64,000 nucleotides of DNA from Celeribacter sp. HF31 (GTDB lineage: Bacteria; Pseudomonadota; Alphaproteobacteria; Rhodobacterales; Rhodobacteraceae). The stretch covers positions 1-64,000 of the forward strand of contig NZ_JAATOT010000002.1 in NCBI RefSeq assembly GCF_011806455.1, in the 5' to 3' direction. A program made the position numbers and the translations under genes. The notes beneath the pieces were generated by a model that saw only the letters and a list, made by a program, of their open reading frames with translations, made no database searches and was not told the DNA's origin. Below, piece by piece: positions 1 through 64,000 of the stretch (the first letter of the stretch is position 1; every line of letters starts with the position of its first letter).

Positions 1-90
1 TTTGGTTTGCTTCATCATAGAAGACGTCATCACCATCGCCGAGATAAACCACGTCTTGGCCATACCCCCCCCAGACAGTGTCATTTCCGG
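1..90 (-). repeat. 90-bp repeat, copy 2 (inside the RTX region)
   Basis: Positions 1-90 match 343-432 with a single difference (78 versus 420). The two copies lie 342 bp (114 codons) apart and in frame, so the same 30-residue RTX block is encoded twice. The copy may continue beyond the left edge. Confidence 0.9.
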
Positions 91-2089
91 AACCGGCGAG
101 AATAGTGTCTGAGTGACCGCCGCCGTATATTACATCATGCCCGCTTCCTCCGAGCAGATAGTCATATCCAATGCCACCATCAATAATATCATCCCCGTCA
201 TCGCCATGGATAATATCGTCTTGTGAGCCGCCCTCGATGTAATCATTTCCATTGCCGCCATAGAGTGTATCAGCGCCACCGCTACCGTATATTAGGTCAT
301 TTCCATCGCCGCCATCGACAAAGTCGTCACCCCATTGATTGGTTTGGTTTGCTTCATCATAGAAGACGTCATCACCATCGCCGAGATAAACCACGTCTTG
401 GCCATACCCCCCCCAGACAATGTCATTTCCGGCTCCAGCTGTGATTGTATCAAAGCCTCCATTTGAAAAAATTGTATCGTTTCCATCACCCGCGTCGATC
501 CGATCAGCACCATTTCTAGTTGTGATGTTATCGTCCCCTTCGTACGCTATGATCCAAGCGTCTTCATCGCCTTCAACGTTAATTTCGTCACCGAGTTGTG
601 AAGCAAATTCCCCCGAGGCAGTCAGACTTACTTGAAGTACTTCATACGCGCCGAGCGTAACTCCATCGACTACGGGGTCAATGCCGAGATAATCACTGTC
701 GAAGAGTTCCATGTCTGAGCTTTTATAGAAGCTGTCGAATGCGCCGTTGGCAGCTCCGAACTTAAGTGCTTCAATGTCAGCTAATCCCTCTGAAAACCCC
801 GGAATTGCTGACAGGAATTCGGTAAGATCAATGTCCACTTCCATAGAATTTTCGCCAAGATTTGCGATGTACACTACGGCTCTCCCATCTTCATCGATGA
901 ATGCACGCACAATGAAGCCACTCTCGAGCTCTTCAGCAGGAGTTAGTCCTGTGTTCAGGTCTACTGCGGTAAGACCGACCAAATGGCTTTGCATCTCCGT
1001 AAATAGCTCACCAAGCATGCGCGTTCTGCCTCCGTTATTGTCGGTAAATGCAGCAGACGTTGTAGTGAAGTCGCCCCCAGAAAATGCTGTCCAGAGAGTT
1101 GCAGACTCAACACCGCTAACAGACATCGCGTGAAAAGTTAAAATTGCCTGCGCAAGATGATCGAGTCCTGCCTTGTCGACGGCCCAAGCTTCATTGAGAT
1201 ACGTCAACTCCCCGAAACCATATTCGGCGCTAGAGTCATTCATATGTGAAATAAGAAGCTCTAGCCTGTCCGCTACTGGCATATCATCATACCAAGTTTC
1301 ATTCGCATTTGTACCGAGCAACTCATCCAAGCTAGCTTCGAGGCTCATATGGGTCCCATGGGTGTCGATTGCGCTGATGTATTGCGACGCATCTGTATCG
1401 AAATACTCAAGCATTCGATCAATGCCTCCAGTCCAAAGAGGCATTTCCAGAACGATATCTGGGGGAGTTGTAAACTCGGCGAGGGGATTGTTATCGGAGA
1501 AATTCGCGAGAGATTCGCCAACAATGATGGCCACTGCACTTGCCGCAGCTCCATACTCCTCAGGGGTAAGCGGAGATAGATCAAGACCGTGTTCATCGCC
1601 GTTCGCCGACGCAAGAAACTCATTCCCTAATTTTATATTTTCAATTGGAACGCCGAGGCTTGTAGCGTAACCAAGCAAATCTTCTTCTATGAATTTTGAA
1701 AGCGCCTGTGCATCCTCATCTGAGATATAGGCAATTCTGTTCCCGTCTGCGTCTAATTCTTCCGTTGCAAACCAGCGCACCGGAACTGTGAATTGCATGC
1801 CGATATTCTGACTAGCACAGTAGTCTAAAACATCATGAAGCTTTGCCACATCATCCGGGTTTCTAAAATCAAAAGAGCCATCCCAAGCTTCAGTCCCTCC
1901 TGGGAAGCGAATAGATGAGACGCCGAGGGCGTCCATGCCGTCATCAAAAACGGTTCCCTGTTCAAGGCGACTCTCAGAGTCTTGGAAGGCATATTTACTT
2001 ACTAGGACGCTTTGGAAGTGGGCGTTCGAGATCTCGGCGGAAGACGAATTTTCAGATGCGATTGTTCCTAAGGTGTAACTTGTCGACAT
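1..2089 (-). CDS. Predicted glycoside-hydrolase-like protein with C-terminal RTX repeats (partial)
   Basis: The frame is open from an ATG at 2089 to the left edge, giving 696 residues with the C-terminus missing. The N-terminal ~450 residues read like a clan GH-A TIM barrel: a RFPGG strand near residue 61, a GNE motif with a candidate acid/base Glu157, a DTHGTH stretch near 242, and YLNEAW with a candidate nucleophile Glu300. From about residue 516 the protein turns into GGxGxDxI-type calcium-binding nonapeptides, typical of proteins exported by type I secretion, and there is no N-terminal signal peptide. Sugar specificity cannot be read. Codon use is clearly AT-richer than in the genes downstream, which suggests transfer. 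The barrel assignment rests on motifs only. Confidence 0.75.
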   Translation of the reverse strand, partial: MSTSYTLGTIASENSSSAEISNAHFQSVLVSKYAFQDSESRLEQGTVFDDGMDALGVSSIRFPGGTEAWDGSFDFRNPDDVAKLHDVLDYCASQNIGMQFTVPVRWFATEELDADGNRIAYISDEDAQALSKFIEEDLLGYATSLGVPIENIKLGNEFLASANGDEHGLDLSPLTPEEYGAAASAVAIIVGESLANFSDNNPLAEFTTPPDIVLEMPLWTGGIDRMLEYFDTDASQYISAIDTHGTHMSLEASLDELLGTNANETWYDDMPVADRLELLISHMNDSSAEYGFGELTYLNEAWAVDKAGLDHLAQAILTFHAMSVSGVESATLWTAFSGGDFTTTSAAFTDNNGGRTRMLGELFTEMQSHLVGLTAVDLNTGLTPAEELESGFIVRAFIDEDGRAVVYIANLGENSMEVDIDLTEFLSAIPGFSEGLADIEALKFGAANGAFDSFYKSSDMELFDSDYLGIDPVVDGVTLGAYEVLQVSLTASGEFASQLGDEINVEGDEDAWIIAYEGDDNITTRNGADRIDAGDGNDTIFSNGGFDTITAGAGNDIVWGGYGQDVVYLGDGDDVFYDEANQTNQWGDDFVDGGDGNDLIYGSGGADTLYGGNGNDYIEGGSQDDIIHGDDGDDIIDGGIGYDYLLGGSGHDVIYGGGHSDTILAGSGNDTVWGGYGQDVVYLGDGDDVFYDEANQ
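343..432 (-). repeat. 90-bp repeat, copy 1 (inside the RTX region)
   Basis: Partner of the repeat at 1-90. It encodes the segment around VWGGYGQDVVYLGDGDD and EANQT. The near-identity at DNA level, unlike the other diverged RTX repeats, points to a recent duplication or gene conversion. Confidence 0.9.
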
Positions 2090-2452
2090 GATCTAATGAT
2101 CCTTAAGTTTCCATTGTCCACGCTTCGCTGTTTTGAAAGTAGCTTGGAGAAACCGTGAAGATCCGGAGTTAATAAATCCCTTCAAGTAGAAACTATTAGT
2201 CGTTAAAGTTAATTTAAATTCTCAGGCAAATTTTCAGTTTGAGTGCATTGTGCATGTGCATTTGAAATCGTTTTAGCGGCAGCGGAACGCATCTACGCTT
2301 TGAGCGCTTAGCCAATATACGGCCCGGCCATTAATGCCCTGAACAACCGCTTTTACGAATCTGCGTTGCAACGATGAAAGACGCAATGAATGACTGGTGA
2401 GGGCCGAAAGTCACTGGTCAATTCTCGGAGTGACCGCGCTTGATGGCGTTCT
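2090..2452. other. Intergenic region upstream of the RTX hydrolase
   Basis: AT-rich near 2170-2260, GC-balanced nearer the insertion element. No supported gene. It presumably carries the promoter of the minus-strand RTX gene. A TTAA-N7-TTAA pattern lies at 2203-2217, but it sits in AT-rich sequence and could be chance. Confidence 0.5.
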
Positions 2453-2497
2453 TGGATAGCACCTAGTGTGACCCCATCGGGTGTTCCGAGTTAATTG

Positions 2498-3313
2498 TTA
2501 TTGCATTGTAGGCCTCTGGTCCATCGGAACAATGGTTTCTGGCGCGAGTGGGCGATAGCCCAAAGCGCCGTGCGGCCTGACGGTGTTGTAGTGAACGCGC
2601 CATCGCTCGATGAGGATTTGGGCCTCCTTTAAGGTGTAGAACAGTTCGCCATTGAGCAGCTCATCTCGGAACCTAGCATTGAAGCTTTTACAGTACCCGT
2701 TTTCCCAAGGTGAATCTGGCTCGATGTAAGCTGTTTTCGCACCAACGGCGGCGATCCAGTCGCGCACCTTCTGGGCGATAAATTCTGGCCCATTGTCCGA
2801 CCTGATATACCCTGGTGGACCGCGCAAGATGAACAGGTCCGTCAGCGAATCCAGCACCTCGGTTGAGTTGAGCTTTCGATCAACGCGGATCATCAGCGCC
2901 TCCCTTGTGTATTCATCGATGATGTTGAGTGTCCGGTAGACTCGCCCGTCAGCAGTGCGGTCCTGAACGAAGTAGTAGGACCAAACGTGATTTGGCCGCT
3001 CCGGCCTAAGACGCACGCATGACCCGTCGCTCAACCAAAGCCGTCCTTTCTTCTTTTGCTTTTGTGGAACTTTTAGCCCTTCACGCCGCCAGATCCGCTC
3101 GACACGCTTGTAGTTCACCTGCCAGCCCGAATTGTTCAGCAAACCAGTGATCATCCGATATCCGTAGCGTCCGTACTGATCCGAAAATTCGTTGATATCA
3201 TCGGTCAACTGCCGCTCATCTGAACGGCCTTGCGGCACCTTGCGTTGCGTCGATCGATGCTGCCCAAATGTGCGGCAGGCGCGGCGCTCGGATACGCCAA
3301 GCTCCTGCCGCAC
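2498..3313 (-). pseudogene. IS3-family transposase OrfB with mutated catalytic triad
   Basis: An rve-type integrase core with the IS407-group block HVWSY-FV...TADGR...RTLNIIDEYTRE. Three acids (DDE) are needed for strand transfer in this family. The first, normally Asp in SYDFV, is Tyr here (SYYFV, codon TAC near 2972). The second, in SDNGPEF, is intact. The third, normally Glu in GYCESFN, is Lys (GYCKSFN, AAA near 2690). The frame is otherwise complete and is reached from orfA by a -1 shift. The ORF opens at a GTG, but translation probably depends on frameshifting. The enzyme should be catalytically dead. Confidence 0.8.
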
Positions 3314-3345
3314 ATGATCAATGCACTTCCGGCGACGAGAAGGGC

Positions 3346-3624
3346 TTAGAAGTTTTCCCTCGCTGCTTCGGTCAGAATAAGCTTGTCCAAGGTCAAATCA
3401 GACACTGCCCGCCGCAGCCGCTGGTTCTCTTTCTCAAGTTCGTTCAAACGGACGAGTTGTGAGCGCTGCATCCCGCCATAAAGCTTGCGCCATCGATAAA
3501 ACGTTTGCTGGGTCACGCCGATCTGGCGCACCGCTTCGGCGACCGTCGCACCTTGACCTTGCAGCACTTCAACTTGCCGAAGCTTCGATACAATTTCTTC
3601 GGACTTCTCTCGTTTTCCAGCCAT
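3346..3624 (-). CDS. IS3-family transposase OrfA
   Basis: A 92-residue helix-turn-helix protein that binds the element's terminal repeats. Residues ~10-50 form the HTH (SEEIVSKLRQ...GVTQQTFYRWRKLYGGM, the YGGM ending being typical of the IS407 group), followed by a leucine-zipper-like stretch LNELEKENQRLRRAVSDL. It ends in TLDKLILTEAAREN-type sequence, where OrfAB is made by -1 frameshift. A GGGAAAAC run just before its stop is the likely slip region. Start ATG at 3624. Confidence 0.85.
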   Translation of the reverse strand: MAGKREKSEEIVSKLRQVEVLQGQGATVAEAVRQIGVTQQTFYRWRKLYGGMQRSQLVRLNELEKENQRLRRAVSDLTLDKLILTEAARENF

Positions 3625-3690
3625 CGCTGATCCTCCAATTTAACGGACAATCTATCCCAGTAGGTGGACCACTTTCAGGGGGCTATTCCA

Positions 3691-4622
3691 GGGACTCGAG
3701 CTTGGTCTTCATATTGTCCCTGCCATTGTTGTGGCCGATGTGTGCCTTCTGAATGATCACCTATTTTCTGACAACAGAGTGGGTTTTCATTGTGTTGCAT
3801 CTCGGCAGGATCACAGGTTTTCAGCACCGACCCTCGCGCAGAACGATTATCAAACTCTTCAAGCTCGACCTGACGACAAAGCGCTGAGGAGGCCCTGTGC
3901 CTCTTGCCCTGTCTGAAACACGTTTAAAAACATGCGAGCGCAAACAGCTAAGATCTCGATTCGGCAGAGCAATTTCGATTGTTCTCAACTCTTCCAAAAT
4001 TTGATCCAAGAGCCTCGATTGGTTCCAATTTTGAATGATAGCCTCGTTTTTGCCACATTTTGAGTCGGTTCCTTAATGTTACCCCCGCGGAAACTTAACC
4101 TATGGTAAATGGCCTCTACCCAAACCGCGAAAATCAAACATAACATGTTGATTTATAATTATTATAACTGATTAAAATGACACCGAATGATGCCATTTCA
4201 GAGGCGAAATCGCTGCGATTTTCCGGAATGAGCGCCACTTCAATGCCATAATTGATCACATTCACGCCTTTTTCCCTGTTGCTTGGCCGCAATTTTGACT
4301 TATCCAGTAAGGGCCCACTGGGGGGCATCTAAAAGGCCACGGGGGCGGCCGCGTAAATCGACTTCCGGGAAGGAATCGGCTTCTGCGTCCGTTGTGGAGA
4401 AAGATTGACCTGCTGCGGGTCTGTCTGCTGCTGCATATTGAGACGATTGCGAGTGTTGCCACTGGCCTATTTGGTCGTTTCTTTCCCTCATATATTCGGT
4501 CTGCGCGGACGCTTGTTTGGCCTGAACAGGGTAAACAGTCCGGTATGTAATTCCCGGGCGTAAAGTGACCGTTGCACGAGGGGATCTATGCCCGCGTTAA
4601 CGAGGTGTGAAGGAGAGAGACG
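3691..4622. other. Gene-poor region between the IS and the RTX/Hint gene
   Basis: About 930 bases with no convincing gene. The part at 4120-4190 is strongly AT-rich and may hold promoter or UP sequences for the gene at 4623. A weak 62-codon frame with a TTG start lies at 4009-3821 (minus). Composition changes from mixed to GC-rich near 4320, which may mark the edge of the transferred patch. Confidence 0.5.
3821..4009 (-). CDS. Possible small hypothetical protein or gene remnant
   Basis: A 62-residue frame beginning MDQILEELRTIEIALPNRDL from a TTG codon, with a short GAGG upstream. The N-terminal part has the look of a short helical leader (DRDLSCLRSHVFKRV pattern), while the C-terminal half looks random. 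It may be the broken front of a longer gene, or noise. I do not recognise it. Confidence 0.2.
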   Translation of the reverse strand: MDQILEELRTIEIALPNRDLSCLRSHVFKRVSDRARGTGPPQRFVVRSSLKSLIIVLREGRC

Positions 4623-7409
4623 ATGACAGGCACTTATTACCATGATCATGACGACGGTTGTGATCCCTCCGATCCGACCGATCCGACACTCGACGGCGTT
4701 GTGCAAGGCACCTCTGGCGACGACGTGATCGACAGCGCCTACACGGGGGACCCCGAAGGTGACATGATCGACGCCGGCGACAATGCCGCAGGCAATGACG
4801 ATGACGTCGTGATTGCGGGCGGCGGGGATGACACCGTTCTGGCCGGTGCCGGCGATGATGTCGTCTATGGCGACGGTGGCGCAGGCTCCTCCTATGAGGC
4901 CCAGGACGCCGATCCGCTGGTCCTGTCTTACAACAACTACCTCTACGGCAGCGACACCTCTTGGGGCAATAACAATGCAAATCCGGGTGACAGCGCCATC
5001 TATGAAAATGTCACCACGCTCGAAGACGGCACCGTCGTCAACGCGCGCCTGGTCTTGGTCGAGACCTCTGATCCGCACCTCGATGTTGATCTTTCCGGAG
5101 GCAATGGCTCAGAAATCCTGCTGAACGGCAACAATTATTCCAGCCAGGGCGGCATGACTGCCACCTTCCGCATGGAATTCTATGATGCCGCAACCGGCGA
5201 GCCGGTCACGATCAACTCCACCGCGACCTTCAACGACATCGACAGCACCCGCAGCGATGGCCTCGATCCCGAATCCGTCACCGTGGATGGCGCCTCCTTC
5301 ACCAACTTCGGCGTCAGCGGCGACAGCTCTCTGATCGTCGAAAACGCAGATGGCACGGTCTCCGCGACCGGCACTGAGCCCAACGATCCGAGCGATCAGG
5401 ACGCCTGGTTCTCCGCCTCTTTCGAAGGCCAAAGCTCGATCACCTTCACGCTCACCTCGCGTGATGTGAACTCCGGCTATTCGATGAACGGCGATCTGAT
5501 CGATGACGCGGTCGTGACCCCGATTGTCGAGGGCAACGATTACATCGATGGCGGCGAAGGCGATGACGTGCTCTATGGCGAGGGCGGTGACGACACGCTG
5601 GTCGGCGGCACTGGCACGAACTACCTCTCGGGCGGCTCGGGCGACGACACCTTCATCGGGGGCGCGGGCGCGGACACCTTCCAGGGCAACGCAGGTCAGG
5701 ACAACCTCGACTACTCCGGCTCGGATGAGGCGGTGAACGTCAACCTGTCCACCAGCGAGCTCTCCGGCGGCGATGCCGACAACGACACGATCGAAGGCGG
5801 CATCGACGGCGTGATCGGCTCCGAATATGACGACACCCTGACCGGTTTCGACCACCAGGGCACCGATCCGTCCGACACCTACACCAATGAATTCTGGGGG
5901 ATGGGCGGCGACGACACCATCTCCGGTGCTGGCGGCGACGACTACCTCGATGGCGGGGACGGTCAGGACTATATCGTCGGCGGCGACGGGGACGATGTCA
6001 TCATCGGCGGTCCGGACGGCAGCCCGGATCTTGGCTACGGCCCCTATGTGCCCGACGATGCCGACCCGGACAACGACAAGGACACCATCTTTGGTGGCGA
6101 CGGAAACGACACCATCTCCGGTGGCGATGACGCGGACTACATCGATGGCGGTGCTGACAACGACTATATCGACGGCGGCTTTGACGATGACACCCTCTTC
6201 GGTGGCACCGGCAACGATACGATCATCGGCGGCGAAGGCTCCGATACGATTGAGGGCGGTGACGGCGACGACACCATCTACGGCGGTCTCGATCCGGCCT
6301 ATCCCGATGAGTTGAACGTCCCCGATGACGAGGGCGATCTCGAGGTCGAGAACGGCATGGACGTCATTGATGGCGGTGCTGGCAACGACACCATTTACGG
6401 TCAGGACGATGACGACCTGATCTATGGCGGCTCTGGCGACGATTACATCGACGGCGGCATCGACGACGATACGATCTACGCAGGCGCAGGTCATGATACT
6501 GTCTACGGCGGCGAAGATCAGGATACGATCTACGGCGGCGGTGACAACGACTACCTCTATGGTGACGACGATCAGGACACGATCTATGTCACCTTCACCG
6601 ATGTCACATCGGGCGTCTACGACACCACCGTGCACGGTGGCGCAGGCGGCGTTGACTGGGACACGCTGAACCTGTCCGAACTTCTGTCCAATGGCTGGGT
6701 GATCACCCACCAGGTTCAGAACCCCGACAGCGATGGCAATGGCTATGACGGTCAGATCCAGCTCTACAATGCGGGCACTGATGAATACGCCAACATCAAC
6801 TACACCAACATCGAAGAGATCATTCCCTGCTTCACGCCGGGCACCCTGATCGCGACGCCAAAAGGCGAGATGAAGGTCGAGGAGCTGAAGGTCGGCGATC
6901 GCGTCATCACCCGCGACAATGGCATTCAGGAAATCCGCTGGATCGGTCACAAGGCGCTCACCAGCGCCGAACTGACCACCCGTCGCGAATTGATGCCGGT
7001 TCTGATCCGTCAGGGCGCGCTTGGCGCCGGTCTGCCGGAGCGTGACATGGTCGTCTCTCCGAACCACCGGATGCTGGTTTCCAACGAGAAAGCCGCACTT
7101 CTGTTCGAAGAGCATGAGGTTCTCGTGGCCGCCAAACACCTGACCCGCATGGAGGGTGTCGATGTGGTTGAGGCCTCTGATGTGACCTACATCCACGTGA
7201 TGTTCGACCGCCACGAAGTGGTTCTGTCGGACGGCACCTGGTCGGAAAGCTTCCAACCGGGCGACTACACGCTCTCCGGCATCGGTGACGAGGCCCGCGA
7301 GGAACTCTTCGCGCTCTTCCCGGAGCTGGCCGAAGTGTCGACCCGTGGCGGCTTCTCTGCCGCGCGTCGCATCCTGCGCAAACATGAGGCGGAGCTTCTG
7401 GTCTCCTGA
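4623..7409 (+). CDS. Secreted RTX calcium-binding protein with C-terminal Hint domain
   Basis: 928 residues. RTX nonapeptides (GGxGxDxIYGG type) occupy about residues 29-87 and 303-656 and should fold into parallel beta-rolls when calcium is bound outside the cell. The stretch 90-300 is a non-repeat beta-rich domain. From Cys736 (PCFTPGTLIATPKGEMKVEE) begins a Hint-2 domain of the kind found at the end of many roseobacter RTX proteins, where it may self-process. No signal peptide is visible, as expected for type I secretion. An AAGGAGAG ribosome site lies 6 bases before the ATG at 4623. No type I exporter gene is next to it. Adhesin, matrix or enzyme role cannot be told apart. Confidence 0.85.
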   Translation: MTGTYYHDHDDGCDPSDPTDPTLDGVVQGTSGDDVIDSAYTGDPEGDMIDAGDNAAGNDDDVVIAGGGDDTVLAGAGDDVVYGDGGAGSSYEAQDADPLVLSYNNYLYGSDTSWGNNNANPGDSAIYENVTTLEDGTVVNARLVLVETSDPHLDVDLSGGNGSEILLNGNNYSSQGGMTATFRMEFYDAATGEPVTINSTATFNDIDSTRSDGLDPESVTVDGASFTNFGVSGDSSLIVENADGTVSATGTEPNDPSDQDAWFSASFEGQSSITFTLTSRDVNSGYSMNGDLIDDAVVTPIVEGNDYIDGGEGDDVLYGEGGDDTLVGGTGTNYLSGGSGDDTFIGGAGADTFQGNAGQDNLDYSGSDEAVNVNLSTSELSGGDADNDTIEGGIDGVIGSEYDDTLTGFDHQGTDPSDTYTNEFWGMGGDDTISGAGGDDYLDGGDGQDYIVGGDGDDVIIGGPDGSPDLGYGPYVPDDADPDNDKDTIFGGDGNDTISGGDDADYIDGGADNDYIDGGFDDDTLFGGTGNDTIIGGEGSDTIEGGDGDDTIYGGLDPAYPDELNVPDDEGDLEVENGMDVIDGGAGNDTIYGQDDDDLIYGGSGDDYIDGGIDDDTIYAGAGHDTVYGGEDQDTIYGGGDNDYLYGDDDQDTIYVTFTDVTSGVYDTTVHGGAGGVDWDTLNLSELLSNGWVITHQVQNPDSDGNGYDGQIQLYNAGTDEYANINYTNIEEIIPCFTPGTLIATPKGEMKVEELKVGDRVITRDNGIQEIRWIGHKALTSAELTTRRELMPVLIRQGALGAGLPERDMVVSPNHRMLVSNEKAALLFEEHEVLVAAKHLTRMEGVDVVEASDVTYIHVMFDRHEVVLSDGTWSESFQPGDYTLSGIGDEAREELFALFPELAEVSTRGGFSAARRILRKHEAELLVS

Positions 7410-7479
7410 TCCTCAAAGGTTCGCTCTGATCGACGCACCCGGTGGGGGCCTGCTGGGGACCATCGCGTCGATCCTGACC

Positions 7480-7525
7480 GTCCCCCTCGGGCGTTCCCGG
7501 GGGAGACGGATCCGACAAGATTTTT
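7480..7525 (+). terminator. Possible terminator of the RTX/Hint gene
   Basis: Arms GTCCCCCTCGGG (7480-7491) and CCCGGGGGAGAC (7496-7507) pair over 12 positions with one mismatch and one wobble. A T-run follows about 12 bases later. Confidence 0.45.
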
Positions 7526-7556
7526 TACGAGTTGCTTGGTTTTCAGAACACGAGAA

Positions 7557-7590
7557 ACACCGCCCAGGGATCCTGGGCGGTGTTTTCTTT
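7557..7590. terminator. Strong intrinsic terminator
   Basis: A perfect 12-bp stem (ACACCGCCCAGG, loop GAT, CCTGGGCGGTGT) followed by TTTTCTTT. It lies between convergent genes and would stop transcription from the RTX/Hint side. Confidence 0.85.
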
Positions 7591-7603
7591 GACGAAAGAG
7601 GGC

Positions 7604-8191
7604 TCACATCTGGCGCCAGTCCTCCGGCGTGTTCACATGCCAACAGGGGGCTTCCGACGGCATTTCGACTCGTTTCGCGCCATGCCGTTCGACCAGGACC
7701 TGTACACCTTCGTCGCCAGTCAACGCCTCGAACTCCGGCAGCACCGAGGCCGGGAAAATCACCGGATAGCCTTCGCGCCCACTTTGACACTGCGCCCGCA
7801 CGATCCGCGTGCCACCGAAGGTCTCGAACAGGATGACCAAAGTTTCCAGATGGCTCGTGGTGATAAACGGCATATCGGCCATGATCACCGCCAGTGCATC
7901 CGCCTCTCGTTCCAGGGCATAGCGGGCGAGGGCTTTGAGCGTCGCGGAAATGCCGAGATCGCTGTCCGCCACGGTGATGAAATCGTCATGCGGCCGCAGC
8001 ACATCGCGGCGGTTCTGGAAATAGGGATGGGTCTCGGCCGGCAGGGCGACGACAAAGGGCTGGCCGCGCGCCGCCGACACCGCCCGGCTCAACAGCGTGT
8101 CGGGGGAATGCAAAGAGGGCGCGGTCGAGAGTTTGTCGAATCCCATACGCGCGGAATTTCCTGCGGCACAAATGCCTGCGAGCAGTTTCAT
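7604..8191 (-). CDS. MobA-like nucleotidyltransferase
   Basis: 195 residues of the NTP-transferase fold used for molybdenum-cofactor maturation (MobA/MocA type). The nucleotide-binding loop is GICAAGNSARMGFDK (residues 6-20) and the metal-site MADMPF is near residue 104. It probably transfers CMP or GMP to molybdopterin, or activates another sugar or cofactor. No molybdenum gene is beside it to decide. The ATG at 8191 is the only start that keeps the whole first strand. Specificity is uncertain. Confidence 0.7.
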   Translation of the reverse strand: MKLLAGICAAGNSARMGFDKLSTAPSLHSPDTLLSRAVSAARGQPFVVALPAETHPYFQNRRDVLRPHDDFITVADSDLGISATLKALARYALEREADALAVIMADMPFITTSHLETLVILFETFGGTRIVRAQCQSGREGYPVIFPASVLPEFEALTGDEGVQVLVERHGAKRVEMPSEAPCWHVNTPEDWRQM

Positions 8192-8304
8192 GTCGGGTGC
8201 CTTATGGTGTGCGGCTTGGGCGCCGCTTGTGAAGACTACGTTATGTGCCGGGCTGTGCCGAAAGGTTTTTCAGCACAGCCCCGTCTCAAATCTGCGCGCT
8301 TTTG

Positions 8305-8412
8305 CGCAGCTTCGGGCAACCGCCCACACCATTACGTTTCGGGCAGGTGCCCGCTCTCTTACTTTTCGGGCAACAACCCGCATGTCTATTTTTCGGGCAA
8401 AAGCCCTCTGGG
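8305..8412 (-). repeat. 27-bp tandem repeat covering the livM stop codon (4 units)
   Basis: Units 8386-8412, 8359-8385, 8332-8358 and 8305-8331. On the minus strand each carries GGG(C)-N4-GCCCGAA, so each can form a small hairpin. The first three end in their own stop codon (TAG, TAA, TAA). The first unit is the real livM end (GLLPEK-stop); the next reads in frame as GLLPEK-stop and the others as GHLPET-stop and GRLPEA. Confidence 0.85.
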
Positions 8413-9726
8413 AGAGAACCGCAGCACGACCAACAAGATCACGCCCATGGTCAGATAGCGCATATAGGCCACGCGTTCCATCAACCCGGCCTTGAGCGCG
8501 GAGTCCTCCGCCAGACCGGAGGTCAAAACGCTCACAATCCAACCGCCGATGGGTTCGACCTCGACCCACAAAAACCAGATCAGCATGCCACCCAGAACCG
8601 CGCCCCAGTTGTTGCCGGAGCCGCCCACGATCACCATCACCCAGATCAGGAAGGTGTAGCGCAGCGGCTGGTAGGTGGTCGGCGTCAACTGGCCGTCAAG
8701 CGTGGTCATCATCGCCCCGGCAAAGCCGATAATCGCAGCGCCCAGAACGAAAATCTGCAAGTGTCGCCCGGTGACATCCTTGCCCATCGCCTCGGAGGCA
8801 ACTTCATTGTCCCGGATCGCCCGCATCATCCGCCCCCAAGGGCTTTTGAGCGCCAGTTCCATCGCCAGAACGATGATCCCGATGACCGCCAAAAAGAACC
8901 CGGCATAGAGCAGTTTGACGAAAATCGACGAACCGATGACCGGATCGGCACCGATCTTGGCCATCAGGGACAGGAACCATTCGCTTTGCTGAAGGTCGAT
9001 CTCATAGGGCACCGGACGCGGCAGGCCGTTGACGTTCTTCACGCCGCGCGACAGCCAATCCTCGTTCTTGAGCACGGCCAAAATGATCTCCGCGATGCCC
9101 AAAGTGGCGATGGCAAGATAATCGGAGCGCAGGCCCAGAGCGGTCTTGGCCACGATCCACGCCGCCCCCGCGGCCAAAAGCGCACCGACCGGCCAAGCCA
9201 GCAACACCGGAAGCCCAAGCCCGCCGAGATAGCCCGCCGTAGAGGCATCCACCGCCTCGATCGCCGCGACGGCCGGATCGAAGAGCGTGCGGTAGAGGAC
9301 AAAGCCGACGATAAGGAAAGCGGTGAGAAACAGCCCGCGCAGCCGGGTTTTCGGCAGGCGCGGATAGATCAGCACCGCGCCGACGATGGTGCCGATGCCC
9401 ACCAGCAGCGCAAGGATCATCCGCCCACCACCAGCGGCCCAAGCGGCCGGCACAGGCGGCATAGAGGTCAAGACCACGGCCAATCCCCCCAGCGCGGTAA
9501 AGCCCATGATGCCGACGTTGAACAGGCCCGCATAGCCCCATTGCAAGTTCACCCCCAAAGCCATGATGGCCGAGATCAGCCCCATGTTGAGAATGGCCAG
9601 CGCCGAGTTCCACGATTGCAAAAGCCCGACCGCGATGATCAGCGCTGCCATCGCTGCGAAATACAAAGGCGCACGAGGCAGGGGCTTGGGGGCCTGTTTG
9701 GAGGGCTGTGTCGATGCATGTGTCAT
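8386..9726 (-). CDS. livM: Branched-chain amino acid ABC transporter permease LivM
   Basis: 446 residues and strongly hydrophobic. It is one of the two inner-membrane permeases of a HAAT-family importer for leucine, isoleucine, valine or related amino acids. The LivM hallmarks are LNMGLISAIMALGVNLQWGYAG near residues 44-65, a GLRSDYLAIATLGIAEI block, and the cytoplasmic loop MRAIRDNEVASEAMGKD. The ATG at 9726 overlaps the livH stop (ATGA), so the pair is translationally coupled. The stop codon lies inside a 27-bp tandem repeat. Last gene of livKGFHM. Confidence 0.92.
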   Translation of the reverse strand: MTHASTQPSKQAPKPLPRAPLYFAAMAALIIAVGLLQSWNSALAILNMGLISAIMALGVNLQWGYAGLFNVGIMGFTALGGLAVVLTSMPPVPAAWAAGGGRMILALLVGIGTIVGAVLIYPRLPKTRLRGLFLTAFLIVGFVLYRTLFDPAVAAIEAVDASTAGYLGGLGLPVLLAWPVGALLAAGAAWIVAKTALGLRSDYLAIATLGIAEIILAVLKNEDWLSRGVKNVNGLPRPVPYEIDLQQSEWFLSLMAKIGADPVIGSSIFVKLLYAGFFLAVIGIIVLAMELALKSPWGRMMRAIRDNEVASEAMGKDVTGRHLQIFVLGAAIIGFAGAMMTTLDGQLTPTTYQPLRYTFLIWVMVIVGGSGNNWGAVLGGMLIWFLWVEVEPIGGWIVSVLTSGLAEDSALKAGLMERVAYMRYLTMGVILLVVLRFSPRGLLPEK

Positions 9727-10733
9727 ATGTTTTGCCCCTTGAAGAGACCTGTCGGTTTGAACAGCAGGACGATGATCAGGATCGCGAAGGAGACGGCGAA
9801 TTTGTAGTCCGTCGACAAAAGCTGGACCAATCCATCCGGCGCCCAGCTGTCGGGGCCGAGATAGGTCACGACTTTTTTGAAGGCGTAGGTCAGGGTGACT
9901 TCCGAGAAGGCAATGACGAACCCGCCCGCGATGGCGCCCAACGGATTGCCGATGCCGCCGACGATGGCCGCGGCGAAGACCGGCAGGAGAAGCTGTTGGA
10001 AGATGAAGGGTTTGAACGACTTGTCGAGGCCATAGAGAGCGCCCGCGATGGTCGCCAAAGCCGCGACCAAAAGCCAGGTGATCGTCACCACGCGCTCCGG
10101 GTTGATGCCGGACAGCAGTGCCAGATCTTCGTTGTCGGAATAAGCGCGCATCGACTTGCCGGTGCGGGTCTTGTTCAGGAACCAGAAGAGCGCGGCCACG
10201 GTGATCATCGCAACGACCACGGTGATGACCTGCGTCGTTCGGATCGCGAGACCTTCTTCGAGCCCCGACCAAGCCTTGAACTCGCGGGCGTTGACCACGA
10301 AACGCGCGCCATCGGCGAAGCGGCGATCATCGGTGCCGACGATCATCCGCACCACGCCGTTCAGCACGAACATCACGCCGGTCGAGACGATGACCAACAT
10401 CACCGGCGCGGCTTTGACCTTGCGGTAGAACTTGTAGACCACCTTGTCGGTCGCCAAGAGCAATAGCGCCGTTGCCAGGATGCCAAAGGGCAGGGCCAAA
10501 AGCGCCGTGGGCAGGACGCCCAGTGAAACGCCCCAGCTTTGAAACAGGCCCGTGACCAGCACCACGACCATCGCCCCGAAGGACATGGTTTCGCCATGGG
10601 CAAAGTTCGAGAACCGTAAGACGCCGTAGATCAGCGTGACGCCCAAAGCGCCAAGCGCCAATTGCGCGCCATAAGCCGTGGCGGGGACCACGACGAAATT
10701 TGTGAAGGCCACGAGGGCGTTGAGAATATCCAT
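9723..10733 (-). CDS. livH: Branched-chain amino acid ABC transporter permease LivH
   Basis: 336 residues, the partner permease of LivM. It shows the LivH block LIYGVLRFSNFAHGETMSFGA (near residues 34-54) and several membrane helices, ending in FKPTGLFKGQNI. The start at 10733 (MDILNALVAF) has a GAGAGG site 7 bases upstream and leaves a 13-base gap to livF. A longer frame upstream is only antisense noise over livF. It overlaps livM by 4 bases. Confidence 0.92.
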   Translation of the reverse strand: MDILNALVAFTNFVVVPATAYGAQLALGALGVTLIYGVLRFSNFAHGETMSFGAMVVVLVTGLFQSWGVSLGVLPTALLALPFGILATALLLLATDKVVYKFYRKVKAAPVMLVIVSTGVMFVLNGVVRMIVGTDDRRFADGARFVVNAREFKAWSGLEEGLAIRTTQVITVVVAMITVAALFWFLNKTRTGKSMRAYSDNEDLALLSGINPERVVTITWLLVAALATIAGALYGLDKSFKPFIFQQLLLPVFAAAIVGGIGNPLGAIAGGFVIAFSEVTLTYAFKKVVTYLGPDSWAPDGLVQLLSTDYKFAVSFAILIIVLLFKPTGLFKGQNI

Positions 10734-10746
10734 CTGTCTGCCTCTC

Positions 10747-11454
10747 TTATCCGCCCAAGAACGTCCGGCGCACATCCGGGTTCGCCAAAAGGTTCGCGCC
10801 CGTGTCCGTATAGGCATTGGCGCCTTGGACCAGAACATAGCCTTTGTCGGCAATCTCAAGCGCTTGCCGAGCGTTCTGTTCCACCATGAGGATCGAAATC
10901 CCGGTCTTGGCGACCTCGATGATCCGGTCAAACAGCTCGTCCATCACGATGGGCGAGACGCCCGCGGTCGGCTCATCGAGCATCAAAAGCTTCGGCTGGG
11001 TCATCAGCGCGCGGCCCACGGCGACCTGTTGGCGTTGCCCGCCGGACAATTCACCCGCGTTCTGGTTGCGCTTCTCATAGACCGCCGGGAACAGCTCGTA
11101 GACCTGTTCAATCGTGGGTTCGATGTCGTCCTTGCGGATAAACGCCCCCATTTCGAGATTTTCACGCACCGTCATAGTCGGGAAAATATTATGGGTCTGC
11201 GGCACGAATCCCATGCCCTTGTAGACACGTTCCTGTGGTGACAGGCGGGTGATGTCCTCGCCATCGAGATGCACATGCCCCTCGCGCAGGTTCAACATAC
11301 CGAAGACCGCCTTCATCGCGGTCGATTTGCCCGCCCCATTTGGCCCGACGATCACCGCGATCTCGCCCTTTTGCACGGTCAGCGTACAGCCGTGCAGAAT
11401 ATCCGCGCCAGAGCCATAGCCGCCGCGCATTTCATTGGCGTGGAGGAAACTCAT
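10747..11454 (-). CDS. livF: Branched-chain amino acid ABC transporter ATPase LivF
   Basis: 235 residues. Walker A GPNGAGKS at 37-44, Q-loop VPQTHNIFPTMTVREN, signature LSGGQRQ and Walker B LLMLDEPTAG are all present. Length and the ending RRTFLGG are typical of LivF. The ATG overlaps the livG stop (ATGA). It powers import together with LivG. Confidence 0.93.
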   Translation of the reverse strand: MSFLHANEMRGGYGSGADILHGCTLTVQKGEIAVIVGPNGAGKSTAMKAVFGMLNLREGHVHLDGEDITRLSPQERVYKGMGFVPQTHNIFPTMTVRENLEMGAFIRKDDIEPTIEQVYELFPAVYEKRNQNAGELSGGQRQQVAVGRALMTQPKLLMLDEPTAGVSPIVMDELFDRIIEVAKTGISILMVEQNARQALEIADKGYVLVQGANAYTDTGANLLANPDVRRTFLGG

Positions 11455-12239
11455 GCGCTCGCCTCTTCAGTTTTCTTGTTCTTCACACCGGTGCCGAGAT
11501 AGGCCTCGATCACGGCTTCGTTTTGCATGATCTCATCGGCGGTGCCGGTGGCCATGACCTGGCCCTGCGCCATGACGATCACCGGATCGCAAAGCTGTTT
11601 GATGAAATCCATGTCGTGTTCGATCATGCAGAATGTGTAGCCGCGCTCGACGTTCAGGCGTTTGATCGCGTCGCCGATAGTGTACAAAAGCGTGCGGTTC
11701 ACGCCGGCGCCAACCTCATCGAGGAAGACCATTTTGGCGTCGACCATCATGGTGCGCCCAAGCTCCAAGAGCTTTTTCTGGCCGCCGGAAATCTCGCCCG
11801 CTTTCAAATCCGCGATATGGGAAATCGTCAGGAACTCAAGCACTTCGTCCGCTTTGGCTTTGAGCGCGCGCTCCTCATCGGCGATGCGTTTGCGCCCGAA
11901 CCAGGTGTTCCACAGCGTCTCACCCGATTGCCCCGACGGCACCATCATCAGGTTCTCGCGACAGGTCATCGAGCCGAACTCATGCGCGATCTGAAAGGTG
12001 CGCAGGATGCCCTTGTGAAACAGCTCATGCGGTTTCAGCCCGGTGATGTCCTCACCATCGAACAGCACTTGCCCCGAGGTCGGCGTCAAGACCCCCGCGA
12101 TACAGTTGAAAAGCGACGTTTTCCCCGCGCCATTGGGCCCGATGAGCCCCGTGATCGAGCCTTGCTCAAGCGTGAGCGAGGCGCCGTCAACCGCGCGAAA
12201 ACCGCCGAAATGCATGTGCAAATCACGCACTTCGATCAT
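11451..12239 (-). CDS. livG: Branched-chain amino acid ABC transporter ATPase LivG
   Basis: 262 residues with Walker A GPNGAGKT (34-41), signature SGGQKKLLELG and Walker B MVFLDEVGAG; the usual Pro of DEP is Val here. I chose the ATG at 12239 (MIEVRDLHMHFGG) because GGGGA lies 9 bases upstream. An in-frame ATG at 12254 would add five residues but has no ribosome site. The C-terminal region with EAYLGTG is the usual LivG tail. Confidence 0.9.
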   Translation of the reverse strand: MIEVRDLHMHFGGFRAVDGASLTLEQGSITGLIGPNGAGKTSLFNCIAGVLTPTSGQVLFDGEDITGLKPHELFHKGILRTFQIAHEFGSMTCRENLMMVPSGQSGETLWNTWFGRKRIADEERALKAKADEVLEFLTISHIADLKAGEISGGQKKLLELGRTMMVDAKMVFLDEVGAGVNRTLLYTIGDAIKRLNVERGYTFCMIEHDMDFIKQLCDPVIVMAQGQVMATGTADEIMQNEAVIEAYLGTGVKNKKTEEASA

Positions 12240-12259
12240 TTTATGTGTCCCCATAGATC

Positions 12260-12324
12260 GGCCCGATGTCTTTTGGTCTTTCGGGCCGAAAACGTGGGCC
12301 CGGGACGCTAAACGCCCCGGGCCG
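12260..12324 (-). terminator. Stem-loops between livK and livG (probable attenuator)
   Basis: Two hairpins follow the livK stop: an 8-bp perfect stem GGCCCGGG/CCCGGGCC (12297-12304 with 12316-12323) and a CGGCCCGA/TCGGGCCG pair near 12259-12288. There is little T-run, so partial termination or 3'-end protection of livK mRNA is more likely than a full stop. Confidence 0.6.
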
Positions 12325-12345
12325 TTTCATGTCGTTGGTCGCGTC

Positions 12346-13521
12346 TTAGCGAATGTCGACCGTCTCAAACGCACCATCGGTGATGGTGTAAAAGCGATAA
12401 GACCCCGCAGCTTCGCCCGGTCCGATCAGCTCGACATTGGTCGCGCCGACATAGTCGATATCGCCGCCTTCGGAGAGGATCTTGAGCGCCTTGTCCAGCT
12501 CACCCGGCAGGATCGGCTCGCCCGGTGCGTTGGCGACGTCCAGAACGTTGGCTGCCACGGCTTCCTTGGTGGCTTCTCCGCCCTTGGCCATGGCCAGAGC
12601 GATCAGAGCCGCCGCGTCATAGCTTTCGCGGGTGTAGGCGGAGGAGACGTTGATGCCAGCGGCTTCGCCCAGTGCGTTGAACGCATCGGTGCCTTCGCCC
12701 TCAGCCCAGGGCACGATGCCCATGGAGCCTTCGACGATGTCGCCCAGATCCGTGATCAGGCTGTCACCATACATGCCGTCACCGAGAAGGAAAGTGTCGA
12801 ATGCGCCGGTGTCGCCTGCGGCCTGGATGATGCCTTTGCCGCCTTGGTCGACATAGCCCAGCACGACGAGAACTTCGCCGCCGGCAGACGCCATGGCGCC
12901 GATCTCGGCGGAGTAGTCGGCTTTGCCGTCTTCATGCGAGGTGTTGATGGTGATCTCACCGTCGTAAGCGGCCGCAAATGCGTCCGACAGGCCTTTGCCG
13001 TAGTCGGAGTTGGTGTAGGTCACGGCCACGGAGGTGATGCCTTTTTCTTCCAGCACATCGGCCAGAACTTCGCCCTGACGCGCATCAGACGGCGAGGTGC
13101 GGAAGAAGAGGCCGTTGTCTTCGACGGTCGAGAGACCCGGCGAGGTGGCCGAAGGCGAAATCATCACGACACCGTTGGGCACAGCCACGTTCGACAGGAT
13201 GGCGCCGGTCACGCCGGAGCAGTCCGCGCCCATGATGGCGACGACACCGTCGGAGGTGATCAGACGCTCAGCCGCCGCAGAGGCCGCTGCCGCATCGACG
13301 CAGGTGCTGTCCGCACGCAGGGGCGTGATGGTCGAGCCATCCAGAAACGCGCCGCTGTCGCTCACTTCTTTCATGGCCAGCTCCGCGCTGGCGGCCATGT
13401 CGGGGGTCAGCGATTCAATCGGTCCGGTGAACCCGAGAATGACGCCGAGTTTGACGTCTTCGGCATAGCCCGCGCCCGCCATGAGGGTCGCAGCGGTGGA
13501 AGCCAGAAGCAGCTTTTTCAT
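12346..13521 (-). CDS. livK: Branched-chain amino acid ABC transporter substrate-binding protein
   Basis: 391 residues. The signal peptide MKKLLLASTAATLMAGAGYA is cut before ED, placing the protein in the periplasm. The mature part has the type I periplasmic-binding fold of LivK/LivJ (VKLGVILGFTGPIESLTPDM, later VVAIMGADCSGVTGAILSN and YGDSLITDLGD). First gene of the operon and separated from livG by hairpins, so it is probably expressed in excess over the membrane parts. Start at 13521 with GGGAG upstream. The ligand could be another amino acid or amide. Confidence 0.9.
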   Translation of the reverse strand: MKKLLLASTAATLMAGAGYAEDVKLGVILGFTGPIESLTPDMAASAELAMKEVSDSGAFLDGSTITPLRADSTCVDAAAASAAAERLITSDGVVAIMGADCSGVTGAILSNVAVPNGVVMISPSATSPGLSTVEDNGLFFRTSPSDARQGEVLADVLEEKGITSVAVTYTNSDYGKGLSDAFAAAYDGEITINTSHEDGKADYSAEIGAMASAGGEVLVVLGYVDQGGKGIIQAAGDTGAFDTFLLGDGMYGDSLITDLGDIVEGSMGIVPWAEGEGTDAFNALGEAAGINVSSAYTRESYDAAALIALAMAKGGEATKEAVAANVLDVANAPGEPILPGELDKALKILSEGGDIDYVGATNVELIGPGEAAGSYRFYTITDGAFETVDIR

Positions 13522-13806
13522 ATGGAAATACTCCCTGTTTGGATCTTGTCCTGCGCCGGAGACTAGACGGGCTTTGACCGGATGGAAAGATATGCCGCAG
13601 CGTTTCATGCCCGGATTTGGGGCGTTTGCTCAAAATCTGACAGGGCTTTGGGGGCTTTGGGGGTCAAATGCGCCGAGGCCGCCGATTTGCGCAGGGCGAG
13701 AACGCATCACGCCCGACTCGGGGGAAATGAATTGAAACCCGCCGCGACAGCATTACCTCAAACAGAACACCGAGACCTTCCCCCCTTATTGAGAAAGGCT
13801 TTTTCG

Positions 13807-14922
13807 ATGTCTCTCATTTTCTCCCGTCTTGTCACGCCGCTCATCGCCTCTGCCGTTTTCATGAGCCCCACGTCTGTGCTGGCCGCAGATCGCATGGCCG
13901 GGGCCACGCCCGTTGCCGTCACAGAAGTCGTGAGCGGTCTGGACGAGCCTTGGGCGATTGACTTCCTGCCGGGCGGCCTTTCGGAGGGCGGCGTATTGAT
14001 CAGCGAAATCGACGGGCGGCTTTTGCGGGTGCAAAGCGGCGAGGTGACCGTGATTGAGGGCACGCCAGAGGTCTGGGAAAGCGGGCAGGGCGGTCTGTTG
14101 GACATCATGATCCCGCGTGATTTTGCCGAGAGCGGCGAGGTCTTTCTCAGCTATTCCAAGCCGATGCGTGGGGGCGCGGGGACCGCGCTTGGCGTAGGAA
14201 AGCTCGAAGGCGACCGGCTTGTGGGCTTTCACGACCTTTTCGTGATGGCGGAGGGCAGCCGCAAAGGCCAGCATTTCGGATCGCGTATCGTCGAATCGAC
14301 GGATGGCACGCTGTTTCTGACCGTCGGCGAGCGCGGCGACCGGCAGGCCGCACAGGACAAGACCCGCGCCAATGGATCGGTGCTTCGGATCAACCGCAAC
14401 GGGTCGATTCCGGCGGATAATCCGTTTGTGGACGACGACGCTCTCCCTGCGCTCTGGTCCTACGGCCACCGCAACCCGCAAGGCGCGGCGCTTGACGGGC
14501 AGGGCCAGCTTTGGGTCAACGAACACGGTCCGCAAGGCGGCGACGAGATCAACCTTGTGACCAAAGGTGCCAACTATGGCTGGCCGCTGACGAGCTATGG
14601 CGAGAATTACGGCGGCGGGCGTTTTGCGTCTCAGACGCTTGAGGGCACAGAGCCGCCCGCGCATCAATGGACGCCCTCCATCGCGCCCTCGGGCTATGCG
14701 ATCTACGCGGGCGATCTCTTCCCTGAGCTCAAAGGCAAACACCTGATCGGGTCGCTGAAATTCGACTATATTTCGGTGATGGACCCGGCTGACTGGCAAG
14801 AGGAGCAATGGTCCTGGCCCGAGACGGGCCGCGTGCGCGACTTCACCGTCGCGCCGGATGGGGCAATCTGGTTTCTTTCCGTCGGCAAAGGCGCCGCTTA
14901 CCGGATTGCGCCGCGCGACTGA
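13807..14922 (+). CDS. PQQ-dependent sugar dehydrogenase (GSDH family)
   Basis: 371 residues, with signal peptide MSLIFSRL...TSVLA (about 26 residues), so periplasmic. The mature protein is a six-bladed propeller of the soluble aldose/glucose-sorbosone dehydrogenase family: DEPWAIDFLPGG, GGLLDIMIPRDFAESG, RIVESTDGTLFLTVGERG, YGHRNPQGAALD and NEHGPQGGDEINLV are its blade motifs. It would oxidise an aldose using PQQ. Divergent from livK. The true substrate is unknown for most family members. Confidence 0.85.
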   Translation: MSLIFSRLVTPLIASAVFMSPTSVLAADRMAGATPVAVTEVVSGLDEPWAIDFLPGGLSEGGVLISEIDGRLLRVQSGEVTVIEGTPEVWESGQGGLLDIMIPRDFAESGEVFLSYSKPMRGGAGTALGVGKLEGDRLVGFHDLFVMAEGSRKGQHFGSRIVESTDGTLFLTVGERGDRQAAQDKTRANGSVLRINRNGSIPADNPFVDDDALPALWSYGHRNPQGAALDGQGQLWVNEHGPQGGDEINLVTKGANYGWPLTSYGENYGGGRFASQTLEGTEPPAHQWTPSIAPSGYAIYAGDLFPELKGKHLIGSLKFDYISVMDPADWQEEQWSWPETGRVRDFTVAPDGAIWFLSVGKGAAYRIAPRD

Positions 14923-15102
14923 CGTTTACGCGCAGGAAATGTGCATTTGCCCGGGATTTCTACGCCAAACCCCCTCTCTTTTGGGTTTTCTCGCAGGCGT
15001 CCCGCCTCTATAAGTCTTCAGACTTCGTGCGCGCTACCGCTAACACAGGCGAATATGGGCGCATGAGGGAGGAGAATGGATAACCGTTTTGGAGTAAAGA
15101 CG

Positions 15103-16473
15103 ATGACGGATTGGGTGAAAACCGCATGGCGCAACAAACCGCGTGTGCAAATGCCCGACTATACGGACGCGGCCGCGCTGAACGCTGTTGAGGCGCAGCT
15201 TGCCAAATATCCGCCGCTCGTCTTTGCGGGCGAGGCGCGTAAACTCAAGCGTGATCTGGCAAAAGCATCGCGTGGCGAGGCATTTTTGTTGCAAGGCGGC
15301 GATTGCGCCGAAAGCTTTGCCGAATTCGGTGGCGATCAGATCCGCGACACTTTCAAAGTCATGCTGCAAATGGCGATGGTTTTGACCTTTGGCGCGAAAG
15401 TGCCGGTGATCAAGGTCGGTCGCATGGCGGGCCAGTTCGCCAAACCGCGCTCTGCACCGACCGAGTCCGTCGGTGGCGTGGAGCTTCCGTCTTACCGGGG
15501 CGACATCATCAACGGCTTCGAGTTCGACGAGACCTCGCGCGTGCCCGATCCGAACCGCATGTTGCAGGCCTACACCCAGGCGGCGGCCTCGCTCAACCTG
15601 CTGCGCGCCTTTTCCAAGGGTGGTTTTGCCGACATTCACCGGGTGCACGCCTGGACTCTGGGCTTTACCGAATCCGATGAGGCCGAGAAATACCGCGACA
15701 TGGCGAACCGCATTCAGGATGCGCTCGATTTCATGAAAGCGGCGGGGATCACCTCCGAACAGAATCACGATCTGCATACCGTGGATTTCTACACCTCGCA
15801 CGAAGCACTTTTGCTGGAATACGAAGAGGCGCTGACCCGTGTCGACAGCACCACCGGCGCCACGATTGCGGGCTCCGGTCACATGATCTGGATCGGCGAC
15901 CGGACGCGCCAGCCGGACGGCGCGCATGTCGAATTCTGCCGTGGCGTACAGAACCCGATCGGGTTGAAATGCGGGCCGACCACCACGGCCGAAGACCTCA
16001 AGGTGCTGATGGGCAAACTCAACCCGGAGAACGAGGCCGGGCGTCTGACGCTTATCGCACGCTTCGGCGCGGGCAAAGTGGCCGATCACCTGCCGCGTCT
16101 CATCGAGACCGTGAAATCCGAAGGCGCCAATGTCGTCTGGTCCTGTGACCCGATGCATGGCAACACGATCAAATCCGACAGCGGCTATAAAACCCGCCCC
16201 TTCGAGCAGGTGCTCTCCGAAGTGCAGGAATTCTTCGCCGTGCACCGCGATCAGGGCACCATCCCGGGTGGCGTGCATTTCGAGATGACCGGCAAGGATG
16301 TGACCGAATGCACCGGCGGCCTGCGTGCGGTGACCGACGAGAACCTCGCCGACCGCTACCACACCGCCTGCGATCCGCGTTTGAACGCGTCTCAGTCGCT
16401 GGAACTGGCGTTTCTCGTGGCCGAAGAGCTGCAAAAAGGGCAGACGCCGGAGACGGTGGCGGCAAACGCGTAA
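15103..16473 (+). CDS. Class II 3-deoxy-7-phosphoheptulonate (DAHP) synthase
   Basis: 456 residues. It joins phosphoenolpyruvate and erythrose 4-phosphate, the first step of aromatic amino acid synthesis. Plant/actinobacterial-type (class II) motifs are [35 protein letters not shown] and GIPGG-like [12 protein letters not shown]. Start at 15103 ([16 protein letters not shown]) is preferred, with GGAG 8 bases upstream. An ATG at 15076 with a strong but very close GGAGGAG would add nine residues. Monocistronic, followed by a terminator. Confidence 0.93.
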
Positions 16474-16498
16474 GGTCTCGCAAAATCAAGATGTTGAA

Positions 16499-16523
16499 AG
16501 CCGGGCTTCATGTCCGGCTTTTT
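16499..16523 (+). terminator. Terminator after DAHP synthase
   Basis: Arms AGCCGG (16499-16504) and CCGGCT (16514-16519) followed by a TTTTT run. It also separates the convergent GNAT gene. Confidence 0.75.
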
Positions 16524-16537
16524 CATGCGCCGCGTTG

Positions 16538-16942
16538 TTATTCCCCACGGTGAAAGATGAAGCAATTCCCGGCCACCTCATATCCCGCCGCCTCGTAGAA
16601 CGACATTGCGCCGGGCGCGGAGAGCAGGAGATGGGTCTTAACCTCCGGCGCCGCTTTGACGGTTTCCCGCAACAAAGCCTTGCCGATGCCGCGCCCCTGA
16701 ACCCGCGCGTCGACCGCAAGATCGGAGCAATAGAGGCAATAGGCGAAATCGGTGACGGACCGTGCCACGCCCACCAAATGCCCCGCCGCATCCCGCGCGG
16801 TGACAATCAGGTCGGAATTCGCCAACATTTTTACGATGCGCTGCGGCTGATCGACCGGGCGACGCTCGGCCAATGTCGAGGCGGCCAGCAGCGAGAGAAA
16901 TTCCGGGGCGGAGAGGTCGGGGTCAATGGCGTAGGTGATCAT
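16538..16942 (-). CDS. GNAT-family N-acetyltransferase
   Basis: 134 residues. The acetyl-CoA pyrophosphate loop VQGRGIGKALL is near residues 82-92, preceded by YCSDLAVDA and followed by the terminal GAMSFYEAAGYE helix-strand pair. It transfers an acetyl group to an amine; the acceptor is unknown. Start at 16942 has AAGGAG 5 bases upstream. A longer frame to 17029 crosses the terminator of the next gene and is rejected. Confidence 0.88.
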   Translation of the reverse strand: MITYAIDPDLSAPEFLSLLAASTLAERRPVDQPQRIVKMLANSDLIVTARDAAGHLVGVARSVTDFAYCLYCSDLAVDARVQGRGIGKALLRETVKAAPEVKTHLLLSAPGAMSFYEAAGYEVAGNCFIFHRGE

Positions 16943-16989
16943 GGGCGCTCCTTCATGTCCTTCAGAGGAGCATGCGCCCGGCGAATTGA

Positions 16990-17027
16990 AAAGCAAAAAG
17001 GCGCGGCTCCCCCCAGATGCCGCGCCC
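16990..17027 (-). terminator. Terminator of the PAS-domain gene
   Basis: On the minus strand, GGCGCGGC (17026-17019) pairs with GCCGCGCC (17007-17000), followed by TTTTTGCTTTT. A classic intrinsic terminator 40 bases after the stop of the gene at 17068. Confidence 0.85.
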
Positions 17028-17067
17028 AATGACCGTGCCCCTGGCAGGTCATCTGAAAATTTGTGGC

Positions 17068-17793
17068 TTACTCGTCCGTTTTGACCAGACGCAGCACCGG
17101 CTTTGTAGGGCGCGGGGCCTTTTCCACCTTGTCCTGCGTCTCAGATGCCGTGGGTTTGCTGTCCTCATAGGCCTTCTTGGCCTCGGCGAAACCGGCAGGC
17201 ACCGGCGTGCCTTTCGGCGTGGTGTCAAAACTCTGATCCGCCGGGTTGCCCAAGAGCGGACGGGATTGGATGTCCACCACTTCAAAGCGGCGCGGCTGAC
17301 GACCAATCTCGCCTTTGGACTGAAGACAGCCCAACACGCGGTTCACATCGCCCAGATCAGATTTCAGCGGGCAGAGCAAAAGCTGCGCATCCATCGCGCC
17401 ACGCCCGATACCGCGCTCGGCCTTAAGCGTGATGACGGTGATTTGCGGGGTCTCGAACACGGCTTCGAGCGCCTCGGAGAGTTTCGCGCGGCTTTCCGGC
17501 ACGAACATCGCGGTCAAGGGCATGCCGCGCACTTCCATCCCCATGAGATCGGTCAGATGCATGCCCGCCAAACGAAAACGTGCCACGCCGGGGGCGATGC
17601 GTTCGAGGATGAAGGCGAATTCCAGCGCCGATTGCATGCCGCGCGGGTCCACTTCGGCGCGAGACGGCACCGGACGCCCATTGCGCAGGCCCTCCCAATA
17701 GGCCTCGACGGTTTTCAACGCCGGGAAATGCATCTCATTGCGGCGCGGCATAAGAGAAACGACATTGGAGCCACTGACATATTCAATTTTCAT
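17068..17793 (-). CDS. PAS_5-type PAS domain protein
   Basis: 241 residues. The region ~20-160 matches the alphaproteobacterial PAS_5 pattern: an ALKTVEAYWEGLRNGRPVPSR-type opening, FILERIAPGVARFRLAGMHL, LMGMEVRGMPLTAMFVPESR, then an LKAERG and QLLLCPL strand. The last ~70 residues are charged and probably unstructured (ASETQDKVEKAPRPTKP). There is no output domain, so it would act through a partner. A GTTAACCAT motif, the CtrA half-site of Rhodobacteraceae, lies 200 bases upstream in the correct orientation, hinting at cell-cycle or motility control. Confidence 0.8.
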   Translation of the reverse strand: MKIEYVSGSNVVSLMPRRNEMHFPALKTVEAYWEGLRNGRPVPSRAEVDPRGMQSALEFAFILERIAPGVARFRLAGMHLTDLMGMEVRGMPLTAMFVPESRAKLSEALEAVFETPQITVITLKAERGIGRGAMDAQLLLCPLKSDLGDVNRVLGCLQSKGEIGRQPRRFEVVDIQSRPLLGNPADQSFDTTPKGTPVPAGFAEAKKAYEDSKPTASETQDKVEKAPRPTKPVLRLVKTDE

Positions 17794-18394
17794 CTCAACA
17801 CCTATTCAACTGTGCGATCCGGGGCCCATGCCGGGTCCTCAAGCGGGTCTTTTATGGGGTCGGGCGGGCGTTCTGCCGCTGGCGAAAAGGTCTCTGGACC
17901 TCTTTGGTTCCCGACGTTGTTTTGGGCAACGATCTCTCATCGCTGGCTTGACCTGAATATGCCACGAGATTGCCCAAATTGGTGGAAAAACCTAACCAAT
18001 GGTTAACATTGCGCAACAAAGCCTCGAAAATCCGGGGGTAAATCTTAAGGAAATGGAAAGGGCTGCACCTCTGACCTGATTTAATTTACAGATATATCAA
18101 TGCGTTAAAATTTTTCCGCCCGCAACGATCCTTATCAGAGTTTTAACGTGACGCAGTTTTCTAAAATTTTATAGACCTCTCACAGTTCTGACAAAATCGA
18201 AAAGAGTGCGGCAAAGAGGGCAGAAATGTGACGCCGCATCTGCAAAGTGAGTCTCTTATTCAGGGCGTGAAAGCGTTGTCTGCCACAATTGCCGCCCGCG
18301 CCGATGCTGGTCATGGCGCCAACAGGCGGCTATAGACGAGGCAACAGCGCCGCCATAGAGCCATGGCAGGCACAAAACATGCGAAGGGTCCAAT
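17794..18394. other. Intergenic region between the PAS gene and gmk
   Basis: About 600 bases between divergent genes. The part 18040-18180 is strongly AT-rich. It holds a palindrome TAACCAATGGTTA (17992-18004 region) overlapping the CtrA-like half-site, and a small hairpin AGGTC-TCTG-GACCT near 17887. No gene of more than about 35 codons is supported. Confidence 0.6.
17999..18007 (-). promoter_or_regulatory. CtrA half-site
   Basis: Read on the minus strand it is GTTAACCAT, the half-motif described for CtrA targets in Rhodobacter and roseobacters. It points towards the PAS gene and is ~205 bases before its start. Confidence 0.4.
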
Positions 18395-19057
18395 ATGCGC
18401 AGTGCAAACACGTCAGCCGAGCGGCGCGGTCTTCTCATCATCCTGTCGTCCCCCTCGGGCGCCGGAAAATCGACGCTGGCGCGGCGTTTGATGGCCTGGG
18501 ATGAGACGCTGAGCTTTTCGGTTTCCGCCACCACGCGTGCGCCGCGCGCGGGCGAAGAGGACGGCGTGCATTATCATTTCGTCGATGTGCCCGGCTTCAA
18601 ACATATGGTGGAGGAGGGCGAGATGCTGGAGCACGCCCATGTGTTCGGCAATTTCTACGGCTCGCCCGCCGCGCCCGTGCGCAAGGCCATTGAAGAGGGA
18701 CGGGATGTGCTCTTTGATGTCGATTGGCAGGGCGCGCAACAGATCTCGAATTCTGTGTTGCGCGATCACGTGTTGTCGATCTTCGTGCTGCCGCCCTCGA
18801 TCAAGGAGCTGCGCCGTCGGTTGGAGACCCGTGGCCAGGACAGCGCGGAAACCATCGGCAAACGGATGGAGAAGAGCTGGGACGAGATCAGCCATTGGGA
18901 TGGCTATGACTATGTGCTGGTGAATGACGATCTCGAGGTCAGTTTCGAGCGCCTCAAGACGATCATCGCCGCCGAACGCCTGCGCCGGGTGCAACAACCC
19001 GGCCTCATGGGATTTGTGCGCGGGCTTCAGTCGGAATTCGAGGAGGTGGAAGGATGA
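18395..19057 (+). CDS. gmk: Guanylate kinase
   Basis: 220 residues. It phosphorylates GMP (and dGMP) to GDP with ATP in the cytoplasm. The P-loop [10 protein letters not shown] spans about 18-27; [21 protein letters not shown] binds [13 protein letters not shown] and the lid [22 protein letters not shown] follow. Length is as usual. GAAGGG precedes the ATG at 18395. It overlaps the next gene by four bases (ATGA). Confidence 0.96.
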
Positions 19058-19584
19058 CGCTTTATTCTTTGGACGATCACGCGCCGGTCTTACCGGAAAA
19101 CGGCGACTATTGGGTCGCGCCGGACGCCAATGTCATCGGCAAGGTGATCCTGGAGGAGGGCGCCAACATCTGGTTCGGCGCCACATTGCGGGGCGACAAT
19201 GAGGCGATTGTCGTGGGCGAGGGCACGAATATTCAGGAAAACACGGTCTGTCATACCGATATGGGCTATCCGCTGACCATCGGCGCCGGCTGTACCATCG
19301 GGCACAAGGCGATGCTGCATGGCTGTACCATCGGGGAGAATTCCCTGATCGGTATGGGCGCGACGGTTTTGAATGGCGCCAAGATCGGCAAGAACTGCCT
19401 GATCGGGGCAGGGGCGCTGATCACGGAAGGCAAGGAAATCCCGGACGGCTCATTGGTGATGGGCAGCCCTGGACGTGTGGTGCGCGAATTGACCGAAGCG
19501 CAGATTGCGGGACTCAAAGCCTCCGCATTGCATTATCAGCAAAATGCACAACGGTTCCGGGATGGGTTGAAAGCGCTCGACTAA
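19054..19584 (+). CDS. Gamma-class carbonic anhydrase family protein
   Basis: 176 residues of left-handed beta-helix built from hexapeptide turns ([22 protein letters not shown]...). The metal histidines sit in [10 protein letters not shown] and [14 protein letters not shown]. It resembles YrdA/PaaY proteins, whose anhydrase activity is often unproven, so hydration of CO2 is a family inference. The ATG overlaps the gmk stop and AGGAGG lies 10 bases upstream. Co-transcribed with gmk. Confidence 0.88.
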
Positions 19585-19622
19585 AGCCTGGCGCGCGAGA
19601 GATCAGGTGGCGGTTCTGGCGT

Positions 19623-20057
19623 TCAGTGCAGCGCCGCCTGGAGACGCACCGGCTCCGGGCTGAGCATGTCGAAATCGAGCCCCGGGAATTGACCACGCAC
19701 CTCGTTGCGCACGATCTCGGGACGCGGCAGCCCTTTGGTGATCGCCCGAAACGCGCCCTTATACTCCACGTGATGCAGAAAGGCCGCCAGATCGAGACAA
19801 TCGAAATGGTCCGTCATCACGGGCGCCACGACACTGTCGGGATTGATGCTGTACAGAATATCTGCGGTGAGGTCGGAGAATTCGATGAAAAACAACCCAG
19901 TCCGTTCCGGAAAGTGCCGCTTCAGCGTTTGCATGCGCTGAGGTTCACCCACCATCAGGATCATACCTTTGGGTTTGCTCTGCGCTTGGTCGAGATGCGC
20001 AATGAGATCACCGAATATATTTTGCCTTATGGTTCCCATGGTGGGGCGGGTTCCCAT
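19623..20057 (-). CDS. Conserved hypothetical protein
   Basis: 144 residues, no signal peptide or membrane segment. The sequence has a Rossmann-like rhythm (KGMILMVGEPQRMQTLKRHF, then GLFFIEFSDLTADILYSINPDSVVAPVMTDHFDCLDLAAFL) but no motif I recognise. I take the ATG at 20057 because GAGG lies 6 bases upstream; an ATG at 20069 is also possible. Divergent from phoR. Function unknown. Confidence 0.65.
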   Translation of the reverse strand: MGTRPTMGTIRQNIFGDLIAHLDQAQSKPKGMILMVGEPQRMQTLKRHFPERTGLFFIEFSDLTADILYSINPDSVVAPVMTDHFDCLDLAAFLHHVEYKGAFRAITKGLPRPEIVRNEVRGQFPGLDFDMLSPEPVRLQAALH

Positions 20058-20193
20058 CTTTTTCCTCATTCCACTTTCGAGGAAACGGGTAAAGTATCGA
20101 AAATGCAATAATATTTTTGCCGAAAACAAAAAAATTCGCAAAATGAAAATCTTTCGGCGGCTTTTGCAGCGCTCTTGTCATCCTGCTTTGCCG

Positions 20194-20211
20194 TTGTCAT
20201 GACAGAGTCAC
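20194..20211 (+). promoter_or_regulatory. Putative Pho box before phoR
   Basis: TTGTCAT (20194-20200), spacer GACA, GAGTCAC (20205-20211): two PhoB-type half-sites with the usual 11-bp period, 38 bases before the phoR start. Confidence 0.5.
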
Positions 20212-20248
20212 ACGACGGCGATAGGTAGCCGCGAAATTTGGACGGGCC

Positions 20249-21316
20249 ATGCTAAACAATTTGAAACAGGTCAGATACGGCGAGGAGATGATGGGAGCGA
20301 TGGCGGATGCCATGCCCTTGCCCGTCGTCGTGGTCGGTCGCGACGAGCGCATCATGGCCGCCAATGCCCCGGCGCGGCATCTGTTCAACGAGGCGATGGT
20401 GGGGCGGCATTACATCACGGTGTTGCGCCAACCGATGCTTTTGGATGCGATCGAGAATGTGCTGCGGCTCTCCGAGCCCGCCGAGGCGATCTATCGCATC
20501 ACCGAAAGTCAGCGCGATCTGGTCTATGACGTGGTGCTGCGCCCGGTGATCGTCGAGGATTTTGCCTGTGTCACGGTGGCCTTCGAGGACAAGACGGAAC
20601 TGCACGAAGCGGGTCAGATGCGCCGCGATTTCGTCGCCAACGTGAGCCACGAACTGCGCACGCCTCTGACCGCTGTGCTGGGTTTTATCGAAACGCTTTT
20701 GGGGCCCGCTGCCGACGATGGCGTCGCGCGCAAGCGGTTTCTCGAAATCATGGACCGCGAGGCGCAGCGGATGAACCGCATCGTCGGCGATCTTTTGTCG
20801 CTGTCGCGCGTTGAGGCGGAGCGCCGGGTGCGTCCGACCGACCGGGTCGATATTCCTGCGATCCTGCGCTCTGTTGTCAGCAGCCTCCAGCCGGTGGCCG
20901 AGGCGCAGCGGGTCAAATTGATCCTCGAAGGGGCCGATGGGTCCGAAGAGGTGCCGGGCAATCACGATCAGCTCACCCAGGTCTTTACCAACCTGATTGA
21001 AAACGCCGTGAAATACGGCGGGCGCGACAAGGAAGTTCATATTTGTCTGACCTCACACACGGTGGAACCGACAATGCGCAGCTCAGCGATCCGGGTCGAT
21101 GTCTCGGATCAGGGGGAGGGAATCGCCACGCAGCATATTCCGCGCCTCACGGAGCGATTCTACCGAGTCGATTCGCACCGCTCGCGTGAAATGGGCGGAA
21201 CGGGTCTCGGGCTGGCCATTGTGAAGCATATTCTCAATCGCCACCGCGGTCGTTTGCGGGTCGAAAGTCATATGGGGCAGGGCAGCTGTTTTTCTGTCAT
21301 CTTGCCCTATGAATAA
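20249..21316 (+). CDS. phoR: Phosphate regulon sensor histidine kinase PhoR
   Basis: 355 residues. An N-terminal PAS-like domain (~15-110; MPLPVVVVGRDERIMAANAPARHLF) is followed by HisKA with phospho-acceptor His134 in NVSHELRTPL, and an ATPase domain with NLIENAVKYGG, DQGEGI and GGTGLGLAIVKH. There is no obvious membrane helix, so this PhoR appears soluble or peripheral, unlike the E. coli protein. It would phosphorylate PhoB (27152). First gene of phoR-pstSCAB-phoUB. Confidence 0.92.
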   Translation: MLNNLKQVRYGEEMMGAMADAMPLPVVVVGRDERIMAANAPARHLFNEAMVGRHYITVLRQPMLLDAIENVLRLSEPAEAIYRITESQRDLVYDVVLRPVIVEDFACVTVAFEDKTELHEAGQMRRDFVANVSHELRTPLTAVLGFIETLLGPAADDGVARKRFLEIMDREAQRMNRIVGDLLSLSRVEAERRVRPTDRVDIPAILRSVVSSLQPVAEAQRVKLILEGADGSEEVPGNHDQLTQVFTNLIENAVKYGGRDKEVHICLTSHTVEPTMRSSAIRVDVSDQGEGIATQHIPRLTERFYRVDSHRSREMGGTGLGLAIVKHILNRHRGRLRVESHMGQGSCFSVILPYE

Positions 21317-21497
21317 AGCGCGCTGAAACGCCGGATTGATGTCGTATATACGGCGCAGATGTCGCAGGGACAGGGGTTAACACCCTGTCACAGTTCTTAA
21401 TTTCCCATCACAAAAGCCCCGAAAACCGCCGGTTTTCAGGCGTTTTCGGCGAAAAACCATGGGCAAATCGGCAAGATGTCTAGGAATTTGGCCCGAT

Positions 21498-21526
21498 CCG
21501 TCATGAAACTGTTACATTACTTTCAC
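21498..21526 (+). promoter_or_regulatory. Triple Pho box before pstS
   Basis: Three 7-base half-sites, CCGTCAT (21498), CTGTTAC (21509) and CTTTCAC (21520), at an exact 11-bp period separated by GAAA and ATTA. This is the PhoB binding layout and lies about 80 bases before the pstS start. Confidence 0.8.
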
Positions 21527-21606
21527 AAAAGCATTGCACCACGATCCTAAACCGCCCGTCGAGGGAGCAATACCGCTCTCGGACATAAGCAAATTCAGGA
21601 GCAACC

Positions 21607-22638
21607 ATGTCCTTTGTGAAACTGACCGCTTCCGCGATCGCGATCGCTGCCGTCTCTGCCACTGCCGCCTCTGCCCGTGATCAGGTGCAAGTTGCCGGGT
21701 CTTCCACCGTTCTTCCCTACGCCTCCATCGTTGCTGAAGCCTTCGGTGAAAACTTTGACTTCCCGACCCCGGTTGTGGAATCCGGTGGGTCCTCTGCTGG
21801 CCTCAAGCGCTTCTGCGAAGGTGTTGGCGAAAACACCATCGACGTGGCCAACGCGTCCCGCAAAATCAAAGACAAAGAGATCGCTGCCTGTGCCGAAGCT
21901 GGCGTGACCGACATCATCGAAGTGCGTATCGGCTACGACGGCATCGTGTTCGCCTCGCAACTCGACGGCCCGGCCTTCACCGCTTTCGAGCCGGCTGACA
22001 TCTTCAACGCTCTGGGCGCCAAAGTCCTGAAAGACGGCGAGCTGATCGACAACACCTACACCCAGTGGTCCGAATTCAACGCCGATCTGCCGGCGGCTGA
22101 CATCATGGCCTTCATCCCGGGCACCAAGCACGGTACCCGTGAAGTCTTCGAAGAAAAAGTGCTGATCGCTGGTTGTGAAGCCACCGGCGCCATGGAAGCC
22201 ATGATCGCTTCCGGCATGTCCGAAGACGACGCTGAAGATGCATGTATGTCTGTCCGCACGGATGGTAAGTCTGTCGACATCGACGGCGACTACACCGAGA
22301 CCCTCGCCTCCATCGACGCCAACCCGAACGGCATCGGCGTCTTCGGTCTCGCGTTCTACGAAAACAACACCGACAAGCTGAAAACCGCGACCATGTCCGG
22401 CGTTGAAGCCACCACCGAGACCATCGCCTCCGGCGACTACCCGGTCTCCCGCCCGCTGTTCTTCTACGTGAAGAAAGCCCACATCGGCGTGATCCCGGGT
22501 CTGAAAGAATACGCTGAGTTCTTCATCTCCGACGACATGGCTGGCCCGGACGGCCCGCTCGCCGAATACGGCCTCGTGTCCGACCCGGAACTGGCCTCGA
22601 CCCAAGCGGCCATCGAAGCTGAAGACACCATGCAGTAA
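21607..22638 (+). CDS. pstS: Phosphate ABC transporter substrate-binding protein PstS
   Basis: 343 residues. The signal peptide MSFVKLTASAIAIAAVSATAASA is cut before RDQ. Phosphate-binding loops are VAGSSTVLPYA and ESGGSSAGLKRFCEG. It binds inorganic phosphate in the periplasm and hands it to PstCA. AGGAG stands 6 bases before the ATG. It has its own Pho box and is followed by a hairpin, which fits a product needed in excess. Confidence 0.95.
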   Translation: MSFVKLTASAIAIAAVSATAASARDQVQVAGSSTVLPYASIVAEAFGENFDFPTPVVESGGSSAGLKRFCEGVGENTIDVANASRKIKDKEIAACAEAGVTDIIEVRIGYDGIVFASQLDGPAFTAFEPADIFNALGAKVLKDGELIDNTYTQWSEFNADLPAADIMAFIPGTKHGTREVFEEKVLIAGCEATGAMEAMIASGMSEDDAEDACMSVRTDGKSVDIDGDYTETLASIDANPNGIGVFGLAFYENNTDKLKTATMSGVEATTETIASGDYPVSRPLFFYVKKAHIGVIPGLKEYAEFFISDDMAGPDGPLAEYGLVSDPELASTQAAIEAEDTMQ

Positions 22639-22663
22639 GCCTTAAGGCTTGCAACACATCGAG

Positions 22664-22692
22664 GCGGCGCGGAGATTTTCGCGCCGCTTCTC
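22664..22692 (+). terminator. Stem-loop between pstS and pstC
   Basis: A perfect 8-bp stem GCGGCGCG/CGCGCCGC (22664-22671, 22680-22687) with loop GAGATTTT and a short TTCTCT tail. It probably attenuates read-through so that PstS exceeds the permeases. Confidence 0.65.
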
Positions 22693-22775
22693 TCGCCGGG
22701 ACGCCGTCCCGCGATCTGAAATTTCCAGCCTCCGGACCCTGATCTGATCACAGGTGTCCCGCAAAGGAGCGGCCC

Positions 22776-24242
22776 ATGCCTCTGTTGTGGCTTTTCATTC
22801 TTATTCTGGCCCTCGGCCTCATCGGTTTCATTTTGGGGCGTGCACGCGCGCTCAAGAATGCCAATGGCGACATCCGCCTGTTGCATTCGCTTCCGACCTA
22901 CTATGGCTCCAATGTGCTTTTGGCGATCCTGATCCCGGGCCTTGCGGTCATGGTGATCTGGCTGATCCTTCAGCCGATGGTGATCCAGGGCCAGGTGTCC
23001 TCGATGATCCCCGACACGGCCTATAGCGACAAAGGTGCGCTGAACCTCGTGATGTCGGATGTGCGCCGCGTTGCCGAAGGGCTTGATATCGCCGTCGAGC
23101 AGGGCACGCTGAGCCATGATCAGGCGCGCGACATTCGCACCGAGTTGACGGACATCCGCGCCCGTCTCGGCGCTGTCGGTGTGGCGCTTGGCTCCAATGT
23201 CGAGAGCTATGTTCTGAAAGCCGCGCAGAAATACCGCACGATGAATGCGGTGGGCAACTGGATGATGACCGTGGCTGTGCTGGCCGCAGCGCTCGCGGGT
23301 TTTGCGATTTCCTACATGCGCACCAACAAGGACATGCGGGCGCGCAATTCCGTGGAGAAAGTGATCCTCGGGCTTTTGATTGCCGCAGCCTCCATCGCGA
23401 TCCTGACGACGCTGGGCATCGTCTTGTCGCTGATCTTCAACACCATCGAGTTCTTCAAACTCTACCCGGCGCTGGATTTCTTCTTCGGCACCACCTGGTC
23501 GCCGTCCTTTGGCGGGGGCTCCGAACTGGGCATTCTGCCGCTCTTTTGGGGCACCTTCTACGTGTCGATCATTGCGCTTCTGGTCGCCGTGCCGATCGGG
23601 CTTTTCGCCGCGATTTACCTGTCGGAATACGCAGGCCCCAAAGTGCGCGCGATTGCCAAGCCGCTTCTGGAAGTTCTGGCCGGTATCCCGACCATCGTTT
23701 ACGGTCTCTTCGCCCTGTTGACCGTTGGCCCGATGCTGATGACGGTCTTCGGCGAAGACGGGGGCCTCGGCTGGATGCAGGGCGGGCGCTCCGTGATGAC
23801 CGCAGGTCTGGTGATGGGCGTGATGCTCATTCCCTTCGTCTCCTCGCTGTCTGACGACATCATCAACGCGGTGCCGCAGGCGATGCGGGACGGCTCTTTG
23901 GGCCTCGGTGCCACCAAATCCGAAACCGTGCGTCAAGTCGTACTGCCCGCCGCTTTGCCCGGCATCGTCGGCGCCATCTTGCTTGCCGCCTCGCGCGCCA
24001 TCGGGGAGACCATGATCGTCGTCTTGGGGGCAGGGGCCGCGGCCAAGCTGAACCTCAACCCATTCGAGGCGATGACCACCGTGACCACGCGGATCGTTTC
24101 GCAGCTCACAGGCGACGCCGATTTCGCCTCCGCCGAAGCGCTTGTCGCCTTTGCCCTGGGGATGACGCTCTTTGTCATCACCCTCTGCCTCAACATCTTC
24201 GCGCTCGTGATCGTGCGCAAATACCGGGAGCAGTATGACTGA
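22776..24242 (+). CDS. pstC: Phosphate ABC transporter permease PstC (long form)
   Basis: 488 residues. The N-terminal ~190 residues are an extra domain with two or three membrane helices, absent from the ~320-residue E. coli protein but usual in this family group. The permease core starts near 190. The EAA-type loop is SLGLGATKSETVRQVVLPAALPGI-like near 375-395, and the GIPTIVYGLFAL block precedes it. AAGGAG lies 7 bases before ATG 22776. The stop overlaps the pstA start (TGATG). Confidence 0.93.
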   Translation: MPLLWLFILILALGLIGFILGRARALKNANGDIRLLHSLPTYYGSNVLLAILIPGLAVMVIWLILQPMVIQGQVSSMIPDTAYSDKGALNLVMSDVRRVAEGLDIAVEQGTLSHDQARDIRTELTDIRARLGAVGVALGSNVESYVLKAAQKYRTMNAVGNWMMTVAVLAAALAGFAISYMRTNKDMRARNSVEKVILGLLIAAASIAILTTLGIVLSLIFNTIEFFKLYPALDFFFGTTWSPSFGGGSELGILPLFWGTFYVSIIALLVAVPIGLFAAIYLSEYAGPKVRAIAKPLLEVLAGIPTIVYGLFALLTVGPMLMTVFGEDGGLGWMQGGRSVMTAGLVMGVMLIPFVSSLSDDIINAVPQAMRDGSLGLGATKSETVRQVVLPAALPGIVGAILLAASRAIGETMIVVLGAGAAAKLNLNPFEAMTTVTTRIVSQLTGDADFASAEALVAFALGMTLFVITLCLNIFALVIVRKYREQYD

Positions 24243-25600
24243 TGTCCGATTTCACCGCTGATAATGGCCCCGCAAAGGGGGACGCCAAGTCGTCTCTCTT
24301 TCACGAGACCACGCGCACCAAACGCCGCAACGCCGCCGAAACCCGGTTCAAAGCCTATGGCATCGCCGCCATCGCCACCGGCCTGTTCTTTCTGGTCGCG
24401 CTTCTGGTCGCCATTCTGGGCAACGGCTTGCCGGCCTTCAAACAGACCTTTGTCACCATTCCGGTGGAACTGACCGAGGCGAAACTCGACAAGAACGGCA
24501 ACCGTGATCCGGCGGATCTGGCGAAGGTCTCGACCTTTGGCTACAAACCGGTGGTCACCGCTGCGCTGGTCTCCGCACTCAAGGCCGAGGGGATCGAAAT
24601 TCCCTTTGCCAAGGAGGAAGACGTTGAAGACATCCTGTCGTCTTCGGTCGCAGCACAGGTGCGCGACACGGTTCTCGCGAACCCCGATCTGATCGGTGAG
24701 ACGGTTGACTTCCGCCTTCTGGCCTCGTCGCGTGTGGATGGCTATTTCAAGGGCCGCGTGACCCGTGACGCTTTGGTTCGTGACAAGAACCTCGATGCCG
24801 AGCACCTGGACATCGCCGATGCCATGGTCGCTGCGGGGCTTATGAAAACCACCTTCAACGCCGACTTCATCTTTGGCTCCGATGCTTCCGAGAGCCGTCC
24901 TGAACAGGCCGGGATCGGGGTGTCCATGGTGGGCTCTTTGTTCATGATGATCGTGGTGCTGGCTCTGGCGCTGCCCATCGGTGTGGCCGCCTCGATCTAC
25001 CTCGAAGAATTCGCGCCGCAGAACAAATGGACGGACCTGATCGAGGTGAACATCTCGAACCTCGCCGCCGTGCCCTCCATCGTCTTCGGTATTCTGGGCC
25101 TTGCCGTGTTTATCCAGATCGCGCATCTGCCGCAGTCTGCGCCGCTCGTCGGTGGTCTGGTGCTGACGCTGATGACGCTGCCGACGATCATCATCTCGAC
25201 GCGGGCATCTTTGAAAGCTGTGCCGCCCTCGATCCGCGATGCGGCTCTGGGCGTTGGCGCCTCGAAAATGCAGTCGGTGTTCCACCATGTGCTGCCGCTC
25301 GCCATGCCGGGCATCCTGACCGGGACCATCATCGGTCTGGCGCAGGCCTTGGGCGAAACCGCGCCGCTTCTCTTGATCGGTATGGTGGGCTTTATCGCGT
25401 CGAACATGCCGGACGGAATTACCTCTGGCTTTCTCGACCCGAACTCCGCCATGCCCGCGCAGATTTACGAATGGGCAAAACGGGCCGACCCGGCCTATTA
25501 TGAGCGCGCCTGGGGCGGCATCATCATCCTTCTTGTGTTCCTGATGACGATGAACATCATCGCCGTCCTCCTGCGCCGCCGCTTTGAGCGCCGTTGGTAA
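24242..25600 (+). CDS. pstA: Phosphate ABC transporter permease PstA (long form)
   Basis: 452 residues with an N-terminal DUF3333-type extension (~30-215) that includes one membrane helix ([20 protein letters not shown]). The permease core follows: [32 protein letters not shown] and [23 protein letters not shown]. It forms the membrane channel with PstC. One-base overlap with the pstC stop. Confidence 0.93.
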
Positions 25601-25617
25601 GAGTTGAGGTTAGACCT

Positions 25618-26415
25618 ATGAACGATATGCGAATTGTGAGAAAAGACGTGGACATGAACGACACCAAAATCTCTGCCAAAGGCGTACAGGTTTTCTATGG
25701 CGACACCCATGCCATCAAGGACGTGGATGTCGAGATCAAGGACAAGACCGTCACCGCCTTCATCGGTCCGTCGGGCTGTGGCAAGTCCACCTTCCTGCGC
25801 TGCCTGAACCGGATGAACGACACCATCGATGTCTGCCGTGTCGAGGGAAAAATCCTTCTGGACGGCGAAGACATCTACGACAAACGCGTCGATCCGGTGC
25901 AGTTGCGGGCGAAAGTCGGCATGGTGTTCCAGCGTCCGAACCCCTTCCCGAAGTCGATCTACGACAACATCGCTTATGGCCCCCGTATCCACGGTCTGGC
26001 GAAAAACAAAGCCGATCTGGACGATATCGTCGAGAAAGCACTGCGTCGTGGCGCGATCTGGGACGAGGTCAAAGACCGTCTCGATGCGCCGGGCACCGGT
26101 CTCTCGGGCGGTCAGCAACAGCGTCTCTGTATCGCCCGTGCCGTGGCGACCGAGCCGGAAGTGTTGCTGATGGACGAGCCGTGTTCCGCGCTCGACCCGA
26201 TTGCCACGCTGCAAGTCGAAGAGCTGATTGACGAGCTGCGCGAGAATTTCTCCGTCGTGATCGTCACCCACTCGATGCAACAGGCCGCCCGTGTCAGCCA
26301 GAAAACCGCGTTTTTCCACCTCGGCAACCTGGTGGAATATGGCGACACCGAACAGATTTTCACCAACCCGCAAGATGAGCGCACCGAGAGCTACATCACC
26401 GGTCGGATTGGCTAA
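25618..26415 (+). CDS. pstB: Phosphate ABC transporter ATPase PstB
   Basis: 265 residues. Walker [10 protein letters not shown] (50-58), the LNRMND segment typical of PstB, Q-loop [20 protein letters not shown], signature LSGGQQQR and Walker [14 protein letters not shown], ending in YITGRIG. ATG 25618 has GAGG 9 bases upstream; ATG 25654 ([10 protein letters not shown]) is the next option. It energises phosphate import. Confidence 0.95.
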
Positions 26416-26426
26416 GGAGCAAATTG

Positions 26427-27152
26427 ATGCATAACGACAGCAAACATATCGCCTCGGCCTTCGACCGTGATCTCGAAGCCATTCAGGCGATGATCATGAA
26501 GATGGGCGGCCTCGTGGAAGCCGCCATCAAAGACGCCGCCCAAGCGCTCGAGGAGCGTGACGTGGAGCTGGCCGATAAGGTCCGCACCTCTGACAAGGCC
26601 ATCGACCAGCTCGAGGAAAGCGTCAACGAAGAGGCCGCGCGCCTCATCGCGCTGCGCTCGCCGACCGCCTCCGATCTGCGCACGGTTCTGACCGTCATGA
26701 AGATCTCCACCAACCTCGAACGCTGTGGCGATTACGCGAAGAACCTCGCGAAACGCACCGGCGTTCTGGTCAACATGTCGCCGATCGAAGGCGCTGCGCC
26801 CTCGATCCGTCGCATGGCGCGCGAGGTCGAGGAAATGCTGCGTCTGGCACTCGATGCCTATATCCAGCGTGACGCGGGTCTGGCCAACGAGGTGCGCCAC
26901 CGCGACATCGACGTCGACCAGATGTACAACGCGCTGTTCCGCGAATTCCTCACCTATATGATGGAAGACCCGCGCAACATCACCGCCTGCATGCACCTGC
27001 ATTTCATCGCCAAGAACATCGAGCGCATGGGCGATCATGCCACCTCGATTGCCGAGCAGGTGATCTACCTGACCACCGGCGAAATGCCCGAGGATGCGCG
27101 TCCGAAAGGCGATGTCACCTCGCAAACCGCTTTGGGGGCGGAGGAAGCCTGA
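26427..27152 (+). CDS. phoU: Phosphate signalling regulator PhoU
   Basis: 241 residues made of two three-helix repeats; the metal-site motif occurs as TNLERCGDYAKNLAKR and KNIERMGDHATSIAEQ. It links PstB activity to PhoR and represses the regulon when phosphate is plentiful. The ATG at 26427 is 7 bases after AAGGAG; an in-frame TTG just before it is not needed. The stop overlaps phoB (TGATG). Confidence 0.95.
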   Translation: MHNDSKHIASAFDRDLEAIQAMIMKMGGLVEAAIKDAAQALEERDVELADKVRTSDKAIDQLEESVNEEAARLIALRSPTASDLRTVLTVMKISTNLERCGDYAKNLAKRTGVLVNMSPIEGAAPSIRRMAREVEEMLRLALDAYIQRDAGLANEVRHRDIDVDQMYNALFREFLTYMMEDPRNITACMHLHFIAKNIERMGDHATSIAEQVIYLTTGEMPEDARPKGDVTSQTALGAEEA

Positions 27153-27841
27153 TGTCTGCCGATCAACCTCGTGTTCTCGTGGTCGAGGACGAGCCCGCCC
27201 AGCGGGAAGTCCTCGCCTACAATCTCGAAGCCGAAGGATTTGCCGTCTCCAAGGCGGAAAACGGCGACGATGCGCTTTTGTATGTCGACGAAGACAGCCC
27301 GGACATCATCGTCCTCGACTGGATGTTGCCCGGCGTCTCCGGCATCGAGATTTGCCGCCGCCTGAAAACCCGTCCCGACACGCGCGACATTCCGATCATC
27401 ATGCTCTCGGCCCGTTCCGAAGAGGTGGATCGGGTGCGTGGGCTTGAGACCGGCGCGGATGACTATGTGGTGAAACCTTACTCCGTCATCGAGCTGATGG
27501 CCCGCGTGCGCACACAATTGCGCCGTGTGCGTCCGGCCTCGACCGGGCAGGTGCTTGAATTCGAAGACATTCGTCTGGATTCCGAAACCCATCGCGTCAC
27601 CCGCGGCGACGATTCCCTGAAACTCGGGCCGACGGAATTCCGTCTTCTGTCCACCTTCATGGAAAAGCCGGGCCGGGTCTGGTCGCGCGAGCAATTGCTC
27701 GACCGTGTCTGGGGCCGCGACATCTATGTCGACACCCGCACCGTCGATGTTCACATCGGTCGTCTGCGCAAGGCGCTGTGTCAACATGGCGGGCAAGACC
27801 CGGTGCGCACGGTGCGGGGCGCGGGTTACGCCCTGGGCTAA
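27152..27841 (+). CDS. phoB: Phosphate regulon response regulator PhoB
   Basis: 229 residues. The receiver domain has phospho-acceptor Asp56 in IIVLDWMLPG and Lys in VVKPYS. An OmpR-type winged helix from about 130 carries GPTEFRLLSTFMEKPGRVWSREQLLDRVWG and VDVHIGRLRKAL. When phosphorylated it should bind the Pho boxes at 20194 and 21498. Last gene of the operon. Confidence 0.95.
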   Translation: MSADQPRVLVVEDEPAQREVLAYNLEAEGFAVSKAENGDDALLYVDEDSPDIIVLDWMLPGVSGIEICRRLKTRPDTRDIPIIMLSARSEEVDRVRGLETGADDYVVKPYSVIELMARVRTQLRRVRPASTGQVLEFEDIRLDSETHRVTRGDDSLKLGPTEFRLLSTFMEKPGRVWSREQLLDRVWGRDIYVDTRTVDVHIGRLRKALCQHGGQDPVRTVRGAGYALG

Positions 27842-27861
27842 GCACGTCAAACGAAAGATCA

Positions 27862-27900
27862 GAAAATGCGCCAAGCCCCTCAGCTTTGGGCGCATTTTCG
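27862..27900. terminator. Terminator after phoB
   Basis: GAAAATGCGCC (27862-27872) pairs with GGCGCATTTTC (27889-27899). The T/A-rich arms make it usable in both directions. Confidence 0.8.
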
Positions 27901-27946
27901 CATTTCCGTCCGTGAGTGGCGCACCACGGCTTGCCGACCTCTTGGA

Positions 27947-27975
27947 ATATATGCTCAAATCATTTGAGCACATAT
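27947..27975 (+). promoter_or_regulatory. Palindromic operator before the gntR gene
   Basis: A perfect TGCTCAAAT-C-ATTTGAGCA palindrome (27952-27970), extended by ATAT/ATAT on both sides, ends 20 bases before the gntR start. This is the place and symmetry expected for autoregulation. A 15-base half-site copy occurs at 33078-33092. Confidence 0.75.
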
Positions 27976-27990
27976 ATTCAGAGGGCGGAC

Positions 27991-28659
27991 ATGTCAGAGA
28001 TTTTCACCAAGGAACCGGCGCATCTGCGGACCTATCGCGGCATCCGGGACCTGATCCTCTCCGGCGATCTGGTGCCGGGGGAGCCGGTGACGATCCAGGG
28101 CCTCACGGATCGGTTGGACGCGGGCATGACCCCGGTGCGCGAGGCGATCAGGCGGCTGACCTCCGAAGGCGCCTTGGTGTTTCACGGCAATCGGCGCGTG
28201 ACCGTGCCTGTTCTGAGCCTTTCAGAAGTGGATGAGCTGATCTTTGCCCGTCTGGCTTTGGAACCCGAACTTGCAAAACGCGGGGCGGAGCAGATGAGCG
28301 AGGCGGAGATCGCAGCGCTCACTCTGGTGGACGGCGAGATCGACGAGGCCATGCGCAAGGGCGACATGCGCGGTTACATGATCCACAACCACCGCTTTCA
28401 CATGCTGCTCTACCGCGCCGCCCATACCGATGTCATCGGCCCCATGGTCGACACGCTTTGGCTCCGTTCCGGCCCTGCGCTTCGGGTGATGTGCACACGG
28501 TTCGGCTCGCAAAACCTGCCCGACATGCATCAGGTCGCGATCAAGGCGCTGCGCGCGGGCGACGGTGACGGCGTGGCCGAGGCCATCCGTCGCGACATCC
28601 TGCAAGGCATGGAAAACATCCGCGCCATCGTGGCCGAGAGCGCGGAAGAGACGGCTTAA
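27991..28659 (+). CDS. GntR-family (FadR/FCD) transcriptional regulator
   Basis: 222 residues. The winged helix at ~10-75 (YRGIRDLILSGDLVPGEPVTIQ...AGMTPVREAIRRLTSEGALVFHGNRRVTV) is followed by an all-helical FCD ligand domain (~85-210) with the HNHRFHMLLYRAAH metal or ligand region. It probably represses the aminotransferase/oxidase/aldehyde dehydrogenase operon transcribed towards it, because its palindrome is repeated in that promoter. The inducer is unknown; a diamine or amino acid is likely from the context. Confidence 0.88.
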   Translation: MSEIFTKEPAHLRTYRGIRDLILSGDLVPGEPVTIQGLTDRLDAGMTPVREAIRRLTSEGALVFHGNRRVTVPVLSLSEVDELIFARLALEPELAKRGAEQMSEAEIAALTLVDGEIDEAMRKGDMRGYMIHNHRFHMLLYRAAHTDVIGPMVDTLWLRSGPALRVMCTRFGSQNLPDMHQVAIKALRAGDGDGVAEAIRRDILQGMENIRAIVAESAEETA

Positions 28660-28660
28660 A

Positions 28661-28703
28661 GCGTTTTTCAAAAAACTTGAGGCACTCAATTTTTGAAAAA
28701 CGC
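28661..28703. repeat. Palindromic element 1 (14-bp arms)
   Basis: GCGTTTTTCAAAAA (28661-28674) and TTTTTGAAAAACGC (28690-28703) are perfect inverses. The element sits between convergent genes and may terminate both. Confidence 0.8.
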
Positions 28704-28727
28704 AGCAAGATCAATTCAGTGTCGCAA

Positions 28728-28766
28728 CGTTTTTCGCTCAATCTGATTCAGATTAAACGAAAAACG
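28728..28766. repeat. Palindromic element 2, REP-like
   Basis: Outer arms CGTTTTTCG/CGAAAAACG (28728-28736, 28758-28766) enclose AATCTGA-T-TCAGATT (28740-28754). It shares the CGTTTTTC arm with element 1, which suggests a dispersed intergenic repeat family. Confidence 0.75.
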
Positions 28767-28782
28767 CTTAGGGCGCGTGAGC

Positions 28783-30222
28783 TTAGACCGAGATCGCTTT
28801 GATTTCGCAGAAATCTTCGATGCCGTATTGCCCGCCTTCGCGGCCATTGCCGGAGAGCTTATAGCCACCGAAGGGTGAGCCGAAAGAGATATCCGAGCCG
28901 TTCAAATGCACCATGCCCGCACGGATGTCCCGCGCCATGGCGAGGCCACGGGCTTTGCTTTCCTCTGAGGCGCCGGTCTGGATGTAGGCGGCGAGGCCGT
29001 AGGGCGTGTCATTGGCGATGTGCACCGCGTCTTCGTCGTCCTGATAGGAGATCATCACCAGAACCGGGCCAAAGACCTCTTCCTGCGCGATGCGCATGTC
29101 GTTGGTCACATCGCCAAACACCGTCGGGCGCACGAAATAGCCGCGATTGAAGCCTTCGGGCCGCCCGAGACCGCCCGCCACCAGCCGCGCACCGTCTTCG
29201 ATGCCGGCCTGAATGAGGTTTTGCACCCGGTCGTATTGCATCTGCGACACCAGCGGGCCGATGTGGTTGCCGGTCTGCGACGGCAGGCCGACCTCGGTGG
29301 CTTCGGCCACCTCCTTGGCGATCTCCATCGCGGTCTCGTAATGGCTTTCCGGGATCAGCATCCGCGTCGGCGCGTTGCAGCTTTGCCCGGTGTTTTGGAA
29401 ACAATGGCGCAGGCCGCGTTTCACCGCTTCTTCGAAATCGCAATCGTCCAGCAGCACGTTCGGGGATTTGCCGCCCAGCTCCAGCGTCACACGTTTCACC
29501 GTGGGGGCGGCGGCTTTGGAAATCTCGACGCCTGCGCGGGTGGAGCCGGTGAAGGACACCATGGCCACATCAGGGTGAGACGAAATCGCGGCCCCCACGC
29601 CCGGACCGTCGCCATTCACAAGATTGAACACGCCCTTCGGCACGCCCGCCTCATGCAGAATCTCGGCGTACAAAAGCGCGTTCATCGGGGTCAGTTCCGA
29701 GGGTTTCAACACCATGGTGCAGCCTGCGGCCAGCGCCGGGATGACCTTCAAAGCGATCTGATTGATCGGCCAGTTCCACGGCGTGATAAAGCCACAGACC
29801 CCGATGGCCTCATGCACGATGAGATCGCCGGGGCCGTTTTGGTGTTCGAAATCAAAGGCCTCAAGCGCTTTCACAACGCCGTCCAGATGCCCGATGCCGA
29901 CGGCGGCCTGCGCCCGGTCGGACAGAGAAATCGGCGCGCCCATTTCTTCGGTGATCAGCGCGGACATTTCATCGTAACGGCTCTGATAGACCTCGCGGAT
30001 CGAGGCCAAAAGATCGAGGCGCTCGGCCTTTGTGGTGCGCGAAAATGACGGGAAGGCGGCTTTGGCGGCGGCGACAGCGGCATCGACATCCGCAGGCGTG
30101 CCCATGGCCACCTGGGCAAAGACCTCTTCGCTGGCCGGATTGATCACGTCCATCATGGTCTCACCCAGCGGTTTAACCCATTCCCCGTTGATATAGAACC
30201 GGTCGGTTTTCAACTCCGTCAT
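28783..30222 (-). CDS. NAD(P)-dependent aldehyde dehydrogenase
   Basis: 479 residues. Catalytic Cys282 in NTGQSCNAPT, the general-base glutamate in LELGGKSPN, the oxyanion Asn in FITPWNWPINQ and the NAD loop FTGSTRAG. It would oxidise the aldehyde made by the aminotransferase or the FAD oxidase upstream to its acid. Start ATG 30222 (MTELKTDRFYINGEW) has AAGGA upstream; the frame continuing upstream is antisense noise. Third gene of the operon at 32943-28783. The exact aldehyde is not determined. Confidence 0.88.
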   Translation of the reverse strand: MTELKTDRFYINGEWVKPLGETMMDVINPASEEVFAQVAMGTPADVDAAVAAAKAAFPSFSRTTKAERLDLLASIREVYQSRYDEMSALITEEMGAPISLSDRAQAAVGIGHLDGVVKALEAFDFEHQNGPGDLIVHEAIGVCGFITPWNWPINQIALKVIPALAAGCTMVLKPSELTPMNALLYAEILHEAGVPKGVFNLVNGDGPGVGAAISSHPDVAMVSFTGSTRAGVEISKAAAPTVKRVTLELGGKSPNVLLDDCDFEEAVKRGLRHCFQNTGQSCNAPTRMLIPESHYETAMEIAKEVAEATEVGLPSQTGNHIGPLVSQMQYDRVQNLIQAGIEDGARLVAGGLGRPEGFNRGYFVRPTVFGDVTNDMRIAQEEVFGPVLVMISYQDDEDAVHIANDTPYGLAAYIQTGASEESKARGLAMARDIRAGMVHLNGSDISFGSPFGGYKLSGNGREGGQYGIEDFCEIKAISV

Positions 30223-30242
30223 GCCTGTTATCCTTTTGAAAC

Positions 30243-31556
30243 TTATAGTTTGTCGCGCAAAGCATACCACGTCATCGCGAGCGCCAGTAGAGGCGTTCGA
30301 AGCGTCGGCCCGCCGGGAAAGCGCGGGCTTGGCAGCGATTGCATGAGATCGAACCGCGCGGCGTGGCCCTCGACCGCCTCCGCCGCGATTTGCCCGGCGA
30401 GTGTGGCCAAAGCCACACCTTGACCGGAGAACCCGGCGATGGACATCGCATTCGGCCCGAGACGCGCGAAATGCGGCAGGCGGGACATGGTGATGCCCAA
30501 AGTGCCGCCCCAAGCGTAGTCGAGTTTGGCGTCTTTCAGTTCCGGGTAAACGCCCAGCATCGGCCCGCGCACCTTGGCGCGCAGGTCACTTGGGAACTTA
30601 TAGCCGTAACTTTCACCACCGCCGAAAATCATCCGGTTGTCCGGCGACATACGGTAGTAATTGATCACAAACCGACTGTCCGCAACGGCATGGCGGTTCG
30701 GGATCAGTCGCGCCGCGAGATCGGAGGGCAGGGGTTCCGTGACGGCGATGAAATTGTTGATCGGCATGACGTGATGCGCCACGTCGTGATCGAGATTGTT
30801 GTGATAGCCATTGAGCGCGAGGATCAGGTGATCGGCCTCCACCACGGCCTGATCGGTGTGGACGCGCGGTTTGGCTTTGGTTTCTATTTTGGTCACGCGC
30901 GACAGCTCATGGATGCGCACACCAGCGGCCTCGGCAAGGCGTGCAATCGCAAAGGCATAGCGCAGCGGGTGCAGGTGGCCGGAACCCATATCCAACGTGC
31001 CGGAGTGGTAATCCTCAGACCCGGTCTCATGGCGGACGGCGTCGCGGTCGAGGTAACGAATTTTGTCGTAGCCGTAGACCTTTTGCATGTGATCGACATG
31101 CTTTTGCGAATGGCCAGAAAACCGGGCCCGGTGATTGGCGTGGATCACGCCATCACGCCAGTCGCAATCATCCCCGCTCTCGGACAGGATCACCTTGACC
31201 AGACCCACGGCCTCGGCGCCCAGATCCCAGAGCATCCGCGCGTCATCCATGCTGACATGGGTTTCCAACTCGTCTTGTTCGAGCCGTTGCCCCATCGACA
31301 CCTGACCGCCATTGCGCCCCGACGCGCCGGAGCCGACGCGCGAGGCCTCCAAAAGCACCACGTCCAATCCGCGCCGCGCCATATGGAGCGCTGCCGACAG
31401 GCCCGCATAGCCGCCGCCGACGACACAGACATCGGCCTTCACCGTGCCAGTGGCGGCCGGGTAGGGGCCAGGCTCTTTATGCTGCGCCTGCGCTGTCGCG
31501 GCGTACCACGACTGCGCGTGGTCGCCGGGCCGGTCGTTGATGGTCAGGATGTCCAT
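30243..31556 (-). CDS. FAD-dependent oxidoreductase, PuuB-like
   Basis: 437 residues of the DAO/GlpO family. The dinucleotide fold VCVVGGGYAGLSAALHMARRG is near 43-63 and the flavin loop GSGASGRNGGQV near 76-87, as in gamma-glutamylputrescine oxidase. The C-terminus has IAGFSGQGVALATLAGQ for the isoalloxazine ring. It would oxidise an amine or N-substituted amine to an aldehyde with H2O2 release. No gamma-glutamylputrescine synthetase is in the window, so the free or modified substrate is open. Confidence 0.82.
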   Translation of the reverse strand: MDILTINDRPGDHAQSWYAATAQAQHKEPGPYPAATGTVKADVCVVGGGYAGLSAALHMARRGLDVVLLEASRVGSGASGRNGGQVSMGQRLEQDELETHVSMDDARMLWDLGAEAVGLVKVILSESGDDCDWRDGVIHANHRARFSGHSQKHVDHMQKVYGYDKIRYLDRDAVRHETGSEDYHSGTLDMGSGHLHPLRYAFAIARLAEAAGVRIHELSRVTKIETKAKPRVHTDQAVVEADHLILALNGYHNNLDHDVAHHVMPINNFIAVTEPLPSDLAARLIPNRHAVADSRFVINYYRMSPDNRMIFGGGESYGYKFPSDLRAKVRGPMLGVYPELKDAKLDYAWGGTLGITMSRLPHFARLGPNAMSIAGFSGQGVALATLAGQIAAEAVEGHAARFDLMQSLPSPRFPGGPTLRTPLLALAMTWYALRDKL

Positions 31557-31560
31557 GAGA

Positions 31561-32943
31561 TCAGACGTTTAGCCCCTCCGCCTCGATCCGCTCCAGCGCC
31601 TCGTCGAGCGATTTGCGGGCGCGCTCGATCAGGATGTCGACCTCTGCCTTGGTGATGGTCAGCGGCGGGGAGATGATCATCCGATCCCCGACATGGCGCA
31701 TCACCAGATTGTTGGCAAAACAGCGCTCGCGACAGATATAGCCGACGGTGCCCGCATCCGCCTTGAACTTGGCGCGCGTGGCCTTGTTCGGCGTCAAGGC
31801 GATGGAGCCCATGAGACCGACGATCTTGGCCTCGCCGACCATCGGATGATCGACCAGCGCTTCCCATTTTTCCTTGAGGTAGGGTGCGATCTCTTGGCCG
31901 GCACGGGTGACGATGCCTTCCTCTTCGAGCAAGCGAATGTTTTCCAAGGCCACGGCACAGGCCACCGGATGGCCCGCATAGGTGTAGCCATGGGCAAATT
32001 CGCTGCCGTTGATCACAGAGGCGATCTCGTCGGAGACGATGGAGGCGCCGAGAGGAATGTAGCCCGACGTGATGCCCTTGGCACAGGTCATGATGTCAGG
32101 CGTGATGCCCATGGTCTCGGAGCCGAACCAATTGCCGGTACGGCCAAAGCCGGTGATGACCTCGTCGACAATCAAAAGAATGCCGTATTTCTCGAGGATG
32201 CGGTTGATTTCCGGCCAATAGGTCTCCGGCGGCACGATCACGCCACCGGCGCCTTGTACCGGCTCCGCGATAAAGGCGGCGACGGTTTCGGGGCCAAGTT
32301 CGAGGATTTTCGCCTCAAGTGCCTGCGCGCGTTGAAGGCCGAACTCTTCGGGTGTCAGATCGCCGCCTTCGGACCACCAATCGGGTTGGTCGATGTGATG
32401 AATGCCGGGGATGGGCAGGCCGCCTTGCGCGTGGATGCCCTTCATCCCCCCCAACGAGCCGCCGCCCATGGTGGAGCCGTGATAGCCATTCCAGCGCGAG
32501 ATCACGTTGAAGCGCTCCGGCTGGCCTTTCAACTCCCAGTAATGCCGCACCATCCGCAGGTTGGTGTCGTTGGAATCCGAGCCCGAGCCGTTGAAGAACA
32601 CATGGTTCAGATCGCCCGGCGCAATTTCGGCGAGTTTCTTGGCCAGCATGATCGCGGGCACCGTCGAGGTTTGGAAAAACGTATTGTAATAGGGCAGTTG
32701 CTTCATCTGACGCGCCGCCGCCTCGGCCAGCTCGTCGCGTCCGTAGCCGATGTTCACACACCACAGACCGGCCATGGCGTCGAGAATTTCCTCGCCCTCG
32801 CTGTCGGTCAGCCAGACACCCGTTGCCTTGGTGATGATCCGCGCGCCTTTCTTCGCCAATTCGTCGCCGTCGGTGAACGGGTGCATGTGGTGGGCGGCGT
32901 CGAGCGCTTGCAATTCGGCGGTGGGCAGGTGGTTGTCGCTCAT
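31561..32943 (-). CDS. Class III aminotransferase (diamine/omega-amino acid:pyruvate type)
   Basis: 460 residues. PLP Lys289 in TCAKGITSGYIPLGA; SGSDSNDTNLRMVRHYW binds the phosphate; WNGYHGSTMGGGSLGG and LIVDEVITGFGRTG are typical of putrescine, taurine or beta-alanine:pyruvate aminotransferases. It would transfer the amino group of a diamine or omega-amino acid to pyruvate. Start 32943 has AAGGA upstream. First gene of the operon, preceded by a sigma-70-type promoter and a GntR half-operator. Confidence 0.88.
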   Translation of the reverse strand: MSDNHLPTAELQALDAAHHMHPFTDGDELAKKGARIITKATGVWLTDSEGEEILDAMAGLWCVNIGYGRDELAEAAARQMKQLPYYNTFFQTSTVPAIMLAKKLAEIAPGDLNHVFFNGSGSDSNDTNLRMVRHYWELKGQPERFNVISRWNGYHGSTMGGGSLGGMKGIHAQGGLPIPGIHHIDQPDWWSEGGDLTPEEFGLQRAQALEAKILELGPETVAAFIAEPVQGAGGVIVPPETYWPEINRILEKYGILLIVDEVITGFGRTGNWFGSETMGITPDIMTCAKGITSGYIPLGASIVSDEIASVINGSEFAHGYTYAGHPVACAVALENIRLLEEEGIVTRAGQEIAPYLKEKWEALVDHPMVGEAKIVGLMGSIALTPNKATRAKFKADAGTVGYICRERCFANNLVMRHVGDRMIISPPLTITKAEVDILIERARKSLDEALERIEAEGLNV

Positions 32944-33074
32944 GCGTCTGGTCCTTTGTGCCATCCGACCGCCGGGCGCCGTGCAAAAAGATGCCAGACA
33001 GGGAAGGGCGGTTCGATGGTCGAAGTTGAGAGGGAGACCGGAGATAAATCTCCGGGACATATCTGTTGTTTCGA

Positions 33075-33103
33075 AAAATATGATCAAATTATTGCAGGGT
33101 CAA
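33075..33103 (-). promoter_or_regulatory. Promoter of the aminotransferase operon with embedded GntR half-site
   Basis: On the minus strand TTGACC (33103-33098), 17-base spacer, TATTTT (33080-33075). Plus-strand ATATGATCAAATTAT (33078-33092) matches 13 of 15 bases of the gntR operator half ATATGCTCAAATCAT and overlaps the -10 and spacer, a repressor position. Confidence 0.6.
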
Positions 33104-33163
33104 GAGAGCGTCCCATCGCAAGACGGCAAGAGGGGCATTACGTTTTCGAAAATGCAGACCCGA

Positions 33164-34351
33164 TCAGGTCTTGACGAAAAGTTTGCGCGGCACCTTGCAC
33201 AGTGTTTCTGCCGGTCCATCGTCGCGGATCAGGATGGTTTCCGTGGTCTCCAAACCCCAATCCTCCATCCACAGCCCCGGCATGAAGTGAAAGGTCATCC
33301 CGGGCTGCAACACCGTCTCATCGGAGGCGCGCAAAGAGACGGTATGCTCGCCCCAATCCGGCGGGTAGGACAGGCCCACGGCATAACCACAGCGGTTCGG
33401 CCGTTCGATCCCAACCTTGCGCAATTCGGCATCGAGCGCGCGGGCAATGTCACCGGCGCGCTGGCCGGGCCGGGCGATGTCGATCCCGGCGTTCAATCCT
33501 TCGGTCAGGGCCAGGGCGGCTTCGCTCATGTAACGCGGCGGCGTCCCAAAGAAAATCGTCCGACAAAGCGGCGCGTGGTAGCGGCGATAACAGCCCGATT
33601 GCTCGATAAACGTCGCCTCATTGGATTTCAGCGCCTCGCCATTCCACGTCAGATGCGGCGCGGAGGCGTCTTTGCCCGAGGGCAGCAGCGGCACGATCGC
33701 CGGGTAATCGCCCCAGCTGTCCGCTTCGCCCTGAACCGCGGTCTTGAACAGCTCGCCGACCAGATCGTGCTTGCGCATCCCGGGTTCGGCAAGCTCGACC
33801 GCGCGGTCGATCACCAGCTCGGAAATCCGTGCGGCGCGGCGCATGAACTCCAGCTCTTCAGGCGATTTGACTAGCCGTTTCCAATTGACGAGTGAGGTGG
33901 CATCCACGAACTTTGCCTCCGGCAAAGCGTGCTCCAACACGGCAAAGGCCCGGGCGGTGAAATAATAACTCTCCATCTCGACACCGATGCGCCGGGTCTC
34001 ATATCCCAAAGCCGCGAGATGGCGGGCGAGATCTTGCATCGGATGAAGATCTTCCGCTTGAACGAAACGGTCCTCATAGGGCAGGAGGCTCTCGTCTTCC
34101 ATCCAGACTGTCCGCTTCGCGCCATTCGCATCCATGCCGCGGCCCCACCAAAACGGCGCGCCGTCGAGCGGCAAGATCACGCCCTGATGGACGTAAAACG
34201 ACCAGCCGTCATAGCCCGTGAGCCAATTCTGGTTGGAGGGATTGGTGACGAACAACACGTCGATCCCGGCGGCGTTCATGGCCTCGCGGGTGATCTGAAG
34301 GCGTCGATCATATTCGGCCTGCGTAAAGGCGGCGTTCTCGATGGGCATCAT
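33164..34351 (-). CDS. M24-family hydrolase, ectoine hydrolase (DoeA/EutD)-like
   Basis: 395 residues. The creatinase-like N-domain begins FTQAEYDRRLQITREAMNAAGID and has NQNWLTGYDGWSFYVHQG, the opening typical of DoeA/EutD. The pita-bread domain (~175-395) has HAPLCRTIFFG and PGMTFHFMPGLWMEDWG. Ring or amide hydrolysis of an N-acyl diamino acid fits. The partner deacetylase DoeB is absent here, so ectoine use is not shown. Starts at 34351 or 34348; the ribosome site is weak. Confidence 0.75.
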   Translation of the reverse strand: MMPIENAAFTQAEYDRRLQITREAMNAAGIDVLFVTNPSNQNWLTGYDGWSFYVHQGVILPLDGAPFWWGRGMDANGAKRTVWMEDESLLPYEDRFVQAEDLHPMQDLARHLAALGYETRRIGVEMESYYFTARAFAVLEHALPEAKFVDATSLVNWKRLVKSPEELEFMRRAARISELVIDRAVELAEPGMRKHDLVGELFKTAVQGEADSWGDYPAIVPLLPSGKDASAPHLTWNGEALKSNEATFIEQSGCYRRYHAPLCRTIFFGTPPRYMSEAALALTEGLNAGIDIARPGQRAGDIARALDAELRKVGIERPNRCGYAVGLSYPPDWGEHTVSLRASDETVLQPGMTFHFMPGLWMEDWGLETTETILIRDDGPAETLCKVPRKLFVKT

Positions 34352-34617
34352 GACGGCTTCGAATGAGCTACAGGGACAAGTTGAGAAAACCGCGCATGTC
34401 GCGTCAATCAAAACCCACAGCATCGAAACCTGAAAACCGTCTGACAGCCCGACGTGCTAGGACTTTCAGCGCCGTGATGCAAAAGTGTAAGGGGGCTATG
34501 CGCCGCGTCCTCCTCTGTGCGATTTATCCTATAATTGGTATTATGTATAATATTAGACGGGTGATGAAGTGAGAAACACCCTATGACACCTTGTTTTCAT
34601 AGCGTTTTCTGCCCGCT
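34352..34617. other. Intergenic, AT-rich promoter region of the M24 gene
   Basis: No gene supported. The stretch 34520-34565 (ATTGGTATTATGTATAATATT) is AT-rich and may hold the promoter for the M24 gene. Confidence 0.4.
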
Positions 34618-35199
34618 CTAGAAGCTCGGTGGCGTTGAGGCACTGATCACCTCGCTGGGAACCGGACCGATTTGACGAAAGCGATGCGGTGTACGGCTCT
34701 CGAAATAATACGCATCTCCTGGACCCAGGATTTTGCGCTGCTCACCCACAGTGACCTCGATGCGCCCGGAAATCACGATCCCGGCTTCTTCGCCTTCATG
34801 GCCGTACATCACGCGTCCCGTGTCGGCGCCGATCTCATAGCGTTCGCGCAGCATCATCAAAGCCCGCCCAAACAGCGATTTGCCGACCTGTTTGAGCGAG
34901 AGCTTGCCTTTGCCGATCTCGGTGAGCTCTTCGGCGGCGTAGAACACCTGTTGCTCGGTCACGGGCTCGAAGGCGAAGAACTCCGACAGGCTGATCGGAA
35001 CACCCGCGAGGATCTTATGAAGCGCGCCGACGGATGGGTTCATCTTGCCGGATTCAATGAGAGAAATCGTCGAATTCGGAATGCCGACTTTCTTGGCCAA
35101 AGCGCGCTGAGACTGCCCGGCGCGTTCCCGCACAGCGCGCAGCCTTTGACCCAGAGCCAAATCATCGAAGTCTTCCGCTAAAGTGTTTGATCCGTTCAT
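34618..35199 (-). CDS. Cupin-containing XRE-family regulator (PuuR-like)
   Basis: 193 residues. HTH at ~17-72 (LGQRLRAVRERAGQSQRALAKKVGIPNSTISLIESGKMNPSVGAL) plus a cupin at ~115-185 (GHEGEEAGIVISGRIEVTVGEQ...GDAYYFESRTPHRFR). This layout is that of PuuR, the repressor of putrescine utilisation. It is divergent from gabT, which it probably controls in response to a polyamine or GABA-related ligand. Confidence 0.85.
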   Translation of the reverse strand: MNGSNTLAEDFDDLALGQRLRAVRERAGQSQRALAKKVGIPNSTISLIESGKMNPSVGALHKILAGVPISLSEFFAFEPVTEQQVFYAAEELTEIGKGKLSLKQVGKSLFGRALMMLRERYEIGADTGRVMYGHEGEEAGIVISGRIEVTVGEQRKILGPGDAYYFESRTPHRFRQIGPVPSEVISASTPPSF

Positions 35200-35342
35200 T
35201 ATACGACAAACCCTAGATATTTCTTACATGATTATAATGCATTACGAAGAATAAGAAACAGAGTTTTTTAAGATCGGGAAACCGCATAGCGTCAGATCAA
35301 TCACGACCTTCACTCTCGCACTTCAGCACAACAGGATAGAAA

Positions 35343-36617
35343 ATGACAAACGCAGATCTCGCCGCCCGCCGCGTAGACGCCATGGCCCGAGGCGTCGGCG
35401 TCATGACCGACCACTTCATCACCCGCGCCGAAAACGCCGAAGTCTGGGACGAAGACGGCAATCGCCTGATCGACTTCGCCGCAGGCATCGCCGTGGTCAA
35501 CACCGGCCACCGCCACCCGAAAGTCATGGCGGCGGTCAAAGCCCAGCTCGACGGTTTCACCCACACCTGCCACCAGGTTTTGCCCTATGCGCCCTATGTG
35601 ACGCTGGCCGAACGGCTGAATGCCAAGGTGCCGGGCGCCTTTCACAAGAAAACCGTCTTTGTCACGACCGGCGCAGAAGCCGTTGAAAATGCAGTGAAAG
35701 TCGCGCGCGCCTATACGGGACGTCCGGCAGTGATCGCCTTTGGTGGCGGCTTTCATGGCCGGACCTTCATGGGCATGTCGCTGACCGGCAAAGTGGTGCC
35801 CTACAAAGTCGGGTTCGGCGCAATGATGCCCGACGTGTTCCACGTGCCCTACCCCTGCGCGCTGCATGGCGTCTCCGTCGACGACAGCTTTGCCGCCATT
35901 GAGGCGCTGTTCAAAGCCGATGTCGATCCGGCCCGCGTCGCGGCCGTGATTTTCGAACCCGTGCAAGGCGAAGGCGGTTTCTACCCGGCGCCTGCCGAAT
36001 TCGTCACCCGTCTGCGCGCGCTCTGCGACGCCCACGGCATGGTGATGATCGCCGATGAGGTGCAAACCGGCTTTGGCCGCACAGGCAAACTGTTTGCCAT
36101 GGAGCATTACGACGTGGCCGCCGATGTCACCACCATGGCCAAAGGTCTGGGCGGCGGTCTGCCGATCTCTGCGGTCACCGGCAAGGCCGAGATCATGGAT
36201 GCGGCGGGTCCCGGCGGCCTGGGCGGCACCTATGGCGGCAACCCTCTGGGGATTGCTGCGGGCAATGCCGTTCTGGACGTGATCGAAGAGGAAGACCTCT
36301 GTGCCCGTGCCGAGGAATTCGGTAACAAACTCAAAGCTGTGCTGGCCGACATTCAATCGACCACACCGGAGCTTGCCGACATTCGCGGCCCCGGCTTCAT
36401 GGTCGCCGCCGAGTTCATGACCACGGACGGCAAACCCAACGCCGAACTGACCGGCAAGATCCGTATCGAGGCGCTCAAGCGCGGTCTCGTGCTTTTGACT
36501 TGCGGCGTCTATGGCAATGTGATCCGGTTCCTCGCGCCTCTGACCATCGATGAGCCGGTGTTCGATGAGGCGATGGACATTCTGAAAGATGCGGTGAATG
36601 CCGCGCGGGAGAGCTGA
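35343..36617 (+). CDS. gabT: 4-aminobutyrate aminotransferase
   Basis: 424 residues of class III fold. PLP Lys267 in TMAKGLGGGLPISAVTG, TGAEAVENAVKVARAYTGRPAVIAF and EPVQGEGGFYPAP are the GabT motifs. It converts GABA and 2-oxoglutarate to succinate semialdehyde and glutamate. ATG at 35343 with AGGATAG upstream. The stop is 1 base from gabD, so the two are one transcript. Confidence 0.92.
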   Translation: MTNADLAARRVDAMARGVGVMTDHFITRAENAEVWDEDGNRLIDFAAGIAVVNTGHRHPKVMAAVKAQLDGFTHTCHQVLPYAPYVTLAERLNAKVPGAFHKKTVFVTTGAEAVENAVKVARAYTGRPAVIAFGGGFHGRTFMGMSLTGKVVPYKVGFGAMMPDVFHVPYPCALHGVSVDDSFAAIEALFKADVDPARVAAVIFEPVQGEGGFYPAPAEFVTRLRALCDAHGMVMIADEVQTGFGRTGKLFAMEHYDVAADVTTMAKGLGGGLPISAVTGKAEIMDAAGPGGLGGTYGGNPLGIAAGNAVLDVIEEEDLCARAEEFGNKLKAVLADIQSTTPELADIRGPGFMVAAEFMTTDGKPNAELTGKIRIEALKRGLVLLTCGVYGNVIRFLAPLTIDEPVFDEAMDILKDAVNAARES

Positions 36618-36618
36618 T

Positions 36619-38073
36619 ATGCGGGCTTTGAACGATCCCAGCCTGATGGAAACACGCGCCTATGTGAATGGCGTTTGGGTTGAAGGGAAAAACACATTTC
36701 CGGTGGAGAATCCGGCCACGGGCGAGGTGATTGCCCATGTCGCCGATCTCTCTGCCGAAGATGTCGCCATGGCGATTGATGCGGCCTATGTGGCGCAGCG
36801 GGCCTGGGCGCGTGCGGATGTGAAAACGCGATCGAACACCCTGCGCAAACTCTTTGATCTTATGGTGGAAAATGCCGATGACCTGGCGACCATCCTGACC
36901 GCTGAAATGGGCAAACCCTGGGCCGAAGCCCGCGGTGAAATCCTTTATGGTGCGTCTTACATCGAATGGTTCGCGGAGGAGGCCAAGCGCGTCTACGGCG
37001 ACATGATCCCCGGTCCGCAAAACGACAAGCGCATGGTGATCGTCAAACAAGCCGTGGGGGTTGTCGGCGCGATCACGCCGTGGAACTTCCCCAACGCGAT
37101 GCTGGCGCGCAAAATGGCCCCTGCCCTTGCCGTTGGCTGTTCCATGGTGGCGCGGCCGTCCGAGTTCACGCCTTTGTCTGCGCTGGCGCTGGCGGTTCTG
37201 GCCGAACGTGCAGGTGTCCCGGCGGGTGTGTTCAACGTGCTCACCGGCCTCGATGCCGCTGGCATGGGGCAAGAGTTGTGCGCCAACACGAAGGTGGCCA
37301 AAATCACCTTTACCGGCTCGACCCGCGTGGGCAAAATCTTGCTGTCGCAAGGTGCCGAAACGGTCAAGAAAATGTCGATGGAGCTGGGCGGCAACGCGCC
37401 GTTCATCGTCTTTGACGACGCAGATGTGGACGCCGCGGTCGAGGGGGCCATGCTCGCCAAATTCCGCAACAACGGCCAGACCTGTGTCTGCGCCAACCGG
37501 ATTTACGTGCAGGCGGGCATTTATGATGAATTCTCCGAAAAGCTGGCTATCGCCTTGGGATCGCTCAAACTGGGCGATGGCTTCGCCGAGGGCGTGAACA
37601 CCGGCCCGCTGATCAACGCAGCCGCTGTGGCCAAGGTCGAGGATCACATCAAGGATGCGGTCGAAAAAGGCGCCGAAGTGGTTGTCGGTGGCAATCGTTC
37701 GAACCTCGGGCAGACCTTCTTTGAGCCGACCGTGCTCAAGGGTGTGACGCAAAAAATGAAAGTCGCCACCGAGGAAACCTTTGGCCCTCTGGCGCCGCTG
37801 GTGAAATTTGACACCGAAGACGAGGCGGTGGAGTTTGCCAATGCCACGGAATTCGGGTTGGCGTCCTATTTCTACACCAACGATCTGAAACGCGCCTGGC
37901 GTGTGGGCGAAGCCTTGGAAACCGGGATGGTCGGCATCAACACCGGCGCGATCTCGACGGAAATGGCGCCCTTTGGCGGGGTCAAACAGTCCGGCATGGG
38001 CCGCGAAGGTTCGAAATACGGCTGTGACGACTATCTGGAGATCAAGAATCTCTGCTTCGGCGGGTTGACCTGA
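36619..38073 (+). CDS. gabD: Succinate-semialdehyde dehydrogenase
   Basis: 484 residues. Catalytic Cys289 in NNGQTCVCANR, general base in MELGGNAPF, AITPWNFPNAML and FTGSTRVGKIL. Together with GabT it sends GABA carbon to succinate with NAD(P)H formation. Start 36619 directly follows the gabT stop; an inner ATG at 36646 (METRAYVNG) is possible. Ends before a strong terminator. Confidence 0.92.
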   Translation: MRALNDPSLMETRAYVNGVWVEGKNTFPVENPATGEVIAHVADLSAEDVAMAIDAAYVAQRAWARADVKTRSNTLRKLFDLMVENADDLATILTAEMGKPWAEARGEILYGASYIEWFAEEAKRVYGDMIPGPQNDKRMVIVKQAVGVVGAITPWNFPNAMLARKMAPALAVGCSMVARPSEFTPLSALALAVLAERAGVPAGVFNVLTGLDAAGMGQELCANTKVAKITFTGSTRVGKILLSQGAETVKKMSMELGGNAPFIVFDDADVDAAVEGAMLAKFRNNGQTCVCANRIYVQAGIYDEFSEKLAIALGSLKLGDGFAEGVNTGPLINAAAVAKVEDHIKDAVEKGAEVVVGGNRSNLGQTFFEPTVLKGVTQKMKVATEETFGPLAPLVKFDTEDEAVEFANATEFGLASYFYTNDLKRAWRVGEALETGMVGINTGAISTEMAPFGGVKQSGMGREGSKYGCDDYLEIKNLCFGGLT

Positions 38074-38082
38074 TCCGGCACA

Positions 38083-38110
38083 AAGGGCGGCCTTAGCCGC
38101 CCTTTTTTCT
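38083..38110 (+). terminator. Terminator after gabTD
   Basis: A perfect stem AAGGGCGG-CCTTAG-CCGCCCTT (38083-38104) followed by TTTTCT. Confidence 0.88.
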
Positions 38111-38130
38111 AGTTTTCAAGGGAGGGTGTG

Positions 38131-39537
38131 ATGTCCAACAGTCACGGATTTTTGGCCGATGTCACCAATATGTTCAACGACGCGGCGGAGATTTTGGCGC
38201 TCGAGGAAGGTCTCGCCGAAAAGATCGCGGTCTGCAACACAACGCTGACGACCCGCTTTGGCGTGCGCCTCAGAGGCAAGATGTACACCTTCGAGGGCTG
38301 GCGCGCGGTGCATTCCAACCATCCCAGTCCGGCCAAGGGTGGCATCCGCTTCGCGCCCTACGCCAACCACGAAGAGGTCGAGGCGCTGGCGGCGCTCATG
38401 TCCTACAAATGCGCGTTGATGGACCTGCCCTTCGGCGGCTCGAAAGGGGCGCTGAAGGTCGATCCAAACGATTGGGCCCCGCATGAAATGGAACGCATCA
38501 CCCGCCGCTTTGCCCAGGAACTCGCGCGGCATGAATTCCTTAGTCCCTCACAAAACGTCCCTGCCCCGGATGTCGGCACCAATGAGACGACGATGATCTG
38601 GATCGCCGATGAATACCGGCGGATGAAGTCCCATGACATCAACGCGAACGCCTGTGTGACCGGCAAACCCCTGGCCATGGGTGGCATCGAAGGGCGGATC
38701 GAGGCCACGGGACGCGGGGTGCAATATGCGATCCAGGCGTTTTTCCAGACGCCCGAGGATGTCGCAAAGATCGGCATGGATGAAAGCCTTGAGGGCCGCA
38801 CGGTCGTCGTGCAAGGGCTCGGCAATGTCGGCTATCACGCGGCGAAATTCCTGAGCGAAGAGAGCGGTTGCAAGATCATCGCCGTGGTGGAACGCGACGG
38901 TTCGATCCGCAATCCCGACGGCCTCGACATCGAGGCACTGCGCAAACATATGACCGAGACGGGCGGTGTCAGCGGCTTTGAGGGCGGTGAATTTGACAGC
39001 GGCTCGGCCTTGAGCGACGCCTGCGACATTCTCATCCCGGCAGCTTTGGAAAGCGCCATCCACGACGGAAATGCCCATGAAATCAAGGCAAAACTGATCG
39101 TCGAGGCCGCCAACGGCCCGGTGACCTATGCCGCCAACACCATCCTGCGCGAACGCGGTGTGGTGATCATCCCCGATCTCTACGCCAACGCGGGCGGCGT
39201 CACGGTCAGCTATTTCGAATGGGTCAAGAACCTGACCCATATCCCCTTTGGCCTGATGGAGCGCCGTCGCGACGAGGAAGGCAGCCGCATGTTGGCCCGC
39301 CAGATCGAAAACATGACGGGCTGTCATTTCCCGGCGGAGAGTGCCGAGCCCTTCTTGTCGGGCGCGCGTGAGATCGATCTGGTGCGCTCTGGGTTGGACG
39401 AGAAAATGCGTTCGGCCTACGGCGAGATGTCTCGGCTCTGGAACGCGTCCGAGGACATTCCGGATCTGCGCACCGCCGCCTATATCATCGCCGTCAAACG
39501 CATCGCGGAGATCTACCGCGCGCTTGGGATTGGCTGA
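38131..39537 (+). CDS. Glutamate dehydrogenase
   Basis: 468 residues. Motifs are the lysine-bearing KGGIRFAPYANHEEVEALAALMSYKCALMDLPFGGSKG, then the Rossmann part VVVQGLGNVGYHAAKFL. It interconverts glutamate and 2-oxoglutarate plus ammonia; the NAD/NADP choice cannot be read safely. AGGGAGGG lies 5 bases before ATG 38131. In this neighbourhood it would drain glutamate formed by GabT. Its own unit after the gabD terminator. Confidence 0.9.
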   Translation: MSNSHGFLADVTNMFNDAAEILALEEGLAEKIAVCNTTLTTRFGVRLRGKMYTFEGWRAVHSNHPSPAKGGIRFAPYANHEEVEALAALMSYKCALMDLPFGGSKGALKVDPNDWAPHEMERITRRFAQELARHEFLSPSQNVPAPDVGTNETTMIWIADEYRRMKSHDINANACVTGKPLAMGGIEGRIEATGRGVQYAIQAFFQTPEDVAKIGMDESLEGRTVVVQGLGNVGYHAAKFLSEESGCKIIAVVERDGSIRNPDGLDIEALRKHMTETGGVSGFEGGEFDSGSALSDACDILIPAALESAIHDGNAHEIKAKLIVEAANGPVTYAANTILRERGVVIIPDLYANAGGVTVSYFEWVKNLTHIPFGLMERRRDEEGSRMLARQIENMTGCHFPAESAEPFLSGAREIDLVRSGLDEKMRSAYGEMSRLWNASEDIPDLRTAAYIIAVKRIAEIYRALGIG

Positions 39538-39571
39538 GCTTGGAAGGCGGTCGTTTGGAGACGGGCAAGGC

Positions 39572-40624
39572 TTAGCCCTTTGCCCGCTCCACCATGCCAA
39601 AGAGATCGCGCGGATCGTCCGGGTCGGCCAGCATATCGAGCGGCTCGCAGAAGTCGGTCCCAGCCACCTTGTCATGCACAAAACGCAGCGCGGAGAAATC
39701 CTCAATCGCAAATCCCACACTGTCGAACAGCGTGATCTGCGCCGCGTCCCGCCGCCCCTCGGCCTCACCGCGCATCACTTGCCAAAGCTCGGTCACCGGG
39801 TGATCTTCGTCGAGTTGCTGTATCTCGCCCTCGATCCGGGTTTGCTCCGGGTATTCGACGAAAATGTCAGAGCGCAGAAGGATGTCTTTGTGCAGCTCCG
39901 TCTTGCCCGGACAATCGCCGCCGATGGCGTTGATGTGCTGGCCGCGGCCAATCATGTTGTCGGTCAGGATCGTGGCATATTGCTTGTCGGCGGTGCAGGT
40001 GGTGACGATCTGCGCACCTTCGACGGCCTCTTGCGCCGAAGAACATGACGTGATGTCAAAGCCTTGCGCCGTGAGGTTGCGCTGGGCCTTGGCGGTTGCC
40101 GCCGCGTCGATGTCGTAGAGCCGAAGCCGGTTCACACCGCAAAGCGCCCGGAATGCCAGCGCCTGAAACTCGCATTGCGCGCCATTGCCGATCATCGCCA
40201 TGACCTCCGCCCCTTTCGGCGCGAGATATGTGCCAACGAGCGCCGAGGTTGCCGCAGTGCGCAGCGCGGTCAACACCGTCATTTCCGTCAACAACACCGG
40301 ATAGCCATTAGACACGGACGACAAAACGCCAAAGGCGGTGACGGTCTGAAACCCCTCTTTCATATTCTTCGGATGGCCGTTGACGTATTTGAAGCCGTAG
40401 AGCTCCGCATCCGCCGTGGGCATCAGCTCAATCACCCCCTCATGGGAATGCGAGGCGACGCGCGGGGTCTTGTCGAACTCCGGCCAGCGTTTGAAATCCA
40501 CCTCAATATAGCCCGCCAACTCGGTCATGAAGGCCTCCGCTCCCATGGAATTCACCAGCCGCATCATGTTGTGAACGGAGACGAAGGGCACGAAAGCCAG
40601 TTTCGAGGGCGAAAGGTCCATCAT
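39572..40624 (-). CDS. Ornithine cyclodeaminase
   Basis: 350 residues of the Ocd/mu-crystallin family: NMMRLVNSMGAEAFM start region, KYVNGHPKNMKEGFQTVTA, NAD fold AMIGNGAQCEFQALAF and the DDQP-type IGGDCPGKTELH. It would convert ornithine to proline and ammonia using tightly bound NAD. The ATG at 40624 overlaps the arginase stop (ATGA), so it takes the ornithine made by that enzyme. The frame extending further upstream is antisense. Confidence 0.9.
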   Translation of the reverse strand: MMDLSPSKLAFVPFVSVHNMMRLVNSMGAEAFMTELAGYIEVDFKRWPEFDKTPRVASHSHEGVIELMPTADAELYGFKYVNGHPKNMKEGFQTVTAFGVLSSVSNGYPVLLTEMTVLTALRTAATSALVGTYLAPKGAEVMAMIGNGAQCEFQALAFRALCGVNRLRLYDIDAAATAKAQRNLTAQGFDITSCSSAQEAVEGAQIVTTCTADKQYATILTDNMIGRGQHINAIGGDCPGKTELHKDILLRSDIFVEYPEQTRIEGEIQQLDEDHPVTELWQVMRGEAEGRRDAAQITLFDSVGFAIEDFSALRFVHDKVAGTDFCEPLDMLADPDDPRDLFGMVERAKG

Positions 40625-41562
40625 CCGAAACTCCGGGTCATACGGTCGAGCACACGCCGGCCAAAGAGGCTGGCCGTCAGGTCGCACAAGAGCTTCGCCG
40701 TGCGGCCGCGTTCATCGAGAAAGGGATTGAGTTCCACAAGGTCGAGCGAGCCAACCAGCCCGCTGTCACAGAGCGTTTCCATGATCAGATGCGCCTCGCG
40801 AAACGTGGCCCCACCCGGCACGGTGGTGCCCACGGCGGGTGCGATGCCGGGATCGAGGAAATCGACATCGAAGCTGACGTGCAGACGTCCGTTGGCGGCC
40901 TTGACCCGCTCCAAAAACGCCCGAAGCGGCGCCAGAACGCCGGTTTCATCGAGCGCGCGCATGTCATGGACCTCCATGTTCAGATCCTTGATCCGCGCAT
41001 GTTCCGCCGGATCGACGGAGCGAATGCCCATAAAACAAACGTGCGCCGGATCGACCGCCTGCACGAGTGCGGGATAGGCGTCGCACGCCCCCTGCTCAGA
41101 AAACTGTCCGGTGAAATACGCCACCGGTGTGCCATGCAGATTGCCGCTTTCCGTGGTCGACAGCGTGTGCAAATCCGGGTGGGCGTCGAGCCAGAGGACA
41201 AAGAGCGGGCGGCCCTCTTCGGCGGCGACGCGCGCAACACCGGGCACGGTGCCCGCAGACATCGAATGATCGCCGCCCATGAAGATCGGCAAATCGCTGG
41301 TCCGGGCCGCCTCATAGGCCATGGGCTCCAGCGCCTCGATCCAGGCGCAGGTTTCCGCCAGGTTGTGTACCGCCGGATTGGCATGGGGCATCTCGGCCTG
41401 TGGCGCGATCTGGACATCGCCCAGATCGGAGACCTGCCACCCGAGGCTGGTCAGCACGTCCATGAGCCCCGCCGTGCGCAGGCTCGCGGGCCCCATGAGA
41501 CAGCCGCGTTGAGACGCGCCGGTCTCAATCGCGGCCCCGAGGATGTGGCAGGATTTGCGCAT
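40621..41562 (-). CDS. Arginase
   Basis: 313 residues of the ureohydrolase family. Manganese ligands are in GGDHSMSAG, LDAHPDLHT and SFDVDFLDPG, and the C-terminus has ELNPFLDERGRTA. It hydrolyses arginine to ornithine and urea. ATG 41562 (MRKSCHILGAAIETGASQRG) has GGGA upstream. First gene of arginase-Ocd; an Lrp-type regulator is divergent. Confidence 0.92.
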   Translation of the reverse strand: MRKSCHILGAAIETGASQRGCLMGPASLRTAGLMDVLTSLGWQVSDLGDVQIAPQAEMPHANPAVHNLAETCAWIEALEPMAYEAARTSDLPIFMGGDHSMSAGTVPGVARVAAEEGRPLFVLWLDAHPDLHTLSTTESGNLHGTPVAYFTGQFSEQGACDAYPALVQAVDPAHVCFMGIRSVDPAEHARIKDLNMEVHDMRALDETGVLAPLRAFLERVKAANGRLHVSFDVDFLDPGIAPAVGTTVPGGATFREAHLIMETLCDSGLVGSLDLVELNPFLDERGRTAKLLCDLTASLFGRRVLDRMTRSFG

Positions 41563-41699
41563 GTGGATGAGTCCCTGAAAAATCTGCGTTGCCTTGAGTA
41601 TGCACGGGCTTCCAGTGGCTTTCATGCTTTTAAATGGCGCATTTCGATCTTAAATTTGTGCATCATGGTAATCTGATTGATCAAAGCGACAAGAAACAC

Positions 41700-42134
41700 A
41701 TGACCACCACCGATTTAAACCAGAGCGACCACGCCATTCTTGCCGCCCTGCGCGACAATGCCCGCATGTCGATCACCGAGCTCGCACAGCACACAGGTCT
41801 GTCGCGCAACACCGCCCGGGCGCGGCTCGATGCGCTGGTGGCAGATGGGAGAATCAGACGCTTCACCATCGAGACCGATGTGGATGTCGAGGGCGAGGTG
41901 CGCGCCATCTCGCTGGTCGCGCTCCAGGGAAAAATGTCGCGGCAGGTGATCCGCGCGCTGAACCGTATTCCGGGGGTCAGAACGGTCTATGCCACCAATG
42001 GCGCCTGGGATCTCGTGGCCGACATCCGCACCGACAGCCTGGTGCAATTTGATCGAATTTTACGGGAAATCCGCGAAGTTCCGGGGGTGACGACCTCGGA
42101 AAGTTGTCTGCTTTTGGCCCATGTCGTCGGATGA
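41700..42134 (+). CDS. Lrp/AsnC-family regulator
   Basis: 144 residues. Winged HTH at ~5-65 (QSDHAILAALRDNARMSITELAQHTGLSRNTARARLDAL) and a RAM ligand domain with IPGVRTVYATNGAWDLVADI. Divergent from arginase with 137 bases between, so it most likely controls the arginase-Ocd pair in response to arginine or ornithine. ATG 41700 chosen by homologous position (MTTTDLNQSD); an upstream in-frame start at 41634 has no better ribosome site. Confidence 0.87.
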   Translation: MTTTDLNQSDHAILAALRDNARMSITELAQHTGLSRNTARARLDALVADGRIRRFTIETDVDVEGEVRAISLVALQGKMSRQVIRALNRIPGVRTVYATNGAWDLVADIRTDSLVQFDRILREIREVPGVTTSESCLLLAHVVG

Positions 42135-42253
42135 CCTCTCGCCCCGCGCCCTCTCAAAAACAGCAAGCTATGCCCCAGCTATGCGAAAACGCGCGGTCCG
42201 GTTGACCCACGGGACATCTTGCGTTGCGGGTACGTTCTTTTTACGTTCATCCT

Positions 42254-43003
42254 ATGGGGGACACACACCTTAAAGATCAAGTCCACACAATCCTCTCCGC
42301 CACAACGGTTGCGGAGGTATGGGATTGCTTGCTCTCGCGGCTGATGGAGATCGGCTTTCACCATGTCCTCTACGGCTTCACACGCTTTCACACCTCGTCG
42401 GGCTTTGGCGATGACAAGGATCACCTGTTCCTGACCAATTTCGGGGCGGATTACATGCAGGGCTATTTCCTTGAGGGCCGCTATCGCCATGGTCCCATGG
42501 TGCGCTGGTCCGTCGAGAATACCGGCGCCTGCCCGTGGAGCTGGATCCGCGACAATCTCGACAACCTCACCGAAGAGGAACGCGAAGTCGTGGCCTTCAA
42601 TCAGGCCTCCGGCGTGACCAGCGGCTATACCATCGCCTTTCCGCACTCTCTGAAACGGGCCAAGGGCGCGATTGGCATGTCTCTTGAGCCTCATGTGGGC
42701 ACACAGGAAGAAGCCGATGAGATTTGGGCGCGTCACGGCAGTGAGCTTGAGGTCATTTGCGGCGTTGCGCATTTGAAACTCATCAGCCTGCCGCTTCCGA
42801 AACGCATTCTGACCAAGCGCCAGCGCGAGGTTTTGGAATGGATCGGTGACGGCAAAACCGTGGCCGACACGGCGCAGATCATGGGGCTGAACAAGGCCAC
42901 TGTGGAAAAGCACCTGCGGCTCGCGCGCGAATCTCTTGGCGTCGAGACCACCGCCCAGGCCGTTTTGAAAGCGGCCATGCACAATCAGATTTTCACATTC
43001 TGA
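42254..43003 (+). CDS. LuxR-type transcriptional regulator (solo)
   Basis: 249 residues. The N-terminal ~165 residues form an autoinducer-binding-like domain (FHHVLYGFTRFH, GYFLEGRYRHGPMVRWSVE, NQASGVTSGYTIAFPHS). The C-terminus is a GerE HTH (LTKRQREVLEWIGDGKTVADTAQIMGLNKATVEKHL). No luxI-type synthase is in the window. The usual Asp-Pro of the ligand pocket is not evident (HGP here), so it may bind another ligand. ATG 42254 is my choice; a TTG at 42224 is an alternative. No strong ribosome site. Confidence 0.82.
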   Translation: MGDTHLKDQVHTILSATTVAEVWDCLLSRLMEIGFHHVLYGFTRFHTSSGFGDDKDHLFLTNFGADYMQGYFLEGRYRHGPMVRWSVENTGACPWSWIRDNLDNLTEEEREVVAFNQASGVTSGYTIAFPHSLKRAKGAIGMSLEPHVGTQEEADEIWARHGSELEVICGVAHLKLISLPLPKRILTKRQREVLEWIGDGKTVADTAQIMGLNKATVEKHLRLARESLGVETTAQAVLKAAMHNQIFTF

Positions 43004-43056
43004 CCTTTTTCCGGCGTGACACCGCGATGACTTCGCGTCAGCTAAACTGACATTCG

Positions 43057-43071
43057 TTAATTTTTAGTTAA
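43057..43071 (+). promoter_or_regulatory. TTAA-N7-TTAA (CtrA-like) site
   Basis: TTAA, seven bases, TTAA: the spacing of the CtrA full site, though the final C of the consensus is A here. Confidence 0.3.
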
Positions 43072-43202
43072 AGGTAAGGAAGTGCGTAGTTGCACAAATA
43101 TGAATAGAACGAGACATTGAAAATGTTCCGGCTTTCTGAGGCTTGGCCTTTGGGACGGGGGTGGCGGGATCGCCAGGGTCATTCGGCTCACCGTTACTTC
43201 AT

Positions 43203-43248
43203 AAGGGCCGCGGGTTTATAGTCGACTTCGCGGTCCTTAATTTTCTTT
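43203..43248 (+). terminator. Orphan plus-strand terminator
   Basis: AAGGGCCGCG (43203-43212) pairs with CGCGGTCCTT (43229-43238), followed by AATTTTCTTT. It is 200 bases after luxR with no ORF between. Confidence 0.6.
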
Positions 43249-43305
43249 CACCGAAACCTTCAACACCATGCCCTTCGGGGCGCGCATTTGTCGAGTGCCC
43301 CTTTC

Positions 43306-43335
43306 AAAGCAAAAGGGCCGCCCTAAGGCAGCCCT
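43306..43335 (-). terminator. Terminator of tsf
   Basis: On the minus strand AGGGCTGCC (43335-43327) pairs with GGCGGCCCT (43322-43314) across loop TTAG, followed by TTTGCTTT. Confidence 0.8.
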
Positions 43336-43361
43336 CTCAATCTCTTCAGACCCGATAAAGA

Positions 43362-44237
43362 TCAGCCCTGCATCGCTTTCGCGACTTCGGCAGCGAAATC
43401 TTCGGTCTCTTTCTCGATGCCTTCGCCAACTTCGAGACGCACGAAACCGGTGATCTCGACACCTGCTTCTGCTGCGGCTTTCTCGACGGTCAGATCGGGG
43501 TTCACCACGAAAGCCTGACCCAGAAGGGTGGATTCGGCGATGAATTTCGCCATCCGGCCTTTGATCATGTTCTCGATGATGTTTTCCGGTTTGCCGGACT
43601 CGCGGGCGATATCCATTTGGATTTGCTTTTCTTTCTCAACCACAGCCGGGTCGAGAGAGGCTTCATTCAGACCCTGCGGGTTGGCCGCCGCGATGTGCAT
43701 CGCAACCTGCTTGCCGAAAGCTTCGTTGTCGCCTTTGAGACCGACGAGCACGCCGATTTTGCCGAGACCGTCAGCGGCTGCGTTGTGGACATAGGTCACA
43801 ACGGTGTCCGCTTCGATTTTCGCCATGCGACGCACGGACATGTTCTCGCCGATGGTGGCGATCTTGTCGGTGATCAGCTCAGAGACCGGCTTGCCGTTCA
43901 CGTCCGCGGATTTCAGCGCTTCGACGTCGGACACGCCCAGAGCGGCGGCGGCGATGTCTTTCACCATGGTCTGGAATTCGGCGTTTTTCGCAACGAAGTC
44001 GGTTTCGGAGTTCACTTCGACAGCGACACCCACACCACCGTTCACAGCAACGGCCACGAGGCCTTCTGCGGCGGTACGGCCGGATTTCTTGGCGGCTTTC
44101 GCCAGACCTTTGGTGCGCAGCCAGTCAACGGCGGCTTCCATGTCGCCATCGGTTTCGACCAGCGCTTTTTTCGCGTCCATCATGCCCGCGCCAGTGGATT
44201 CGCGCAGTTCTTTCACCTGAGCAGCAGTGATTGCCAT
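43362..44237 (-). CDS. tsf: Translation elongation factor Ts
   Basis: 291 residues. N-terminal UBA-like part [24 protein letters not shown] and the EF-Tu contact [11 protein letters not shown] mark it. It recycles EF-Tu by GDP release. Start 44237 (MAITAAQ) has GAGGAG 8 bases upstream. Downstream of rpsB, as in most bacteria, with hairpins between. Confidence 0.97.
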
Positions 44238-44346
44238 GTCGGCTCTCCTCGAATGTCTAGGATACAAGTATCGGGGGCGGGATACCCTGCCCCCGTATCA
44301 ATTTTGTAACGACCGCGCGGGACTTGGTCCCTTGCGGTCGAAAAAA
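44238..44346 (-). other. rpsB-tsf spacer with hairpins
   Basis: Contains CGACCGC/GCGGTCG-type arms near 44309-44341 and GGGGGC/GCCCCC arms near 44273-44299. Probably an attenuator or mRNA-stability element between the two genes. Confidence 0.45.
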
Positions 44347-45120
44347 TCAGGCCTCAGCGGATGCTTCTTCTGCGACGGCTTCTTCAGCGATCGCTTCTTC
44401 GAAGGCACCGATGTCCACGCCGGCTGCGCCCATTTGAGCGGTCATGCCGTCAAGCGCCGCACGGGCGACGAGATCGGTGTAGAGCGAGATCGCGCGGGAC
44501 GCGTCGTCGTTGCCCGGGATGATGTAGTCCACGCCCTCGGGGGAGCAGTTGGAGTCCACAACAGCCACAACCGGGATGCCCAGTTTTTTGGCCTCCAAGA
44601 TGGCGAGGTCTTCTTTTTTCACGTCGATGACGAAGAGAAGATCCGGCACGCCGCCCATTTCACGGATGCCGCCCAAGGACGCCTGAAGCTTCTGCTGGTC
44701 GCGTTCCATGTTCAGACGCTCTTTCTTGGTGAGGCCTTCTGCGCCGGAGGCGAGGGTCTCATCAATGGCGTTCAGACGCTGGATCGACTGGGACACGGTT
44801 TTCCAGTTGGTCAGCGTGCCGCCGAGCCAACGGTGGTTCATATAGTACTGTGCACATTTCTCAGCGGATTCGGCGATGGCGCCAGCGGCCTGACGTTTGG
44901 TGCCGACGAAGAGAATACGGCCGCCTTTGGCAGCCACGTCGCGCACGACCTGCAGAGCCTGGTCCAGCATCGGGACGGTCTGGGTCAGGTCGAAAATGTG
45001 GATGCCGTTGCGCTCACCGTAGATGAACTCCTGCATACGCGGGTTCCAACGCTGAGTTTGGTGGCCATAGTGGACGCCAGCTTCCAAGAGCTGACGAATG
45101 GAGAAATCGGGAAGCGCCAT
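44347..45120 (-). CDS. rpsB: 30S ribosomal protein S2
   Basis: 257 residues. [24 protein letters not shown], the [15 protein letters not shown] core and [25 protein letters not shown] are S2 signatures. The C-terminal Glu/Ala-rich tail ([17 protein letters not shown]) is an alphaproteobacterial extension. AAAGGA precedes the ATG at 45120. Confidence 0.97.
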
Positions 45121-45384
45121 TCGTGTTTCCTTTCCGGTTTAACGCCTGAGCGGAGGGTCTCAGGGCATATGCCCCAACCGGTGGATCGTTCGAGGATGTC
45201 TCCCCCGAGGACCCGCCTCCGCCTGTGAAGTGATCGCGCATATAGAGAGGATTTCGGGGCTTGGCAACCCCCGCCCTCTCCTGCGCCGTTGCTTTGAGTA
45301 TTTTTACAGCAAAGGAGACGCAAGGCTCCATCTGTCCAGCACACCATCTCTTGCCATTTGGTCAAAAACAGGCGCAATAGTCTT
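45121..45384. other. Divergent promoter region rpsB / psuK
   Basis: 264 bases. The rpsB side has GC-rich stem-forming sequence (GGGCATATGCCC near 45162) that could be the S2 autoregulatory leader. No ORF supported. Confidence 0.4.
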
Positions 45385-46281
45385 ATGGACAAATCACATG
45401 ACATTCTTTGCATCGGCTCGGTGCTTTGGGACGTGATCGGGCGCACGGATCGTTCGATGCGCGTGGGCTCTGACGTGCCGGGCCGCATCGTGCGGGTGCC
45501 GGGCGGTGTGGCGATGAATATTGCCATGGCTTTGGCGCGGTTCGGCATGGTGCCCGATCTCTTGACCGCCATCGGGCGCGATCCGGCGGGCGCGGAATTG
45601 ATCGAGGCGGCTAAAGTGCGCGGCATCGGTACGGATCACGTTTACCTCTCAGAGGATTTGCCAACCGACAGCTATATGGCCGTCGAGGGTGCGAACGGCT
45701 TGATCGCCGCCATTGCGGATGCGCATTCGCTGGAGCGCGCGGGCGATAAAATCCTGCGGCCTTTGGCCGACGGGCGTCTGGGCACGGTGAATGCGCCTTA
45801 CGAGGGCCCGGTGGCGCTTGATGGTAATCTGACGACACAATTGTTGCGAGAGATTGCGCAGTCGCCCTTGTTTGCCAAAGCCGACCTGCGTGTGGCCCCC
45901 GCCTCGCCGGGTAAGGCCGAGCGGTTGTTGCCGCTGTTGGATCACCCGCGCGCAACGCTTTATGTCAACCTCGAAGAAGCTGGCCTCTTGGCCCAGACCC
46001 AATTCGAGACCTCGGCGGAGGCCGCGAAGGTTCTCGTCGAAGACCGTGGTGCGCATCGGGTCTTGGTCACCAACGGTGGCAAAGGCGCCTCGATTGCCTG
46101 CGATGGAGAAGTCCTGACCCAAACCCCGCCCGAAGTTCTGGTCGCGCGCGTGACCGGCGCGGGCGACACTTTCATGGCGGCGCATATTGCCGCCGAAATG
46201 CGTGGCGCAGATGCCGCCGACGCTTTGACGGCGGCGCTTGAAGCGGCCGCTCACTATGTTTCCGGAGATACCCCCCTATGA
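45385..46281 (+). CDS. psuK: PfkB-family kinase, probable pseudouridine kinase
   Basis: 298 residues. The PfkB N-motif region GGVAMNIAMALARFG and the C-terminal ATP/anion motif VTGAGDTFMAAHIA (catalytic Asp) are present. PsuK phosphorylates pseudouridine to its 5'-phosphate. The assignment rests on tight coupling (ATGA) to psuG; alone it would only be a ribokinase-like sugar or nucleoside kinase. Start 45385 (MDKSHDILCIGSVLWD). Confidence 0.87.
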   Translation: MDKSHDILCIGSVLWDVIGRTDRSMRVGSDVPGRIVRVPGGVAMNIAMALARFGMVPDLLTAIGRDPAGAELIEAAKVRGIGTDHVYLSEDLPTDSYMAVEGANGLIAAIADAHSLERAGDKILRPLADGRLGTVNAPYEGPVALDGNLTTQLLREIAQSPLFAKADLRVAPASPGKAERLLPLLDHPRATLYVNLEEAGLLAQTQFETSAEAAKVLVEDRGAHRVLVTNGGKGASIACDGEVLTQTPPEVLVARVTGAGDTFMAAHIAAEMRGADAADALTAALEAAAHYVSGDTPL

Positions 46282-47189
46282 CCCTTCCGATGATGTATGC
46301 CCCCGAAGTCGTCGACGCGCTGGAGGCGGGCCGTCCTGTCGTGGCGCTCGAGTCGACGATCATCACCCATGGCATGCCCTATCCGCAAAACGTCGAAACC
46401 GCCCAGATGGTCGAAGAGGACATTCGTGCCGCAGGTGCCGTACCCGCGACCATCGCGGTGCTCGACGGTGTGCTCCATATCGGGCTGACCGAGACGCAGC
46501 TCAAAGCGCTTGGTCAGGCGACCGGCGTGATGAAAGTCTCTCGTGCGGATTTGCCAGTCTGTATCGCGCGCGGAGCGACAGGTGCGACCACGGTGGCCGC
46601 CACCATGATTGCGGCTGAGATTGCCGGCATCAAAGTCTTTGCCACCGGCGGCATCGGCGGCGTGCATCGCGGCGCGGAAGAGACTTTTGACATCTCCGCC
46701 GATCTTCTGGAACTGGGCGAAACGGCCGTGACCGTGGTGGCCGCCGGGCCGAAAGCCATTCTCGACATTCCGAAGACGCTCGAAGTGCTGGAAACCCATG
46801 GCGTGCCGGTGATCGCCTATGGTCAGGACGAAATCCCGGCGTTCTGGTCGCGCGCCTCTGGCCTGCCCGCGCCTTTGCGGATGGACAGCGCGAGTGAGAT
46901 CGCGCGCGCCATGGAAATGCGCGCGGCGATGGGCCTCAAGGGCGGTCAACTGGTCGCCAACCCGATCCCCGAAGCGGATGAGATTCCGCGCGAAGTGATC
47001 ATGCCCTATGTCGAGACCGCGCTGAAAGAGGCCGAAGATAAGGGCATCGCCGCGAAAGAGGTCACGCCTTTCCTGTTGCAGCGCATGTTCGAGTTGACCG
47101 AAGGCAAATCCCTCGTCGCCAATATCGCATTGGTGCGCAACAACGCGCGGCTGGCGGCTCAAATCGCCTGCGAATTGACCGCCAAATAA
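46278..47189 (+). CDS. psuG: Pseudouridine-5'-phosphate glycosidase
   Basis: 303 residues. PsuG motifs are VVALESTIITHGMPYPQNVETA, GVLHIGLT, ARGATGATTVAATM, ATGGIGGVHRGAEETFDISADL and the C-terminal NIALVRNNARLAAQIA. It splits pseudouridine 5'-phosphate into uracil and ribose 5-phosphate. It overlaps psuK by four bases. Confidence 0.95.
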   Translation: MTLPMMYAPEVVDALEAGRPVVALESTIITHGMPYPQNVETAQMVEEDIRAAGAVPATIAVLDGVLHIGLTETQLKALGQATGVMKVSRADLPVCIARGATGATTVAATMIAAEIAGIKVFATGGIGGVHRGAEETFDISADLLELGETAVTVVAAGPKAILDIPKTLEVLETHGVPVIAYGQDEIPAFWSRASGLPAPLRMDSASEIARAMEMRAAMGLKGGQLVANPIPEADEIPREVIMPYVETALKEAEDKGIAAKEVTPFLLQRMFELTEGKSLVANIALVRNNARLAAQIACELTAK

Positions 47190-47207
47190 CCGAAGAGACA
47201 TGCAAAT

Positions 47208-47284
47208 CGCGATTGAGAGCGGAAAATCGACCGGCGGCTTATTGTGTCTTTACACATGCCCCCCTAAGTTCCCTCTCAATCGCG
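47208..47284. repeat. Inverted repeat framing the DUF502 promoter region
   Basis: CGCGATTGAGAG (47208-47219) and CTCTCAATCGCG (47273-47284) are perfect 12-bp inverses 53 bases apart. The inner region carries TTATTGTGTCTTTACACATG. Confidence 0.75.
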
Positions 47285-47309
47285 CCTCTTTCATGGTCAG
47301 TCCCCTAGA

Positions 47310-48062
47310 ATGAACAACCCTTTCGAAGACGAAACCCACCCGCCCCAACCGCGCAAGCCGGGGCTTTTTGCGCATTTGCGTGCGGCGTTTCTGACGGGGC
47401 TTGTGGTGGTCGCCCCCATCGGGCTGACCGCCTATGTGATCTGGACCGTGATCGGCTGGGTCGATGGATGGGTTTTGACCTTTGTGCCCTCGGGCTACCA
47501 CCCGGATGCGCTGATCAACCGCTTCCTGGGCTATACTGATCCGGGCGAGCAGATTCACATCAACCTGCGCGGTGCGGGTGTGGTGATTTTCCTGATTTTC
47601 ACCGTGGTGGTCGGCTGGATCGCCAAGGGCCTTGTGGGGCGCTCGCTCATTCGCTGGGCCGAGAACCTCGTGGATCGCACGCCCGTGGTGAGGTCGATCT
47701 ACAATGGCGTCAAACAAATCGCGGAAACCGTGTTTTCGCAGTCCGGCACCTCTTTCGACAAGGCCTGTCTCATCGAATATCCCCGTCGCGGGATTTGGGC
47801 CATCGGCTTTGTGTCGACGAATGCGAAGGGCGAGGTCGCGCGGCGCACGCCAGAGGACGAGAAATATCTCTCGGTCTTTGTGCCGACCACGCCGAACCCG
47901 ACCTCGGGCTTTTTGCTGTTCTTCCCGGAGAGCGATGTGATCCTGCTCGACATGACGGTCGAGGATGCCGCGAAACTGGTGATCTCTGCCGGGCTGGTCT
48001 ATCCGAACCCGAAAGACCCGACGCAACCGCCGGCTGAGAAAATCCCGGATACGCCCGCGTAA
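47310..48062 (+). CDS. DUF502 family inner-membrane protein
   Basis: 250 residues with two membrane helices (about 25-48 and 88-110), then a cytoplasmic domain with VDRTPVVRSIYNGVKQIAETVFS and VFVPTTPNPTSGFLLFFPESDV, the DUF502 hallmarks. The function of the family is not established. The ribosome site is weak. The upstream 12-bp inverted repeat may regulate it. Confidence 0.88.
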   Translation: MNNPFEDETHPPQPRKPGLFAHLRAAFLTGLVVVAPIGLTAYVIWTVIGWVDGWVLTFVPSGYHPDALINRFLGYTDPGEQIHINLRGAGVVIFLIFTVVVGWIAKGLVGRSLIRWAENLVDRTPVVRSIYNGVKQIAETVFSQSGTSFDKACLIEYPRRGIWAIGFVSTNAKGEVARRTPEDEKYLSVFVPTTPNPTSGFLLFFPESDVILLDMTVEDAAKLVISAGLVYPNPKDPTQPPAEKIPDTPA

Positions 48063-48068
48063 GTCACC

Positions 48069-49124
48069 TCAGGCGAACATCTCATGCAAATCGACACTGG
48101 CACGTTCCCCCAGATCGTCGAAATGCTCCGCTAAAAATGTGTCACAGGCTGCCCTGCCCGCCGCTTTCAGCCGCGACAGGATCAAAGGCGAGGGCACCAG
48201 TTTGGTGCGCGCCGAGAGCTCCTGCATCAGCGTGTCATCGGCGATCATATGCACCAGCACATCCTTCATCGTGCCCTGTGGCAGGCGTTCGGCGGCGATC
48301 AATTCGCGCACGAATTGCACCGCACGCAGCTCGCGCAACAGGGATGAATTAAACGAAATTTCGTTGATCCGGTTCTGAATCTCCTCGGGCGTTTTCGGCG
48401 TACCGGGACGCTCCAGAGGGTTGATATTGACGATCACCACATCCGCCGGAAACTCCGGTTCAAACAGCGGAAACAGCGCGGGATTGCCGGTATAGCCACC
48501 GTCCCAGTAAGGATCCGTCACGCCCGTCACCGGATCGGTGATCTGCACCGCTTGGAACAATTCCGGCAGACAGGCGGACGCGAGGATCACATCCGTGTTC
48601 ACCTCATGGCCGGAAAACACCCGGATTTTGCCGGTGCGCACATTGGTGGTGGAGATGAACAGCGCCGGGCCGTCTTCGGCGCCCAAGACGCTGCAATTCA
48701 GCTCCTCGACCACATCGTTCAAAGGGTTCTGATAGAAGGCGCCGTAGACATAGGGGCTGGTCACCGTGGCGATGGAATCGAGGAATGCAAAGGGCACGGT
48801 GTATTGCATCATCTTGGTGAACAGCTCGGTCGTGGGACCGAATTGCGACATCCAGGCGTTAAGCCGCATGTCCGACACCGCCCCCATCTGCGCCCAGACG
48901 CCATCGAGCGCCGCTTTCGCCCCCGCACGCCCGCCTTGCACGAGACCGGATTTCAATGCGGCCCCGTTCAAAGCCCCAGCCGAAGTGCCTGAAATCGCGG
49001 CGATCTCCACTTCGTCATATTCCAGCATCCGGTCCAACACGCCCCAGGTGAAGGCGCCATGCGCGCCTCCGCCCTGAAGGGCCAGGTTGATCTTTTTGAC
49101 GGGTTTGGACGGTTTCTTCGCCAT
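48069..49124 (-). CDS. Patatin-like phospholipase
   Basis: 351 residues. Oxyanion loop GGGAHG (19-24), nucleophile Ser in GTSAGALNG and catalytic Asp in WDGGYTGN form the Ser-Asp dyad. A C-terminal DUF3734-like part contains FVRELIAAERLP. Its ATG overlaps the stop of 3-hydroxybutyrate dehydrogenase by one base, so the two are co-translated; a lipid or polyhydroxybutyrate-granule role is inferred only. Confidence 0.88.
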   Translation of the reverse strand: MAKKPSKPVKKINLALQGGGAHGAFTWGVLDRMLEYDEVEIAAISGTSAGALNGAALKSGLVQGGRAGAKAALDGVWAQMGAVSDMRLNAWMSQFGPTTELFTKMMQYTVPFAFLDSIATVTSPYVYGAFYQNPLNDVVEELNCSVLGAEDGPALFISTTNVRTGKIRVFSGHEVNTDVILASACLPELFQAVQITDPVTGVTDPYWDGGYTGNPALFPLFEPEFPADVVIVNINPLERPGTPKTPEEIQNRINEISFNSSLLRELRAVQFVRELIAAERLPQGTMKDVLVHMIADDTLMQELSARTKLVPSPLILSRLKAAGRAACDTFLAEHFDDLGERASVDLHEMFA

Positions 49125-49897
49125 CAGAGCGCGGTCCAGCCACCATCGACGGAGATCGTCGTGCCGGTGATCTGATTGGCCGCCGAAGACGCGAGAAACA
49201 CACAGGTGCCGCCCAGTTCTTCGACCGTGGCGAATTGTTTCGACGGCTGGCGATCCAACAGAACCTCACGGATCACCGTTTCGCGGTCCATGCCGTATTT
49301 CTCCATCGTATCCGGGATTTGCGCCTCCACCAGCGGGGTCAAAACATAGCCCGGACAGATCGCATTGCAGGTGATCGGTTCTTCGGCGGTCTCCAGTGCC
49401 GTGACCTTGGTCAGCCCCACCACGCCGTGTTTGGCCGCGACATAGGCCGATTTATAGGGCGACGCGGTCAGGCCATGGGCGGAGGCGATATTGATCACCC
49501 GACCCCAACCGGCCGCGCGCATCACGGGCAAGGCGGCCGCGGTGGTGTGAAACGCGGAGCTGAGGTTGATCGCGATGATCGCATCCCATTTGGCGCGCGG
49601 AAATTCGTCGATCGCCGCGACGTGTTGGATGCCCGCATTGTTGACGAGAATATCGCAGCTGCCCGCCTTCTCAATGAGCGCCCGGCACTCGTCGCCCTTC
49701 GACATATCCGCTTTGATATAGCGCGCGGTGACGCCGAATTCGCGGCCGATCTCCTCGGCCAGCGCGTGGTCTTCGTCGCGATCGGTGAAGGAATTGAGCA
49801 CAACATTCGCGCCCACTTTCGCCAATTCACGCGCCACGCCCAGCCCGATTCCAGAGTTCGATCCGGTGATGATGGCGGTTTTTCCTTGAATGGTCAT
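49124..49897 (-). CDS. bdhA: D-3-hydroxybutyrate dehydrogenase
   Basis: 257 residues of short-chain dehydrogenase. Cofactor loop GSNSGIGLG, NNAGIQHVAAIDEFP, catalytic Ser in NIASAHGLTASPYKSAYVAAKHG with YxxxK, and the PGYVLTPLVEAQI segment specific to this enzyme. It oxidises 3-hydroxybutyrate to acetoacetate with NAD. Start 49897 has GGAG 7 bases upstream. Confidence 0.93.
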   Translation of the reverse strand: MTIQGKTAIITGSNSGIGLGVARELAKVGANVVLNSFTDRDEDHALAEEIGREFGVTARYIKADMSKGDECRALIEKAGSCDILVNNAGIQHVAAIDEFPRAKWDAIIAINLSSAFHTTAAALPVMRAAGWGRVINIASAHGLTASPYKSAYVAAKHGVVGLTKVTALETAEEPITCNAICPGYVLTPLVEAQIPDTMEKYGMDRETVIREVLLDRQPSKQFATVEELGGTCVFLASSAANQITGTTISVDGGWTAL

Positions 49898-50105
49898 ATC
49901 TGTCTCCAATTCTCTTTGCCTTTAACTGTAGGTGCTGCGGCTGCAAAGCAAAGGGGAGAATCGCCACGTCCGCGTGATATCGACGTGAGAATCGGTGAAT
50001 TCGGCGACAAAAGCGCGCACAGGCGGTGGCGAAGGGTATTTTCATCTGCCTGAACAAAAGGCGATTTCGGCCAAGCCTGCTTGGAAAAACGCCTGATCTC
50101 GAACC
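49898..50105. other. Intergenic upstream of bdhA
   Basis: Promoter region for bdhA. With the small RNA locus to its right it makes a 389-base gap between annotated proteins. No ORF supported. Confidence 0.4.
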
Positions 50106-50181
50106 AAAAAAAACGCCCGCACAAGGCGGGCGCTGAGTTATTGAGGCAGGTTTCATACAGGCAAGAAACCTATCGAGCAGT
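50106..50181 (-). ncRNA. Candidate small RNA (~76 nt)
   Basis: Minus-strand unit with no ORF. It starts about 7 bases after a TATAAA box and has a 5' hairpin AGGTTTC/GAAACCT (50171-50165 with 50154-50148; ten-base loop TTGCCTGTAT). A short linker leads to a terminator CGCCCGC-CTTGT-GCGGGCG (50132-50114) and eight T. The architecture is that of a trans-acting sRNA. Targets are unknown. It lies divergent from the solute-binding protein gene at 50287. Confidence 0.6.
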
Positions 50182-50187
50182 GACTTC

Positions 50188-50216
50188 TTTATACGCGGTT
50201 CCACGCCGCACTCCAA
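50188..50216 (-). promoter_or_regulatory. Sigma-70-type promoter of the candidate sRNA
   Basis: On the minus strand TTGGAG (50216-50211), exactly 17 bases, TATAAA (50193-50188). Confidence 0.6.
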
Positions 50217-50286
50217 GCTAAAAGTTTGAAAACACATTCGAGGCGGCATAGTTTGGGGCATAACAACAAGACGGGCGGAGGCACCC

Positions 50287-52119
50287 ATGGCATATCCTTA
50301 TCTTCATCGGGCTTATCTTGATCGGGTCAAGACCGGCACAGCCGCTTTGGCCCTGATCCCGCTCCTGAGCACCGCAGCATTTGCCGACCCCTCGCATGGG
50401 TTGGCCATGTATGGCGCGCCGGAATTGCCCGCCGATTTCACCGCCCTGCCCTATGTCCGCCCAGATGCGCCCAAGGGGGGCAAGATCGTCACCGGCGAAG
50501 GTGGCACATTTGATAGCCTCAATCCCTTTATCGACAAAGGCAATGTGCCGTGGCAGCTGCGCTACATGATGGCTGAAAGCCTGATGATTCAGGCCTATTC
50601 CGAACCCTTCTCGCTCTATTGTCTGCTCTGTGAGACGGTCGAGACGGATGAGGATCGCACCTGGGTCGAGTTTACGCTCCGGCCCGAGGCAAATTTTTCC
50701 GACGGCACGCCAGTGACGGTCGAAGATGTGATGTGGTCTTTTGAGACGCTGGGCACCGTTGGTCACGACCGCTACGGCTTGCTCTGGAGCCAGATCGACA
50801 GCATGGAGCAGACCGGCGACAACAGCGTCAAATTCACCTTCAATGTCGAGAACCGCGAATTGGCGCTTTTGGTGGCCACGCGTCCGATCCTGAAAAAAGC
50901 CTATTGGGACGACAAGGAGTTCACCAAATCCGGCATGGACCAGATCCCGGTGACCTCTGCGCCCTATCAGATCACCGACGCCAATCCCGGCATGTTCATC
51001 GAGATGACCCGCAATCCCGACTATTGGGGCAAAGACCTGCCCGTGATGCAGGGGCAGGCGAATTTCGACACCATCCGGTTTGAGTTCTTCGCCGATCCCT
51101 CTCTGGTGATCGAGGCCTTCAAAGCCGGAGAGTTGAACGCACACCGCGAATTCAATGTGCAAAGCTGGCAGGACCAATACGACTTTCCTGCGGTCGAACG
51201 TGGCGACGTGATCAAATCCGAAATTCCGCATCAGCGTCCCACCGGCATGACCGGTTTCGCGATGAACACCCGCCTGCCGCAATTTGCCGATTGGCGCGTG
51301 CGTCAGGCGATGATCGAGGCGTTCAATTTCAACTATATCAACGAGGCCCAGACCGAAAACCAACAGACCCGCATCACCTCTTACTTCTCCAACTCGCCGC
51401 TGGGCATGCGTCCGGGCCCGGCCGAAGGTCGCGTCAAAGAGCTGTTGGAGCCCTATCAGGACCAACTGCTCCCCGGCGTGATGGAGGGCTACACCCTGCC
51501 AGAAACCTCCGGCCGTGAGATCGACCGGGGCGCGATGCGCCGCGCGCTTGGGCTGATGGAAGAGGCGGGTTGGACCATCCAGAACGGCCAGATGAAAAAC
51601 GCCGACGGCCAGCTTTTTACCTTCGAGATTCTGCTGATGGTCGGCGACAATGAAAACCAATCCATCATCGACACCTACACGCAGATGCTCAACCAATTGG
51701 GCATCCAGCCGAAGATCGAAGTCGTGGATAAACCGCAATATATCCAGCGGATGGGCAATTTCGATTTCGGCATGACACCGGTGCGCTACGGCATTTCGCT
51801 CAGCCCCGGCAACGAGCAATATGCCTATTTCGGTGAGACCGCCGCCGATCAGCCCGGCTCGCGCAACATCGCGGGCGTCAAGGACCCGGTGGTGGATGCG
51901 ATGATCGCCAAAATGCTCGACGCCACCGATCGCGAAGACAGCCTCGCCGCCACCCGCGCGCTTGATCGCGTGCTGACGGCAGGACGCTACGCCATCCCGC
52001 TTTACGCCTGGAACGAAAGCTTTGACGCACATGTGAAAGAGCTGCATTACCCTGAGCCCTTGCCTTTGTACGGCGATTGGATCATGTGGCGGGAAATGAC
52101 CTGGTACTGGGAAGAATGA
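50287..52119 (+). CDS. Extracellular solute-binding protein family 5 (YejA-like)
   Basis: 610 residues. Signal peptide about 33 residues ending STAAFA|DP. The mature protein is a cluster C binding protein: LPYVRPDAPKGGKIVTGEGGTFDSLNPF is typical of YejA-type peptide or microcin C carriers. No permease or ATPase genes follow, so it is either an orphan or serves a transporter elsewhere. An HGLAMYG motif follows the signal. Start at 50287; the GGAGG lies 5 bases upstream. Confidence 0.88.
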   Translation: MAYPYLHRAYLDRVKTGTAALALIPLLSTAAFADPSHGLAMYGAPELPADFTALPYVRPDAPKGGKIVTGEGGTFDSLNPFIDKGNVPWQLRYMMAESLMIQAYSEPFSLYCLLCETVETDEDRTWVEFTLRPEANFSDGTPVTVEDVMWSFETLGTVGHDRYGLLWSQIDSMEQTGDNSVKFTFNVENRELALLVATRPILKKAYWDDKEFTKSGMDQIPVTSAPYQITDANPGMFIEMTRNPDYWGKDLPVMQGQANFDTIRFEFFADPSLVIEAFKAGELNAHREFNVQSWQDQYDFPAVERGDVIKSEIPHQRPTGMTGFAMNTRLPQFADWRVRQAMIEAFNFNYINEAQTENQQTRITSYFSNSPLGMRPGPAEGRVKELLEPYQDQLLPGVMEGYTLPETSGREIDRGAMRRALGLMEEAGWTIQNGQMKNADGQLFTFEILLMVGDNENQSIIDTYTQMLNQLGIQPKIEVVDKPQYIQRMGNFDFGMTPVRYGISLSPGNEQYAYFGETAADQPGSRNIAGVKDPVVDAMIAKMLDATDREDSLAATRALDRVLTAGRYAIPLYAWNESFDAHVKELHYPEPLPLYGDWIMWREMTWYWEE

Positions 52120-52166
52120 CCTCAACGTGGGAACAATGACCCTTTGAGATAATGGGAAGAATGAAC

Positions 52167-52295
52167 ATGAAAAAAGCAGCAGTCGCCCTCCTCCTCACCC
52201 TCACACTCACCTCAACGCTGACCGCCTGCGGCACCGTCGCAGGTGTCGGCGAAGACATCACAGGCGCGTCCCGCACGGTTCAGGGCTGGTTCTAG
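52167..52295 (+). CDS. Entericidin EcnA/B-family small lipoprotein
   Basis: 42 residues. The signal MKKAAVALLLTLTLTSTLTAC ends in a lipobox (LTAC), followed by GTVAGVGEDI, the entericidin core, and ending QGWF. A membrane lipoprotein of unknown role outside enterics, where such pairs act in stationary phase. GGGAAG lies upstream; an ATG at 52161 would add two residues. Its stop overlaps the next start. Confidence 0.85.
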   Translation: MKKAAVALLLTLTLTSTLTACGTVAGVGEDITGASRTVQGWF

Positions 52296-52429
52296 TGCTC
52301 TTACGCTGGACGGTGACGGCCTTGGTGATCGCCAGCCTCTCCGGCTGTGCGGTCGCCCGCGTCGGCGCCAAGGCCACGAAAGCGACGGTCAAAACCACGG
52401 TCAACACAACTGCACGCGTGATCAGCTGA
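52295..52429 (+). CDS. Second small lipoprotein, overlapping the entericidin gene
   Basis: 44 residues from a GTG that shares one base with the upstream TAG. A hydrophobic start (LLRWTVTALVIASL) leads to the lipobox LSGC, then a short Lys/Thr/Val-rich mature part (AKATKATVKTTVNTTARVIS). The one-base coupling to the entericidin gene, and hydrophobicity plus lipobox, support it being real. It overlaps the 3' end of the convergent regulator gene by 8 bases. Confidence 0.65.
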   Translation: MLLRWTVTALVIASLSGCAVARVGAKATKATVKTTVNTTARVIS

Positions 52430-53063
52430 GCGACGTCACCCAGAGGATCGTCGCATCTTCCGGGCTGACCGAAATCACATTGTGCCCCATCGTGGCGTCG
52501 TAATAGGCGCTGTCGCCGCGGCGCATCTCGACCGGCTCATAGAACTCGGTGATCAGCTTGATGACGCCCGTGAGCACATAGAGGAATTCCTCGCCGTCGT
52601 GGCGCACCCAGCCGTCGAATTCCTCGAAGCTGCGCGCCCGAATGGTGGCGCGATAGGGCAGCATGGATTTCTTGGTCAAAGCGCCCGCCAGCATTTCGTG
52701 CTCATAGGTCGCCGTCGGATGGGCGGCACCCTCGCCCGATTTCGTCACCGCCATCCGGCCCGAAATTTGCGCCTTTTGCGGCGGGGTGAACAGCTGAGGC
52801 ACGGAAATTTCCAATCCCACGGCAAGCTTTTTGAGCGCATCGTAAGTGGGTGACATCTGACCGTTTTCGATCTTCGACAGCGTCGAACGCGCGAGCCCCG
52901 CCTGCGTCGCCGCCTGCTCAAGGGTCCAGCCGCGCGCTTTGCGCAGATCGCGCACCCGCAATCCCAAATCCAAAGGCCGCGCCTCTTCGGGCAGGCCTTC
53001 GACACCTTCGCGGGCCAAACGGATGAGGCTCGGGGTCGGGTCGTGGGGTTGATCGTCTTGCAT
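52422..53063 (-). CDS. Cupin-containing XRE-family regulator
   Basis: 213 residues. HTH at ~34-88 (GLRVRDLRKARGWTLEQAATQAGLARSTLSKIENGQMSPTYDALKKLA) and a cupin at ~140-205 (WVRHDGEEFLYVLTGVIKLI, RRGDSAYYDATMGHNVISV). It belongs to the same class as the protein at 34618 but is not close to it. The target is unknown. Transcribed towards the lipoprotein pair. Confidence 0.87.
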   Translation of the reverse strand: MQDDQPHDPTPSLIRLAREGVEGLPEEARPLDLGLRVRDLRKARGWTLEQAATQAGLARSTLSKIENGQMSPTYDALKKLAVGLEISVPQLFTPPQKAQISGRMAVTKSGEGAAHPTATYEHEMLAGALTKKSMLPYRATIRARSFEEFDGWVRHDGEEFLYVLTGVIKLITEFYEPVEMRRGDSAYYDATMGHNVISVSPEDATILWVTSLS

Positions 53064-53110
53064 GGCGGTCTTTTAGCGCGCCAAAGAGAGAAAGGAAAAG
53101 GCCAAAAGAA

Positions 53111-53150
53111 AACCCCCGGATGCTGTTACCGCATCTTCGGGGGCTCTTTA
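53111..53150 (-). terminator. Terminator of the small membrane protein gene
   Basis: On the minus strand CCCCCGAAGATGC pairs with GCATCCGGGGG across GGTAACA, followed by TTTTCTTTT. Confidence 0.7.
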
Positions 53151-53255
53151 AACGTCACACTCAAAACCTCATGGCATGAGACGAGACGCTTTGGGCAGGG
53201 TCAGTTGGGGGGACTGCTCGTGAGGTTTTTTGCCTGCCCTAAGTCTGTATTTGGC

Positions 53256-53486
53256 TCACTCCAGATCGGGGAGCGGGGCGATGAGGAATTCGACATCGGT
53301 CAAACCACCCGTCACCTGATGCGCCACCAGAGTATCAAGTGCGCCGCCGGCAATCGCCACAGCGGCGATAAAGCCCAGAACCAGCGTGGCCACCGGCACC
53401 TGAAAACGACGATGTTTCGCGCAGAGCGTCGCCTGAAGCGAACGGCCCTGGAATGTGGTGAAGTGATTGGTGTCCTGCGCTGCCAT
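53256..53486 (-). CDS. Small hypothetical membrane protein
   Basis: 76 residues: a basic front (GRSLQATLCAKHRRFQ), one membrane helix at ~30-50 (VPVATLVLGFIAAVAIAGGA), then an acidic tail. GAGGG is 5 bases before ATG 53486 and a terminator follows, which supports expression. No family recognised. Confidence 0.6.
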   Translation of the reverse strand: MAAQDTNHFTTFQGRSLQATLCAKHRRFQVPVATLVLGFIAAVAIAGGALDTLVAHQVTGGLTDVEFLIAPLPDLE

Positions 53487-53817
53487 GAGAGAACCCTCGA
53501 TACCCGGATAAACTTATATGTTGCAATGATTTAACCACGATTCTCCGGCCCCTGTCATGCGAGCTGAATTGTCACAATTGTGACCGTGAAGCGACCTTTA
53601 GAGACGAGATCAAAGCATGAACGAAACAGGAATTCACACAGTTTGCAAAGTTGCAAACCCACCCCAAACACAAGATATAGGTCAATGAGAACATCCAATT
53701 CGGCGCGAATTGTGAGGCGCGAGAATATTTTCCTTTTCGCACCCCTCCCCTCCGCAGCGCAGATCGGTTAAAACCGCGCAACTCAAAATCCTCACACACT
53801 CCCCTCACGAGGCCCCG
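53487..53817. other. Divergent intergenic region before the DsbA-like gene
   Basis: 331 bases, AT-rich around 53510-53720, with no ORF supported. Presumably promoters for both flanking genes. Confidence 0.45.
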
Positions 53818-54456
53818 ATGATCACGCTCGACATTTTCCACGACCCGATCTGCCCCTGGTGCTACATCGGCAAAACACGCCTCGACCGTGCGTTGGAGGC
53901 CCGCCCGGATCACCCCTTCGCGATCCAGTGGCATCCGTTTCAACTGAACCCGACAATGCCGAAAGAGGGCCTGGATCGCCTCACCTACCTTGAGATGAAA
54001 TTCCACGGCACAGAAGGCGCAATGAAGGCCTATCGTCCGGTGATCGACATCCTCCACAAGGAGATGCCGCAGGTCGATCTGGGCAAGATCAAGCGCACGC
54101 CGAACACGCTCGACGCGCATCGCCTCGTGCATTGGGCCGGGATCGACGGGCGCCAGACCGCCGCCGTCTCCGCCCTCTTCCGCGCCTATTTCAAGGAAGG
54201 CCGCGACATCGGGTCCCGCGACGTGCTGGCCGAGATTGCCGGCGAGATTGAGATGGACCCGGACGCCATTGCCCGCCTTTTGGACACCGACGCAGACATC
54301 GAAGAGATCGTCGCCCGCGACAGCCACGCCCGCGAACGCGGCATCAAGGCGGTGCCAACCTTCATCATCGACAACCTGCACGCCGTCGAAGGCGCACAGC
54401 CGACCGAGCTTTGGCTTGAGGTGATCGACGAGCTGACCGAGCGCACCGCGCTCTGA
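53818..54456 (+). CDS. DsbA-family oxidoreductase (FrnE-like)
   Basis: 212 residues. Thioredoxin fold with active-site CPWC at 12-15 (FHDPICPWCYIGK), a helical insert, and the cis-Pro loop AVPTFIIDN near 179. There is no signal peptide, so it is cytoplasmic. The family includes FrnE and 2-hydroxychromene isomerase-like proteins. The MFS gene follows 134 bases later and may be co-transcribed. Confidence 0.88.
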   Translation: MITLDIFHDPICPWCYIGKTRLDRALEARPDHPFAIQWHPFQLNPTMPKEGLDRLTYLEMKFHGTEGAMKAYRPVIDILHKEMPQVDLGKIKRTPNTLDAHRLVHWAGIDGRQTAAVSALFRAYFKEGRDIGSRDVLAEIAGEIEMDPDAIARLLDTDADIEEIVARDSHARERGIKAVPTFIIDNLHAVEGAQPTELWLEVIDELTERTAL

Positions 54457-54590
54457 GCAGACCGGTGGATATAAGCGGACCGGCAAACATCTGTGCATTC
54501 CCGCAGAGCCGCCCCGCCAAGTCTCAGACTGTTCAAACCACCCGGAGGCCAATAGGGTCCCCGGGCGTTTCCTTATTGAAAGAGTCCCCC

Positions 54591-55820
54591 ATGCCGCGTC
54601 GCCTGCCGCAACTCGAATTTACCGTCCTGCTCGCCCTGCTCTTCGCGACCGTGGCCTTTTCCATCGACGCCATGCTCCCCGGCCTGCCGCAGATCGCCGC
54701 CGATCTGTCGCCCGACGACGTCAACCGTGCGCAGCTCGTGCTCACCGCCTTCGTCTTCGGCATGGGCGGCGGCACCTTGATCTCCGGCCCGATTTCGGAC
54801 CATTTCGGGCGCAAACCGGTGATCCTTTTTGGCCTCGGTCTTTATACCGTTGGCGCCGTCATCGCAGGCCTGTCGCACAGTATGGAAATGATGCTGATCG
54901 GCCGCGCCATTCAAGGTGTCGGGGGCGCTTTCCCCCGCACCGTCGGGATCGCCATGGTGCGCGACCTCTATGAGGGCCGCGAAATGGCCAAGATCACCTC
55001 TTTCGTGATGACCATTTTCATGGTCGTGCCCGCCGCAGCCCCCTCGATCGGCGCAATGATCATCGCGGACTTCGGCTGGCATGGCATTTTCGCCGCCTTC
55101 GTCTTGATCGCCGTGATCGGCGCCACATGGATGAGCCTGCGTCAGGGCGAAACGCTCGACCCCGCGAACCGGCGTCACCTCAACCTCACCGACTTGAAAT
55201 CCGGCACCAAAGAGGTCTTCGGCAATTACAATGTGCGCATCTATACCGTGATCCTGATGCTGGGGTTCGGCCAGATGTTTTCGATCCTCTCCTCGGTGCA
55301 GCAAATCTATGCGGACACCTTCGATCTCGAAGATGTCTTCCCCTATTTCTTCGGCGCGACCGCTTTGATCGCCGCCGTGGGCGCGATCATGAACGGGCGG
55401 ATGGTCGGCGAAAAAGGCATGCATTTCATGATCCGCATGGGCTACGGCATCTCTTTGACCGCCTCCGTTGTCGCGCTCAGTCTGAACCTCTTCGGGCTCG
55501 GCTCCGGCACCTTCGGCTTTGTGGTCTTCTTCCTCTGGACCGTGGCGATGTTCTCGATCAACGCCTTCACCTTTGGCAACCTGAACGCTCTGGCGCTGGT
55601 GCCTCTGGGACGTCTCGCGGGCCTTGCAAACTCGCTGATCGGCGCGGTGTTCACCATGGGCTCCGTCCTGATCGCCGCCCCCGTGGGTCTTGCGTTCAAC
55701 GGCACGCCGATCCCGGTGATGGCGGCGGGCATGATCTGTTCCGCGCTGGCGCTCATCCTGTTCCGCTTCGAGGACAGCGCCACGGCCCCGCAGGGCGCGC
55801 CTCCGAAGCCTGCAGAATAA
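54591..55820 (+). CDS. MFS multidrug exporter, Bcr/CflA type
   Basis: 409 residues with 12 predicted membrane helices. MFS motif A reads GPISDHFGRKPVILFG, motif C-like RAIQGVGGAFPRTVGIAMVRDLY, and an early acidic residue in FSIDAMLPGLPQIAADL is typical of DHA1 drug:H+ antiporters. Start 54591 (MPRRLPQLEF). The substrate cannot be inferred. Confidence 0.88.
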   Translation: MPRRLPQLEFTVLLALLFATVAFSIDAMLPGLPQIAADLSPDDVNRAQLVLTAFVFGMGGGTLISGPISDHFGRKPVILFGLGLYTVGAVIAGLSHSMEMMLIGRAIQGVGGAFPRTVGIAMVRDLYEGREMAKITSFVMTIFMVVPAAAPSIGAMIIADFGWHGIFAAFVLIAVIGATWMSLRQGETLDPANRRHLNLTDLKSGTKEVFGNYNVRIYTVILMLGFGQMFSILSSVQQIYADTFDLEDVFPYFFGATALIAAVGAIMNGRMVGEKGMHFMIRMGYGISLTASVVALSLNLFGLGSGTFGFVVFFLWTVAMFSINAFTFGNLNALALVPLGRLAGLANSLIGAVFTMGSVLIAAPVGLAFNGTPIPVMAAGMICSALALILFRFEDSATAPQGAPPKPAE

Positions 55821-55823
55821 GGC

Positions 55824-58800
55824 TTATTTCTTAGCCGGTTGCGCAGCGCCCTTCGCGAACCTCGCGAGGTCCTGCGCAATCGAATAAGCGCCTTTGATCT
55901 TGTCGCTGTCTTTCTTCCAGTCGCGGCGAATGATGATCTTATTGTCCTTGACCTTCGCCTGCCCCTTTTGCGCGTGGATGAATTCCACAAGCCCCGCCGG
56001 ATTGGCGTATTTGTCGTTGTGGAACTGGATCGTGGCGCCCTTTGGCCCGCCGTCCAGCCGTGCAATGCCCGCTTCGCGGCATTTTTCTTTGATCCGAACA
56101 ACGAGCAGCAAGGTGTTGACCTCTTTGGGCAATTTCCCAAACCGGTCGATGAGTTCGGCGGCAAAGCCTTCCAACTCCACCTTGGTTTTCAGACCGGACA
56201 GACGCCGGTAAAGCCCCAAACGCACGTCGAGATCGGGCACATAGGTTTCCGGGATCAGCACCGGTACGCCAAGGTTGATCTGCGGTGCCCATTGACCGTC
56301 GTCGTTCAAGCTCACCGCCTCCTCGCCCGATTTGATCCGCGCAATCGCTTCTTCAAGCATGGATTGGTAGAGCTCGAACCCGACCTCTTTGACGTGCCCG
56401 GATTGCTCCTCACCCACCAGGTTACCTGCGCCCCGGATGTCAAGGTCTTGAGACGCAAGGGTAAATCCGGCCCCAAGCGTATCCAGAGAGCCGAGCACAC
56501 GCAGCCGTTTTTCCGCCTGCGGCGTCAAAGGCGCGCGGGGTTTCGTGGTCAGATAGGCATAGGCGCGCGTCTTGGCGCGGCCCACCCGACCCCGGATTTG
56601 ATAGAGCTGAGCCAAGCCAAACATATCGGCGCGGTGCACCACCATCGTGTTCGCGGTCGGAATGTCGATGCCGCTTTCCACAATCGTGGTCGCCAGAAGC
56701 ACGTCATATTTGCCATCGTAAAAGGCATTCATCCGATCATCCAACTCGCCCGCCGCCATCTGGCCATGCGCAACCACATGGGTCAGCTCCGGCACATGGG
56801 TTTTGAGAAAATCCTCAATGTCCGGAATGTCCCTGACGCGCGGCACGACGAAAAAGCTCTGCCCGCCCCGGTAATGTTCGCGCAGCAAGGCCTCGCGCAC
56901 CGTCACCGTGTCGAATTCCGACACATAGGTGCGGATCGACAGCCGGTCGACCGGCGGCGTGCCAATAATAGAGAGGTCGCGCACCCCGGTGAGCGACATT
57001 TGCAGCGTCCGCGGGATCGGCGTGGCCGAAAGCGTCAGAACATGAATGTTGGATTTCAGGGACTTAAGGCGCTCTTTGTGTGTGACACCGAAGCGTTGTT
57101 CCTCATCCACAATGAGCAAGCCGAGATTGGCGAATTTCACGGATTTCGCCAGCAAAGCGTGGGTGCCGACGACAATATCGACGGTGCCCTCGGCCAGATC
57201 CTCGCGGGTTTTCGCCATATCTTTCGCGGACACAAAGCGCGACATCGGTCTGATATTGATGGGAAATCCCCGGAACCGCTCGGCAAAGCTGCGGAAGTGT
57301 TGGCGGGCCAAAAGTGTCGTCGGCGCAATCACCGCGACCTGCGCCCCCGACAGCGCCGCGACAAAGGCCGCGCGCATCGCCACCTCGGTCTTGCCAAAGC
57401 CCACGTCGCCACAGATCAGCCGATCCATTGGCATCCCGCGCTCCAGATCGTCGAGGCAATCCTCGATGGCTTTCAGCTGATCCTCGGTCTCGGAATAGGG
57501 AAAACGCGCACAGAAGGCCTCCCACATATCGGCTGGCGGCGCCATGATCGGCGCTTTGCGAATGTGGCGCTCAGCGGCAATCCGGATGAGCTTTTCGGCC
57601 ACCTCGCGGATGCGTTCTTTCATCCGCGCTTTCTTGGCCTGCCACGCGCCACCGCCGAGCTTGTCCAAAAGCCCTTCGTCATGACCATAGCGGCTTAGAA
57701 GTTCAATGTTTTCAACGGGAAGGTAAAGCCGATCCCCGCCCGCATATTCCAGCAAAAGACATTCATGCGCGGCGCCCAGGGCGGTGACCACCTCAAGCCC
57801 GCGGAAAATGCCCACGCCATGTTCGACATGGACAATCAGGTCGCCGGGGCTCAGCGAACTATGTTCGGTGAGGAAGTTCTCGGCCTTTTTGCGCCGGCCC
57901 GGACGGCGGACCAAGCGATCCCCCAAGACGTCCTGCTCAGAAATCACCGTAACCGATTGGCCCTCGCCCACAGGGGCCTCGAACCCCTGCTCCAGCGCCC
58001 AAACCGAGAGATAAACTCCACCCGTGCCGTCGGGCACATCGCGCCAGTCGGAGATTTCCTTGCCCGCGACATCCTGATCTTCGAGCAGGGTTTTAAGACG
58101 ATCTCGCGCGCCTTCGGACCAGCTTGCCAGCACAACCTGGCCGAGACTCCTGCGTTTCTGAATATGCTCCGCCAGTTCTTCGAAAAGATTGACACCTTCC
58201 ATCTGCCGCTCGGGCGAAAAATTACGTCCGATCCGGCCGCCCGCGTCGATCACGCCGGGGCCTGTCGCCTGTGGCAGCGGATGGAAATGGATCACACGAC
58301 GGCCCTCGGTCGCAGCGTCCCAAGCGGCGTCATCCAGATACAACAACCCCGGCGGACAGGGTTTATAGACCGAATCCATCCGGCCTTTGGCATTCAGTGC
58401 CTCGCGCCGGGTTTGGTATTGGTCTTCGATGCCTTCCCAACGCGAAAGACGCGCCGCAGTCGATTGATCGTCAAGGGAAATCACCGCCTCCGGAAGGTAG
58501 TCGAAGAGCGTCTCCAGCCGCTCGTGGAAATAGGGCAGCCAATGTTCCATCCCCGCATGTTTGCGCCCGGCGGAGACCGCCTCATAGAGCGGATCGTCCG
58601 TGCCCGCGGCGCCGAATTCGATGCGGTAATTCTGCCGAAACCGGGTGATCGCCGCCTCGTCGAGAATGACCTCCGAGACCGGCGTAAAGCTCACCTCCTT
58701 GAGGCTGTCGACGGTTTTCTGGCTGGCCGGATCGAACCGGCGAATGCCGTCCAACTCGTCGCCAAAGAAATCCAGCCGCACCGGCAAAACCTGCCCCGGC

Positions 58801-59300
58801 GGAAAGACATCGATGATGCCGCCCCGGATGGCGTAATCGCCATGCTCAACCACGGTCGGGGCCTGTGTGAAGCCCATGCGCACGAAAAACACCCGCAGAT
58901 CGGCCTCGTTGACGCGCTGTCCCTTCGACAGAGTAAAGGCCGCACCGGCCAATGTGTCGCGCGCAGGAAGTTTTTGCGTCGCGGCCGAGAGCGTGGTCAA
59001 CAGCACAAATCGCGAGGGCACCGCGCCATGTGCCAATGCGGCCAGTGTCGCCATCCGCTGCGCCGAGAGATCGGCATTGGGCGACATGCGGTCGAAAGGC
59101 AAACAGTCCCAGGCGGGAAATTCGATGACCGGCAGGTCGGGTGCGAAGAATTTCAACCCTTCGCGCAACGCCGCCAGCCGTTTGTCATCGCGCGCCACAT
59201 GGATCACCGGCCCATTTGCGCGGGTGACTTCGCGGGCCAAAAGATGCGCGTCGAACCCTTCGGGCGCGCCCCCGACGGTCAGATGAGTGGATTTACTCAT
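55824..59300 (-). CDS. mfd: Transcription-repair coupling factor Mfd
   Basis: 1158 residues. Order: UvrB-like N-terminal part, RNA polymerase-interaction domain (~480-550; GDLIVHVEHGVGIFRGLE), SF2 translocase with Walker A ICGDVGFGKTEVAMRAAF near 629 and VDEEQRFGVTHKE, helicase C-terminal part VVPRVRDI...VVESGIDIPTAN-like, and TRCF domain ~1000-1110. It removes stalled RNA polymerase and recruits UvrA. Full family length. Confidence 0.97.
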   Translation of the reverse strand: MSKSTHLTVGGAPEGFDAHLLAREVTRANGPVIHVARDDKRLAALREGLKFFAPDLPVIEFPAWDCLPFDRMSPNADLSAQRMATLAALAHGAVPSRFVLLTTLSAATQKLPARDTLAGAAFTLSKGQRVNEADLRVFFVRMGFTQAPTVVEHGDYAIRGGIIDVFPPGQVLPVRLDFFGDELDGIRRFDPASQKTVDSLKEVSFTPVSEVILDEAAITRFRQNYRIEFGAAGTDDPLYEAVSAGRKHAGMEHWLPYFHERLETLFDYLPEAVISLDDQSTAARLSRWEGIEDQYQTRREALNAKGRMDSVYKPCPPGLLYLDDAAWDAATEGRRVIHFHPLPQATGPGVIDAGGRIGRNFSPERQMEGVNLFEELAEHIQKRRSLGQVVLASWSEGARDRLKTLLEDQDVAGKEISDWRDVPDGTGGVYLSVWALEQGFEAPVGEGQSVTVISEQDVLGDRLVRRPGRRKKAENFLTEHSSLSPGDLIVHVEHGVGIFRGLEVVTALGAAHECLLLEYAGGDRLYLPVENIELLSRYGHDEGLLDKLGGGAWQAKKARMKERIREVAEKLIRIAAERHIRKAPIMAPPADMWEAFCARFPYSETEDQLKAIEDCLDDLERGMPMDRLICGDVGFGKTEVAMRAAFVAALSGAQVAVIAPTTLLARQHFRSFAERFRGFPINIRPMSRFVSAKDMAKTREDLAEGTVDIVVGTHALLAKSVKFANLGLLIVDEEQRFGVTHKERLKSLKSNIHVLTLSATPIPRTLQMSLTGVRDLSIIGTPPVDRLSIRTYVSEFDTVTVREALLREHYRGGQSFFVVPRVRDIPDIEDFLKTHVPELTHVVAHGQMAAGELDDRMNAFYDGKYDVLLATTIVESGIDIPTANTMVVHRADMFGLAQLYQIRGRVGRAKTRAYAYLTTKPRAPLTPQAEKRLRVLGSLDTLGAGFTLASQDLDIRGAGNLVGEEQSGHVKEVGFELYQSMLEEAIARIKSGEEAVSLNDDGQWAPQINLGVPVLIPETYVPDLDVRLGLYRRLSGLKTKVELEGFAAELIDRFGKLPKEVNTLLLVVRIKEKCREAGIARLDGGPKGATIQFHNDKYANPAGLVEFIHAQKGQAKVKDNKIIIRRDWKKDSDKIKGAYSIAQDLARFAKGAAQPAKK

Positions 59301-59303
59301 GGG

Positions 59304-59831
59304 TTAGCCCCCCAACGGCCCGCTGGCGATATTCTGATACATGCCCCACATGGCGGTCACGAAAATCGACACCATGCCGATCAACTGGACATAAAAGCGA
59401 TGCCGGCGCAGCACGGCGACGAGCGCTTCGCCTTTGGTCTCTTCCTTGATGATCTTTTGCGCGGTGCGAAAGTTGAGCGCGCCAACGAAAATCATCGGGA
59501 ACGCCATCATGAACACGGCCTGCGAAAATTGCAGCCCATAGCCAAAGCCGGTGATCGCCAGAATGACGATCAAGGCGCTGCCCAAGGCCGTCAGCACCAG
59601 CCCGGACACTTCGGCGATATTCGACAGCCGCCCACAGTTGATCCGGACGAGGTCTTCGAGATCGCGCATCCGATCACCGCCCTGACGTTTGGCCTTGAGC
59701 GCCAGATCGAAAGGCACGCCCAACACGAAATGCGAGGCCGTGGACCAGAGCACCGCCAAGGCGATCCAATACCACATATTCGAAAAGGACCGCACATCGA
59801 TCACTTCGAAGATGGTTGCATAGAAATCCAA
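59304..59831 (-). CDS. Conserved membrane protein of unknown function
   Basis: 175 residues with about four membrane helices (20-40, 75-95, 98-116, 145-166). The loop KAKRQGGDRMRDLEDLVRINCGRLSN is hydrophilic. No named family recognised. Three bases upstream of mfd, so co-transcribed with it. Confidence 0.75.
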   Translation of the reverse strand: MDFYATIFEVIDVRSFSNMWYWIALAVLWSTASHFVLGVPFDLALKAKRQGGDRMRDLEDLVRINCGRLSNIAEVSGLVLTALGSALIVILAITGFGYGLQFSQAVFMMAFPMIFVGALNFRTAQKIIKEETKGEALVAVLRRHRFYVQLIGMVSIFVTAMWGMYQNIASGPLGG

Positions 59832-60006
59832 GGCGCTGCTCTTTTCTGTCGTGTTATCTGTATCGTGGCGCGCAAATGTCGCAGGGTTTTAGGGCCGTTC
59901 CCACTCTTTTGAACAGGTTAGAGGTCCCGATCCCCGATTCCTACCCTTGAAGCGCCGGAAAATCCATGCCACCTCAAAGGAAATCTCACAACCTGAGGCC
60001 GTCACC

Positions 60007-61005
60007 ATGACCCGCACCACCGCCCCCTTCCCGCTGACCCGCCTGCGTCGCACACGCAAGATGGAGGCGCTGCGCGGTCTCGTGCGGGAAAACCACCTGT
60101 CGGCCGAAGATCTGATCTGGCCGGTGTTTGTGCGCGAGGGCGTGAATGAGGCCACACCAATTGCCTCGATGCCCGGCGTCGAACGCCTCACCATCGACCG
60201 GCTGGTGAAGGCCGCAGCCGAAGCCTATGCGCTTGGCATTCCCGCGATTTGCCTCTTTCCCTACATCGAACCAGAGCTGAAAACCGAAGATTGCGCGGGC
60301 GCCTGGGACCCGGACAACCTTGTGAACCGGGCCATTCGCGCGGTGAAGGCCGAGGTGCCGGAGCTGGCGATCATGACCGATGTCGCCCTGGATCCCTATA
60401 ACATCAACGGTCATGATGGGTTTGTGGTGGGTGGCGAGATCGTCAACGACATGACCGTCGAGGCCTTGGTGAAAATGTCGGTCGCCCAGGCCGAGGCAGG
60501 CGCCGATATCATCGGGCCGTCGGACATGATGGACGGGCGCATCGGCGCCATTCGGCGTGCTTTGGAGACCGAGGGCTTTGATAAGGTCTCGATCATGTCC
60601 TATGCCGCAAAATATGCCTCCAGCTTTTATGGGCCTTTCCGCGATGCGGTCGGGGCCTCCGGTGCTTTGAAAGGCGACAAAAAGACCTATCAGATGGACC
60701 CGGCCAACACGGACGAGGCCCTGCGTCTTATCGAGCGCGATCTGCTGGAAGGCGCCGATATGGTCATGGTGAAACCCGGCATGCCCTATCTCGATGTCTG
60801 CCGCCGCGTGCAGGACACCTTCAAAGTGCCGACCTTCGCCTATCAGGTTTCCGGCGAATACGCGATGCTGGCCGCCGCCTTCCAGAACGGCTGGCTTGAT
60901 CGCGAAAAAATCGTGCTGGAAAGCCTCATGTGCTTCAAACGCGCCGGCTGCAACGGGATTTTGACCTATTTCGCGCCGGAAGCTGCGAAACTGCTCGCAA
61001 AATAA
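60007..61005 (+). CDS. hemB: Delta-aminolevulinic acid dehydratase (porphobilinogen synthase)
   Basis: 332 residues. Schiff-base lysines in MSYAAKYASSFYGP and MVKPGMPYLD. It condenses two 5-aminolevulinates to porphobilinogen for haem, bacteriochlorophyll and corrin. The metal-switch region reads DVALDPYNINGHDG, with none of the zinc cysteines, so it belongs to the zinc-independent type known from Rhodobacter. Start 60007 (MTRTTAPFPLTRLRRTRK). Confidence 0.96.
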   Translation: MTRTTAPFPLTRLRRTRKMEALRGLVRENHLSAEDLIWPVFVREGVNEATPIASMPGVERLTIDRLVKAAAEAYALGIPAICLFPYIEPELKTEDCAGAWDPDNLVNRAIRAVKAEVPELAIMTDVALDPYNINGHDGFVVGGEIVNDMTVEALVKMSVAQAEAGADIIGPSDMMDGRIGAIRRALETEGFDKVSIMSYAAKYASSFYGPFRDAVGASGALKGDKKTYQMDPANTDEALRLIERDLLEGADMVMVKPGMPYLDVCRRVQDTFKVPTFAYQVSGEYAMLAAAFQNGWLDREKIVLESLMCFKRAGCNGILTYFAPEAAKLLAK

Positions 61006-61147
61006 CGGCTACAGATCGGCGAAACCCCACTTAAACCCACCATAGGTGGTGTTTTGCCGATGACAGAGGCGAAAGATTGCGGTTATAGTATCCCCAATCG
61101 GGCCGTTCAGAGCCCATCAGAGGCTTAGCAGCAAAGGGATACCCCTC

Positions 61148-61705
61148 ATGACGATTTCCAATCGCCGGACCTTTATGATCGGTCTGGGCAGCGCCGGTCT
61201 TTTGGCCGCCTGCGACAATTCCATGCGCTCGAACGGTGCGGCCACCATTGACGCGCGTGTCGACAGCACGCTCAACTATCTCTACTCCGACTACCCCGGC
61301 ACCCAGACCCTGCGCGACAAATCCGTCGGCATGCTGGTGATGCCGCTGATCACCAAGGCGGGCTTTGGCGTGGGCGGCTCCTACGGGCGTGGTGCGCTGC
61401 GTGTCGGTGGTGTGACGGTGGATTACTACTCCTCCGCGCAGGCCACATTCGGGCTTCAGATCGGCGCCCAGCAATATGCCCATGTGCTGTTCTTCATGAC
61501 CAACGAAGCGCTGGCCGATTTCCGCAATTCCCCGGGCTGGTCCGCCGGTGCCGATATGGAATATGCGATCTCCAACCGGGGCGAGAACCTCTCGGCAGAA
61601 ACCATGACCTCGCTGTCGCCGGTGATTGCGGTGGTCTTCGGGCAGGCAGGGCTGATCGCGGGCGCGACGGTCGAGGGCACGAAATACACCCGTATCATTC
61701 CCTGA
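61148..61705 (+). CDS. SYLF-domain (YSC84-like) lipoprotein
   Basis: 185 residues. Twin-arginine-like start (NRRTFMIGLGSAG) running into lipobox LLAAC at residues 18-22. The mature part has the lipid-binding SYLF pattern: GMLVMPLITKAGFGVGGSYGRGALRV, YAHVLFFMTNEALADFRNSPGW, and ending AGATVEGTKYTRI. Periplasmic or outer-membrane-attached lipid binding is inferred from the family. Confidence 0.86.
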   Translation: MTISNRRTFMIGLGSAGLLAACDNSMRSNGAATIDARVDSTLNYLYSDYPGTQTLRDKSVGMLVMPLITKAGFGVGGSYGRGALRVGGVTVDYYSSAQATFGLQIGAQQYAHVLFFMTNEALADFRNSPGWSAGADMEYAISNRGENLSAETMTSLSPVIAVVFGQAGLIAGATVEGTKYTRIIP

Positions 61706-61734
61706 TTTCACAGTTAATGCATTGCATGAAAAAA

Positions 61735-61757
61735 AGCGGGCCAAGGCCCGCTTTTTG
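61735..61757. terminator. Terminator between the SYLF gene and ppx
   Basis: A perfect 8-bp stem AGCGGGCC-AA-GGCCCGCT (61735-61752) followed by TTTT, preceded by an A-run, so usable in both directions. Confidence 0.85.
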
Positions 61758-61795
61758 TTTGAGTATTTTCACCAGGAAAAAGATGCGCGGAGACT

Positions 61796-62908
61796 TTAGG
61801 GCACGGCTTCTTCCAGCACGCCATCCGCAGACATCTGGGCATAGAGCAGACCTTCACGCAGCCCACGGTCGGCCACGGAGAGACGATCTGTCGGCCAGAT
61901 GCGCAGCAAAGCCTGAAGGATCGCGGAGCCGGACATGATCAATTCCTGACGGTCGCGCCCAATGCGCGGGTCACATTTTCGGCCTTCCGGACCGAGATCG
62001 AGATAGTCGCGGATCACCCGGTCAATCTGCTCCGACGTCATGCGCAGCCCGTCCACCTTGTTGCGGTCGTAACGCTTGAGCCCCAGATGCGAGGCGGCCA
62101 CCGTGGTCACCGTTCCCGAGGTGCCGATGATCTGGAAACCTTCGCGGCAGGATTCATTGGCATAGGGCGCGAAATCGGCAAGTTTTTCTTCGAAATACCA
62201 AGACATCAAGGCAAAGCGCGCGGCGTCGTCTTCAACGTCGGAGAATTGCTCCATCAGGGTTGCGACGCCCAGAGGCACGGAAATCCAATCGACGACCTTG
62301 GCATGGGGAAAGCGGCTGTCGGAATTCTGGAACCCGGTGTGCAACCGCATGATCGACCGCGGGCGTTCGGCGCGCGGCACATTGGTCAGGTCGATCCAGA
62401 CAAGCTCCGTCGAGCCGCCGCCGATGTCGACCACCAAAAGCTGTTCGGTTTTCGTCGACACCAAAGGCGCGCAGGAAATCACCGCCAGACGCGCCTCTTC
62501 CTCTGGCTTGATGATCTCAAGCTTCAGCCCGGTCTCACGTTGCACCCGGCGCAGGAAATCACGCGTGTTGCGCGCACGGCGACAGGCCTCTGTGGCCACG
62601 AGGCGCATATGTTTGACATCGTGTTTCTCGAGCTTCTTGCGACAGACCCGCAAAGCCTGGATCGTGCGCGAGATCGACGTGCGGCACAAACGACCAGAGG
62701 CCTCTAACCCGCTTCCGAGCTGGACCGATTTCGAGAAACTGTCGACCACATGAAACTGGCTGCCCTTCGGTTGGGCAATCAACATGCGGCACGAATTTGT
62801 GCCGAGATCCAGCGCGGCATAAAGCTCGGCCGGATCGGCGGGTTTGGGTGCGAGAGGCTCGACCGCTTTCGGGAACGCGCCCGCACCAGTGGGACGCTTG
62901 GGCGCCAT
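61796..62908 (-). CDS. Ppx/GppA-family phosphatase
   Basis: 370 residues of actin-like fold: ALDLGTNSCRMLI (phosphate 1), VVDIGGGSTELVWID (phosphate 2), and GTSGTVTTVAASHLGL. It hydrolyses polyphosphate and/or pppGpp. Only the Ppx/GppA core is present, without the C-terminal HD extension of E. coli Ppx. Start 62908 with a low-complexity proline/lysine leader. Confidence 0.88.
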   Translation of the reverse strand: MAPKRPTGAGAFPKAVEPLAPKPADPAELYAALDLGTNSCRMLIAQPKGSQFHVVDSFSKSVQLGSGLEASGRLCRTSISRTIQALRVCRKKLEKHDVKHMRLVATEACRRARNTRDFLRRVQRETGLKLEIIKPEEEARLAVISCAPLVSTKTEQLLVVDIGGGSTELVWIDLTNVPRAERPRSIMRLHTGFQNSDSRFPHAKVVDWISVPLGVATLMEQFSDVEDDAARFALMSWYFEEKLADFAPYANESCREGFQIIGTSGTVTTVAASHLGLKRYDRNKVDGLRMTSEQIDRVIRDYLDLGPEGRKCDPRIGRDRQELIMSGSAILQALLRIWPTDRLSVADRGLREGLLYAQMSADGVLEEAVP

Positions 62909-63108
62909 GGTTCACGCCCTCCATATCAAGTTAGCCCCACCATAAGCGAAATTTCGCGCGTCGGGCAAGTGTTCTGATGGGTGCACAGCATCACAATGTT
63001 CTGAGCGTGACTGTGCGCATCAGCACATCGGCTTTCTTTTACAGAGGCTTTCTTTTATGTCCTGCGTGAAACCCCGCCTTTTCACCGTTTAAATGTCAGG
63101 ATCTCGAC

Positions 63109-63687
63109 ATGGCGCGACTGATTGCCTTTAACAAACCTTTCGACGTGCTGTCGCAATTCACCGATAAGGGCACCGAGGGCACGACGCGTCAAACCCTGTC
63201 GAATTTCATCAATGTGCCAAAGGTTTACCCGGCGGGTCGCCTGGATCGCGACAGCGAGGGGCTTTTGTTGCTCACGGATGACGGCAAGTTGCAGGCCCGG
63301 ATTTCGAACCCGCGTCATAAGATGGAAAAGACCTATCTGGCGCAGGTCGAGGGCGATCTGAGTGAGGCGGCTTTGGCGCATCTTCGACGTGGGGTAGACC
63401 TAAAAGACGGCATGACCCGCCCTGCCCGCGCCAAATGCGTGTCCGAACCTGACTGGATCTGGCCGCGCACACCGCCAGTGCGCTATCGCAAATCCGTCCC
63501 CGACAGCTGGCTGGAATTGACCATCTCTGAGGGCCGCAATCGTCAGGTGCGCCGCATGACCGCCGCCGTGGGCTTTCCGACATTGCGGCTTATTCGTCTG
63601 TCCATTGGTCCGTGGCATTTGAATGATCTCGCATCGGGGGATTGGCGCGACGCGGACCCGAAAGCCGTGCCCTTCAAGCCACGGTAG
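63109..63687 (+). CDS. RsuA-family rRNA pseudouridine synthase, RluE-like
   Basis: 192 residues with no S4 domain. Catalytic Asp in [30 protein letters not shown] and [25 protein letters not shown] complete the pattern. Lack of S4 and the short length fit RluE (23S rRNA, E. coli U2457), though the exact site is by analogy. Confidence 0.9.
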
Positions 63688-63855
63688 GAGCGCATGTCTC
63701 GTTCCGGAAACATCGCAAAAAGTTCCGACACTTATGTTGAAAAACATGTGAACGGAAACCGCGAAACTTTTCGAAGCCTCCCTGAGTTGATCCCCCAGAA
63801 GGCCAGCGGGTTCGCCGCTTGAGCCATTACGATGAATAACGAATTGGAGTTTCTT

Positions 63856-64000
63856 ATGAAAACCCGTGGTAAAATTCTTGCTCTGTCCACCGCCGCTCTG
63901 ATGGCCGCTGCCCCGATGGCTTCTTTTGCCCAGGAGGCCGTGAATGGCGCAGAGATCATCAACGAGCAAGCGCTCGACGCCAACGCCACCATCGCCGACA
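63856..64000 (+). CDS. Secreted protein of unknown function (partial)
   Basis: 48 codons before the right edge. A clear signal peptide (MKTRGKILALSTAALMAAAP...SFA, about 25 residues) is followed by QEAVNGAEIINEQALDANATIAD. GGAG lies 7 bases before ATG 63856. The rest is outside the window. Confidence 0.75.
   Translation, partial: MKTRGKILALSTAALMAAAPMASFAQEAVNGAEIINEQALDANATIAD

Follow-up and report, generated by a model that had tools for sequence, protein, structure and literature searches.

The minus strand of the 64,000-nucleotide stretch of DNA analysed here (hereafter the window) likely encodes a regulatory small RNA that is transcribed on its own, acts in trans, and belongs to the core genes of the Rhodobacteraceae, a family of major marine and soil bacteria whose models include R. 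sphaeroides, R. pomeroyi, and P. denitrificans. With the core of this RNA being near-universal and nearly unchanged within the family, a core regulatory function is very probable, and the RNA appears best read as one of a known kind, the Hfq-type trans-acting small RNAs, notable for its family-wide conservation.

The RNA gene and its conservation in the Rhodobacteraceae

A sequence-only reading of the window had proposed a TTGGAG-17-TATAAA promoter followed by a unit of about 76 bases with a 7-bp 5' stem, a 7-bp GC stem, and eight T. Both promoter elements with their spacer, both stems, and the T run are indeed present, and all lie on the minus strand, which that reading had left unstated. The parts of the gene are given below; the +1 is predicted from the spacing to the -10 element and the edge of conservation, and the predicted 5' end reads ACTGCTCG.

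50106..50181, minus strand: small RNA of about 76 nt, from the predicted +1 at A50181 to the end of the T run at T50106
50211..50216, minus strand: -35 element TTGGAG (family consensus CTTGGA/C)
50188..50193, minus strand: -10 element TATAAA, with a 17-nt spacer to TTGGAG
50141..50181, minus strand: near-invariant core of 41 nt, from the comparison of 105 distinct family genomes
50148..50171, minus strand: hairpin 1, AGGTTTC-TTGCCTGTAT-GAAACCT, with 7 Watson-Crick pairs, from folding
50133..50147, minus strand: single-stranded linker GCCTCAATAACTCAG, 15 nt, from folding; a possible pairing region together with the flanking CT of hairpin 1
50106..50132, minus strand: intrinsic terminator CGCCCGC-CTTGT-GCGGGCG-T8, with a GC-rich stem, from folding

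Folding of the 80 nt from 50184 to 50105 gave -25.1 kcal/mol (z -3.29), and none of 200 dinucleotide shuffles was equally stable. A sigma-70 scan did not place the TTGGAG-17-TATAAA promoter among its listed sites, and the 10 terminator-like sites found in 10 kb compare with 10.1 expected, the terminator of the small RNA being the one richest in stem G-C pairs (7). Promoter and terminator scores alone do not separate the small RNA gene from chance; it is because of its conservation that the gene stands above chance.

The sequence-only reading had named loss of the promoter and stems in close relatives as evidence against a gene, and what we saw was the opposite. Among 41 genomes searched by BLASTN with a 161-base query, the RNA was found in all 25 of the same family (20 of the genus, including the genome analysed here, and five of other genera), and the 16 genomes of other families yielded short terminator-only matches in two and no match in 14. 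A covariance search across the Rhodobacteraceae, which the same reading had recommended, was run with a model built from 12 members and one genome per genus, and it found the RNA in 242 of 248 genera, with searches over more than 40 genomes using stricter filters under which weak matches can be lost. Among good-quality family genomes (completeness of 90% or more, contamination of 5% or less) the count was 213 of 215. Four of the six genomes without a match are 71-85% complete; the two good-quality ones, G168 and G190, are 90% and 92% complete and lie in 310 and 370 contigs. An order-level draw gave the RNA in 121 of 121 genomes, all of the same family and 91 of them absent from the 248-genome set.

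The class-level set of 190 genomes contained three of the same family, all with the RNA. The 187 from other families gave weak covariance matches in 15 (E 5e-5 to 0.009); the core was kept in none of the ten outside-family loci compared from these matches, nine of which agree with it at just 19-27 of 41 positions, L326 being judged by eye. An exact-pattern scan of named genomes returned at least 118 stretches. The titles among the matches listed were Rhodobacteraceae, Paracoccaceae, Rhodobacterales, unplaced Alphaproteobacteria, Neomegalonema, and further genera which we take to be members of the Rhodobacteraceae, Paracoccaceae, or Rhodobacterales. In the four Neomegalonema loci (L083, L134, L142, and L171) the core is kept, with one base off in L171, while the linker and terminator differ and the conserved block upstream of the -35 element, CAAACTTT, is absent; L083 and L142 also show no adjacent solute-binding protein gene at the cut-off used.

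A second covariance match was present in 10 of the 242 genomes, nine of these scoring 28-34 bits, and at the two such loci compared, L314 and L315, the core was absent. Those two loci, together with G000 C10:253033-253118 (minus strand) and G206 C2:174138, are weak second matches of 28-32 bits. A partial second match of 46.5 bits lies at a contig end (G216 C64:1-43, minus strand) and is either a truncated copy or an assembly duplicate. The RNA also lies on four large Paracoccus replicons that are listed as plasmids, two from P. versutus and one each from P. pantotrophus and P. ferrooxidans; the loci L190 and L191 and the records NZ_CP038196.1 and CP038202.1 are cases of such large Paracoccus replicons. 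A plasmid search found it in four Paracoccus records only, and a phage search found none.

To compare the core, we used loci fetched by BLASTN or by the covariance model, i.e., without an exact pattern. These were 109 loci, comprising 30 best-scoring, 24 low-scoring, 30 further, and 25 relatives, which after removal of four overlaps represent 105 distinct genomes. The 41-nt core is identical in 89 of the 105 and one base off in nine; in ungapped comparison the remainder match at 39 of 41 positions (one genome), 38 of 41 (two), and 26-35 of 41 (four), and one of these, L296, has a loop that is one base shorter. The full 41/41 match was seen in all 30 best-scoring loci, in 24 of the 25 relatives and 28 of the 30 further loci, and in 11 of the 24 low-scoring ones.

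The counts for the promoter, flanks, and neighbours were taken from loci chosen by a pattern with 35 fixed positions among the first 37 bases, and they are thus uninformative for the core itself. Across 165 unique intact-core loci of this kind, the -35 element keeps T(-34) in 100%, T(-33) in 87%, and G(-32) in 93%, the TAT of the -10 element is kept in 96-99%, and the base before the +1 is C in 79%. Poorer promoters are common among low-scoring members, and the promoter block is missing in some distant members.

The covariation alignment held 98 members, 81 of them distinct and many pattern-chosen on the core. Each of the seven terminator pairs has changed on both sides, with 100% of cells paired in the 81 distinct sequences, as opposed to 30-47% in slid controls. 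The cells with changes on both sides number 81, all of them in the terminator, against 18.8 in shuffles, and none of 500 shuffles reached the observed value. The T run is 6-10 long, with eight T in 111 of 186 loci. The family-wide conservation and these compensating changes in the terminator support the reading of the stretch as a small RNA gene.

None of the seven pairs of hairpin 1 varied in these 81 sequences, which had in part been selected by the hairpin sequence itself, and in the 109 loci a single substitution was seen, in the low-scoring L313, where a G-C pair becomes A-C and is broken. Without covariation, its pairing rests on folding, and a stem frozen in sequence would be equally expected of a protein-binding site. 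An alternative, which we hold to be rather improbable, is a structural or protein-binding RNA whose frozen 41 nt are bound by a protein or ribonucleoprotein, which the RNA would sequester or guide, with antisense pairing being minor. In 106 of 109 loci neither strand of hairpin 1 is changed, which fits such a site, and two of the three exceptions (L296 and L310) are exceptions only through length or loop shifts; the lack of excess in the target prediction below is also in its favour. However, the loop and linker show about the same lack of change as the stem, the terminator with its U tail is of the Hfq type, there is no candidate protein, and frozen stems can also act as seeds.

Neighbouring genes and the predicted divergent promoters

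The small RNA lies, as the sequence-only reading had it, between divergent genes, a short-chain dehydrogenase (SDR) gene on the minus strand and a solute-binding protein (SBP) gene on the plus strand. It runs in the direction of the SDR gene and away from the SBP gene, which we take to be YejA-like.

49124..49897, minus strand: downstream SDR gene (PF13561/PF00106)
50287..52119, plus strand: divergent gene for an extracellular solute-binding protein of family 5, YejA-like (PF00496, E 1.9e-58)
50226..50231, plus strand: putative SBP-gene -35 element TTGAAA, inside the conserved block AAAAGTTTGA
50249..50254, plus strand: putative SBP-gene -10 element TAGTTT, a TAnnnT at a fixed distance

The co-directional arrangement raises the question of whether the RNA is a cis-acting leader or attenuator of the SDR gene, and 127 of 165 unique loci do have a same-strand SDR gene no more than 800 nt downstream, at cut-offs of E 1e-30 and more than 50% identity. 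At those cut-offs, however, no SDR gene was found in 28 loci with room for one (10 were left unjudged), the next called ORF in L127 is on the opposite strand, and in the window some 210 nt separate the terminator from the SDR start codon. With the downstream gene not being constant, the small RNA is probably not an SDR leader, and we consider this explanation very unlikely.

The sequence-only reading had also stated that the unit has no ORF. This holds insofar as no coding signal was found, and fails insofar as mechanical ORFs do overlap the small RNA. The frame from the core ATG would begin ATG AAA CCT GCC TCA ... (MKPASxT), and in 72 of 186 unique loci chosen for an intact core it reads MKPASIT followed by a stop, as a tiny coding gene might. 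Across the same 186 loci, the frame closes within 8 codons in 97 and is open beyond that in 89, in the window it is part of a 153-aa mechanical ORF, no Shine-Dalgarno sequence was seen before the core ATG, and the third codon positions vary no more than the others. We regard a coding gene here as the least credible of the explanations weighed.

The SBP gene is adjacent and divergent in 151 of 157 unique loci with room for it, seven more loci having no room. The block upstream of the -35 element of the RNA is present in 138 of the 151 loci with an adjacent SBP gene and in none of the six without. Read toward the SBP gene, it is the likely -35 element (GTTTGAA) of that gene, and among 142 loci chosen for having the block, a TAnnnT lies at one fixed distance from it in 126. 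Because the block fits an SBP -35 element with a -10 element at fixed distance, we read the region as two promoters placed back to back. In the window the two -35 elements are 9 bp apart (50211-50254), and the back-to-back layout recurs in most loci. With the elements this close, transcription of the RNA and of the SBP gene would probably be mutually exclusive or co-regulated, and a shared regulator acting at the divergent promoters is possible. A transcription-factor palindrome over the -35 element, CAAnCTnnnAGnTTG, was considered and dropped, since the block tracks adjacency of the SBP gene and fits the SBP -35 element.

Comparison with described RNAs

Hfq-dependent trans-acting small RNAs of the AbcR and GcvB type have their own promoter, unpaired CU-rich pieces, and a terminator with a U tail. 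The RNA in the window resembles them in its own promoter, unpaired CU-rich pieces, intrinsic terminator plus U tail, and transport-related neighbour, and differs in having its 5' half frozen across a whole family, which seems unusual, as judged and not measured. When its sequence was examined for the traits of an Hfq-type RNA, we found an intergenic gene with its own promoter, a terminator with a U tail, and conserved unpaired regions.

A search of the window against Rfam (4227 families, release 15) gave no match at gathering score. The best match below threshold was RF02631 (Hrs13), full-length at 26.2 bits against a gathering score of 52 (E 4.4e-5, in a 111-base search). Hrs13 is likewise a hairpin plus a terminator, whereas its loop and linker sequences are largely unlike those here. 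RF00519 (suhB / MmgR), at 18.8 bits against a gathering score of 41, is again a hairpin-plus-terminator small RNA, with a hairpin and linker unlike those of the RNA in the window. Identity with an Rfam family is ruled out by these scores being below the gathering thresholds. As such, a near-universal RNA and probable global regulator of the Rhodobacteraceae lacks a family model, and we found no regulon for it in the literature.

The sequence-only reading had called the RNA undescribed, which is right for Rfam, but the RNA may already have been seen by RNA-seq in P. denitrificans. According to the passages of PMC5107571 that we drew on, "Intergenic 134" of that species is an 84-nt, minus-strand RNA confirmed by RNA-seq and RT-PCR, with normalised reads of 13,968, 17,250, and 5,830 in three conditions. 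In the same passages it is reported, from BLASTn, to be conserved in Rhodobacteraceae, Celeribacter and R. sphaeroides among them, its context in R. sphaeroides being the same, and to have matches in Rhizobiales, Chloroflexus, and Actinobacteria as well. In contrast, the RNA here had no convincing copy outside the family in the 187 class-level genomes. By its numbering in those passages, Intergenic 134 would lie on chromosome 2 of strain PD1222, at positions 759,993-760,077, and the RNA here lies on the four large Paracoccus replicons mentioned above. The two are perhaps the same RNA, the circumstantial case in those passages being one of size, deduced replicon, and conservation list, not of sequence.

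It is also conceivable, but not probable, that the RNA is one already named in R. sphaeroides, for instance SorY (RSs1543), with the mechanism being as published there. Family-wide presence implies a copy in R. sphaeroides, and SorY, whose start is at position 1,632,642 of chromosome 1 in R. sphaeroides 2.4.1, is described in the retrieved passages as having its own promoter, being RpoHI/RpoHII-dependent, and co-precipitating with Hfq (PMC6238624, PMC5036791). The TTG...TAT of the promoter here also fits the RpoHI/HII consensus as given in a figure legend of PMC10673084, a very loose consensus, and SorY is likened to the RNA here by description. On the other side, StsR (RSs0827), a 72-nt, Hfq-bound RNA of R. 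sphaeroides and thus of the same bacterial family (per passages of PMC8307010), is excluded by its probe, in that the 20-nt stretch implied by the Northern probe in the passages of PMC11354728 is, by reading, absent. Further named RNAs are of another origin or size, and the passages describe UpsM, SorX, CcsR, and RSs1624 as UTR- or operon-derived, Pos19 as 219 nt long, and PcrZ as 136 nt long. Small RNAs of R. pomeroyi are listed without sequences in the part of PMC4809877 that was available. Our small RNA sequence was not found in the literature passages searched, including those from PMC3413700, PMC3320616, PMC3688512, and PMC5089854.

Possible function and candidate targets

If the preferred reading of a trans-acting, Hfq-type RNA is right, RNA polymerase would make a 76-nt transcript ending at the terminator, and Hfq, which the genome encodes, would bind its U tail. 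The predicted unpaired CU-rich pieces (5' tail CUGCUC, loop UUGCCU, and linker CUGCCUC, the last within GCCTCAATAACTCAG, for which we infer a role in pairing) would pair with the purine-rich ribosome-binding regions of several mRNAs, and this pairing would lower translation or stability of those mRNAs. A broader picture, plausible enough to state but held tentatively, makes this unnamed RNA a core regulator that defines the Rhodobacteraceae as a lineage, nearly every genome seen having a single full copy of it. Its 41-nt 5' half would be frozen through the simultaneous dependence of many mRNAs, or of one obligatory ribonucleoprotein, on that sequence. The fixed back-to-back placement of its promoter and the promoter of an oligopeptide-type uptake protein would let either one or the other fire, tying the uptake of peptides or cell-wall peptides to a global RNA switch, possibly one that acts on hfq mRNA as well. 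With the core being near-invariant, one oligonucleotide probe should serve in nearly any Rhodobacteraceae species, allowing direct and comparative tests of function.

Target prediction was performed on a sample of 419 called genes in 464 kb, or 12.9% of the genome, and pairing at these 419 gene starts showed no excess over composition-shuffled RNA pieces. Across the 419 genes, shuffles did as well in 10 of 30 cases for the tail, 7 of 30 for the loop, and 20 of 30 for the linker. Of the individual candidates, a site at a livH-like permease gene (window 9723-10733, minus strand) was rejected as specific to this genome among 16 leaders, and an orthologue of a TonB-receptor candidate was found at the cut-off in only 7 of 26 genomes. 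The SBP and hfq mRNAs can be named as weak candidate targets from comparisons of their leaders.

The hfq gene was picked from about 1,250 gene-by-piece tests, in which its rank for the loop was tenth of 419. In 30 genera, the pairing of its leaders with the loop was matched by 1 of 300 segment shuffles (2 of 150 in a repeat, plus 0 of 60 leader shuffles). The tail and linker gave no excess against the hfq leaders, with 155 and 42 of 300 shuffles reaching the observed value, respectively. By reading, GCAAGAA is kept in the hfq leaders of 14 of 16 genus members, and in the best 30 of 61 hfq loci it is present in 16, with GCAAGAAA present in 3. A-rich CAAGAA / AAGGCAAG stretches also lie in the hfq leaders, no further than about 70 nt upstream of the gene (L212-L227 and L261-L289). 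These A-rich stretches might be where Hfq binds its own mRNA or where a small RNA pairs, and a self-binding site would mimic the signal.

For the SBP leaders, segment shuffles reached the observed mean across 142 loci in 21 of 60 cases for the tail, 7 of 60 for the loop, and 5 of 60 for the linker; with all loci, leader shuffles were beaten on average and segment shuffles were not. In a 30-locus subset both types of shuffle were beaten, with 2, 1, and 3 of 150 segment shuffles reaching the observed value for the tail, loop, and linker. Leaders of the SDR gene, used as a control, also scored low against segment shuffles (7 of 150 for the loop and 6 of 150 for the linker), but not against leader shuffles. 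The loop's own site, [GA]GGCAA, is present in the SBP leader of 10 loci versus 15.4 expected, and [GA]GGCAG in that of 41 loci versus 8.4 expected. Retention of such motifs is patchy and the leaders share ancestry; G[AG]GCAG is present in the SBP leader of 57 of 142 loci versus 7.1 expected in shuffles, and in 16 of the 419 gene leaders of the genome analysed here.
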